Part shown: positions 1 through 40,789 of the stretch, one piece after another
Layout of the letters: the number at the start of each line of letters is the position of its first letter
How positions within the stretch are numbered: position 1 is the first letter of the stretch
Assembly: GCA_937922785.1 (NCBI GenBank)
Contig: CALAJQ010000042.1
Coordinates: 1-40,789, forward strand
Direction: 5' to 3'
Length of the DNA stretch: 40,789 nucleotides
DNA from: an uncultured Acidimicrobiales bacterium
Lineage (GTDB): Bacteria > Actinomycetota > Acidimicrobiia > Acidimicrobiales > SZUA-35
Position numbers and translations under genes: made by a program
The notes under the pieces: model-generated
The model's database searches: none
Told to the model about the DNA's origin: nothing
The model's input: only the letters and a program-made list of their open reading frames with translations

Positions 1-1
1 G

Positions 2-28
2 GCCGACGTGACCGTCGGAGGCGAATAA
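2..28 (+). CDS. 3' end of an upstream gene (partial)
   Basis: The first bases read as eight codons (ADVTVGGE) followed by TAA, and the stop abuts the GTG start of the acyltransferase at 29. The GGAGG at 17-21 lies inside this tail and serves as the ribosome site of the next gene. Tight stop/start packing suggests an operon that begins outside the window. The product cannot be identified from eight residues. Confidence 0.35.
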   Translation, partial: ADVTVGGE

Positions 29-928
29 GTGTTGGGGTGGTTCCGCTTCATTGCCGACCCGCCCTCGACGCCGCGCGGGGTGGTTAAGAAGGTCAAGGCA
101 CCTAAGCACGGCGTCTACTACGACGCTGACTGGGCTCGCTCCGGTCCGGCCAAGGCCGTTCGCCGTTTCGGCGTCTACACCTTCTTCAAGCCTGCTATCA
201 AGATCTACGGCTCACCTCGGATTGTTGGAGCTGACCGATTGGCCGAAGTCGAAGCTCCCGTAATCTTTGCCGCCAATCATCACTCCCACGCCGACACGAC
301 GCTGTTGTTGGCCACCATTCCCGGTCACCTCCGTGGCGATCTGCTGGTGTTGGCTGGCGCCGACTACTTCTTCGGGAACCGATTCACCTCTGCGTTGTCT
401 GCGTTGTTTATTGGGGCGATACCTATTGAGCGCAAGAAGCTATCTCGACTGAGCATCGACAACGCCGTTGAGGCGGTGGAAGGCGGCAACAACCTTCTGA
501 TCTACCCCGAAGGCGGGCGCAGCCCAGATGGCTGGAGCCAAGAACACCGTCCTGGCGCGGCCTTTGTGGCTAAGCGAACTGGTACGCCGGTTGTCCCGAT
601 CTATCTGGACGGCACCGGCAGCATTCTGCCCAAAGGGAAGAACTGGCCGACCCGAGCCCGTTGCGCAGTGGTATTTGGCGCCCCGATGACCATGGCCGAA
701 GATGAAGACACTAAAGAATTTGCGTCCCGCATAGAGTCGCGAGTCCACGAACTGGCTGAAGAATTTGCGAGCGGCTGGTGGGTATCACGCAAGAAGGCCG
801 GAGCTGGAACAACGCCAGACATCAACGGCCCGGCAAGCGGAGCATGGCGACGACGTTGGGCGCTGGGTCAAAAGCCTGGAGCCCATAAGCGCAAGTCTCC
901 CAACGATGTTCGTTGGCCAAAGGTTTAA
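29..928 (+). CDS. 1-acyl-glycerol-3-phosphate acyltransferase family protein (PlsC-like)
   Basis: A 299-residue membrane-associated acyltransferase that would move an acyl group onto a lysophospholipid or related acceptor. The HX4D catalytic motif is visible as NHHSHADT near residue 82, followed by the substrate-binding block YPEGGRSPDG near residue 158; the family norm there is PEGTRS. The GTG start is supported by GGAGG 8 nt upstream and by abutting the stop of the preceding gene. The C-terminal tail (about residue 245 on) is basic and extends past the usual PlsC core. The next gene follows after 27 bp on the same strand. The family is clear; the exact acceptor is not. Confidence 0.85.
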   Translation: MLGWFRFIADPPSTPRGVVKKVKAPKHGVYYDADWARSGPAKAVRRFGVYTFFKPAIKIYGSPRIVGADRLAEVEAPVIFAANHHSHADTTLLLATIPGHLRGDLLVLAGADYFFGNRFTSALSALFIGAIPIERKKLSRLSIDNAVEAVEGGNNLLIYPEGGRSPDGWSQEHRPGAAFVAKRTGTPVVPIYLDGTGSILPKGKNWPTRARCAVVFGAPMTMAEDEDTKEFASRIESRVHELAEEFASGWWVSRKKAGAGTTPDINGPASGAWRRRWALGQKPGAHKRKSPNDVRWPKV

Positions 929-955
929 AGGCCAGACGCTTCTCGCTTCGACTTT

Positions 956-2140
956 ATGGTTTCCAAGCTCTCGATCTCCCAAGCCCGGCGATTGGCCCTC
1001 GGTGCCCAGGGGTTCGCCAAAGCTCGTCCAGCCAAGGTTGATCGCCGCCACCTGAGAGCGGTGATGGAACGCTTGCGGATTCTCCAGATGGACACCATTC
1101 CCGTGATCTGCCGCCCTCAACAGTTGGTGCCGTTCTCACGACTGGGCCCCTACGACGAGGCTCTGTTCGAAAAGATCGCCTACAAAGACGACGAATGGTT
1201 CGAGTCTTGGGCTCACGAGGCCGCACTTATTCCTGTCGCTGACGAACCGCTACTGCGCTGGCGCCAAGAAGAGATGTCGGGCAAAGGACACTGGTCAGCC
1301 GCAGGCAGCGACGAGTATGTCAACTCCGTACTGGCCGAGCTGGATGAACGAGGCCCTCTTCTGGCTAAGCAACTTGAAGATCCTGGAACCAAGGTTGGAG
1401 TCGACCACGCTTGGGGCGGACGCTCCCAAGGCCGGCTTGCACTAGGCCGACTGTTTGCGGTTGGGAAAGCCGGGTCACGCCGGGTTGGCAACTTCGAACG
1501 GCAATACGACACGATTGAACGAATTGTTCCGGCCGAGATTCTGAATCAGCCGACGCCCGATGTTGCTGACGCCCACCGTGATCTGCTTAGAAGATCGGCC
1601 GCGGCTCTTGGCGTGGGGACCATTGATGACATCGCCGACTACTACCGCATCCGGGTCCCTGCAGCCAGGCCCAGAATTGCCGAGCTGGTAGAGGACGGGT
1701 CGCTTGTGCCGGTAGAGGTCGAAGGGTGGGACAAGCCAGCGTTCCGCAGCGCCGGATCGAAGCTGCCACGTGCAGTTAGTGCGTCGGCTTTGCTCTCGCC
1801 TTTCGATCCCTTGATCTGGCATCGGGCAAGATGTGAGCGCCTGTTCGACTTCTTTTACCGCATCGAGATTTACGTGCCCGAGGCCAAGCGCCAGTTCGGC
1901 TACTACGTACTCCCCTACCTCCATGGTGATCGCCTAGTTGGGCGGGTTGATGTGAAAGCTGATCGCAAGAAGGGCGTGTTGTTAGTTAAGGGCGCCTGGC
2001 ATGAGGATCATGCTGACCCGGATGAGATCGCAAATGGGCTAGCCCAGGAGTTATCCGAGCTAGCCCATTTCCAAAAGCTTGATTCAGTTGAAGTAGCCAG
2101 CAAGGGCAACCTTGCCAGCTCGCTATCATCCAACCTCTAG
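956..2140 (+). CDS. Winged-helix DNA glycosylase, YcaQ/AlkX family
   Basis: A 394-residue protein of the HTH_42 / AlkZ-like group, whose E. coli member YcaQ (AlkX) unhooks interstrand crosslinks and removes N7-alkyl adducts. The family catalytic triplet is visible as Q44-M45-D46 (QxD, the YcaQ form; the Streptomyces AlkZ form is QxQ). It sits in the block LRILQMDTIPV, followed by the HEA-containing stretch WAHEAALIPV typical of the family. Length matches YcaQ (about 400). The ATG at 956 is the first plausible start. No strong Shine-Dalgarno is seen, so it may be expressed from the acyltransferase mRNA. A 12-bp perfect inverted repeat lies inside the 3' end of the gene (2032-2070). Confidence 0.85.
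   Translation: MVSKLSISQARRLALGAQGFAKARPAKVDRRHLRAVMERLRILQMDTIPVICRPQQLVPFSRLGPYDEALFEKIAYKDDEWFESWAHEAALIPVADEPLLRWRQEEMSGKGHWSAAGSDEYVNSVLAELDERGPLLAKQLEDPGTKVGVDHAWGGRSQGRLALGRLFAVGKAGSRRVGNFERQYDTIERIVPAEILNQPTPDVADAHRDLLRRSAAALGVGTIDDIADYYRIRVPAARPRIAELVEDGSLVPVEVEGWDKPAFRSAGSKLPRAVSASALLSPFDPLIWHRARCERLFDFFYRIEIYVPEAKRQFGYYVLPYLHGDRLVGRVDVKADRKKGVLLVKGAWHEDHADPDEIANGLAQELSELAHFQKLDSVEVASKGNLASSLSSNL
2032..2070. repeat. 12-bp perfect inverted repeat inside the ycaQ-like gene
   Basis: The arms at 2032-2043 (AAATGGGCTAGC) and 2059-2070 are exact reverse complements, separated by 15 nt. The hairpin lies within codons for NGLAQELSELAHF, about 70 bp before the stop. It could slow the ribosome or protect the mRNA 3' end; this is inference. 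Confidence 0.7.
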
Positions 2141-2168
2141 CTAGCTCCCCCGACCACAGAACCGCCAC

Positions 2169-2197
2169 TCGGGCGGCCTCCGTGGCCGGGGAACGGC
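2169..2197. repeat. 29-bp dispersed repeat copy 1, hairpin-forming
   Basis: This 29-bp stretch is the exact reverse complement of 17405-17433. It contains the small hairpin CGGCC-tccgt-GGCCG (2174-2188) and lies between the converging ends of the glycosylase (+) and the nucleotidase (-), touching the nucleotidase stop codon. No U-tract follows, so a classical terminator is not indicated. Both copies sit directly behind a stop codon, which suggests a mobile or amplified 3'-end element. Confidence 0.75.
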
Positions 2198-4443
2198 TAG
2201 TCAGGTAGGGGTATGAAGTTTTGGGTTGAGTAGTCCGATACGTCCAACTTGGTGAGGACGCCGTTTGCGTCCTTCTCGACGTAGTCGATGAAGGACTTGG
2301 CGTAATCCAAGAAGGTGTCAGTTGTCCGACCTGAATCGGTAACTACTCCAAGTGTGGTGTACCCGTCACGACCACCAGACAAGAAGTCGTTGGTTACAAC
2401 GGTGTAGGTACCGGACTCGTCGAAGGCCACCCAAGTGTCGGTGCCCTTGGCCTTGTATTCAAGGTTCGAGACCCTGGATCCAAATGCCTGGGTTAGGTCA
2501 ACGTCAAAGCGGAGGCCAGCGGTGTAGGGATATGCACCGGTTGAGCCGTCGGGCTGAACTGCGTTATCAAGCCCCTCTTCCAGCGACTGCCGAATCTCAG
2601 TTCCAGTCATTTCCATGTTGACCAACGTGTTGGCGAATGGAAGGACGGTGTAAGCGTCAGCGATTGTGAAGTCGCCAGCTGGAACGTCAACCCGGACTCC
2701 GCCAGCGTTCTGAAGCGAGATATCGGCTTCAAAACTCTGGTTCAGGAACGCTTGGGCAACAAGTTGCTGAATGTCGCCACCGTTTTGGGCTGTCTTTTCA
2801 GTACAGCCGGCAATGTTGGATCGACCCTGACCCGGGATGCGCTCTAGGCAAAGGTCTTCGGTGACAGTGCCGATGACCTCCTGGGCCAGTTCGTCGACCT
2901 GCTCAGCGAAGCCGGCAAGTGCAGCTTCTGAAGCTGGGTCTGGTTCAACAATCGAAAGCTCTGGAGCGGCTTCGATCTCGGCCATGATTGCTGCCAAGTC
3001 TTCTCCCTCAACAGCTTGTGATTCGCCTTCTGCGTCGTCACGTTCGAAACTGTCGCCTAGCAACAGGTGGGGCACGCCTTCACAGCTGGTTACCTGGCCG
3101 AGTTCATCGAACCCGACCCGGAGCTCGCCCACAACAAGGCTGTACTCCCAAGCTTGAACTACACAGACGGGCAGTCCAAGACCATCGTTTGTGATGGTCG
3201 GGTACGTTCCACCTGGGCTCAACCCGTACTTGTCAAAGTCGCCAAGCAAAGTGTGCGAGTCGCCACCGACGATGGCATCCAGCCCTCGAACCTGAGAGGC
3301 AAGAGCCACATCGTTGCCGTACTGGTAGTGACTGACAAGCACGATCTTGTCGATTCCTTGGGCGGTCAACTCATCTATGTAGAGCTGAGTTGTAGCAACC
3401 TCGTCAAGGAACTCAGTGGTTGGAAGCGGTGACGAAGAGTTCTTTGTCTTGGCGGCAATATCGATTCCGATGTAGCCAACTTCGCTGCCGTCATACTGCT
3501 TCACTACGAACGGCTTGATGTAATCGACACCGTTGTTAAGCGGAGTTCCTTCAGCTGGAACAACGTTTGCTGCGATTGTGTCGGTCTCACATTCTGAGCT
3601 TGCGTTTAGGAAGTCCAAGAAGGTGACCAGGCCTTCATCGCCTTCGTCGAATTCATGGTTTCCTAAGGCGAAGACGTCAAAGCATGCTTCGTTCATTAGC
3701 GCCGCGTCAGCCTCGCCCTTGAACAGGCTGAAGAACAACGTTCCAGTGATTGCGTCGCCAGCGTGAATCTTGGCGAAAGCTTCGCCTTCACCAACCCGTG
3801 ACTCGATCTCGTTGATCTTGGTGACCACTCGAGGGAACCCACCGACGTCCACGTCTGTGTCGGCACCGGCAAGAGTGAGGGTTGCACCGTCAGCCTCAAG
3901 GTGAGAGTGGTGGTCGTTGATGTGGGCGATGGTCAGCCCAAAGTCTTCTTTGGTTTCAGTGTTGTTGCGTTGTTCTTGGCTTTCAGCAAAGAACGGTATG
4001 AGGTCAGTTCGGCTGAAGCCTTGATCTAACACGTCTAACCAGTAGGCAAGTCCTTCAGCGTCAGCGTCACGGCCGAGCGCCTGGACATATAGCAATTCGA
4101 CAAACTCTTGATCTGTTTGCACGTCGGCAAAGCGGGCCTGCCACTCGTCGGAGTTGATGAACGCCCATGCGACGTCGTCATATTCTGCGCCGTCAGCGAG
4201 CACACCTAGCCAATAGTTCTGCCCGGCCGAATCAGCAGGGCGAGCAAAGATGGTTGCATACAAGCGTTTCAGCTGGCCCGCTGTGGAGTTATCGAGGTCA
4301 ATACCCTCGGTTGTCACCGCATTAGTAAGCGGTGGTGCAGCGGACTCTGTGCTGCTGGCTGGCAAGGCTGCCACTGTTGTGAGCATGGTGATGGCTGCTA
4401 TCGCAGCAATCACACTCCGACGTAATCGAATCATTCTCCGCAC
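2197..4443 (-). CDS. Exported 5'-nucleotidase / NAD nucleotidase (NadN/UshA type) with DUF4214 module
   Basis: A 748-residue secreted enzyme expected to hydrolyse extracellular nucleotides (5'-NMP, NAD or UDP-sugars) for phosphate and nucleoside salvage. It has a basic N-terminus plus hydrophobic core (about residues 8-28) ending at an Ala-rich cleavage region. Two DUF4214-like repeats follow (about 58-158, with RPADSAGQNYWLGVL and RDADAEGLAYWLDVL). The metallophosphoesterase domain starts at NDHHSHLE (N176-D177) and includes GDAITGTLFF and GNHEFDEGD. The 5-nucleotidase C domain is about residues 530-725. The NDHHSHLE form and the AITGTLFFSLFKGEADAALMN block resemble Haemophilus NadN. The GTG at 4443 is used; ATG at 4434 is an equally possible start. 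A 17-bp tandem repeat lies just upstream. Confidence 0.88.
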   Translation of the reverse strand: MRRMIRLRRSVIAAIAAITMLTTVAALPASSTESAAPPLTNAVTTEGIDLDNSTAGQLKRLYATIFARPADSAGQNYWLGVLADGAEYDDVAWAFINSDEWQARFADVQTDQEFVELLYVQALGRDADAEGLAYWLDVLDQGFSRTDLIPFFAESQEQRNNTETKEDFGLTIAHINDHHSHLEADGATLTLAGADTDVDVGGFPRVVTKINEIESRVGEGEAFAKIHAGDAITGTLFFSLFKGEADAALMNEACFDVFALGNHEFDEGDEGLVTFLDFLNASSECETDTIAANVVPAEGTPLNNGVDYIKPFVVKQYDGSEVGYIGIDIAAKTKNSSSPLPTTEFLDEVATTQLYIDELTAQGIDKIVLVSHYQYGNDVALASQVRGLDAIVGGDSHTLLGDFDKYGLSPGGTYPTITNDGLGLPVCVVQAWEYSLVVGELRVGFDELGQVTSCEGVPHLLLGDSFERDDAEGESQAVEGEDLAAIMAEIEAAPELSIVEPDPASEAALAGFAEQVDELAQEVIGTVTEDLCLERIPGQGRSNIAGCTEKTAQNGGDIQQLVAQAFLNQSFEADISLQNAGGVRVDVPAGDFTIADAYTVLPFANTLVNMEMTGTEIRQSLEEGLDNAVQPDGSTGAYPYTAGLRFDVDLTQAFGSRVSNLEYKAKGTDTWVAFDESGTYTVVTNDFLSGGRDGYTTLGVVTDSGRTTDTFLDYAKSFIDYVEKDANGVLTKLDVSDYSTQNFIPLPD

Positions 4444-4453
4444 TTTCTCTGTT

Positions 4454-4512
4454 TGTCTAGTAATCGGGTTTGTCTAGGAATCGGGTCTGTCTAGGAATCG
4501 GGTCTGTCTAGT
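4454..4512. repeat. 17-bp tandem repeat upstream of the nucleotidase gene
   Basis: Three full units of 17 bp start at 4454, 4471 and 4488 (consensus TGTCTAGGAATCGGGTC), with a partial fourth at 4505. Units 2 and 3 are identical; unit 1 differs at 2 positions. The array ends 11 bp before the GTG start and so lies in the 5' region of the minus-strand gene. Regular spacing suggests protein-binding repeats or slippage-prone DNA. Confidence 0.85.
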
Positions 4513-4591
4513 ACTTGCGTTCGGTTCGTTTGCATTCAGGTTCGGACCCGACGCTAGTTCGCTCACCTGGATTAGAAAAATGGATCGCAAC

Positions 4592-4597
4592 TAAACT
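4592..4597 (+). promoter_or_regulatory. -10 box TAAACT for a leaderless mRNA
   Basis: The TANNNT hexamer ends exactly 6 nt before the ATG at 4604, which puts the expected first base of the RNA on the start codon. No Shine-Dalgarno is needed or clearly present. The same spacing recurs at six other starts in this window. Confidence 0.6.
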
Positions 4598-4603
4598 GAG
4601 GCA

Positions 4604-5416
4604 ATGACCTCCGAAGACGCCAAGGACCACTCCGAAGTGAAGGATTTAGTCCGTCAACAGTTCGGGGCAAACGCAAACAAATACGCAACAAGCCCCGTCC
4701 ACGCCAAAGGCGCAAGCTTGGGGCGGCTGGTGGAAATGCTTCCGCTGGAACCACATTGGAAAGCCCTAGATATAGCTAGCGCAGCCAGCCATGTTGCCTT
4801 TGCGCTTGCCCCTCATGTGGCTTCAGTTGTCTCTAGCGACCTCACCCCCGAGATGTTGGAAGTGGCCAAAACCCAAGCCGCCGAGCGCGGCCTAAGCAAC
4901 GTGAGCACAGCTTTGGCTGACGCTGAGGACCTGTTTTTTGACGACAACAGTTTCGACTTAGTTACGTGTCGAATTGCTCCGCATCACTTCAAGTCTCCCG
5001 AAAAGTTTGTGAAAGAGATGGCCAGAGTTGTTAAGCCGGGTGGGTTTGTGGGCATGGTTGACAACGTTGTTCCCACCGAGGCCGAAGTTGCCGACTTTGC
5101 CAACGCTTGGGAGGCCAAGCGCGATCCCAGTCATGTGCGGTGTTTGTCAGTTGATGAATGGTTGGACCTCTTCACCGAGGCCGGGCTTGTGGTTACCAAG
5201 ACCGAACTGATGGCAAAAGAGATGGGATTCAGTTGGTGGGCAGACAACATGGCCGTGCCTGCGGACACTCAGTCCGAGCTGCTATTGGAACTGCAAGACG
5301 CGTCAGCCAGCGTTAAGGCTTTTCTGCGACCAGGGCCAGAACCTGAGTTAGACCCTCTAACAGCGGTTTTTTACCTGACTGAGGCCATTCTGATTGCGCA
5401 AAAACCTCAAGTTTGA
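4604..5416 (+). CDS. Class I SAM-dependent methyltransferase (UbiE-like fold) with atypical motif I
   Basis: A 270-residue soluble methyltransferase-type protein. The order of motifs fits class I enzymes: motif I LDIASAASHVA (residues 55-65), the acidic strand SSDLTPEML (about 78), DAEDLFFDDNSFDLVTCRIAPHHF (motif IV region) and MARVVKPGGFVGMVDNV (post-motif). Motif I, usually LDVATGTGHVA in relatives, has lost both glycines, so SAM binding may be weakened or altered. The gene stands alone between the nucleotidase promoter and tauA, 91 bp before tauA. Start choice rests on the TANNNT box 6 nt upstream. The substrate cannot be told from sequence. Confidence 0.8.
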   Translation: MTSEDAKDHSEVKDLVRQQFGANANKYATSPVHAKGASLGRLVEMLPLEPHWKALDIASAASHVAFALAPHVASVVSSDLTPEMLEVAKTQAAERGLSNVSTALADAEDLFFDDNSFDLVTCRIAPHHFKSPEKFVKEMARVVKPGGFVGMVDNVVPTEAEVADFANAWEAKRDPSHVRCLSVDEWLDLFTEAGLVVTKTELMAKEMGFSWWADNMAVPADTQSELLLELQDASASVKAFLRPGPEPELDPLTAVFYLTEAILIAQKPQV

Positions 5417-5507
5417 GGCGACCGAACCTAAATGCGGCTATCTTCAACCCCAATTAGATAGGCCCTGTTTGGGGCGCCATCAAGACCTTTAGGGGAAGAG
5501 ACCCAAT

Positions 5508-6536
5508 ATGAATAAGAAGCGATTGTTCATCGCGCTAGCAGCAGTGTTCTCACTAGTCGCCGCATCATGCGGTGGTGGTGATTCCGACCTTGCTGACGGC
5601 GATGCACCAGACCTACTACGAGTTGCCTACTTCCGTGAGTGGCCAACACCGAACCAGTTCGGCCAAGAAGACGGATCATTCGCCGAAGCCGTTGGCACCG
5701 AGATCGAATGGATTCCGTTCGGTTCCGGTAACGAAATGGCTGAAGCCATGGAAGCTGGAGAAATCGATATCTCCTATTCACAGGGCCTCACTCCCTTCGC
5801 AAACTTCGTAAACAACGGTGCTGACCTGAAGATGGTTGGAATCGCAGTTTCCTACGCCGAAGCCGACAACTGCATCGTCCAGGGCGCTCTCGGAGTGACC
5901 AAGGAGAACGCAGCTGAGACACTTAAGGGCGCAGTGGTTATGACGCCTTTCGGTAACGTGACCCACTTCAAGATGCTTTCAATGATGGAAGAAATCGGTG
6001 TGAACCTTGACGATCTAGAGATCGTTCAGGCAACCGACGGTGGCACAACTGCAGCCGCATTTGAGACCGGCGACATCGACGTAGGTTGCGCCTTCGGCGG
6101 ATCAGTTGTGCGAATGGGCGACGCAGGTGGAGTACCAATCTTTACCGGTGCTGAGCACGAGGCCATTGGCATCCAGACCTATGACATCGTGTCCATCCCA
6201 ACATCATTCGGTGAGCAGTACCCGAAGGTTGTTACTTCTTTCCTACGGGCAACTGAGGACTTCAACCAGGCTTGGAAAGACGATCCTGAAACTCAGAACC
6301 CAGTCATTGCTCAGGCCGCTGGTATGGAAGACGTTGGAAACTTCCTAGCCGGACCACTTTGGTTCGTCTTCCCAACCATCGATGATCAGCTCGGCGCCGA
6401 CTGGATGGGTGGCAACGTTGCCGCAACTATGCAGTCACAGCTTGAAACTTTCGAGCGCCTTGGCCAGATCGACAGCGTTAACGCTGACTTTGCTGGCGCA
6501 ATCGACACTAGCTACCTCGAAGCCGCTAAGGGCTAA
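5508..6536 (+). CDS. tauA: Taurine-type ABC transporter substrate-binding lipoprotein (TauA-like)
   Basis: A 342-residue periplasmic-type solute binder anchored as a lipoprotein: MNKKRL, a hydrophobic core and the lipobox VAASC with C21 as the lipidated residue. The mature N-terminus VAYFREWPTPNQFGQ and the blocks IDISYSQGLTPFANF and VSYAEADNCIVQG resemble TauA-type binders of marine proteobacteria, which deliver taurine or related sulfonates to TauBC. The ATG at 5508 has a purine-rich ribosome site (AGGGGAAGAG, 5491-5500). tauB and tauC follow, separated by a terminator and repeats, the usual arrangement for making more binder than permease. Specificity for taurine is inferred from similarity only; other alkylsulfonates or nitrogen compounds are possible. 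Confidence 0.82.
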   Translation: MNKKRLFIALAAVFSLVAASCGGGDSDLADGDAPDLLRVAYFREWPTPNQFGQEDGSFAEAVGTEIEWIPFGSGNEMAEAMEAGEIDISYSQGLTPFANFVNNGADLKMVGIAVSYAEADNCIVQGALGVTKENAAETLKGAVVMTPFGNVTHFKMLSMMEEIGVNLDDLEIVQATDGGTTAAAFETGDIDVGCAFGGSVVRMGDAGGVPIFTGAEHEAIGIQTYDIVSIPTSFGEQYPKVVTSFLRATEDFNQAWKDDPETQNPVIAQAAGMEDVGNFLAGPLWFVFPTIDDQLGADWMGGNVAATMQSQLETFERLGQIDSVNADFAGAIDTSYLEAAKG

Positions 6537-6597
6537 AGGCAGTAGCAAGAAAGACTTGTAATGAATTCATGCAGAAGTTGTTAGATCAGCTTCTAGA

Positions 6598-6638
6598 GTC
6601 GGCGCTGGGGCTCGTGCCCCGGCGCCGACTGCTCTTTT
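6598..6638 (+). terminator. Strong intra-operon terminator after tauA
   Basis: A 14-bp stem (6598-6611 with 6616-6629, one G-U pair) closes a TCGT tetraloop and is followed by TGCTCTTTT. It is a good rho-independent terminator shape. Located 61 bp after the tauA stop, it should cut most tauA transcripts and leave a minor read-through to tauBC. Confidence 0.85.
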
Positions 6639-6683
6639 AGGGCAATGACTTTTTTAGGGCAATGATTTTTTAAGGGCGATGAC
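6635..6683 (+). repeat. 17-bp-period triple repeat after the tauA terminator
   Basis: Three copies of a T-run plus AGGGCAATGAC-like core start at 6635, 6652 and 6669, exactly 17 bp apart (TTTTAGGGCAATGAC, TTTTAGGGCAATGAT, TTTAAGGGCGATGAC). The first overlaps the terminator U-tract. Each copy gives an extra T-run, so it may extend the termination zone. Confidence 0.75.
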
Positions 6684-6715
6684 CAGCACGCCAGCAACCA
6701 CCACCAGGGGGAACA

Positions 6716-7510
<795 letters not shown>

Positions 7511-7512
7511 AA

Positions 7513-8523
7513 GTGGCCACCAGTGGACCAAACCTAGGTTTAGGATCAGCTGTCGCAACAGCACTCGAGACTGCCGATAACGACCGAGGCTTCAGCCTGG
7601 GCGGCGGCCTCTTTAACAGAGGCGATGACCGCAAGACCGTGACATTTGGTGATTCCGCGGCCGTAAAGAGCCTCCCCGGATGGAGCGTCGTCTCGCTGAT
7701 CGGCATGATCGCGTTGTGGTTCGTGTCGACCCGCGCCTGGGGTCTGGACGACGTATGGCGCACTACCGGAGATAGCCAACAAACATTCCTTGCCAATTGC
7801 GACAAGGACCCTGCGTGCGCCGGCAGCTACAGCCAATGGCTCGGCTACCGCAAGTTCCCCTCACCCGGAGACACTTGGCGAGGCTTTAGAGAGCTGTCCA
7901 GCGAGGGTTTCCAGAACATCACACTTTGGCAACACACCTGGTCTTCACTTTCAAGAGTTCTCAGAGGCATGTTCTTCGGGGTTCTATTCGGAGTCCCGGT
8001 TGGACTGGCGATGGGCTTGTCCAGCGCAGCCCGTGGCTTCTTTGACACAATCGTCGAACTACTCCGCCCAATTCCCCCGTTTGCGTTGATCCCGCTGTTC
8101 ATCTTGATGTTTGGCATCGGCGACCCACCTGCTGTTCGCCTACTGATCTTCGCTTCGATCTGGATCATGATCATCGCAGCCCGATCTGGCGTGCGAGCAG
8201 CCAACCTTTCCAAGGTCCGCGCCGCCTATTCTCTGGGTGCTACGAAGTGGCAGGTTCTCACCAGGGTGTTGATTCCAAACGCCCTGCCCGAACTCTTCAC
8301 CGGCCTTCGTGTGGCCTTGGGTGTCTCATGGGGCACTCTGGTTGCCGCTGAGCTTGTTGGCGCTCGCGACGGTCTCGGTCAGATGATCTTTGCTGCTCGC
8401 CCATTCTTCCGCCTCGACGTGGTGGTCGTAGGAATCATCGTCATTTCGGTGCTGGGTGTGCTTATGGATGTGTTCTTGAGGTTCCTTGAAAGCATCCTCA
8501 TCCCATGGCGAGGCAAGGGCTGA
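7513..8523 (+). CDS. tauC: Taurine-type ABC transporter permease (TauC-like) with extracytoplasmic insert
   Basis: A 336-residue inner-membrane permease, longer than the usual 250-280 residues of TauC/SsuC. The core, with about five or six membrane segments from residue 145 on, carries the EAA loop AAYSLGATKWQVLTRVLIPNAL that contacts TauB. The extra length is N-terminal: a cytoplasmic stretch of about 55 residues, one membrane span (about 58-76), then an outside loop of about 70 residues holding a close cysteine pair (NCDKDPACAG), possibly a disulfide. The GTG start overlaps the operon with GGGAGGA upstream. It is co-transcribed with tauB. Confidence 0.85.
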   Translation: MATSGPNLGLGSAVATALETADNDRGFSLGGGLFNRGDDRKTVTFGDSAAVKSLPGWSVVSLIGMIALWFVSTRAWGLDDVWRTTGDSQQTFLANCDKDPACAGSYSQWLGYRKFPSPGDTWRGFRELSSEGFQNITLWQHTWSSLSRVLRGMFFGVLFGVPVGLAMGLSSAARGFFDTIVELLRPIPPFALIPLFILMFGIGDPPAVRLLIFASIWIMIIAARSGVRAANLSKVRAAYSLGATKWQVLTRVLIPNALPELFTGLRVALGVSWGTLVAAELVGARDGLGQMIFAARPFFRLDVVVVGIIVISVLGVLMDVFLRFLESILIPWRGKG

Positions 8524-8568
8524 TAAGCCAACAAAGATCGAGCCTGGCCGGTCTCCTCGCCAGATTCA

Positions 8569-9063
8569 CTAGCTTGCTTCGGGGACCAGGTCTTCAGAAC
8601 AGTTGAATATGCCCGGGCGGTTTCCACACGTCACGCCAAAGGTCTCGTACTCGCTGTCCACCGGCGCGCTTTCGAAAAGCAGGTCACATTTGGCACCATC
8701 ACCAGCTTCACACTCGTCCCAGAGCTGATCTAACGCAGCGTCATCACCGTAGGTTTGCGGGCCGGCAAACGGAATCTCCTCGGGGGTTTCAGGAGCTGGC
8801 TTTGAGAGGTTGTCAGCACGTTCGCACGATTGCTGAAGGTCTTCGATATAGACACGGTCTGCGGAGTTGTCTAGATCTAGCTCAGTCAGACGCTCATCCT
8901 GAATTGCCATACCTTGGACACAATCGGCAATTTCAGGCGCGGCACCGTTATCGATGATGTCCTGGGTCAGTTCTTCGGCGGTCGAGATATAGCCGAACTC
9001 GGCTCTCCCGCAACTGGAACTAAGTATTACCAGCGTAAATAGACCAACAAGACATCTCTTCAT
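8569..9063 (-). CDS. Small secreted lipoprotein, function unknown
   Basis: A 164-residue predicted lipoprotein starting at ATG 9063: MKRC, hydrophobic core, then SSSCGR with C18 as the likely lipid site. An in-frame ATG 20 codons earlier would spoil the signal peptide. The mature part is acidic. It ends in the block DDAALDQLWDECEAGDGAKCDLLFESAPVDSEYETFGVTCGNR (cited here only by its key residues, with paired cysteines), a tail seen on many actinobacterial exported proteins. Six cysteines after the lipobox suggest disulfides. It converges on tauC (46 bp between the stops) and diverges from aconitase. Confidence 0.72.
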   Translation of the reverse strand: MKRCLVGLFTLVILSSSCGRAEFGYISTAEELTQDIIDNGAAPEIADCVQGMAIQDERLTELDLDNSADRVYIEDLQQSCERADNLSKPAPETPEEIPFAGPQTYGDDAALDQLWDECEAGDGAKCDLLFESAPVDSEYETFGVTCGNRPGIFNCSEDLVPEAS

Positions 9064-9209
9064 ATGGTGTCCAATCGGCAGTTTCAGCTGGGCTTTAAGG
9101 CCTATGAGGCGACAGATGACCATAAAGTTGGCGGCCGAAAAGCCGATTTCTAGACCTAAGATCGAAGCAAGAGCTTCACGAGTACAGCACTGAACAGAGG
9201 AATTTGAAT

Positions 9210-11483
9210 ATGGCAGTTGGACCAGAGACCCCGATCGAACTCATCAATGGCGTTTATGCAACGCTAGACGAGCGACTCGGAGCTCTGAGAGAACGCCTCG
9301 GGCCTCTAACTCTGGCCGAAAAGATCCTCGGCAACCACCTGGATGACCCCAATTCCGAGCTTGAGCGGGGCGAAAGCTATGTAGATTTCCGGCCTGACCG
9401 CGTCGCTATGCAGGACGCAACGGCTCAGATGGCCTGGCTTCAATTCCAGACCGCCGGGCTAACCGAGGTTCAGGTACCAAGCACGACCCACTGTGACCAT
9501 CTGATTCAGGCCAAGGTTGAAGGCAAGAAAGACCTTCTGACCGCGTTGGACGTAAATGACGAGGTTTATGACTTCCTAGAGTCGGTTTCGGCCAAGTACG
9601 GCGGCGGATTCTGGAAGCCCGGCTCGGGCATTATCCACCAGGTTGTGCTTGAGAACTACGCCTTCCCCGGCGGAATGATGATCGGCACTGACAGCCACAC
9701 CCCTAACGCTGGCGGTCTCGGAATGGTCGCTATTGGTGTCGGCGGCGCTGACGCCGTTGATGTCATGACCGGCTTCCCTTGGAACGTTAAGTGGCCAAAG
9801 GCCATCGCCGTTCACCTGACTGGCGAACTGTCAGGGTGGGCGTCACCTAAGGACGTCATCCTCAAGGTCGCTGAGATCCTCACTGTTAAGGGCGGAACCG
9901 GCGCAATCGTCGAGTACATCGGCCCGGGCGCTGCCAACATCAGCGCAACCGGCAAGGCCACCATCTGCAACATGGGTGCAGAAATCGGAGCCACTACCTC
10001 ACTGTTTGGTTACGACGACGCAATGGCTCGTTACCTGAAGAGCACCGGCCGTGAAGCAACCGCCGACGCCGCGAACGCTGTAGCCCATCACCTGCGCCCA
10101 GACGACGAGGTCTTGGCCGATCCGTCAAAGTTCTATGACCAGGTAATCGAGATCAACCTGTCAGAGCTGACCCCTCACATCAACGGCCCACACACTCCTG
10201 ACCTCGCACGTGAGGTTAAGGACTTGGGTGCTGAGGCAGTCGAAAAGGGATGGCCGTTGGAGATCAGCTCGGCACTAATCGGTAGCTGCACTAACTCCTC
10301 TTATGAAGACATCACCCGGGCGGCATCTATCGCTCGTGAAGCAGCAGCTAAGGGCCTGACGGTTAAGACCCAGCTGATGATCACACCAGGTTCAGAACAG
10401 GTTCGAGCGACCATCGAACGTGACGGCCTGCTTGCCGACTTCGAAGCACTGGGTGCTGTTGTTCTGGCGAATGCCTGTGGCCCTTGCATTGGTCAGTGGG
10501 ACCGGTCTGACGATCGAGACCCTGGTGTTCCGAACGTGATTGTCACCAGCTACAACCGCAACTTCCCGAAGCGCAACGACGGTGACGCCGCCACCTTGGC
10601 CTTCGTGACCTCTCCCGAAACAGTGATGGCTCTAGCCCTTGCTGGCCGGGTCGATTTCGACTTCTTGAACGACACGCTCACTAACGACGCTGGCGAAGAA
10701 GTGAAGCTGTCTGTTCCCGTAGGTATTGAGCTTCCTCCGAAGGGCTTCGACCCAGGCGAAGACGGCTTCATCGCTCCCCCAGCTGACGGATCTGGCATCG
10801 AAGTCAAGGTGAGCCCAACTTCGAACCGACTCCAACTGCTCGAGCCATTCCCAGCGTGGGACGGCAACGACTACGAAGACCTGCCAATCCTTGTGAAGGC
10901 TCACGGCAAGTTCACCACCGACCACATCTCGATGGCTGGCCCGTGGCTGAAGTACCGAGGCCACCTAGAGAACATCTCTGGCAACCTTTACCTGGGTGCC
11001 GTAAGTGCCTACAACGAGAACATCGTTGGCATGGGCAAGAACGTGCTTACTGGTGAGCGTCAGTCGTTCCCTGACTTGGCCAAGACATACCACGAGGCCG
11101 GACAGCCTTGGGTAGTCATTGGTGATGAGAACATGGGCGAAGGTTCATCCCGTGAACACGCAGCAATGGAACCGCGTTTCCGACTTGGCCTTGTTGCGAT
11201 TGCTCGCAGCTTTGCCCGTATCCACGAGACCAACCTCAAGAAGCAGGGCATGATCCCGCTGACCTTTGACGACCCAGCCGACTATGACCGCATCGGTGAA
11301 GATGACCGCATTGCGGTCCGTGGGCTTGCCGATCTGTCGCCCGGTGTTCCACTGGTTGTCGAGGTAACAAACCCAGCAGGCGAGACCTGGGCCTTTACCG
11401 GAAACCACACCTTCTCTGAAGACCAGATCGAATGGTTCAAGGCAGGTTCGGCGCTGAACGTAATCCGCCGCAACCTCGCCTAA
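9210..11483 (+). CDS. acn: Aconitate hydratase, mitochondrial (ACO2) type
   Basis: A 757-residue TCA-cycle enzyme interconverting citrate and isocitrate through a [4Fe-4S] cluster. The three cluster cysteines are visible: C360 in GSCTNSS, C423 and C426 in ACGPCIGQ. The swivel domain carries [14 protein letters not shown] and [16 protein letters not shown]. Length matches the mitochondrial-like class (about 755-780) and not the 890-residue AcnA class. ATG 9210 is chosen because GAGGAA lies at the right distance; a TTG six bases earlier is too close. It stands alone with its own promoter region (9064-9209), while citrate synthase lies 8.6 kb downstream. Confidence 0.95.
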
Positions 11484-11518
11484 CTGCTCCCGTTCTGACC
11501 TGGGAAACCGTCACACCC

Positions 11519-11624
11519 TTCGTTCTGGCGGTGTAGCCAGTCAAAAAATCCGAACTGGCGGTGTAGCCAGTCAAACCCGGCTGGTAGCCAGGTCGGTTCA
11601 GGATCTGTGGCTGGTAGCCAGGTC
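11519..11624. repeat. Tandem hairpin array, 30-bp period, between converging genes
   Basis: Four small palindromes follow each other: CTGGCGGTGTAGCCAG at 11525 and 11555 (exactly 30 bp apart), and CTGGTAGCCAG at 11581 and 11611 (again 30 bp apart). Each folds as CTGG(C)...(G)CCAG. The segment 11519-11540 is the exact reverse complement of 17545-17566 (22 nt). A related set lies at 16062-16143. The array fills the gap between the aconitase (+) and kinase (-) stop codons, so it may serve as a shared 3'-end structure. Confidence 0.85.
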
Positions 11625-11632
11625 AGTTCGGA

Positions 11633-12685
11633 CTAGCTGGATGCGATGATTTCGTGGGCCAGTTTCACGAGGTTGTCTGCGGTGTCATGCAGCTGCTGGC
11701 CGGTCTCAATTGGGGCCAGGCCGGCAGCGGCGCGGGCTTGAGTGCCTTCAAGTATCAGGCCAAGCCGATAGGCGGCGAGCACCCGGAAAAAGACCAGTTC
11801 TTCGGGGGTGTTGCCCGATTGGGCGCAGTACGCGTCCAGCAAAGCCTCGGGCCCAGGTAAGTGATCGAGCGGTTCGAATCCAACCGGTGATTCCTTGGGC
11901 ATGACGCCGGGCCACGTGGCCATCAGATGGCCGATATCAAGCCGCCGATCGCCAAGTGAACCCAGCTCCCAATCGACCACAGCCGAAAGTTCAGCCCGGT
12001 CATCACAGATCAGAACATTGGCGAAATGGAAGTCTCCATGCACGAGCCCAAGCTTGAAATCCTCAGGCAGGTTGGTTGAAAGCCAAGCACTTAGATCATC
12101 AACGCCTTCTAGACCCTCGCGCACATAGCCTTCGTGAACGTCATAGCTGGCCAGTAAGTCTCGCCACTTGCCTACTTGGCGTTCGGCCCAATTCTCGGTT
12201 CGGCTGAGACCCTCCAATCCGTTTGCTATTGGGTCGAAGTTGTCGAAGGCGCACAGTGTTTTCACCATCGCCCCCACCAATCCGGCCTGCATCTCGGGTT
12301 GTTCGTGGAAAATCGGCGGCGCCCCCAATGTCAGGTTGAAGCCGTCCTTGCGCTCCATCACATAGAACGACGCGCCTATCAGATCGGTCGATTCTTCAGC
12401 CGCAACAAAGCCCGGGTGCGGGACCTCGCTGCCAGCCAACGCTTTAAGGATTCTGGCTTCTCGGACCATGGTCCAGTCTGAGTTGGCGCGCTTGTGCGGC
12501 GGTGGCCTGCGCAACACCAGGCTGCGGCCCCCGTGCTCAAAAGCCATGAGGACGTTCTGCGTGCCGCCTGCTAAGAGCCGTGCCTCTTTTACTTCGTGGT
12601 CGCCAACTAGCTTTTCGGCCAACCAGCCTTGAAGCACACCGACATCGATCGGTAGCTCCGCCTCGGCACTGCTTAGATCGCTCAA
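11633..12685 (-). CDS. Aminoglycoside-phosphotransferase-fold kinase, ACAD10/11 N-domain / LvaA type
   Basis: A small-molecule kinase of about 350 residues. The catalytic loop HGDFHFANV (216-223, numbering from TTG 12685) and the metal loop VVDWELGSLGD (236-246) are those of the APH fold. The sequence VDWELGSLGDRRLD closely resembles the kinase half of ACAD10/11. Known relatives, such as LvaA of levulinate breakdown, phosphorylate 4-hydroxyacyl-CoA. The start is uncertain: the open frame runs back into the ligase gene, but upstream candidate codons are poor. TTG 12685, 10 bp after the ligase stop with GAGAG before it, gives the family length; GTG 12637 is an alternative. It forms one transcript with the ligase gene upstream. 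Confidence 0.8.
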   Translation of the reverse strand: MSDLSSAEAELPIDVGVLQGWLAEKLVGDHEVKEARLLAGGTQNVLMAFEHGGRSLVLRRPPPHKRANSDWTMVREARILKALAGSEVPHPGFVAAEESTDLIGASFYVMERKDGFNLTLGAPPIFHEQPEMQAGLVGAMVKTLCAFDNFDPIANGLEGLSRTENWAERQVGKWRDLLASYDVHEGYVREGLEGVDDLSAWLSTNLPEDFKLGLVHGDFHFANVLICDDRAELSAVVDWELGSLGDRRLDIGHLMATWPGVMPKESPVGFEPLDHLPGPEALLDAYCAQSGNTPEELVFFRVLAAYRLGLILEGTQARAAAGLAPIETGQQLHDTADNLVKLAHEIIASS

Positions 12686-12695
12686 GTCGCTGCTC

Positions 12696-14246
12696 TCATA
12701 TCGATTTACCTTCAGCTTCCCAATACTTGGCCCGTAGCGGCTTCTTGTAAAGCTTGCCCGTGGGCAGTCTTGGCATCTCGGCGATGAAGTCGATGCTGCG
12801 TGGCACCTTCTGTCGAGATAGCTTCTCCCGGCAGAAATCAAGTAACTCTTCGGTTGTTGAGCCGCCTTCGTCCACTCCTGGCATTAGCTGGACTACCGCT
12901 TTGACCTCTTCGCCAAGATCGACGTTGGGCACTCCAAACACGGCGGCGTCGGCCACCTTCGGATGAGTGATCAGAACGTCTTCAGTTTCTTGCGGGTAGA
13001 TGTTTACCCCGCCCGAGATGATCATGAACGTCTTGCGATCGGTCAGGTAGACGAAGCCGTCTTCGTCGATGTAGCCGACGTCGTTCACGGTGGTCATGGT
13101 GCCGTCTTCTGAGGTCGCTTCTGTAGTCCGGTCCGGGTCGTTGTGGTAAGAGAACTCGGTTCCTGAAGCAAACCAAAGCGTCCCGGTCTCACCGGTCGGA
13201 ACTTCGTTCATGTCATCGTCGAGGATGCTTAGGTTTCCGAGCAGGACCTTTCCTACGGTTCCCTTGTGGGCCATCCATTCTTCGGAGTTACACGCAGTGA
13301 AGCCGAGCCCTTCGGTTGCGCCGTAGTACTCGAAGATTATTGGACCCCACCAATCAATCATCTCCTGTTTGATCTTGGCCGGGCACGGAGCTGCGGCATG
13401 AATGGCAACTTCTAGAGACGACAGATCGTGCCCGTCACGCTCGGACTGGTCCATTTTCAACATTCGGGCAAACATCGTGGGCACAAGCTGACTATGAGTG
13501 ACCTTGTACTGGTCGATCAACTTTAAGTACTCAGAGGGATCGAACCGCTCCATGATGATCACCGTTGCCCCCTTGCGAATCGCCAGGTTGACAGCGGCTT
13601 GGGGCGCTGAGTGATAGAGCGGCGCTGGCGACAGGTAGACCATGTCTTCGCGGTACTGCCAGAGGTTGTCCAAAAACTGAAAGAGCGGCGCCGCCGGTAT
13701 TGGGGGAACCTCCGCCAGCGGACGGAGGATGCCTTTGGGCCGCCCGGTAGTTCCCGAGGAGTAAAGCATTGCGGTGCCGAGCAGCTCGTTCTCGATTGGC
13801 GTGGTGGGCAGGTCAGCGGTCACATCGTCCAAGGCCACGCCGCGAGTCTCTCCCTCAGCGGGATCAACAATCACCGCCGCTTCGATGTCGGGGCATTGCT
13901 CTAGCGCAGCAAACAGCACGTCGGCTTTGGCCGCAGAGGTGAACACAACCTTTGAGTTGCTGTTGTTCAAGATGTAGGCGGTCTCATCAGCTGTCAGGAA
14001 CGAATTGATGCACGTGTAATACAGGCCAGTTCGCTCGCCGGCGGCGCACAGCTCCACGTAGCGGTCGTTGTTCTCCATAAAGACCGAGTAGTGATCACCC
14101 GGCCTAAGGCCATAAGAATCGGTAAGAAGATGGGCTGCCTTGTTTGCACGCTGCTCTAGCTCTGCGTACGTAACAACCACCCCGCTGCGAGCCATGATGA
14201 AGGCCGGACGGTCTGGGTTGTCTAATGCGTACTGACCTGGATACAT
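12696..14246 (-). CDS. Acyl-CoA synthetase (AMP-forming, FadD-like)
   Basis: A 516-residue ANL-superfamily ligase that activates a carboxylic acid to its CoA thioester via an acyl-adenylate. The P-loop is TAMLYSSGTTGRPKG, the A5 region is EYYGATEG, the A8 region GYIDEDGFVYLTDRKTFMIISGG and the A10 lysine is in PTGKLYKKPLR. ATG 14246 has GAGGAG 8 nt upstream; the GTG three codons earlier lies inside the ribosome site. It diverges from the acyl-CoA dehydrogenase (68 bp between starts) and is followed by the APH-like kinase. This suggests CoA activation then phosphorylation of a hydroxy acid, though the substrate is inferred. Confidence 0.92.
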   Translation of the reverse strand: MYPGQYALDNPDRPAFIMARSGVVVTYAELEQRANKAAHLLTDSYGLRPGDHYSVFMENNDRYVELCAAGERTGLYYTCINSFLTADETAYILNNSNSKVVFTSAAKADVLFAALEQCPDIEAAVIVDPAEGETRGVALDDVTADLPTTPIENELLGTAMLYSSGTTGRPKGILRPLAEVPPIPAAPLFQFLDNLWQYREDMVYLSPAPLYHSAPQAAVNLAIRKGATVIIMERFDPSEYLKLIDQYKVTHSQLVPTMFARMLKMDQSERDGHDLSSLEVAIHAAAPCPAKIKQEMIDWWGPIIFEYYGATEGLGFTACNSEEWMAHKGTVGKVLLGNLSILDDDMNEVPTGETGTLWFASGTEFSYHNDPDRTTEATSEDGTMTTVNDVGYIDEDGFVYLTDRKTFMIISGGVNIYPQETEDVLITHPKVADAAVFGVPNVDLGEEVKAVVQLMPGVDEGGSTTEELLDFCREKLSRQKVPRSIDFIAEMPRLPTGKLYKKPLRAKYWEAEGKSI

Positions 14247-14302
14247 GGGTTCCACTCCTCGACGGGTCGTGTTCTAATTTCTGCAACCTAATTCCCATGG
14301 CA

Positions 14303-14308
14303 TAGTCT
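14303..14308 (+). promoter_or_regulatory. -10 box TAGTCT for leaderless acyl-CoA dehydrogenase mRNA
   Basis: The TANNNT box ends exactly 6 nt before ATG 14315. There is no Shine-Dalgarno in the 15 bases before the ATG. The box lies in the short divergent region shared with the ligase gene. Confidence 0.55.
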
Positions 14309-14314
14309 GCGCCA

Positions 14315-15634
14315 ATGTGGGACTTTGAAACCGAACCCGAATTTCAAGCCAAGCTCGACTGGGCCGACGCCTTCCTTACCAACGAAGTTGAGCCGCTCGA
14401 CCTGTTGCTGAAGGACCCGTACGACAAGACGGACCAGATCGCGATGTCCATCGTGAAACCGCTGCAAGAACAAGTAAGAGCCCAAGGGCTTTGGGCTTGC
14501 CACCTAAGTCCTGAACTTGGAGGCGAAGGCTATGGCCAGGTAAAACTGGCTTTGCTTAACGAGATCCTGGGTCGATCGTCGTGGGCACCCTCGGTGTTTG
14601 GCTGCCAGGCTCCAGACTCGGGCAACGCCGAGATCATCGCCCACTATGGAACCCAAGAGCAGAAGGATCGCTACCTCCAACCACTGTTGGATGGCGACAT
14701 CTCCTCTTGCTACTCGATGACTGAACCGCACGCTGGCGCTGACCCAACTCTGTTTGTGTGTCGGGCCGAGCGTGACGGTGACGAGTGGGTTATCAATGGC
14801 GAGAAGTGGTTCAACTCCAACGCCCGGTTCGCCAGTTTCTACATCGTCATGGTGGTTACCAACCCCGACGTCTCTGCCTATGAGGGCATGTCGATGTTTA
14901 TTGTCCCGGCCGAAACGCCCGGCCTTGAAATCGTCCGGAACGTGGGCATGGGCACCGAAGCGCTAGAGCACGGCAGCCACGGCTACGTCCGTTACACCGA
15001 CGTCCGAGTTCCCGCCGATCACTTGCTGGGTGAAGAGGGTGCTGCATTTGCGATCGCCCAGACTCGTCTTGGCGGCGGGCGCATCCATCACGCGATGCGA
15101 ACCATCGCCATGGTGCGGATGGCGTTTGACATGATGTGCGAACGAGCGATCTCACGACCAACCCGCAACGGTCCCCTGGCATCGCTGCAATTGACCCAGG
15201 CCAAGGTGGCCGACGCCTGGATCCAGATCGAGCAGTTCCGGCTGCTTGTGTTGCGCACCGCCTGGCTAATCGACAAACACCAGGACTATCGGGTCGTGCG
15301 TAAAGACATATCGGCGGTGAAGGTAGCAATGGCTCGTGTTGCGGCCGATGTTGTTGGAGCCGCAATGCACTTGCACGGTTCAATCGGAGTCTCGAACGAG
15401 ATGCCGTTTGCCCGAATGCGGATGACTTCGGACATGGTTGGGCTGGCCGATGGCCCAACCGAGGTTCACCAGGTGACGCTGGCCAGGCAGTTGTTGAAGG
15501 CCTATACGCCAAGCAGAGAACTCTTTCCCAGCTATCACTTGCCGACTCGGAGGGCGGCCGTCGCCGAACGGTTTGCCCACGTCATCGAGGCGCAGAACGC
15601 TCTGCGGGCCGATCACGCGATTGCCGAGCTCTGA
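14315..15634 (+). CDS. Acyl-CoA dehydrogenase, ACAD10/11-like
   Basis: A 439-residue flavoprotein. Features include APDSGNAEIIAHYGTQEQKDRYLQPLLDG (near residue 98; the SAPDTGNMEVL block of ACAD10/11 is similar), CYSMTEPHAGAD in the FAD/substrate region, INGEKWFNS and the C-terminal HGSIGVSNEMPF and GLADGPTEVHQ blocks. Relatives of this branch act on phosphorylated 4-hydroxyacyl-CoA, eliminating phosphate to make an enoyl-CoA, though ordinary dehydrogenation cannot be excluded. It diverges from the ligase and kinase genes. The stop TGA overlaps the ATG of the SDR remnant by one base, so the two were translationally coupled. Confidence 0.9.
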   Translation: MWDFETEPEFQAKLDWADAFLTNEVEPLDLLLKDPYDKTDQIAMSIVKPLQEQVRAQGLWACHLSPELGGEGYGQVKLALLNEILGRSSWAPSVFGCQAPDSGNAEIIAHYGTQEQKDRYLQPLLDGDISSCYSMTEPHAGADPTLFVCRAERDGDEWVINGEKWFNSNARFASFYIVMVVTNPDVSAYEGMSMFIVPAETPGLEIVRNVGMGTEALEHGSHGYVRYTDVRVPADHLLGEEGAAFAIAQTRLGGGRIHHAMRTIAMVRMAFDMMCERAISRPTRNGPLASLQLTQAKVADAWIQIEQFRLLVLRTAWLIDKHQDYRVVRKDISAVKVAMARVAADVVGAAMHLHGSIGVSNEMPFARMRMTSDMVGLADGPTEVHQVTLARQLLKAYTPSRELFPSYHLPTRRAAVAERFAHVIEAQNALRADHAIAEL

Positions 15635-16054
15635 TGTTCGATCTCACACGCAAGGTCGCTGTAATTACAGGTAGTAGCCGAGGGCTTGGGCGCGAGATGG
15701 CACTTGAGTTCGCCCGTCGCGGCGCCACCGTTGTGGTTGCAAGCCGCAAGGTCGAAGCGTGCGACTCCGGCGGCCAAGGCCGGGCTGAATGCTTTGACTG
15801 TTGGGCTTGCCCACATGTGTGGTCCGGAGGTGCGAGTGAACGGAATCATGCCTGGCCCGTTCCTGACCGACATCTCCAAGGCGTGGGACATGGAAGCGTT
15901 CAATGCAAACGCCAAGACACGCATTCCGCTTCAAAGGGGCGGCGAACCAAGAGAGATCGTCGGAGCTGCGTTGTATCTGGCCAGCGACGCATCAAGCTAC
16001 ACGACCGGGTCGATCCTCAAGGTCGACGGCGGAATGAGCTGGTCAACCTCCTAA
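15634..16054 (+). pseudogene. Short-chain dehydrogenase/reductase with internal deletion
   Basis: The N-terminus is a good SDR start: KVAVITGSSRGLGREMALEFARRGATVVVASR, with the TGSSRGLG cofactor motif (residues 12-19), in the frame of ATG 15634. After about 42 residues this frame becomes nonsense. From about 15770 the C-terminal half of an SDR appears in another frame: AAKAGLNALTVGLAHM, VRVNGIMPGPFLTDI, GAALYLASDASSYTTGSILKVDGGMSW, ending at 16054. About 110-115 residues are missing, including the NNAG motif, the catalytic Ser and Tyr; only the Lys of YxxxK survives. The product cannot be an active reductase. An assembly error is the alternative. Confidence 0.85.
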
Positions 16055-16061
16055 CCCTCCT

Positions 16062-16143
16062 TTCGTTCTGGCTGTGCCCAGGATCGGATCCGGGCTTGGG
16101 CACCGCCAGTTCCACAGGTCATGGGCCTGAGCACCGCCAGTTC
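16062..16143. repeat. Intergenic repeats of the CTGGCGGTG hairpin family
   Basis: The segment starts with TTCGTTCTGGCTGTGCCCAG (16062-16081), the same head as at 11519. It is followed by two copies of CACCGCCAGTTC at 16101 and 16132 (31 bp apart), which are the reverse complement of the GAACTGGCGGTG unit at 11552. It fills the gap between the SDR remnant and the thiolase gene. Confidence 0.75.
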
Positions 16144-16164
16144 GGAAGATTTCGATGTGTGAGC

Positions 16165-16170
16165 TAGCTT
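16165..16170 (+). promoter_or_regulatory. Possible -10 box TAGCTT for the thiolase gene
   Basis: A TANNNT hexamer ends 7 nt before ATG 16178 and no ribosome site is obvious, which fits a leaderless or near-leaderless transcript. The spacing is one base longer than at the seven best examples. Confidence 0.4.
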
Positions 16171-16177
16171 TTGGGTT

Positions 16178-17401
16178 ATGGCTGAAGCACTGATCATTGA
16201 CGCATGTCGGACACCGCGGGGAATTGGGAAGCAGGGCAAAGGCGCTCTTTCTCACCTCCACCCGCAACACCTCGGCTCAACCGTTCTTAAAGCGCTTCAG
16301 GAACGCAACGGCTTCGACACGGCCGAAGTCGATGACGTGATCTGGGGAACTTCAGCCCAGGTACAAGGCCAGTCCGGAGACCTCGGCCGGATGTCAGCAC
16401 TTGACGCTGGCTATGACGTTAAAGCCAGCGGCGTCACACTTGACCGGTTCTGCGGTTCCGGAATCACCGCAACAAACTTTGCTGCCAACGCTGTGATGGC
16501 GGGCATGGAGGATCTTGTAATAGCTGGCGGTACCGAGATGATGTCGATGCCCAAGAAGGGCCTGTATCCGATAGGCGGAAACAATCCGCATTTGGAAGAG
16601 CTTCATCCACAACCCCATCAGGGGGTCTGCGCCGATGCGATTGCCACGCTCGAAGGCATACCTCGCGAGGCGCTGGATGCCCACGCCGCCGAATCTCAAG
16701 CCCGAGCTGACCGTGCAATCAAAGAAGGCCGGTTCGACCGAAGCCTGATTCCCGTTTACAACCTGGACGGATCGCTAGCGCTGGACCACGAAGAGTTCCC
16801 TCGGCCTGGAACTACAGCGGAGAAGTTGGCGAGCCTGTCCCCCAGCTTTGAACAAGTAGCCGACTACCGCCATGACGATGACAGTTCAACTTTCCGTGAA
16901 CGAGTTGCCGCCAAGTTCCCTGATCTGCAGATCGAGCATGTCCATCACGCGGGCAACAGCTCGGGCGTTGTTGATGGCTCGGCCGCAATCTTGTTGGCCA
17001 GTGAGTCCTACGCTTCAGCCAACGGCCTAAAGCCACGAGGCCGCATCGTCGCCACTGCAAACATGGGCGACAACCCAACATTGATGTTGAACGCTCCTGT
17101 ACCGGCGGCCAAGAAGGTTCTGGCTCGGGCTGGCTTGACTATCGACGACATAGACATCTTTGAGATCAACGAGGCGTTTGCGGTGGTGTCTGAGAAGTTC
17201 CAGCGTGACCTCGAGCTAGACCGCACCAAAGTAAACGTAAACGGCGGCGCGATGGCCCTAGGCCATCCGATTGGAGCCACAGGAGCCATCTTGATCGGCA
17301 CCGTTCTGGATGAGCTAGAGCGAAGCGGCGGCCGATATGGCCTAATCACAATGTGTGCCGGCGGAGGAATGGCCCCAGCCATAGTCATCGAAAAGCTCTA
17401 A
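16178..17401 (+). CDS. Acetyl-CoA C-acyltransferase (thiolase)
   Basis: A 407-residue thiolase that cleaves 3-ketoacyl-CoA with CoA at the end of a beta-oxidation cycle, or condenses in reverse. The nucleophile is C92 in DRFCGSGI. The histidine is H363 in GHPIGATGA, and the second cysteine C393 in MCAGGGMAPA. The substrate loop contains GDNPTLMLNAPVPAAKKVL and the NEAFA motif is present (EINEAFAVVS). It lies downstream of the ligase/kinase/dehydrogenase group and is the natural last enzyme of that pathway. The last bases of the gene are duplicated 61 bp downstream. Confidence 0.93.
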   Translation: MAEALIIDACRTPRGIGKQGKGALSHLHPQHLGSTVLKALQERNGFDTAEVDDVIWGTSAQVQGQSGDLGRMSALDAGYDVKASGVTLDRFCGSGITATNFAANAVMAGMEDLVIAGGTEMMSMPKKGLYPIGGNNPHLEELHPQPHQGVCADAIATLEGIPREALDAHAAESQARADRAIKEGRFDRSLIPVYNLDGSLALDHEEFPRPGTTAEKLASLSPSFEQVADYRHDDDSSTFRERVAAKFPDLQIEHVHHAGNSSGVVDGSAAILLASESYASANGLKPRGRIVATANMGDNPTLMLNAPVPAAKKVLARAGLTIDDIDIFEINEAFAVVSEKFQRDLELDRTKVNVNGGAMALGHPIGATGAILIGTVLDELERSGGRYGLITMCAGGGMAPAIVIEKL

Positions 17402-17474
17402 CACGCCGTTCCCCGGCCACGGAGGCCGCCCGACCAAAGCGATCCCGGTCGAAAAGCTCTAACACGCCGTTCCC
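17388..17474. repeat. 61-bp-offset direct duplication of the thiolase 3' end
   Basis: The 26 bases at 17388-17413, which include the last codons and the stop of the thiolase, recur exactly at 17449-17474. The copy no longer encodes anything. The intervening segment carries the 29-bp dispersed repeat. This looks like a tandem duplication by slippage or short-homology recombination. Confidence 0.85.
17405..17433. repeat. 29-bp dispersed repeat copy 2
   Basis: Exact reverse complement of 2169-2197, 15 kb away. As in copy 1 it begins within a few bases of a stop codon and contains the CGGCC/GGCCG mini-hairpin. Confidence 0.75.
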
Positions 17475-17544
17475 TGGCAACCCGTATTCTGACCTGGCAG
17501 GCAGCCAAAAATCTGATTCTGACCGCTCAAACAGCCGCTTTTGG

Positions 17545-17566
17545 CTGGCTACACCGCCAGAACGAA
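17545..17566. repeat. Copy of the 22-nt hairpin repeat
   Basis: Exact reverse complement of 11519-11540. It contains the palindrome CTGGCTACACCGCCAG and lies just beyond the terminator of the minus-strand small RNA. Partial relatives (CCTGGCAACCC, CCTGGCAGGCAGCC) precede it at about 17471-17506. Confidence 0.75.
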
Positions 17567-17576
17567 TAAAGTCAGC

Positions 17577-17612
17577 AAAAAGATAGAAACCGACCTCGAT
17601 GAGGTCGGTTTC
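17577..17612 (-). terminator. Rho-independent terminator of the 6C-type RNA
   Basis: A perfect 12-bp stem (GAAACCGACCTC with its complement, 17586-17612) with a 3-nt loop is followed on the minus strand by TATCTTTTT. It fits a minus-strand transcript; on the plus strand the stem is not followed by a T-run. Confidence 0.9.
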
Positions 17613-17712
17613 CGTTGCGAGCACCGGTCTGAAGGGGGGACTTCGCCAGTGCTTCTGATTAGTAACCACCCGAGTTACAAAGGGGGGGACCGAATCCGGG
17701 TGGCTACCTCTT
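17577..17712 (-). ncRNA. 6C-type small RNA
   Basis: A complete small RNA gene of about 136 nt. On the minus strand the expected start is near 17712. Hairpin 1 pairs 17707-17697 with 17672-17662 (11 bp, one G-U) and has a loop with seven consecutive C. Hairpin 2 pairs 17653-17646 with 17627-17620 (8 bp, one G-U) and has a loop with six consecutive C. A rho-independent terminator closes it. Two stem-loops each with six or more C in the loop is the defining design of the actinobacterial 6C RNA motif. Such C-rich loops are thought to pair with G-rich mRNA sites. Both the promoter and the terminator agree with the strand. An overlapping 128-codon minus-strand open frame is judged spurious. Confidence 0.85.
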
Positions 17713-17718
17713 GGTAAC

Positions 17719-17747
17719 ATTATAGACAGGCCGCCGCCATCTGTCCA
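17719..17747 (-). promoter_or_regulatory. Consensus sigma70-type promoter of the 6C-type RNA
   Basis: On the minus strand TGGACA (17747-17742) and a perfect TATAAT (17724-17719) are separated by exactly 17 nt. The predicted start is near 17712, just before hairpin 1. It is the best promoter match in the window. Confidence 0.85.
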
Positions 17748-17787
17748 CCAGTTCGGACAGATGTCACACATCTGCTTGACAGATGGG
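17738..17787. promoter_or_regulatory. Cluster of CAGATG/CATCTG half-sites, probable operator
   Basis: A 9-bp perfect inverted repeat (CATCTGTCC 17738-17746, GGACAGATG 17755-17763) covers the -35 box of the 6C promoter. A second one (CAGATG-tcaca-CATCTG, 17758-17774) overlaps it, and another ACAGATG follows at 17779-17785. The cluster lies between the divergent small RNA and lysR, so a regulator bound here, perhaps LysR itself, could control both. Confidence 0.65.
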
Positions 17788-17805
17788 CCAATCTAGTGTG
17801 ACTAT
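17776..17805 (+). promoter_or_regulatory. Putative lysR promoter
   Basis: TTGACA at 17776-17781 is followed after 18 nt by GACTAT (17800-17805), 5 nt before the ATG at 17811. No ribosome site is seen, so the mRNA is probably leaderless. The -35 box lies inside the CAGATG repeat cluster. Confidence 0.5.
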
Positions 17806-17810
17806 CGAAC

Positions 17811-18740
17811 ATGGACCTGCGTCAACTCCAGGCTTTTGTGGCCGTGATCGACTTCGGAAGCTTCACTTCGGCGGCTCGGGCCCTACATACGGTTCAGTCC
17901 AACATTTCCACCCACGTAGCCCGCCTGGAAACCGAGCTGGGTGCAGTTCTAATTGACCGAGCAACCGGTAAGCCAACACAAGAAGGCGAAGCTGTCCTGG
18001 CTCGAGCGCGCAGGATCGAGAGAGAGTTGGAGGCACTAGAGGCCGACGTCGGATCTCTTTATGGCACCCCGCGAGGCACCGTCAAGATCGGAATTATCGG
18101 TACCACCGCTCGTTGGTGCACGCCGGCTCTGGTCGATCTGATCGCGCAAAGAACACCCGATATTTCTCTAATAATTTCTGACGGAACTACAACTTCGATA
18201 ATCGGCCGCCTACTGAGCGACGCGATCGACATTGGAGTGTCGGCGCTACCAGTCAACGACCCTGAGATTCGTACCACGCCATTGTTTGACGAAGAAGACA
18301 TCGTCATCGCCCCCGCTTCACATCCACTGGCCATGATGGATGTTGTCACCATGGCCGACTTAGCTGACCACCAGTTGCTTATGGCCGCCCCTGGAACCCC
18401 GTTTCGTCAAGAAACTGATGCTGCGTTTGGTGCCGTGGGGCTTCGACCAAGGCCCCAAGTTGAGATTGACGGCATCCGATTGCTTGCATCGTTGGCGTTC
18501 CAGGGCTTTGGAGTAGCAATCGTTCCTGCCACTGCTGCTCCCGGTTGGGTTGGCGGGGATTGGAAACGAATTCGCGTGGACGGGCTGGCTCGCCGCTCGG
18601 TGGGAATTGCTTTGAAGCGCCGCGGACAACCCTCCGCAGCAGTTCAGGCCGCCCTCGAAGTCGTCCGGGACGCCATAAACGCACGAGGAGCCGGTGAGCC
18701 CGGTGTTTCTCTGGTCGGTATCGACGAGATTTCGGGCTAG
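17811..18740 (+). CDS. LysR-family transcriptional regulator
   Basis: A 309-residue DNA-binding regulator. The N-terminal winged helix is clear: MDLRQLQAFVAVIDFGSFTSAA, ALHTVQSNISTHVARLETELGAVLIDR (recognition helix about residues 30-48). It is followed by the linker helix and a two-lobe effector domain (about 90-295). LysR proteins usually bind upstream of their own gene and of a neighbour; the repeated CAGATG sites at 17738-17787 are the obvious place. The carboxyltransferase gene begins 11 bp after the stop, so the two are likely co-transcribed and the enzyme is a possible target. The effector is unknown. Confidence 0.92.
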   Translation: MDLRQLQAFVAVIDFGSFTSAARALHTVQSNISTHVARLETELGAVLIDRATGKPTQEGEAVLARARRIERELEALEADVGSLYGTPRGTVKIGIIGTTARWCTPALVDLIAQRTPDISLIISDGTTTSIIGRLLSDAIDIGVSALPVNDPEIRTTPLFDEEDIVIAPASHPLAMMDVVTMADLADHQLLMAAPGTPFRQETDAAFGAVGLRPRPQVEIDGIRLLASLAFQGFGVAIVPATAAPGWVGGDWKRIRVDGLARRSVGIALKRRGQPSAAVQAALEVVRDAINARGAGEPGVSLVGIDEISG

Positions 18741-18751
18741 AAAGAACCCCA

Positions 18752-20056
18752 ATGACAGCCCGAGTTGAGGTAATCGATGACCGCCGGGTAATGCGGGTGG
18801 AAATAGCAGGGTCGGGTCCGAACGACTCGCTCACTATTGCCGACGGCAACATGCTGGCCGAAGGTGTCCGTCACGGCTTAGAACAACGCCTCCCGATGTT
18901 CATCACCCTCACTTGCTTAGGGCCAACTGTCTCTGAGGGCCTAGGCACCTCCGACGCTTGGGCCAAGGCCGCTGCAGTTCTGGCCTCGGCCTCTGGCGTC
19001 GTTCCGATCTTTTTCGGCGCTACCGGCCCGGTCACATCTGGGCCATCTCTGCTGATAGGCCTGGCCGACATCGTGATCTTCACCGAGGACGCTTTCGCGT
19101 TTGTGTCGGGCCCGATGATGGTCGAGGAGTTCACCGGCGTCCCCGTGTCTTCGGAAGATCTCGGCGGCGCAGGTTCAAGTGCGCGCACCAGTGGCGTCGC
19201 CCACCTCGTCGTACCAGACATCGACAGCGCCGTCGACGCCATGCGGATGCTGTTGGACTACCTTCCTGACAACGTAGACCAGGTCACTCCCCCGATCCCC
19301 ACGACCGATCCGATAGAGCGGTTGACTCCGGAAGCTGGCGCCCTTATTCCAGACCATCCGACCGGTTCATATGACGTGCGCGACGTCATTCGAGAAATCG
19401 CCGACGACGGAGAGTTCTTTGAACTGAGAGCGGGGTTTGCCCCAAACATCGTGGTCGGATTTGCCTCTTTCGGTGGAATCGCGTGCGGTGTGGTCGCCAA
19501 TCAATCCCAAGCACTTGCCGGCGCTATCGATATTCCAGCCAGCCACAAGGGCGCACAGTTTGTTGGCATGTGTGACTCGTTCAACGTTCCGCTCCTCACA
19601 CTTGTTGACACCTCGGGTTTCCTTCCCGGTAAGGACCTCGAATGGCGAGGCATGATCCGTCATGGCGCACAACTTGCTTTCTCCTACGCACGCGCAACAG
19701 TGCCCCGAGTCGGGCTCATCTTGAGGAAGAGTTATGGCGGTGCCTACATCGTTATGGACTCGCGATACATCGGCAATGACGTCATGATGGCGTGGCCGTC
19801 AGCTGAGGTTGCGGTGATGGGGGCAAAGGGCGCAGTTGAGATCTTGCATCGTTCTGCCAGCCCGCAAGAGCGAGAGACATTAGTGGCCGATTATGAGTCC
19901 AAATACCTTTCTCCGTACCCCGCAGCCGAGCGTGGAGCGATTTCTGCAGTAATTGATCCCGCCGATACTCGTCGAATCGTGTCGCAGAACCTCGATTTAT
20001 TGGCTTCCAAGCGGGAAAAGCACCGCTTTAGGCGCCACGACAATATGCCTCTGTAG
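18752..20056 (+). CDS. Acyl-CoA carboxylase carboxyltransferase subunit (short form)
   Basis: A 434-residue protein of the AccD/PccB carboxyltransferase superfamily, which moves CO2 from biotin onto acetyl-, propionyl- or a similar acyl-CoA. The N-half (about 1-185) has the first crotonase-like fold with GATGPVTSGPSLLIGLADIVIF. The C-half has GGIACGVVANQ, the oxyanion segment VDTSGFLPGKDLEWRGMIRHGAQLAFSYA, and SYGGAYIVMDSRYIGNDVMMAWPSAEVAVMGAKGAVEIL, all standard for acyl-CoA carboxylases. It is about 80 residues shorter than PccB (about 510-520) at the N-terminus. No biotin carboxylase or carrier subunit is in the window. The LysR gene is directly upstream. Confidence 0.85.
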   Translation: MTARVEVIDDRRVMRVEIAGSGPNDSLTIADGNMLAEGVRHGLEQRLPMFITLTCLGPTVSEGLGTSDAWAKAAAVLASASGVVPIFFGATGPVTSGPSLLIGLADIVIFTEDAFAFVSGPMMVEEFTGVPVSSEDLGGAGSSARTSGVAHLVVPDIDSAVDAMRMLLDYLPDNVDQVTPPIPTTDPIERLTPEAGALIPDHPTGSYDVRDVIREIADDGEFFELRAGFAPNIVVGFASFGGIACGVVANQSQALAGAIDIPASHKGAQFVGMCDSFNVPLLTLVDTSGFLPGKDLEWRGMIRHGAQLAFSYARATVPRVGLILRKSYGGAYIVMDSRYIGNDVMMAWPSAEVAVMGAKGAVEILHRSASPQERETLVADYESKYLSPYPAAERGAISAVIDPADTRRIVSQNLDLLASKREKHRFRRHDNMPL

Positions 20057-20084
20057 CAATTATTCGATCCGGCTCGCGAGCAGG

Positions 20085-20090
20085 TAGATT
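20085..20090 (+). promoter_or_regulatory. -10 box TAGATT for leaderless citrate synthase mRNA
   Basis: The TANNNT box ends exactly 6 nt before GTG 20097, with a weak -35-like TTCGAT at 20063-20068 (16-nt spacer). The absence of a Shine-Dalgarno supports a leaderless message starting at the GTG. Confidence 0.55.
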
Positions 20091-20096
20091 TAACAG

Positions 20097-21365
20097 GTGT
20101 CTGAATCTGTAACTATCACCGACAACCGCACCGGCGAAACCATCGAAATCCCAATCGAAAACGGTGGTATCAGTGCGAAGGCCTTCTCCAAGCACATGCC
20201 GGGGCTGTGGTTTTATGACCCAGGTTTCACCGCTACAGCGTCTACCTCCAGCGCAATCACATACCTGGACGGTGGCAACGGAGTGCTGCGTTACCGCGGT
20301 TACCCCATTGAACAGCTCGCCGAGAAGTCGACGTTCCTTGAGGTTTGCTATCTGTTGATCAATGGCGAGCTGCCTAGCGCAACCGAGATGGAGACTTGGC
20401 GACACGACATCACCCATCACACGTTCATCCACGAGAATATGCGCAAGCGTTTCACCGAGGGCTTCCACCATGACGCTCACCCGATGGGCATGCTCACTTC
20501 AGCAATTGCGGCTCTTTCCACGTTCTACCCAGAAGCCAAGGACATCTCGGACCCCGAGAACCGAAAGAAGCAGATCAACCGTTTGATCTCCAAGGTTCCG
20601 ACACTTGCAGCGATGGCTTATCGCGCCAGTATCGGCATGCCTTTTGTCTACCCAGACAACACACTCAACTACGCCGAAAACTTCCTTTCGATGATGTGGC
20701 GGGTTGCTGAACCTGTTTACGAAGCAGATCCAGTTCTTTCCAAGGCACTGGACACTTTGCTGATTCTCCACGCCGATCACGAGCAGAACTGTTCAACCAC
20801 AACGATGCGTGTTGTCGGTTCGTCTCATTCAGACCCTTACGTGTCTGCGGCGGCCGCAACTTCGGCCCTTTATGGCCCTCGCCACGGCGGAGCAAACGAG
20901 CAGGTAATCCACATGCTCAACGAGATTGGCTCCTATGAGAACATCCCGGCTTTCATCGAAAAGGTGAAGCAGGGTGATGTACGTCTTATGGGCTTCGGGC
21001 ACCGTGTCTACAAGGCCTATGACCCCCGAGCCACCATCGTTAAAGAGCAGGCAGACAAGGTCTTCGCCGTAACCGGGCGCAGTCCGCTGCTCGACATTGC
21101 TTTGAAGCTTGAAGAGATTGCTCTGGAAGACGATTACTTCAAGAGCCGCAACCTCTACCCGAACGTGGACTTCTACACCGGCCTGATCTACCAGTCGATG
21201 GGTATCCCGATGGACATGTTCACCGTGATGTTCACCATCGGCCGCATGCCGGGCTGGCTGTCACATTGGGAAGAGCTCATGGTTGAAGAACAGCGCATCG
21301 CTCGACCTCGCCAGCTCTACACCGGCCCCGATGAGCGAGACTACGTAGACATCGCTTCGCGCTAA
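20097..21365 (+). CDS. gltA: Citrate synthase
   Basis: A 422-residue enzyme that condenses oxaloacetate and acetyl-CoA to citrate. The catalytic triad is visible: H263 in GPRHGGAN, H302 in GFGHRVYK and D358 in VDFYTG, matching E. coli H264, H305 and D362. The helix HADHEQNCSTTTMRVVGSSHSDPYV is typical of hexameric type II enzymes, and length agrees (about 427). The GTG start is preferred because of the leaderless -10 box. The gene is monocistronic: it lies 40 bp after the carboxyltransferase but with its own promoter, and it converges on a minus-strand operon. Confidence 0.96.
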   Translation: MSESVTITDNRTGETIEIPIENGGISAKAFSKHMPGLWFYDPGFTATASTSSAITYLDGGNGVLRYRGYPIEQLAEKSTFLEVCYLLINGELPSATEMETWRHDITHHTFIHENMRKRFTEGFHHDAHPMGMLTSAIAALSTFYPEAKDISDPENRKKQINRLISKVPTLAAMAYRASIGMPFVYPDNTLNYAENFLSMMWRVAEPVYEADPVLSKALDTLLILHADHEQNCSTTTMRVVGSSHSDPYVSAAAATSALYGPRHGGANEQVIHMLNEIGSYENIPAFIEKVKQGDVRLMGFGHRVYKAYDPRATIVKEQADKVFAVTGRSPLLDIALKLEEIALEDDYFKSRNLYPNVDFYTGLIYQSMGIPMDMFTVMFTIGRMPGWLSHWEELMVEEQRIARPRQLYTGPDERDYVDIASR

Positions 21366-21380
21366 CGCCATTACGCGTTA
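21363..21380. repeat. Small hairpin holding both converging stop codons
   Basis: TAACGC (21363-21368) and GCGTTA (21375-21380) form a 6-bp stem around a 6-nt loop. The first arm contains the citrate synthase TAA and the loop contains the stop of the FedA-like gene on the other strand. Too short to be a strong terminator. Confidence 0.5.
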
Positions 21381-22684
21381 AGCAGCAGCCACAGTCCCAG
21401 GATGCTGTAAAGCACCATTACAAAGAGCATCACAAACTGGCTGCGAAGCGCGTCCAAGCGGTCAAACAGACCAACTGCTCGGTCATGCGCAACGAGGATG
21501 CCTGCGATGTGGCCGATGACAACGGCTAACGCCTGACACCACGCGACCGCGTCGACACTGACGAGGTTGAAGTTGACCACCCCGTCAGCGCCACCAAACA
21601 GATCCCAACCTTGACCAAAGGGATCCGATAGCCGGAACACAAAGTTCTGCATTTCGTCAAAGGCCAGCTGCAGGTAGTGAGCGATTGTGTAGCCGAACAG
21701 GATCGGCACCAAGGACGGAGCGAATAGGTTGGCCAAGATAGGGCGGGATTGGCCTGTGATCCGCGCCATTGACCTGATCGAGACCAAATACAACCCAGAA
21801 ACCGCTGCTGTGACAACAACAATCCCAGCCAACCGGTACCAGGCCTCTGTCCAACCTGACTGCCGACCGATTAGATCCCGAAACAGTTCGCTTTCGCCAA
21901 GCCCGTCGAAAGTGACTCCACCGAGCACAACAAGCAATGTCGCGGTGCCGACTCGCCCAATGTCCAACTTAGCTAGTCCGCTTAGTGGCATTCGTAGCCG
22001 GATTGCGCCATGTGAATCCCGCGCCAACGGGGCCATAGCCGACATCAAACCAAAGTGAACAGCGAACAACTCGGCGTCGCCAAGCCACTCCCTCCCCCAC
22101 TTCCAGACGCCGGCCATCGTAATCACGACGTAGATAGCCATAGCGATACCTATGTTCCGCGGTTCGGCACCGTCGGGGTGGATTAGCTCCATGAATAGAA
22201 ACGCGGCGGCGGCCACTGGCGCCATCCAGTGAGTCCAGCTTGGCGCTTTGGCGCCGTTGGTTGATCGGATCCGGTCAAAGGCCAACCCGATTGTTTCGAA
22301 CGGGCTAATCGCGGTCCAGAAATTGCCAAAGAAACACACCAGGCCTTGCACCACAACCCACAGAGCCACAAATACAGCTACCGGAGCGATATTTTCAGAC
22401 TTGTCAGTTGAGCCAAACAGTGCAGCCAACAGGGTGACTGCAAAAAGTGTCAGCGATCCAGCCCGAATTAGTAACTCACCGATCCTGGTCGGAGTTTGGG
22501 TCCATGCGAGTGATTTGCCTGATTCTGCTTCAGCGAGTTTTGGCTTAGACCACCACTCGCCAACGGCAAAAAACGACACCGCGATGGCAACACTTGAGGC
22601 CCACGCGAACTGCCAGAAGGGCAACGGCAAGTCACCCCTCGAACCAATCCCGTGGGCCAGCAGCGAAGCCTGAGCGAGCAGCAT
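21371..22684 (-). CDS. Polytopic membrane protein, fenitrothion-hydrolase (FedA)-like family
   Basis: A 437-residue integral membrane protein with about ten hydrophobic segments. The N-terminus has LAHGIGSRGDLPLPFW, a hallmark of proteins annotated as fenitrothion hydrolase in Actinobacteria. That enzyme activity was shown for a membrane protein of Burkholderia; the native role here is unlikely to be pesticide hydrolysis. Conserved His/Asp residues in the membrane (HYLQLAFDEMQN, VAHDRAVGLFDRLD) could bind metal. ATG 22684 lies 4 bp after the stop of the His-rich lipoprotein, so the two are coupled, and a shared function at the membrane surface is likely. Confidence 0.72.
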   Translation of the reverse strand: MLLAQASLLAHGIGSRGDLPLPFWQFAWASSVAIAVSFFAVGEWWSKPKLAEAESGKSLAWTQTPTRIGELLIRAGSLTLFAVTLLAALFGSTDKSENIAPVAVFVALWVVVQGLVCFFGNFWTAISPFETIGLAFDRIRSTNGAKAPSWTHWMAPVAAAAFLFMELIHPDGAEPRNIGIAMAIYVVITMAGVWKWGREWLGDAELFAVHFGLMSAMAPLARDSHGAIRLRMPLSGLAKLDIGRVGTATLLVVLGGVTFDGLGESELFRDLIGRQSGWTEAWYRLAGIVVVTAAVSGLYLVSIRSMARITGQSRPILANLFAPSLVPILFGYTIAHYLQLAFDEMQNFVFRLSDPFGQGWDLFGGADGVVNFNLVSVDAVAWCQALAVVIGHIAGILVAHDRAVGLFDRLDALRSQFVMLFVMVLYSILGLWLLLNA

Positions 22685-22688
22685 CAGA

Positions 22689-23807
22689 TCAACGGACTTC
22701 TAATTCGGTAATCAGTACTCCGGAATCCTCGAACTCGATTTCGAAGACGCCGGGAACATCGGCAACAAACATCAAAGTTCCGTCTTTGTCTGGACCTACG
22801 TCGGCAAACAGATCGTAGCCATGGACGTGCACGTGCTCTGCAATGTCTGATGCGACACTAAGCATGATTGTTTGGCCCAGCTTTACCTCAACCCGTCCGT
22901 CAACTCCTGTGATGTCGCCGTTGGCATAGCCAACATCCAGCGCCAGCGCGTCGCTGGGGTCCTCTGAATCATCGCCATGCTCATCGCCACCGTGCTCATC
23001 GCCATGCTCACCGTTGTGCTCGCCATCTTCCATTTCCATGGCGTCGCCCGACCCCACAACTGTTGCGCTGGCCGAAACTAGTTCGCCGTCAACGGCATAG
23101 GCGGTGTGATCGTTGGCGTTGGCCTCCACGGTGATCGTGTTCTCGCCACCTGCCAATTCCGGAATGTGCCACCAATTGCCATACAACCGCTGAACCTTGA
23201 CGCCGTTTATGTAGAGATGAAGGTGACCCTCACCGTCAACATTGTCTCCGCTGACATGCTCGGGAGCGAACTTGAAGTTCGTGATTTCTGCGAACACGTT
23301 CCAGCCCTGCGCGGAATCGGGAGTGACGGTGACTGCCATCTCGGGAGTATCGCCGACGAACTCGATCGGATCGGCTGAATGCCCATGGCTGTGGCCTTCG
23401 CCGCTTGGCTCAGGCACAGTGATTGACGCTGTGGCCTCACCCCCGTCGTACAGGTCGCCGTTGTTAGTTACTAAGGCGGCTCGAACCTCGTGGTCACCCG
23501 GAGCCAAGCTCAGGTGCACCCAGTCTGAGTAGACCCGAACCGGGTCGTTGTCATCAACAAACAAGTGGACGTAGCCCTCGTTTGCGACATCTTCGCCACC
23601 AACGTTTTCTGGCGTAAACGCGAAGTTGGTAGTGGTGAGCTGAACGTTTTGTCCGCCCTTGGCGTCGATACTGACGTCGACTGCGATAGTTGGTTGCGGA
23701 CCATCGACCGCTGGCCCGGTGGCATCTGAGGTTTCCGAACCGCAGGCGCCAGCGCCAAGTACAAATACAACTGCAATACAAAGCAGTCGCCATGGTTTTC
23801 TAAACAT
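22689..23807 (-). CDS. His-rich secreted lipoprotein with cupredoxin-like C-terminal domain
   Basis: A 372-residue lipoprotein: hydrophobic core and GAGAC lipobox with C22. Two similar beta domains follow, about 45-130 (TNFAFTPENVGGEDVANEG, YVHLFVDD) and 160-255 (TNFKFAPEHVSGDNVDGEG, HLHLYING), each ending in a HxH/LH pair. Next comes an acidic His-rich linker (HNGEHGDEHGGDEHGDD, about 275-292) and a C-terminal domain with AEHVHVHGYDLFADV, shaped like a cupredoxin-type metal site. ATG 23807 has GGAG 6 nt upstream; the TTG four codons earlier lies before it. The metal is probably copper, but this is inferred from residue composition only. It is coupled to the FedA-like gene. Confidence 0.75.
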   Translation of the reverse strand: MFRKPWRLLCIAVVFVLGAGACGSETSDATGPAVDGPQPTIAVDVSIDAKGGQNVQLTTTNFAFTPENVGGEDVANEGYVHLFVDDNDPVRVYSDWVHLSLAPGDHEVRAALVTNNGDLYDGGEATASITVPEPSGEGHSHGHSADPIEFVGDTPEMAVTVTPDSAQGWNVFAEITNFKFAPEHVSGDNVDGEGHLHLYINGVKVQRLYGNWWHIPELAGGENTITVEANANDHTAYAVDGELVSASATVVGSGDAMEMEDGEHNGEHGDEHGGDEHGDDSEDPSDALALDVGYANGDITGVDGRVEVKLGQTIMLSVASDIAEHVHVHGYDLFADVGPDKDGTLMFVADVPGVFEIEFEDSGVLITELEVR

Positions 23808-23845
23808 GGGTTTCTCCAAATCTGTTGTGAATCGTTTACAAAATC

Positions 23846-24421
23846 TCAGTACACGATTCGGACTGGAGGTCCCCTTCGACTTTGGGAGTGGCCAAGCAAC
23901 TCTTCAAACGCGATATCGCAAACTCGGTCAAAGATCGGCTCGGTTGGAACAAAAGCAAAATCGGGTCTCTGTGGCGTGCCAATCCAGGCGACCACAGCTT
24001 CGACTGCGCTTGAGATCAGGCGGCTTAAGGCAGCTGCCACAAACGGTATGACTGCTAGACCCGCCCACATGACCCCTTCGAATACAAAGGACACCACTGA
24101 CAAACCATTGACTAACCGCTCTAGGACTTCCATTAACAGAAAGAATGCAGCCATCACCGAGCCCAGTTGGGTGGCGCTGACAGTTTTGGCACCAGGCCTA
24201 GAGCGCAACGAGCGCACGATGTAAGACCCCACCACAAGCAAAGCGAGCGGAGAAACGACAGCCCACAAAAATGGGAGATGGCCGTGAGCTACTGGCGCTC
24301 GAGAAAAAGCACTCGGCACGTAGGCGATCTCGTGGGCTACCAAAGTCCCGAACCCGCCTAGTAAGGCGAAATCAAGAAATGACAGTCGAGTGTCCAAGCT
24401 CTTGGTGCGGGGCCTTCCCAT
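23846..24421 (-). CDS. Small membrane protein with conserved His motifs, unknown function
   Basis: A 191-residue protein with about four membrane segments (about 15-32, 48-66, 85-105, 115-135). Near the N-terminus it carries VAHEIAYV and further on VAHGHLPFLW, His-containing motifs at membrane edges that could hold metal. ATG 24421 is preferred over the longer frame, which would overlap recD; GGAG lies close upstream. The gene follows recD after 25 bp and precedes the His-rich lipoprotein by 38 bp, so it appears to be the first member of a three-gene membrane module carried on the rec transcript. No family name is recognised with confidence. Confidence 0.62.
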   Translation of the reverse strand: MGRPRTKSLDTRLSFLDFALLGGFGTLVAHEIAYVPSAFSRAPVAHGHLPFLWAVVSPLALLVVGSYIVRSLRSRPGAKTVSATQLGSVMAAFFLLMEVLERLVNGLSVVSFVFEGVMWAGLAVIPFVAAALSRLISSAVEAVVAWIGTPQRPDFAFVPTEPIFDRVCDIAFEELLGHSQSRRGPPVRIVY

Positions 24422-24446
24422 AGCTCCAAGGGTAACCCACTGGGCT

Positions 24447-26255
24447 CTATGACAAGAGGCCGCGCAAGCCAGATGTTCGTGTGATTGGTGTCTCAATGGC
24501 CGCCCGAATAGCTTCAGCAGTGCTAAACAGCGTGAGCCTGGTCTTGGCCCTTGTGGCTGCGGTGTAGAGCAACTCCCTGGTCAGGATCGGTGCCGGCACG
24601 TCGGGCAGGCTGACTACTACGTGGGAAAACTCAGAACCCTGGCTTTTGTGAACCGTCATGGCCCACCAAGTCTCAGGAGCCTCTAACTGCGATGGTGCGA
24701 GCAGTCTTTGTTCAACCCCCTCGATCTGAACTCGCAGACCATCGTCGGTCAACACCACAACACCGACGTCGCCGTTGCTTAGCCGATTCAGATAGTCGTT
24801 CCGGGTGACAATCACGGGCCTGCCCACATACCACTGACCAGTCAGCGGACGCTCAACCAACTCTGCTGTGCGCTGCTCGATGGTCTGCTGCCAGTTGCGG
24901 AGACCCATCGGACCGTGGCGAGTACCACACAAAATCTTGAAGTTGGCGCCAGCGGTAAGAGCTGCGCTGCCTCGACCTTCCAGCGCTGCGGTAACCACGT
25001 CACCAGCGTGCCGGGCGGCAAGTCGTTCCAAAGCGGCGCGCCCCTTGGCATCAGTTGGCGAGATCAGTTCGAGATCATCTTCAGAGCCCAGCAGGCTAAG
25101 CGCGGCGTTCGAATCGCCTTCGGCAATTGCGTCAGCAAGCTTGGCTATGCCCGAGGTCTCTGCGAAACGATGAACCTTGGTCAGCCTTACAACGCTTTCT
25201 CTAAGTCGCTTGCCTTCAACAATGTCTCCCAAAACGGTGCCGGCTTCCACGCTGGCAAGCTGAAAGGGGTCACCGACCAAGACCAAACGACACTGTCGAG
25301 CCGTTGCGGCCAACAGGCGAGCCATCAATGGCATCGAGACCATGGACACCTCGTCGACGATGATTAGGTCATAACGCAACAAGTTCCGTTTGTCGTGGCG
25401 GAACTGAATGCCGTTTTGATAGCCAAGCAAGCGGTGGATCGTTGAAGGCTCAATCTCTCTAATTGCAGCGACAGCGTCGTCGTTGAGCTCCAGATGATCC
25501 ATTTCTCTACTTATGGCTTCGGCCATCCGCGATGCGGCCTTCCCGGTGGGGGCTGCCAAGGCAACACGGAGCTGGGAGCCACCATCGACGCTGACCTGGA
25601 CTTCTGCAGCTAGTGCCCGGGCAATGGTTCGGGTCTTACCTGTTCCAGGTCCGCCGACTAGCACTGTCAAAGCCTGGGTTGCCATCGCCATTGCAGCCCG
25701 CCGTTGCATGTCATCAGTTGCGGTCCCGAACAACCGGTCGACCGCTTCAGGGTGACCTATCGGGGCGCTGGCGATCCCCGCCTGGACTCGGGTGCGCAGC
25801 ACATCTGCAACATTACGTTCGTATGTGAAGTAACGGTCCAGGTAGAGCTTGGTCGAGTCAAGCACCAGGGCCGAGCGAGCCATCTCTGCATCGCCCAAAT
25901 CAAACGTGGATACGTCGCGAATCAATGTCGGCGCCTTGGCTAGCTGCTTTGCCCATTTCTTGGGGTCGGGCCAGGTGAGGTCGGCTAGCGGATCTGCGGT
26001 TCCGCCAAAGTGATCGAGAACCCTGGTGTCAGCCACGACAGTTTCTTCGACTGTGGCTAGATCCACACAAACGTGGCCGTGGCGAGGGGCCCTTACCGCC
26101 AGCGCAGTTGCCAGCTGAATTTGGCGAGCAGCTGCACTGTTGCCGGTGTTAGCTGAGGTGCGCATCAACGTGGCGGTGACGTGCACGTCGGCTTCGGTGA
26201 GTACTCCTGCATCAAAGAACGGCTGGAGCGATTTAACCTCCTCGGGCACAATCAT
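24447..26255 (-). CDS. recD: Exodeoxyribonuclease V alpha subunit (RecD)
   Basis: A 602-residue 5'-3' helicase subunit of RecBCD. Walker A GGPGTGKTRTIARAL is near residue 206. Walker B is IIVDEVSMVSMPLMARLL, and VLVGDPFQLASVEAG is motif III. The C-terminal MTVHKSQGSEFSHVVVSLP and LYTAATRAKTRLTLF are motifs V and VI. Length equals E. coli RecD (about 608). The ATG overlaps the recB stop by 4 bp (ATGA), so translation is coupled. It acts with RecB and RecC at double-strand breaks. Confidence 0.95.
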   Translation of the reverse strand: MIVPEEVKSLQPFFDAGVLTEADVHVTATLMRTSANTGNSAAARQIQLATALAVRAPRHGHVCVDLATVEETVVADTRVLDHFGGTADPLADLTWPDPKKWAKQLAKAPTLIRDVSTFDLGDAEMARSALVLDSTKLYLDRYFTYERNVADVLRTRVQAGIASAPIGHPEAVDRLFGTATDDMQRRAAMAMATQALTVLVGGPGTGKTRTIARALAAEVQVSVDGGSQLRVALAAPTGKAASRMAEAISREMDHLELNDDAVAAIREIEPSTIHRLLGYQNGIQFRHDKRNLLRYDLIIVDEVSMVSMPLMARLLAATARQCRLVLVGDPFQLASVEAGTVLGDIVEGKRLRESVVRLTKVHRFAETSGIAKLADAIAEGDSNAALSLLGSEDDLELISPTDAKGRAALERLAARHAGDVVTAALEGRGSAALTAGANFKILCGTRHGPMGLRNWQQTIEQRTAELVERPLTGQWYVGRPVIVTRNDYLNRLSNGDVGVVVLTDDGLRVQIEGVEQRLLAPSQLEAPETWWAMTVHKSQGSEFSHVVVSLPDVPAPILTRELLYTAATRAKTRLTLFSTAEAIRAAIETPITRTSGLRGLLS

Positions 26256-29200
26256 GGTGAAACATCGCCCACAAATGCGCCGTCGAGTAGATCAGAGAGC
26301 TCAACAATCAATGCCGGCGAAATCGGCCAGGCAAATACACCATGAGGGTGTCCATCGGGCGCTGGGGTCTCGGGGCCCTGCATACCTCGCACAAAGAGGT
26401 AACCCGCTCCTCCAAGATGCCGAGCCGGGTCATAGTCAGCTAGCCGGGAACGTAAGTATCGGTGCAGCGCAACGCTATAAAGCAGTGCTTGCAACGGATA
26501 GTGATGATGGGCCATTGCGTCGGCGAGCCGGTCGGGATGGTAGTCGCTACTCATCAGTGGCATTCCGGGTTCGGAAAGCGAGTTGGTCTTGTAGTCCACC
26601 ACGAAATAGCGCTCTGAGCCGGGCTCGCCGAGTCGGACAATCAAGTCGATCGCGCCTGTCAGATGGCCTTGGAGTCCGACGTCGAATGCTCCACCAGCAA
26701 TTTCGCGAGCCCAGGACTCCAATTGGTCACCTGGGTTCAGATGGCGAAGAATTAGCTCGCCTAGGTGACGACCGCTGGCCAGTCCGGAGTTACTCAATGA
26801 GAAGTCAAAGATCATCTCGTCTAGGCGGTCGGCGTGAGAGATGTCGGCCAGCGAAATGCCGTCAAACAGGGGGCCAAGAGGAGTTGTGACGGCTTGGGTA
26901 ATGCCATCGACGATGGTTTGGTCATCCGCCGGCCAGTCATTCCAGACCCCCAGTTCTGCGACAACACGAGCGACTTCGACCTCAAGGGGCACAGCTTGAA
27001 AGTCGATCTCCTCGAACGCTGAGTGCACCATCGTGCCAAAAGCTGCTGAGCCGGGTACCTCACCCCATATGAGATCGGTGACCGGCGGGACAAAGACCTC
27101 GACTGGCGCGTCATCGCCGGAGTACTCATCATTACCGCCGCCGTCGCCACCGGTTACATCTTCGGGGTCAATTGTGGTGTGACCGGTCGAGTGCTCGGCC
27201 GCAAGGGAGCTAATCGAGGTAAAGGACCAGCGGCGAGACGACCGAGGTAGTTCTCTGCCTAGGGATGCAACCGCCAGGTCACCAACCTCAGTTTGAATTG
27301 GCGGGTTCCAGCGATCGGTATGGGCAGAATCGCTGGCGGGAACGCGGGTTAACTCAACCAGGTCAATGACCGGAGCAAGTCGAACGGCCATTTGAGCTTC
27401 AAACTCATCGTTCTTGGGAGGTTTGGCGCCGGGTCCAAAAAACGCTTGGGCAAGCGGCGTCACGTACGACAGTTGATGGCGCCAGATGAGCACTTGGTTT
27501 TTGGCCCGGGTTAGAGCTACGTACGCAAGACGGGTGGCCTCGGCGTGCTGTTCTGTCTTGGCGCGACCTTGACGCTCTTTCTCGTCGCCCCATTTAGCCG
27601 CGTAGGCCACGTCAATGACGCGACGGCCACGTTCTTCGTCGAAATAGACAATCTTGGGAGCACCGGTACCGGGAACCGCCTTGCCTAGCGAGGGACAGCA
27701 AACAATTGGCCACTCCAGGCCTTTGGAGCCGTGAACAGTCATGATCTGAACAGCGGTTGCATCAGTTTCGATGCGTCGTTCGAGACTCTCGCCTGGCTGC
27801 TCTTTCTCACCTTCGGCCAATACATCGAAGCGGTCGAGTAGTCCGTTAATGCTGATCGAGGCACCAGAGTCATCGGTAGTGCTAATGACCTCGATCAAGT
27901 GCTCCAAGTCAGTTAAGTGTCTGTCTCCGTCGGGCATTTGCAGGACCCTGGCGGCAACACCCGATTGTGCCCACACAAGAGCAGCGAACTCATCCACGCC
28001 CCGATTGGCCAGAACTTCGCCCCACCCATGCAACTGCTCGGCAAGACGCAGCTCGTTGATGGGATCTAACGACTCAAGGCTCTTTGCGTCTTCAGCGCCG
28101 AACCAACCCAAAGCCACAGCACGAACACGACGATCTGATGAAGGCCGCGCCACTCCGGCCAACAAACGTCTTAGCTGACCTGCTGCTGGCGAGAGGAAGA
28201 CAGAACCTACCTTGGACATCACTGCTGGAATCCCGTGATTGGCCAACGCCTGCTGTATGCCGGGGGTCTCGCTGTGGCTTCGAACAAGCACGGCAATGTC
28301 GCCAGGAGTGACGGCTCGGTGCTCCTGACCGTCGGGGATTTTGGCATCTTCCAAGAGGTCTCTAACTCGGCTGGCCAAGTCCGTAGCGATTGAGGAGCGG
28401 GCCTCACCGGCCAAGGGCGGCTTGGACGGATTTCTGCCATCAACGCTGCGAATCACGACCGCTGGTCGAGGCTGGCCGGACCCGTCAGTGATTCGAGTTT
28501 CAAGGTGGGGTTCTGCGGCACGGACAGGAACATAGCGAATGTCACCCTCACCGAAGGACGAATCTCGAAGTAGAACATTCATGACCTGAAGCAACACCTC
28601 GTCGCTTCGCCAGTTCTGGTTGAGACTAGAGCTGGCTACGCCGTCTCCTGATGTAGCCTCAACATAAGTGTGCACGTCTGCGCCGCGAAACGCATAGATG
28701 GCTTGCTTAGGATCGCCGACTAACACAAGAGTGCTGTCGGCAAAGAGAGTGTCAAAGATCTGCCACTGCACAGGGTCGGTGTCCTGAAACTCATCGATGA
28801 GAGCAACTGGAAAACGGTCAGACATAGATGCTGATACTCGGGCAGAAACTTGATCTGGTGACCCAGAGGACGCAGCCGAGTTAGGCGAAATTGCATCACG
28901 CAGCTGGGTCAAGATGTCGTCATAGGCCATAACACTGGCCGAACGCCGAGCCTGCTTCACGTGGGCAACAATCTCGGTTACAACCTCGACCCACTCATCC
29001 GCCAGGGGCACGCCGGTTTCGCCGTCAGGGATAATGGCGATGTCAGGAAGGCCGAGGACGGCTGCGACCATCGGAACCAAGCCATTGAGCTTGATTTCCA
29101 CCGAACCACCCAGCGCTCGGCGGGCCAAGACATCAGAACACGCCGCCTGAATCAGTTCGTCGGAGCTTTCAACTAAGGAGGCATCCGGGTCGGCGGGGGC

Positions 29201-29596
29201 GGCCAGACCTAGGGACCCCAGCGCCTGTTGAGCGAACCCATGAATAGTCGTGATGGTTGCCGCATCAAAGTCGGTCAGTGCAGCTTCGATACGCCGGTGT
29301 CGTTGGACCCTGTCTTCAGATTGGAGCCATCGAAGTAGCTCATCGCTTGAATCTGCAGCTTCTGGCTTGAGCGCGGCCTCGGCCTCAACAAGACGCTGAC
29401 GAATTCGATCCTTCAGTTCGGCGGCGGCAGAACGGGTGAATGTAACTATGAGAATCTCACCAATCGAAATGTCAGCCTCGGCAACGTAACGAGTTGCCAG
29501 CGCCGCAAGCGTAAAGGTCTTGCCGGTGCCTGCGCTTGCCTCAATGTTGGTCACACCGCTTGGTAGCGGGCCAAGGATCTCGAACGCTTCAGCCAT
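26252..29596 (-). CDS. recB: Exodeoxyribonuclease V beta subunit (RecB)
   Basis: A 1114-residue UvrD-like helicase plus nuclease. Walker A ASAGTGKT is at residues 20-27. IDEFQDTDPVQWQIFD is motif II, VLVGDPKQAIYAFRGAD motif III, and MTVHGSKGLEWPIV motif V. The C-terminal nuclease has GAIDLIVRL and YFVVDYKTNSL, with the Asp/Lys pair that binds Mg. The start is ATG 29596, whose first base is the last base of the recC stop (TAATG); a longer frame exists but would run 66 bp into recC. Length fits the family (E. coli 1180). Confidence 0.95.
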   Translation of the reverse strand: MAEAFEILGPLPSGVTNIEASAGTGKTFTLAALATRYVAEADISIGEILIVTFTRSAAAELKDRIRQRLVEAEAALKPEAADSSDELLRWLQSEDRVQRHRRIEAALTDFDAATITTIHGFAQQALGSLGLAAPADPDASLVESSDELIQAACSDVLARRALGGSVEIKLNGLVPMVAAVLGLPDIAIIPDGETGVPLADEWVEVVTEIVAHVKQARRSASVMAYDDILTQLRDAISPNSAASSGSPDQVSARVSASMSDRFPVALIDEFQDTDPVQWQIFDTLFADSTLVLVGDPKQAIYAFRGADVHTYVEATSGDGVASSSLNQNWRSDEVLLQVMNVLLRDSSFGEGDIRYVPVRAAEPHLETRITDGSGQPRPAVVIRSVDGRNPSKPPLAGEARSSIATDLASRVRDLLEDAKIPDGQEHRAVTPGDIAVLVRSHSETPGIQQALANHGIPAVMSKVGSVFLSPAAGQLRRLLAGVARPSSDRRVRAVALGWFGAEDAKSLESLDPINELRLAEQLHGWGEVLANRGVDEFAALVWAQSGVAARVLQMPDGDRHLTDLEHLIEVISTTDDSGASISINGLLDRFDVLAEGEKEQPGESLERRIETDATAVQIMTVHGSKGLEWPIVCCPSLGKAVPGTGAPKIVYFDEERGRRVIDVAYAAKWGDEKERQGRAKTEQHAEATRLAYVALTRAKNQVLIWRHQLSYVTPLAQAFFGPGAKPPKNDEFEAQMAVRLAPVIDLVELTRVPASDSAHTDRWNPPIQTEVGDLAVASLGRELPRSSRRWSFTSISSLAAEHSTGHTTIDPEDVTGGDGGGNDEYSGDDAPVEVFVPPVTDLIWGEVPGSAAFGTMVHSAFEEIDFQAVPLEVEVARVVAELGVWNDWPADDQTIVDGITQAVTTPLGPLFDGISLADISHADRLDEMIFDFSLSNSGLASGRHLGELILRHLNPGDQLESWAREIAGGAFDVGLQGHLTGAIDLIVRLGEPGSERYFVVDYKTNSLSEPGMPLMSSDYHPDRLADAMAHHHYPLQALLYSVALHRYLRSRLADYDPARHLGGAGYLFVRGMQGPETPAPDGHPHGVFAWPISPALIVELSDLLDGAFVGDVSP

Positions 29597-32500
29597 TAGT
29601 CGCCAATTCCGGAGTTGTTCAGAACCGCGACTGGAACCGTCGTGATTCTCTGTGCATCCCACAAGACGTTTGCGAAACGGCGGGCTCGATCTTCGCCAAC
29701 ACCGAATGGTTCATCGCCCCGCAATGGCATTGACAACAAAGACACAGCATCGACGTGGCCATAGACCTCGAAGTCATAGGCCCCCGAACGTTCGGAAAAG
29801 TTGCTTGTTTCCCAGATGCCCGTGATGGATTTTCTCTCTGAGATTAGGTACGAGGTCTTTGCGAAGAGCGGTAGCGGTTCACATAGCCCTCTCTTGTATA
29901 GATCGATCGCAACAGCCAGACCAGCCTTCGCATGAGTCTGACGTTCGGACGGGTCTGAGCCCTTGACGGCGAAGGTCGTTTCCTCCACCTTGCCTTTGTC
30001 CCGAGCCACCCCTAGGGCTTTCCAGTCGCGCACGGGATCTGTGGCCGCCATGGCCATAAGACTGAGCCAAAGATCCATCTTGTGTCTGCCGTCGGGAGCG
30101 GAGTATGTGACGCTTAGCGGCCCCGGGTACGGTCCGTCTGACCAACTCTTTACCTGGCCGCCCAGCCGCACGCCATCAACGAAAGCGTTGATCTCGAACG
30201 GCTCGGCCTGCAGCTGAACACCTCTGCTCTTCATCGAGGCGAACATCGATGCCACCAACTGCTCGAGGTCCTCAACCGCAGCGTCGCCAAGAGTGCCTGG
30301 GGGCAGCGCTCCTCTGGCCATCTGTATTCTGATGTATCGCTTGGCGTTGGCCTTGGAAAGACCGGCTTGGATTAGGTCAGTGCCCAACTGCCATCGTTCG
30401 AGATTGTCCAGTTCAACGGGAAGGTGGTCCGGCTTAGAATCGTTTGCTCCAGACAACACAACGTTCAAGCGGTGGTTGAAGAAGTAGCGCACCGGGCCGC
30501 GCATAAAGGCCTGCAACTCTTCCAAGTTGAGTGAGTCAACAGTAAGAGGCGGGAGTGGCTCGGCTAGGAAATCCTGTCGTTCAGAAAAACGGGATCGTCT
30601 AGCCTGAGACGCTTCTAGACCACGCGGATCAAAGCTGAAGGGGCGGCCCGAGTTTGGAAGTGAAATGCCCGAGTCGGCCTCGAAGTTCTTGGAGTCATTG
30701 GCCTGGCGGGGGTGAACCGTTTCAAGTCTCATTGCTTGATGGTCCGGGCTTAGCGTTGCCCGTGCTGTTTCCAGCAACTCGATCACCGGCACCGCAGGAG
30801 GCACTGGCGCGTTCAGCTTGAGGTCTCGTCCGGTTCTGGTAACCACGAAGTGTTGGCTTGCCGACATCAGTGTTTCCAACATTGCTTGACGGCTCTCACC
30901 TCTGGGGTCAGGGTCACCGACTCGGGCCGCCGATGCGACCAAATCATCACCAAAGACCGCTGTTGAACCGAACACGCTTTGGTCTGCCCCCAACAGACAC
31001 ACAACTTTGTGGGGCAACCACCGCATGGGTTGTAGCGACGTGACGGTTATGCCGCCTTCAAAGAAGCCAGTCCGGGCCGCAGGTGGGGTGAGATACTCGG
31101 CCAGGACCCGTCGGAAGTCTCCCAGGGTCAACAGAGAAGAGGCCGCCCTGGTGGCCTCGGCAGCCACGGCCTCGTCACGCCCGATGTTGTCCAACACCTT
31201 TGAAAGGCGTTGTTGTTGCCATTGCTCGCTCCAGGGAACCTCGCTGATCTGGCCCATCACCTCTGCGGTCAATGTGCACCATTGTGAGACCGTTCGGCTT
31301 TTTGATGCCGCCCCACTTAGCCGGCCAAGCACGCTAAGAAGCTCCGCAAGCCGACCGAGAACAGCAACCGAAGATCCTTCGACGCCAAGTGGCGGAACAT
31401 CGTCTGGGCCCAGAGCGGGCTCATCGTCATGCACCGCAACTCCCATCAGCAGTTGGTCAAGACCGGCCCGCCAGGAGTTGGCTGCAAAGTCTGCAGGCAT
31501 ACCCCATCGCTCTCGATGCTTGCCGTCCAGACCCCAACGGATGTTGGCGCCGTCCACCCAGCGAGCAATTTCTGCAAGCTCCTCGTCGGAGAATCCGAAC
31601 TTCTCACGGACCGGCGACAAGGCACAAAAGTCGAGTACTTCGCTAGCACCGAATCGGCCCGAGATGAGTTCGAACACAAGTGCTGTTGTATTCAACAGTG
31701 GGTAGCTCGAGCGCAAGGATCGATCGGTTATTCGGTACCTAAGGCTCGGCGGCTTGACGGGGTCCGGTTGTGTCAGCGAGTCCATGGAGGCCGGCGTACC
31801 AAACACCGCCGAGATCAACGGAGCAAAGCTGACGAGGTCAGGCACTACCACAACAACATCGTCTTCAGAAATGGAAGAATCGTCTTTCATAAGCCCGAGA
31901 ATCACTTCACGAAGGACTTCAACCTGGCGGCTTGCCCCATGGCAGGAATGAACCTGCACAGAGTTATCTTTCTGTGACGGGACAAAGGTGCCCGATGGGG
32001 CTGAGTTGATGACAATGTCAGCCTGCATTCTGGCCAACAGCGACGCTGGCGCAGCCGATTCGAAATGGAGTCGTTCAACCGGGGCGATGCCTTCGTGCTG
32101 CACCGCATGAGCTATCTGAACTTGCGCCTCCCGAGTGGGTCTGCCCCATGAACGCAATAGAGGGTTGACGATCGCATCGCTGGATTGGTCATCGGCTCGG
32201 GTTCCGCCCACCAGAGGATTCGACGCCACCCGGGCAGCAATCGAGTCGGCGGCGGCCACTGACGGGTCGCATAGATATAGCCCAACTTCACGATGGACTC
32301 CCACAGCATTCAACAGTTCCAAGAATTGTGGCCCGCCCGGCAACGTAGACACGCCGAAGATGGCAATTCGAGACGGCAAAGTGATCACGCTCGGATCCTC
32401 CCGCAGCTCAGCGAGCCGCCCGCCAAGCTTCTCGGGAGGACTCGGCTGGCCGATACGGTCTCGAACAAGACGCCAAAGCACTGGCTGCCAACGGAGGTGG

Positions 32501-32985
32501 GCTGGGACCTCTCCCCCGCTTCCATCGCTCCATTTACCGTTGACCCAGTCGGTCAACATTCGGGGCCGATGGTATGAATAGCGATCGAACAGGTCTGCAA
32601 TCCGTCGCGCCCTGGAAAACCAGCTGGCTCCCGGCGGCAACTGTTGCACGGCTGTCAGCTCCGGGTCGTCTGAGGAGGTAAGAACGCTGAGGACGCTCCA
32701 GACCAGGTGTTCTAGATTCCATGGATCGGGGTCGGCAGAACTTCGCAACACCTGACTTCTGAGCGAACCTGGAAAAGCGAAGTCGATATTGGCTGCTATT
32801 CCGTCGGTTCCAAGCGGACCGGTGCCAAGTTTCTTGCTTAATTCAAGCTTAAGCCAGCGTTCCATGCCAGAGCTAGGGACCGCAATCCACTCTGGAGTCA
32901 TGGCGTCGTTTGTAGGCTGTTTCAGCACGTCAGCCAGCTGATCAGCGAGGGGCTGGATGTGTGTGGAAGAGAATACCCGCAGCAT
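29596..32985 (-). CDS. recC: Exodeoxyribonuclease V gamma subunit (RecC)
   Basis: A 1129-residue RecC with the family N-terminus LRVFSSTHIQPLADQLADVL. Inside are WIAVPSSGMERWLKLELSKKLG, the SCHGASRQVEVLREVILGLM block (a degenerate helicase motif), and a C-terminal inactive nuclease fold. It recognises the regulatory sequence and splits the strands. ATG 32985 is chosen over a TTG three codons earlier. A TAAGTT box lies 7 nt upstream of the ATG, so it may start a leaderless mRNA. Gene order C-B-D with overlaps matches the mycobacterial arrangement. It leads the long minus-strand operon. Confidence 0.94.
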   Translation of the reverse strand: MLRVFSSTHIQPLADQLADVLKQPTNDAMTPEWIAVPSSGMERWLKLELSKKLGTGPLGTDGIAANIDFAFPGSLRSQVLRSSADPDPWNLEHLVWSVLSVLTSSDDPELTAVQQLPPGASWFSRARRIADLFDRYSYHRPRMLTDWVNGKWSDGSGGEVPAHLRWQPVLWRLVRDRIGQPSPPEKLGGRLAELREDPSVITLPSRIAIFGVSTLPGGPQFLELLNAVGVHREVGLYLCDPSVAAADSIAARVASNPLVGGTRADDQSSDAIVNPLLRSWGRPTREAQVQIAHAVQHEGIAPVERLHFESAAPASLLARMQADIVINSAPSGTFVPSQKDNSVQVHSCHGASRQVEVLREVILGLMKDDSSISEDDVVVVVPDLVSFAPLISAVFGTPASMDSLTQPDPVKPPSLRYRITDRSLRSSYPLLNTTALVFELISGRFGASEVLDFCALSPVREKFGFSDEELAEIARWVDGANIRWGLDGKHRERWGMPADFAANSWRAGLDQLLMGVAVHDDEPALGPDDVPPLGVEGSSVAVLGRLAELLSVLGRLSGAASKSRTVSQWCTLTAEVMGQISEVPWSEQWQQQRLSKVLDNIGRDEAVAAEATRAASSLLTLGDFRRVLAEYLTPPAARTGFFEGGITVTSLQPMRWLPHKVVCLLGADQSVFGSTAVFGDDLVASAARVGDPDPRGESRQAMLETLMSASQHFVVTRTGRDLKLNAPVPPAVPVIELLETARATLSPDHQAMRLETVHPRQANDSKNFEADSGISLPNSGRPFSFDPRGLEASQARRSRFSERQDFLAEPLPPLTVDSLNLEELQAFMRGPVRYFFNHRLNVVLSGANDSKPDHLPVELDNLERWQLGTDLIQAGLSKANAKRYIRIQMARGALPPGTLGDAAVEDLEQLVASMFASMKSRGVQLQAEPFEINAFVDGVRLGGQVKSWSDGPYPGPLSVTYSAPDGRHKMDLWLSLMAMAATDPVRDWKALGVARDKGKVEETTFAVKGSDPSERQTHAKAGLAVAIDLYKRGLCEPLPLFAKTSYLISERKSITGIWETSNFSERSGAYDFEVYGHVDAVSLLSMPLRGDEPFGVGEDRARRFANVLWDAQRITTVPVAVLNNSGIGD

Positions 32986-33074
32986 TGCTACCAACTTATC
33001 GACCGGCTATGACGGCATGACCCGATAGTGGCCCGAAAGCACGCTTCCGCTGGGAGACAGCGCTAATCATGAGT

Positions 33075-33080
33075 TAGGTT
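33075..33080 (+). promoter_or_regulatory. -10 box TAGGTT, leaderless start of the first paralogue
   Basis: The TANNNT box ends exactly 6 nt before GTG 33087. This spacing decides between the GTG and the in-frame TTG two codons earlier. Confidence 0.55.
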
Positions 33081-33086
33081 TTGGTT

Positions 33087-34295
33087 GTGGGGATCTTGGT
33101 TGACGTCGTAGAACCTGACCGGCCCGATTCGCCTAGCGATTCAGAACCAGAGGGTCTCAAGCACACTTTGAGCTCTGCCCTAGTTGGAGTTGTGGCCATT
33201 GCCGTTCTTGGAGTCTTTGCCCAACTTGTGATTATCGGACCCTCTCAACGTGATCAAGAATTCACCGAGGACTCGCCGTCGACAGCAGTGGATCCAAACA
33301 GTGATGCGTTCGCGCGAGGCGACGAAGCCCCACCGCGACCAGATTCACTTCTGACCACAGAAGCCGGTGAAGAACTCCTAATTGTCCATAGTGACGCCGC
33401 CGAACCCAACTCGACCGCGACCTCGCTGTTTGTGATCAAGCTCCGGACTGGTCACAGGTCTAGGTTGCCGATGCCAGAGCCACTGCTAGACCGTGAGCCG
33501 GTGCCGATCTCTAACGGTGTTGTTGTCATTGGCAGCAGTGGCGCTTGGTTTGGAGACCGGACCGAATCCGGTTTCGCTTGGACTCTGCTTGGCCCGGCAG
33601 ATCATCTGAGGCCCTCCACCCACCATGATCGAGTGTGGCTCAGAACAGACCCGGCCCAGCCTGACTCAACCCAGCGCTTCATCTGGACCGAGGTTGACTT
33701 GGGTGGTCAGGTGACAAGGTCGGTGGTCCGCAATTCAGAACTCGCTCTTCCTAGCCCGGAGCTAACAATCGGAAAGGGAACAGGAATCTTCCGACTGGCC
33801 AACAAGGCTGAATTGATTGACCTGGGCCTCCCTGAAACCGAAACCCATTGGCGGCCAATATCAACAAGAGGAACAGTTGTTGCGGTTGGGCCCAATGACC
33901 TCGTCGCATCAGAGTGTGCAACATTCCTCGAATGCGATCGTGTTTGGTATGACCCAGTTACAGGAAACATCCGTGGCGGCTTGTTTGACGATTTGGCTGA
34001 CGGTATTAGCCCGAGATTTATGGCGCTCCTTTCCCCATTTGGCCGGTTTGCTGCCAGTGAAGTGGACGATTCGCAGGTTGAGCTCTCTTCAGTGGCCACA
34101 GGTGCAGTGATTCAGAACTCGTGCATCTGGGGCCAAGCTATGGCGTGGTCCCAAAGCGAAAAGTTGCTGGCTTGTTCCACAGGCGACGGAATAGAGCTGT
34201 ACGACATGACCACCGGACGATCTCTAGGACTTGCCTCGCCCCAGACCGATCCCTGGGTGTGGGCGGTCTTCGTGGGCCCTAATGGCGATAACTAA
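33087..34295 (+). CDS. Membrane-anchored protein of unknown function, paralogue 1
   Basis: A 402-residue protein with a short acidic cytoplasmic N-terminus, one membrane span (about residues 28-50, SSALVGVVAIAVLGVFAQLVII), a low-complexity acidic linker and a large extracytoplasmic beta-rich part. The outer part repeats short blocks (LFVIKLRTGHRSRLP, VVIGSSGAWFGD, VWYDPVTGNIRGGLFDDL), as in beta-propellers. It has few cysteines (C279, C285, C344, C358 by rough count). It resembles the next gene along its whole length, with WTEVDLGGQV matching WTEIDAAGQV, so the pair arose by tandem duplication. No enzymatic motif is recognised. Confidence 0.7.
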   Translation: MGILVDVVEPDRPDSPSDSEPEGLKHTLSSALVGVVAIAVLGVFAQLVIIGPSQRDQEFTEDSPSTAVDPNSDAFARGDEAPPRPDSLLTTEAGEELLIVHSDAAEPNSTATSLFVIKLRTGHRSRLPMPEPLLDREPVPISNGVVVIGSSGAWFGDRTESGFAWTLLGPADHLRPSTHHDRVWLRTDPAQPDSTQRFIWTEVDLGGQVTRSVVRNSELALPSPELTIGKGTGIFRLANKAELIDLGLPETETHWRPISTRGTVVAVGPNDLVASECATFLECDRVWYDPVTGNIRGGLFDDLADGISPRFMALLSPFGRFAASEVDDSQVELSSVATGAVIQNSCIWGQAMAWSQSEKLLACSTGDGIELYDMTTGRSLGLASPQTDPWVWAVFVGPNGDN

Positions 34296-34306
34296 CCCGA
34301 CTGCGT

Positions 34307-34312
34307 TACGGT
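34307..34312 (+). promoter_or_regulatory. -10 box TACGGT, leaderless start of the second paralogue
   Basis: The TANNNT box ends exactly 6 nt before ATG 34319, inside the 23-bp gap between the two paralogues. The second copy therefore seems to have its own start. Confidence 0.5.
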
Positions 34313-34318
34313 CCAAAC

Positions 34319-35533
34319 ATGGCTGCTGAGGTTGAGATCATCCAGCCTGAGGGCTATGAGATTGGTTCAACGAATGCTGAATCGATTGATTCTGTTCAGA
34401 CCGGAAACCCTCTGTTGGGTTACGGCGTGGGCCTGTTGGCGGTGTTGGCCGTGGCAACCTTCCTGTTCACATTGGGCGGCAGCGAAACCGAAACTGTTTA
34501 TCCCGAACAGGTCACGACGACCCTTGCCCCCAGAGGTGAAGCGTCGCCGGTTACCGAAACCGACGACCCGACAAACCAGATTGATGGGGCGCACAATGCA
34601 GAGATTCAGGCCCGTCGGTCATCGATAACCCAATGGCCTGGTGGACAAAGCCTGATCGTCATCGAAAACGCTCAGTTTCTCTACGAAATGGATTTGTCGA
34701 CCGGCCGTCGAAGCTCCTGGTCTCCGCCTGAGCGCTTACTGAATACCGATCCGCTGATCATCGGCGACGAGCTTGTGGTGATAGGTGAATCTGGAGCTTG
34801 GATCGGTAAGCCGCTAAATCTGCAGTGGCGCTTTCTTGCCGAAGCAGATCGGGTGCTGCCATCCACCGAACCGGGACTCATGTGGTTGCAAACTCCGATT
34901 GCAGTTTCTGATGCCGGGGCGAGCGACTTCTGGTGGACCGAAATCGATGCCGCAGGCCAGGTGTATCGGACGATGCGTCGCGACGGACCAGTGGGCCTAC
35001 CAACCCCAGAGATAGCGGTTGGGTCAGAAGGTGGCGTTGTGCGTTTCACCGGCAGCGAGGTGAACCCGTGGCAACCGCTTTCGGCCACTGGAGTGATGGT
35101 GGCCATCGGGCTCAACGACATGGTCGTGGCCGAGTGCGACGCTAGCCAAAGGTGTGAGCGCCTTTGGTATGACCCGTCGAACTCCAGGCCGAAGACAGGC
35201 TTTTTCCCCGACTTGGCCAAGAACTTGGATGTTGACCTCACCACTGTGGCGCAACTATCACCTGACGGCCGCTTCGTGGTTTCTTCCTCCGCTTTAGACC
35301 CGGTGACAGTCACCTCAGTGGCAAATGGTCAGACAATCAACAACAGCTGCGTGTTTGGTAGTCAGGTTGTGTGGGCTGCGGGTTCAGAACTATTCACCTG
35401 CACCACACCAGCAGGATCGGAGCTCTTCGAGACTGAAACCGGCACGTCATTAGGGATGGTGGTGACGTCCGCGGACAAATGGACGAGAATGGCTTTCATC
35501 TCAACCGACAAGATCGTACGACTGTCTCGCTAA
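34319..35533 (+). CDS. Membrane-anchored protein of unknown function, paralogue 2
   Basis: A 404-residue protein, nearly the same length as paralogue 1. It has an N-terminal cytoplasmic stretch, one span (about 34-54, LLGYGVGLLAVLAVATFLF), a Thr/Glu-rich linker and an extracytoplasmic beta-rich region. Shared positions include SGAWIGKPLNLQWRFL, RLWYDPSNSRPKTGFFPDLAKNL, NSCVFGSQVVWA and TGTSLGM. The shared cysteines (AECDASQRCERLWYD against SECATFLECDRVWYD; NNSC against QNSC; FTC against LAC) suggest two conserved disulfides. The divergence between copies is large, so the duplication is old. Function unknown. Confidence 0.7.
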   Translation: MAAEVEIIQPEGYEIGSTNAESIDSVQTGNPLLGYGVGLLAVLAVATFLFTLGGSETETVYPEQVTTTLAPRGEASPVTETDDPTNQIDGAHNAEIQARRSSITQWPGGQSLIVIENAQFLYEMDLSTGRRSSWSPPERLLNTDPLIIGDELVVIGESGAWIGKPLNLQWRFLAEADRVLPSTEPGLMWLQTPIAVSDAGASDFWWTEIDAAGQVYRTMRRDGPVGLPTPEIAVGSEGGVVRFTGSEVNPWQPLSATGVMVAIGLNDMVVAECDASQRCERLWYDPSNSRPKTGFFPDLAKNLDVDLTTVAQLSPDGRFVVSSSALDPVTVTSVANGQTINNSCVFGSQVVWAAGSELFTCTTPAGSELFETETGTSLGMVVTSADKWTRMAFISTDKIVRLSR

Positions 35534-35545
35534 GACGAACTTCCG

Positions 35546-36253
35546 CTACCTGTGGTCTCGAACCCAACGTCTCAAATAGAGCTTGCGAGCACCAGCCGCT
35601 AGAGCCAACCCGGTTGCAGCTGCGGGTCCGGCAATCGCGGCCCCGACCGCCCCGGCACCGGCCGTTGCCAGCGCAACCGAGGTGACGTGGCCAGCAGCCT
35701 GGAGCTTGTTGATGTTCCACTCAGACTTGCGGGTTTTCATGAGTGCGGCCGCCATGACAGCGCTTGACGCAACCGGTGTGATCACTCCACTCACCGCTGC
35801 CAAGCCAGCGGCCGCAGCCGTCGCCAGCCCGATGTATGCCACAACCGCGCGAACATTGAAGTCGGGCGCACAATCCACCGCTCCTAAAGGAGGCGGTGGC
35901 GCACTTACGATATGGCGGCGGTTGTAAGTGACCATCCAGTAGAAACCGTCCAGCGCAGCCCTTACAGACCTGGCAGTTGTTATTGGTTCAAGCAGTGGTG
36001 CATTGGTATTGACTACGTCAAGAATGCCGTCCAACCCGTACTTAACAGTTCCGGTCCTGGCGTCATATAGCGGTATCTTGTGCCTTGCTAAATCGAAGTC
36101 GAGAGCAGCAACAACTTCATCGTCGACTGTCGAAAAGCCCGTTCTGCCAGTCCACCCCAGCCCGCTGAATGTGGCTGTATAGCCGCGACATAAAGGGCAG
36201 CAGTCGTCATATAGAAATACGGCTTGTTCTGGAACTTCGGTCTTGGTTGTCAT
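35546..36253 (-). CDS. DCC-family (DUF393) thiol-disulfide oxidoreductase-like protein with hydrophobic tail
   Basis: A 235-residue protein. The N-terminal half (about 10-115) is a DUF393 domain with YDDCCPLCRGY, where C19-P-L-C22 is the redox pair. The DARTGTVKYGLDGILDVV segment follows the family pattern. The C-terminal half is Ala/Gly-rich with three hydrophobic stretches and ends in a basic tail, so the protein probably sits at the membrane. Start ATG 36253 has AGAAGG upstream. Two TetR-like palindromes overlap its probable promoter, 65-110 bp before the start, so expression is probably repressor-controlled. The reaction is not known. Confidence 0.78.
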   Translation of the reverse strand: MTTKTEVPEQAVFLYDDCCPLCRGYTATFSGLGWTGRTGFSTVDDEVVAALDFDLARHKIPLYDARTGTVKYGLDGILDVVNTNAPLLEPITTARSVRAALDGFYWMVTYNRRHIVSAPPPPLGAVDCAPDFNVRAVVAYIGLATAAAAGLAAVSGVITPVASSAVMAAALMKTRKSEWNINKLQAAGHVTSVALATAGAGAVGAAIAGPAAATGLALAAGARKLYLRRWVRDHR

Positions 36254-36318
36254 GGCCTTCTCGCTCTATCTTTCGCTGTGTTTCAGCTCGGTCTGTTTCG
36301 GCTCGCTTGATTTCAGTT

Positions 36319-36363
36319 TTGAGCACTTGCTCAATACATTTGAGCGTACGCTCAAATGTTCAA
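36319..36363 (-). promoter_or_regulatory. Two TetR-like operators over a promoter
   Basis: A perfect 22-bp palindrome at 36337-36358 has the core TTGAGCGTACGCTCAA. A related one at 36319-36334 (TTGAGCACTTGCTCAA) has 7-bp arms. On the minus strand a -35-like TTGAAC (36363-36358) touches the first, and a -10-like TGTATT (36338-36333) lies between the two. This is the classical repressor layout in front of the DCC gene. Confidence 0.65.
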
Positions 36364-36696
36364 CCCGTCAAGAGCCGAATAGGCAAGCCGAATAGAAATA
36401 CGGCCTTGGGGTCAAGTGGTCAACGCAACACCATCCCTGATGTTGACTTGATGACAACGGTGCGCAGTTTCGTGCTTCGTCACTGTGGAAGGCGACCAGC
36501 TGAACTGGACCACGCCCGCCCCGCTTCGCCGGTTCTGTGGCGCGGACCGGAGCTTTCCAGCCTGGGATTATCGCTCGGTGTTCGAGGAACGCTGACCGAT
36601 CGGAAGTGCTGGTATGCGCGTGAGCGGTTTCCGGTCTCCGACCGGCCGGAGCTCGTCAAGACAGCTGTTGTCCCGAGCGCGATCTGGCACTAAGTG
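36364..36696. other. Gene-free gap at the edge of the accessory region
   Basis: No convincing gene. It holds a repeat of AGCCGAATAG (36371, 36387) and imperfect inverted repeats around 36415-36465 (GTCAAC/GTTGAC). A CCGGTC-tcc-GACCGG hairpin lies at about 36630-36645. At 36684-36699 a short palindrome (CTGGCACT/AGTGTCAG) overlaps the stop of the arginase-like gene. A 174-codon plus-strand open frame has no protein-like character. Confidence 0.4.
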
Positions 36697-37539
36697 TCAG
36701 CGCAGTGGCCCTCCGGTTGCTGGTCGGCGTTTGGGGTCTGCCTGGAGCGCCGACATGAACTCGCCAAGGATTGGATCGATCGCAGAGAGTTCTTCATCGA
36801 GTAGGGCCGTCGATTCCGTCAGCCCTATCCCAACGAGTTCGATCTCGCTGTGTTCTCGGAGACGACATAGGAGGTGAAAGACGTCGCTGACGGTGAGGCC
36901 ATTGGGTTCGGGGAACGGCACGTGCCCGAACTGCTGCGGGTCGAGCGAGTCCAGGTCGAGGTGCACGTAGACCCGGCCCGTCACGTTCAGATCGCTAGGC
37001 CGGCGGATCTGGAGGCTGTGGAGCTTGATGTAGTCGGACTCCTCCGGGTCGAGCGCCCGAACTCCTACGAGGTGAACCTGCTCCGGTCGAAGCGGTCGTT
37101 CGACCAATCTAACGAGCTCTTCCGGGCCGTCGCCGAGAAGGGTCCGCAACACCATTCCGTGAAAGGTTCTGCTTGGCGACGTCTGGGGGGTGTTCAGGTC
37201 ACCGTGAGCGTCGATCCACACCACGTTGAGATCGGATCCACGCTGGGAGTTGAGCCAGCTGATCGGAGCGGCCTGCGCACCGCAATCTCCGGCGAGTTGA
37301 AACACCCTGGCTGGCTGGTCACGCCTCAATCGGTCTTGGAGCCAGCGAATCTGGTACAACTGCTCGTCGAGACCTATCACGCCCTGACGTGCAGCAAGAC
37401 GATGGTACGGAGGTACGGGAACGACAACGTCGGCGGCCGCGCCGAGCCTGCGCAGCATCGCCTCGCATCCGGCCGCCACCGAATCTGAAGCTCCGAACCC
37501 CTGCCATTGGCGGTTCAAGACCAGCACTGAATCAACCAA
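36697..37539 (-). CDS. Arginase/agmatinase-family protein with Cys at the first metal ligand
   Basis: A 280-residue ureohydrolase-fold protein. Metal motifs: LAGDCGAQ (residues 82-89, where canonical enzymes have GGDHS), WIDAHGDLN with D110, H112, D114, and HLDLDSLDP with D195, D197, D200. The PEPNGLT loop fits the PGGL/T substrate loop. The His normally binding one Mn is C86, as in some actinobacterial members, so metal use or substrate may differ. Substrate not assignable (arginine, agmatine, guanidino acid or formimino compound). The start is weak: TTG 37539 is listed, GTG 37527 is possible, and neither has a ribosome site. Confidence 0.8.
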   Translation of the reverse strand: MVDSVLVLNRQWQGFGASDSVAAGCEAMLRRLGAAADVVVPVPPYHRLAARQGVIGLDEQLYQIRWLQDRLRRDQPARVFQLAGDCGAQAAPISWLNSQRGSDLNVVWIDAHGDLNTPQTSPSRTFHGMVLRTLLGDGPEELVRLVERPLRPEQVHLVGVRALDPEESDYIKLHSLQIRRPSDLNVTGRVYVHLDLDSLDPQQFGHVPFPEPNGLTVSDVFHLLCRLREHSEIELVGIGLTESTALLDEELSAIDPILGEFMSALQADPKRRPATGGPLR

Positions 37540-37578
37540 CCAGCGAGCACGTACAGAGTCGGAAACACCCGGTCGAGC

Positions 37579-37749
37579 CTAGCAAGACCCTCTATGGTCC
37601 TGACGATGGAACGCCAGCGCCCCTAGACTGACCTGGCCACTACCGGCAGGAGCAGCTACCAGTGACAGATCAGTGCTCAAAATGGCCCGCGCAGATTCTC
37701 GGACGCCGGCGAAGCCGGTGCACCACACTTCGGCCCGATTGCGCTGCAA
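37579..37749 (-). other. Unassigned short open frame, possible gene fragment
   Basis: The stretch between the methyltransferase stop and the arginase-like gene contains a protein-like open frame on the minus strand (RAEVWCTGFAGVRESARA, DLSLVAAPAGSGQVSLGALAF) ending at 37579. The only start inside the gap is TTG 37749, giving 56 residues; upstream the same frame stays open into the methyltransferase. It may be the tail of a lost gene. Confidence 0.3.
37725..37736. repeat. ACACTTCGGCCC repeat, copy 1
   Basis: The 12-mer ACACTTCGGCCC occurs here, at 40137-40148 and at 40776-40787, with a one-mismatch copy at 38979-38990. I saw none elsewhere in the window. Confidence 0.55.
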
Positions 37750-37813
37750 CGGAATCCCGACAATGACTCGCCGGCCGTGGTCGGTCTGAACTAGGCCTAC
37801 TGGCTCTGGGCAA

Positions 37814-38443
37814 TCACCCGGGAGTCCTGGCCATCGCAAGGATCCAGTCCCGATGACTCCTACGAACGGACGACTCCATAAGCACCCAGCCGCGTTGCAG
37901 CATTGCCTTCTGTAGCTCCGCGCTCTCGTGATGCACGAACCATCGTCGAGCCCCGCTGACCATCTCGGGCACTCGTCGCTGTGATGCCGGCGCAAGTTCC
38001 CAACCGCTATCCCCTCCAAGCGACGTCACGAACGCGACAAGCCCACCTGGCCTAACCACCCGTTGCCACTCATCGAACGTTGCTCCAAGCGCGTCCGATT
38101 CCACATGGAGAAGAGAGGCATGAGACCACAGCGCATCTGCACAACTGTCGACCAGCGGTAAAGCGCAGAAATCTGCCCGGAGGCGCAAATCTCCAGCGGA
38201 CAAGGCAAGAAGCTTCGTAGACCGGTCAAGAGCGAATCCATGATGACCAGCTTCGCTGAAACGGCGCGCATCAGTACCTGACCCGCTGCCCACGTCGAGT
38301 ACAAGGCTGTTCGGCGACAAGAGGTCAACGAAGCGAGATAAGAACGCCTTGGCCTCGCGAGACCGGGTGGAAGTCCGGTCGACGTAGTCCGCAGCAGCTG
38401 CGTCGTATCCGGCTTCCGTCTCTGTCGCCCTCGTCGAATTCAC
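37814..38443 (-). CDS. Class I SAM-dependent methyltransferase
   Basis: A 209-residue methyltransferase. Motif I is intact: LVLDVGSGSGTDARRF, followed by the acidic FALDRSTKLLALS, the motif II region LPLVDSCADALWSHASLLHV and RVVRPGGLVAFV. The domain starts at GYDAAAADYVDRTSTRSREAKAFLSRF, typical of small methyltransferases. GTG 38443 is chosen because the upstream frame (to 38581) is Arg/Pro-rich and not protein-like and overlaps a neighbouring pseudogene; no ribosome site is clear. The substrate is unknown. Neighbours are unrelated, as expected in an accessory region. Confidence 0.75.
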   Translation of the reverse strand: MNSTRATETEAGYDAAAADYVDRTSTRSREAKAFLSRFVDLLSPNSLVLDVGSGSGTDARRFSEAGHHGFALDRSTKLLALSAGDLRLRADFCALPLVDSCADALWSHASLLHVESDALGATFDEWQRVVRPGGLVAFVTSLGGDSGWELAPASQRRVPEMVSGARRWFVHHESAELQKAMLQRGWVLMESSVRRSHRDWILAMARTPG

Positions 38444-38505
38444 GACGACATGGTCGCACGTTCGAGGCCTTGGCGGCGAGCGCTTCCTGGGGATTCCGCT
38501 CGCCG

Positions 38506-38867
38506 CTACCCGCAAGGACCTGGTGTCCACGCACTCGGTATCACCGCCACGAAATCTCGTTGGCGGCCAGGACCGCACCACAATAGTCCGGCCCCAGTAG
38601 TGCGCCTCGAAATATCCGCCTTGACCACGTCGGTATCCGGGATCCAGGAGGCGAGATCAACCCAGCCACCCGCGTACAGAACGACCTCGACTTCGGCCCC
38701 ATCGAATCGTTCGAGCAGAAACCAAACGACATCAGCGACATCACATCGAACCGTTCATTGAGGAGTGGACGTGGCCACGGGGATTCGTTGTCCACCCAGG
38801 TCCGAGACGACAGCTTCAATCCTGCTTCGGTCCACCCAGCGATACGGGCATCGACCCTGCCCTGCAC
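38506..38867 (-). pseudogene. Hypothetical gene broken by a 5-bp tandem duplication
   Basis: Two good coding stretches lie in different frames: GRVDARIAGWTEAGLKLSSR and NESPWPRPLLNERFDV from GTG 38867, then DVADVVWFLLERFDGAEVEVV and AGGWVDLASWIPDTDVVKAD to the stop at 38506. They meet at a doubled pentamer (ACATC ACATC on the plus strand, 38738-38747). Removing one copy restores a single 118-codon frame reading NERFDVADVVWFLL. Product unknown. Either a recent mutation or a sequencing error. Confidence 0.65.
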
Positions 38868-38908
38868 GCGTCGAGATCAATGCTCGATAGATCGACCCGA
38901 CGCTCCAT

Positions 38909-39031
38909 CTACCCATTGTGCCCTGACAAATCATCCAGACACCGAGCTGACCTGCGCAATCCATCGGCCAGTTGTGCGACAGTTCGGCCCTGGCGCAGCG
39001 TCGCGTACTCCCCGGTCTCATGGTCTACGCG
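38909..39031 (-). other. 40 open codons in frame after the kinase stop
   Basis: The frame of the P-loop kinase stays open for 40 codons after its TAG (RVDHETGEYATLRQGRTVAQ...), ending at 38909. This could be a nonsense-truncated C-terminus or chance. The one-mismatch 12-mer repeat lies within it at 38979-38990. Confidence 0.25.
38979..38990. repeat. ACAGTTCGGCCC, one-mismatch copy of the 12-mer repeat
   Basis: Differs from ACACTTCGGCCC at one base. It lies between inverted arms CTGCGC (about 38952) and GCGCAG (about 38993). Confidence 0.4.
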
Positions 39032-39571
39032 CTACTGGTGCAACGAAGCCGCCCACCGGCTTACCTCGTCGAGATTCGACTCGATTGGTGATGCGGCATC
39101 GAGAGTGAGCTTTGGTTCGTCGAGTGGGATGTACTTCTCTCGACCGAGCGCAACCCACTTCCACTCAAGCTCGTACCAGCCGGGAATATCTCGCTGTCGC
39201 CCCGCGACTCGCGAGCGATGAAGCTCTGCGTCTGGACATATGCACTCGATTACGCCGAACCTGGCGCCGTACCGCTCGGCGAGCTGTTGCCACTCACGAC
39301 GGGATTCCTCGCGAGCAACGAGGTCGAGAACGCAGGAGGAACCGCGCCGAAGCTGCTGTTCTGCAACTCTCGAAAGTAGATTCCACCCAACTCGCCGCTG
39401 TTTCTCGACTGGCAGTTCGACGGCCTCCCAAACGTCCGGCATTGACCGGAGTCCGGACATGAGCCAATCAAAGCTAGCGACGGTGGCGTTCAGGTCTTTC
39501 CCCAAGTGGTCTGAGATCGTGGACTTGCCAGCGCCAGTCCACCCGGTGACAACAATGAGTGAGTGTTCCAC
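39032..39571 (-). CDS. P-loop kinase (zeta-toxin/AAA-like small ATPase)
   Basis: A 179-residue P-loop protein. Walker A GWTGAGKSTISDHL is at residues 10-23. A phosphate-acceptor-side Asp follows in TVASFDWLMSGL, then VLDLVAREESRREWQQLA, and HRSRVAGRQRDIPGW in the lid region. It resembles the family of small kinases that modify sugars, antibiotics or nucleotides (chloramphenicol-phosphotransferase-like, zeta-like); the substrate is unknown. GTG 39571 is supported by TAGTCT ending exactly 6 nt upstream, i.e. a leaderless start. The frame continues 40 codons beyond the stop, so the protein may be truncated. Confidence 0.75.
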   Translation of the reverse strand: MEHSLIVVTGWTGAGKSTISDHLGKDLNATVASFDWLMSGLRSMPDVWEAVELPVEKQRRVGWNLLSRVAEQQLRRGSSCVLDLVAREESRREWQQLAERYGARFGVIECICPDAELHRSRVAGRQRDIPGWYELEWKWVALGREKYIPLDEPKLTLDAASPIESNLDEVSRWAASLHQ

Positions 39572-39577
39572 GACCCG

Positions 39578-39583
39578 AGACTA
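39578..39583 (-). promoter_or_regulatory. -10 box TAGTCT for the kinase gene
   Basis: On the minus strand TAGTCT (39583-39578) ends exactly 6 nt before GTG 39571, the same geometry as the core genes. Confidence 0.5.
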
Positions 39584-39757
39584 GATGACCCAGGCGGAGC
39601 CTGTTGAAGAGTCTGCTGGGGTTCGCGCACGATAACGCCAAGCAGAATCACCGACCCGAGCCTGACGTGACCACTCGGGAACGACCCAAGCAGCGTGCCC
39701 GAAAATCACCTGTTCATCCCGTCGATGAGTCGGATCCCCAGCGGCGCAGATCGGCAG
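39584..39757 (-). other. Gap upstream of the kinase
   Basis: No gene is supported. A short minus-strand frame, GTG 39709 to 39581 (42 codons, VIFGHAAWVVPEWSRQARVG), is open but has no ribosome site. Confidence 0.25.
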
Positions 39758-40140
39758 CTATGGGCGCTGACGCACGCTAATCTGCAATGCCCGGAGGCGT
39801 TCGATGCACCGCTGGCGTTCCACAGAGTCATGCCACTCTGGCCAGGAGCCGAACAGTGCACCGGCATCCTCGTCATGCAGTAGTCGACGTGCAACATCCG
39901 CCGCCAAAGCGCTGTACTCGTCAGCGGGTGCCAAGGGCAAGCAGACCCTCGGGGTCGGCTTCGTCGACGATTGCCTTGGTTTCGACGATCGCTAGATCGT
40001 ACGCGTCAGACGGATCCACTAGCACAGATTGCCAGGGCTTGGGTTCACGCCGCAAGCCCCGCTAGGTCGTCATCGAGCCTTCGGAGGCACCGGGTATTCC
40101 GCTCAGTAATCCGGTGTCGATCGCAGGATGACTCGCACAC
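39758..40140 (-). pseudogene. Hypothetical gene with two compensating frameshifts
   Basis: Coding-like sequence runs through three frames. GTG 40140 starts VCESSCDRHRITERNTRCLRRLDDDLAGL. After one extra base it continues RREPKPWQSVLVDPSDAYDL, AIVETKAIVDEADPEGLLALG. After one missing base it continues APADEYSALAADVARRLLHD, EDAGALFGSWPEWHDSVERQ, and stops at 39758. The DP.GLLALGAPADEY join resembles a small actinobacterial protein family of unknown function. The two shifts cancel, which is compatible with gene decay or with two indel errors. Confidence 0.6.
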
Positions 40141-40148
40141 TTCGGCCC
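40137..40148. repeat. ACACTTCGGCCC repeat, copy 2
   Basis: Exact copy of the 12-mer. On the minus strand it overlaps the GTG start at 40140 and is flanked by an inverted repeat, ATCGCAG (40120-40126) with CTGCGAT (40150-40156). Confidence 0.55.
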
Positions 40149-40182
40149 ATCTGCGATGCCCGGGAATTGCGGATGCGTTTCG

Positions 40183-40491
40183 TTACGCCGGCCAGGCGCT
40201 CAGGTCGATATCGATACCGAACAAGACGATGGATCCGTCAGCGACGAGTTGCGCCGTGATCGTGACTGCCGGCACGAGTATGCCGATAGCGACGAGATAG
40301 CGGTAGTCATCGCGATCGGGATAGAGGGCTGGCAAGTCTTCGAACCGTTCGGCAATGACTGCTGACAACGATGGCAGATCAATGAGGAGGAAGTCACTCG
40401 CGGACGGTTCACCGCTGGGTCCACGTGATTGGCCGAGCTGTGCGTCGAGTTCGGTGAAGAAGTGCGGGTCGACGCGAACGTTCGGGGTCAC
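40183..40491 (-). CDS. Putative toxin of a toxin-antitoxin-like pair
   Basis: A 102-residue protein starting at GTG 40491, which overlaps the stop of the upstream small gene by 4 bp (GTGA). The N-terminal half is predicted helical (FFTELDAQLG, DFLLIDLPSLSAVIAERFED). The C-terminal half alternates into beta strands (YRYLVAIGILVPAVTITAQL, GSIVLFGIDIDLSAW), an order compatible with a RelE/ParE-like fold. No catalytic residues can be asserted. The small partner upstream, 4-bp overlap and accessory setting are the argument for a TA module. Confidence 0.55.
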   Translation of the reverse strand: MTPNVRVDPHFFTELDAQLGQSRGPSGEPSASDFLLIDLPSLSAVIAERFEDLPALYPDRDDYRYLVAIGILVPAVTITAQLVADGSIVLFGIDIDLSAWPA

Positions 40492-40673
40492 CGTGCCCGG
40501 TGGTCGCTCTCGGTCGCTGCGATGCGAGCGTCAGCTTTGAGCCTGGCACGTTCGGTCACTACTGTCGGGATCTTGTCCGGATCGGTGATGACGCTGTCTC
40601 GGATGACCTGATCGCGCTCATCTGGACTCAACGCCAGCAGTTCCTCAGCAGTCCAGACGTTGTTCTCGGCCAT
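40488..40673 (-). CDS. Putative antitoxin of a toxin-antitoxin-like pair
   Basis: A 61-residue charged protein: WTAEELLALSPDERDQVIRDSVITDPDKIPTVVTERARLKADARIA (cited by its key features: a TAEELxxLSPDER helix, a VITDPDKIP turn and a basic/acidic C-terminal helix). Small companions of this kind are common next to toxin genes in Actinobacteria. The start ATG 40673 is fixed by TAGTAT ending exactly 6 nt upstream. The two genes overlap by GTGA, so synthesis is coupled. No DNA-binding fold is obvious. Confidence 0.55.
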   Translation of the reverse strand: MAENNVWTAEELLALSPDERDQVIRDSVITDPDKIPTVVTERARLKADARIAATESDHRAR

Positions 40674-40679
40674 AGGACA

Positions 40680-40685
40680 ATACTA
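40680..40685 (-). promoter_or_regulatory. -10 box TAGTAT for the TA-like pair
   Basis: TAGTAT on the minus strand (40685-40680) ends exactly 6 nt before ATG 40673. The pair thus has its own leaderless promoter. Confidence 0.55.
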
Positions 40686-40775
40686 GCCGGGCGGTATGAC
40701 AGCTCGACTCCGTCGTCTCGATGCCCGATCGATAACACCGCCCAGAATAAGTGCGCCGACCCGTAGTTGAGCGCA

Positions 40776-40787
40776 ACACTTCGGCCC
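40776..40787. repeat. ACACTTCGGCCC repeat, copy 3
   Basis: Exact copy of the 12-mer at the very end of the window, extended as AACACTTCGGCCCAA. No gene is visible in 40686-40789. Confidence 0.55.
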
Positions 40788-40789
40788 AA

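Follow-up and report, generated by a model that had tools for sequence, protein, structure and literature searches.

What lies between a thiolase gene and a divergently oriented lysR gene in this Acidimicrobiales genome, and does it belong to a known class of regulatory RNA? A first-pass annotation of the window (i.e. the whole stretch of 40,789 nt analysed here, to which coordinates refer unless another locus is named) had placed a complete small RNA (sRNA) gene of the 6C type there, on the minus strand at 17577-17747, with a promoter, two C-loop hairpins and a terminator.

The coordinates of these parts proved correct in a promoter scan and a minimum free energy (MFE) fold (Table 1). The promoter carries 11 of the 12 consensus letters and is the only such site in 17300-18000, against 0.2 expected from shuffled sequences. 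For the 136 nt between 17712 and 17577, the fold has an MFE of -58.9 kcal/mol, compared with a shuffle mean of -38.6 kcal/mol (sd 3.6; z -5.68), and none of the 200 shuffles was as low. Hairpin 1 comprises 13 outer pairs in the computed fold, among them the 11 bp already reported, and 13 pairs were counted by scan in the terminator stem. As the terminator scan returned one site where 0.9 were expected, it says little alone, and the terminator was accepted because it is conserved in relatives. A 128-aa ORF overlapping the element (17385-17771, minus strand) is probably no gene, since the same region of relatives varies by insertions and deletions and by paired changes in the stems. Between the thiolase gene and the RNA terminator, a 26-base exact direct repeat (17388-17413 and 17449-17474) was also found, in which the thiolase 3' end is copied about 61 bp on.

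Table 1. Features of the sRNA locus and of its conserved neighbourhood (window positions)
Feature	Position	Strand	Remarks
Small RNA	17577-17712	-	Predicted start about 17712, end in T-run; fold z-score, covariation in the family, homologues in the corresponding place of relatives
Predicted sRNA promoter (sigma-70-type)	17719-17747	-	-35 box TGGACA 17747-17742, spacer 17, -10 box TATAAT 17724-17719
Hairpin 1	17661-17708	-	C7 in loop, 17688-17682; MFE fold; covariation helix 1
Hairpin 2	17620-17653	-	C6 in loop, 17639-17634; MFE fold; covariation helix 3
Intrinsic terminator	17577-17613	-	Stem 17613-17585, then ATCTTTTT (T-run); covariation helix 4
Probable LysR operator	17739-17784	-	ATC-N9-GAT at 17770-17784; AACTGGTGGACAGAT in a second site at 17739-17753, which overlaps the -35 box
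LysR-family regulator gene	17811-18740	+	Divergent from the RNA; PF03466, PF00126
Acyl-CoA carboxyltransferase-type gene	18752-20056	+	Conserved neighbour; PF01039; 70 of 80 loci (best 80 of 252)
Citrate synthase gene	20097-21365	+	Conserved neighbour; NF004126 above cut-off; 71 of 80 loci (best 80 of 252)

In the available part of PMC4046766, 6C RNAs are defined as small RNAs with stem-loops bearing about six C each. The window element has two stem-loops of this kind (C7 and C6 in MFE hairpin loops), and together with the promoter and terminator they make up the 6C-type architecture that had been proposed. Membership in the Rfam family, on the other hand, did not hold. The element does not reach the 47 bits of RF01066; the whole window gave no Rfam match at gathering scores, and the 6C model found nothing at E ≤ 10 either in 17400-17850 or in the element's own genome (150 of the 285 first-look candidates scored). 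No Rfam family exceeded its cut-off in the 20 related loci searched (of the best 80 described below), and whole-genome searches of 11 related genomes with the 6C model returned six weak matches (E ≤ 1), all below the cut-off. The label ‘Rfam 6C’ was therefore dropped for the window RNA. This missing match does not refute an sRNA, because covariation within the element's own family supports one.

A plain nucleotide search of 61 genomes gave matches in all of them, mostly short terminator matches; those of L008 and L003 were real. One match in L002 (88% over 34 bases) was rejected as a homologue, as such hairpins are lacking there. In L008, the same C-loop design (fold z -4.37) diverges from a lysR gene that is closely related and is followed by a carboxyltransferase gene. 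A LysR orthologue was present at E ≤ 1e-50 in 31 of the 39 genomes of the window's family. The first alignment contained 28 lysR-upstream regions, i.e. the window and 27 of the 29 fetched loci, two being dropped for their short upstream sequence (L064 and L070). At least one C-run stands in an MFE hairpin loop in all 28 regions, and two or more in 23; in four others the MFE fold pairs the second C-run otherwise (G030, G036, G018 and G005), and the first loop of G006 contains no more than CCC.

Because MAFFT misplaces the hairpins, a seed of four sequences and covariance models were used instead. Model R1, built from these four sequences, matched 25 of 30 lysR loci (window included) at the correct place and strand at E ≤ 1, and 22 at E ≤ 0.01, several of the matches being partial; L044, L047, L049, L064 and L066 were missed, and wrong-strand matches start at E 0.012. 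Covariation was assessed on 18 of 19 chosen sources with an R1 match at E ≤ 0.005, L043 and weaker loci being left out. Both sides had changed in 34 of the 38 pairs, and 94.0% of the 652 cells were standard pairs. The covariation score was 0.609, compared with 0.202 in shuffles, and on none of the five measures did any of 500 shuffles do as well; when the structure was slid by 1-3 columns, 26-45% of cells paired. These figures lean upward, as the alignment was fitted to the structure and contained only good R1 matches, but the gap to the controls is wide. We conclude that the window element is almost certainly a genuine sRNA gene, presumably transcribed from the predicted promoter.

The next model, R2, was searched against 298 genomes of the order (E ≤ 0.01, strict filters, at most 13 candidates scored per genome). 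Matches were obtained in 13 genomes, at one place each, ten of them in the window's family and three in another family (g39); at least two further members of the window's family were left unmatched by this model. In both g39 cases that were read (G163 and G468), the RNA is divergent from a LysR orthologue. No LysR orthologue was detected at E ≤ 1e-50 in any of the five genomes of genus g11, one of which (G010) nonetheless has the RNA. The RNA of that genome (L099, 1501-1598, minus strand) stands right behind a carboxyltransferase gene, like a 3' UTR product.

A broader survey was based on the best 80 of 252 LysR relatives, found from the LysR alignment, with loci cut at contig ends. Sixty-one of the 80 are named Acidimicrobiales, Acidimicrobiia or Acidimicrobiaceae, and the rest include Microthrix, Microthrixaceae, a bin with the label Ferrithrix, the cultured Aquihabitans sp. 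G128, which carries the element (in L182), and phylum- or class-level records. Besides the two neighbours given in Table 1, a HAD-PlsC fusion gene lies on the far side of the RNA, on the RNA strand, in 40 of these best 80 loci, and a thiolase neighbour was found in none of them (tblastn, 1e-10). The genomic place between thiolase and lysR, which had been taken as a hint to the targets, is thus conserved and informative on the LysR side only.

Among the 76 loci with 320 nt of upstream sequence (L122, L130, L152 and L155 being dropped), 62 have a hairpin with at least five C in its loop on the strand divergent from lysR, and 47 of them have at least two such hairpins. The same counts on the lysR strand were 8 and 3 of the 76 loci, an inverted clade (see below) among them, and in 1520 random control windows from the 76 loci they were 11.3% and 1.4%. 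Shuffles that keep C-runs whole (760 in all) had a C-loop hairpin in 62% of cases, so the C-runs carry much of the hairpin signal, and two or more in 25%, a level that the pairs of hairpins clearly exceed. The count of 62 is probably low, because the hairpin finder misses short or interrupted stems (it counts one for the window). A C-run of four was absent within 260 nt upstream of lysR in nine loci (L142, L150, L156, L158, L171, L173, L176, L178 and L179). The RNA thus recurs order-wide, in mostly uncultured actinobacteria, beside one LysR gene, in the conserved divergent arrangement of LysR-activated sRNAs, and belongs to a 6C-like C-loop family, of which no earlier report was found in a literature search of open-licence PMC.

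Could this family consist of true but diverged 6C RNAs, derived from the same ancestral gene as 6C/B11 and doing the same work? In the phylum, a 6C match was found at E ≤ 0.1 in 32 of 296 genomes, 12 of them over the cut-off. A HAD-IB hydrolase gene is divergent from 6C in 11 of the 12 loci over the cut-off (16 of 20 when weaker ones are added), a Ssd-like gene stands beside most 6C loci, Ms1 adjoins 6C in one (L071), and none of the 20 loci has a LysR relative within 1.5 kb of 6C. This layout agrees with the location of the B11 gene between Rv3660 and Rv3661 (PMC12395582, as far as available) and with the link between 6C and Ms1 in a mycobacterial comparison (PMC9569102, in part). The HAD-IB and Ssd-like neighbourhood is absent at the window, where the neighbours are thiolase and LysR. 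HAD-IB genes do adjoin both families, which favours kinship, but in the window's family the HAD-PlsC fusion is codirectional with the RNA, whereas HAD-IB is divergent from 6C. Their presence beside the RNAs of L104-L183 (40 of 80) and beside the 6C RNAs of L071-L090 (16 of 20) may reflect common ancestry or chance.

The structures point both ways as well. The 6C model ends in a C-looped hairpin, and a script found a C-rich loop in the terminator hairpin of 32 of 81 regions. Most of these regions are from outside the family of the window, and the script was wrong in at least one (L104); in the window, the terminator is separate and lacks a C-run. A lax-threshold Rfam search of 10 loci gave four matches on RNAs of the window's family. 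The 6C model matched hairpins 2 and 3 in one of the ten (L145; 33.1 bits with a gathering score of 47, E 1.5), ncS035 matched L157 (651-786, minus strand; E 0.004, 30 of 79 bits), and both FsrA (E 0.036, 30 of 80 bits) and sX13 (E 0.094, 30 of 50 bits) matched L133 (184-296, minus strand). Since ncS035, FsrA and sX13 match these relatives better than 6C does below threshold, the likeness is not specific to 6C, and common ancestry with 6C was rated lower; the resemblance to the three is likely that of look-alikes across phyla. In the reverse direction, model R1 matched none of five 6C loci. Together with the silence of the 6C model in the scored part of the window's genome and in the relatives searched, these results make a diverged 6C origin unlikely, if still the best placed of the alternatives considered here.

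Two further places were noted in the course of these searches. A second triple C-loop element in a Microthrixaceae genome (L229, about 1975-2080, minus strand; 6C 38.9 bits, below the cut-off) stands directly behind an ORF that is phasin-like by eye, with no LysR relative in 4 kb. A weak 6C match in G054 has neither a LysR relative nor a C-loop cluster nearby.

We further analysed the region between lysR and the RNA. The operator 15-mer AACTGTTGGACAGAT scored at least 12 in 46 of 81 regions, compared with 6 of 1620 single-base shuffles, its own conservation being partly circular because it was read off the same sequences. A footprint was read outside this anchor, in the 63 of 81 regions with an anchor score of at least 11 (the 18 below 11 being dropped). 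At -31 to -17 it shows an ATC and a GAT separated by nine bases (95-98%); a further ATC follows at -9 to -7 (89-95%), and the -10 box stands at 29-34 (A 75%, T 83%). The anchor itself contains the -35 box. Conservation of the first ATC is inflated in distant loci because it overlaps the lysR start codon there; it is also present where the lysR start lies further off, window included. LysR-activated promoters typically have a site of the T-N11-A type near -65 and a second site near -35. The same layout is found here, as ATC-N9-GAT is centred at about -66 from the predicted RNA start and the second site overlaps the -35 box. In L126 and L129 the RNA is present and the operator 15-mer scores only 9, as low as in RNA-less loci.

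When the operator pattern by itself (24 fixed letters, at most three mismatches) was searched in 396 genomes of the phylum, it was found in eight, at one site each, while the reversed pattern was found in none; the window operator was recovered with one mismatch. All six sites within the order, two of which were known before the search (the window and G163), are followed by C-loop hairpins, with 96-103 nt from the operator start to the first C-run and LysR on the opposite side. The two sites out of the order have no C loops behind the operator. One is without mismatch, in another order of the same class, beside a LysR homologue of 32% identity (L196, 1501-1546, minus strand), and the other has three mismatches and lies beside another LysR (L197). 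From these results the putative operator is probably a LysR site, as judged from sequence, and its tie to the C-loop RNA applies inside the order.

The operator, the RNA and lysR have not always kept the same arrangement. In genus g8 the element is inverted and lies on the lysR strand; the four inverted loci form one starred clade in the LysR tree, and in the three of them with enough sequence the operator is on the upstream side of the RNA, away from lysR. The nine RNA-less loci require two losses in the same tree. The seven-member loss clade has operator scores of 7-9, i.e. at shuffle level, and in the two-member loss (L142 and L179) a partial operator is kept (scores of 11 and 12).

These rearrangements bear on whether the operator mainly serves lysR autoregulation, the RNA being constitutive, LysR-repressed or a mere neighbour. 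Divergent LysR genes usually autoregulate; moreover, the operator abuts the lysR start in distant loci, L196 has an operator and a LysR gene without C loops, and the partial operators of L142 and L179 persist without the RNA. Against this, the distance from the operator to the RNA promoter is fixed while that to lysR varies, the operator moves with the RNA and away from lysR in the inverted clade, and the seven-member RNA-less clade has no operator. We thus regard this alternative as improbable, slightly more so than a diverged 6C origin. That the RNA is a cis-acting leader or attenuator of the downstream gene on its own strand, as the codirectional HAD-PlsC gene of many relatives and the typing of 6C itself as Cis-reg in Rfam might suggest, is very improbable compared with action in trans, because the RNA has its own promoter, a strong terminator ends it, and the gene behind that terminator differs (the HAD-PlsC fusion, a BKACE-type gene, the convergent thiolase in the window, or lysR in the inverted clade).

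The interpretation we favour, and hold to be probable as a whole, is that of a LysR-activated C-loop sRNA acting in trans. The RNA would be a stand-alone molecule about 135 nt long, and members of its family carry two or three C-rich loops. The divergent LysR would bind the operator between the two genes, at ATC-N9-GAT near -66 and at the second site that overlaps the -35 box, and would switch the RNA promoter on together with a co-inducer; LysR control of the RNA is in itself likely. The exposed UCCCCC loops would then lower the translation of target mRNAs by pairing with their G-rich ribosome sites. Such pairing is proposed by analogy with B11, of which either loop alone is enough to repress eccB4 in M. 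abscessus (PMC10470900, available part) and which acts via its C-rich loop 3 in M. marinum (PMC12395582, available part), and we judge it somewhat likelier to be right than wrong. The recurrence of the acyl-CoA carboxyltransferase and citrate synthase genes as neighbours suggests, as a possible signal, a metabolite of the acetyl-CoA/citrate node.

As regards targets, seed searches in the window's own genome and four relatives gave no clear set. The C-loop complement AAGGGGGGA occurs at six places in the own genome, one being the antisense strand of the RNA itself, compared with three for the reversed control; one of the six stands before a regulator-like start (L185). In four relative genomes, the 9-mer loop complement GAGGGGGAC occurs at 134 places, compared with 92 for the reversed control, and 16 of the 134 are the RNA itself or one tandem repeat. 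Thirty of these places were read, two of which were the RNA, and five had a mechanically possible start within 12 nt; L224 alone among the five, with a lipoprotein-like product, looks like a gene start. Within the window, G-rich ribosome sites (AGGGGA, AGGGGGA and GGGGAGG) precede three consecutive plus-strand ORFs at 5508, 6716 and 7513, the first two of which are taurine-transporter-like (the tauA and tauB of the first-pass annotation), and these sites could pair with the C loops. No G-run was found at the starts of the carboxyltransferase and citrate synthase genes of the window. More tentatively, at somewhat less than even probability, the order-wide sRNA family and its dedicated LysR sensor might form a two-part switch at the acetyl-CoA/citrate node that silences a regulon with G-rich leaders, and the family might be an old sibling of 6C.

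A C-loop RNA that occurs across an order together with a probable activator and operator at the same locus makes both its control and its targets directly testable. As the Rfam 6C model misses this group, C-loop RNAs are probably under-counted in actinobacteria. According to our search of open-licence PMC, an RNA of this kind with a LysR partner dedicated to it would be a new arrangement.

RsaE/RoxS are further sRNAs with C-rich loops. The window family shares such loops with sX13, FsrA and ncS035, which come from other phyla and whose matches all stay far below gathering. With 6C/B11 it has in common a small size and stem-loops of about six C; it differs in having no model match, in its separate terminator without a C-run and in the LysR gene and operator beside it, the neighbours of 6C being HAD-IB, Ssd-like and Ms1 genes. 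In C. glutamicum, a regulator of 6C has been reported, within the GlxR network (PMC4046766, available part). As for the control proposed here, its nearest likeness is to two other systems. OxyR/OxyS and GcvA/GcvB differ from the window family by their unrelated RNAs, hosts and signals, and LysR control is something we infer in the window family. In OxyR/OxyS and GcvA/GcvB, as in the window family, a LysR-family gene is divergent from an sRNA gene and a LysR site, here a probable one, stands at the sRNA promoter.
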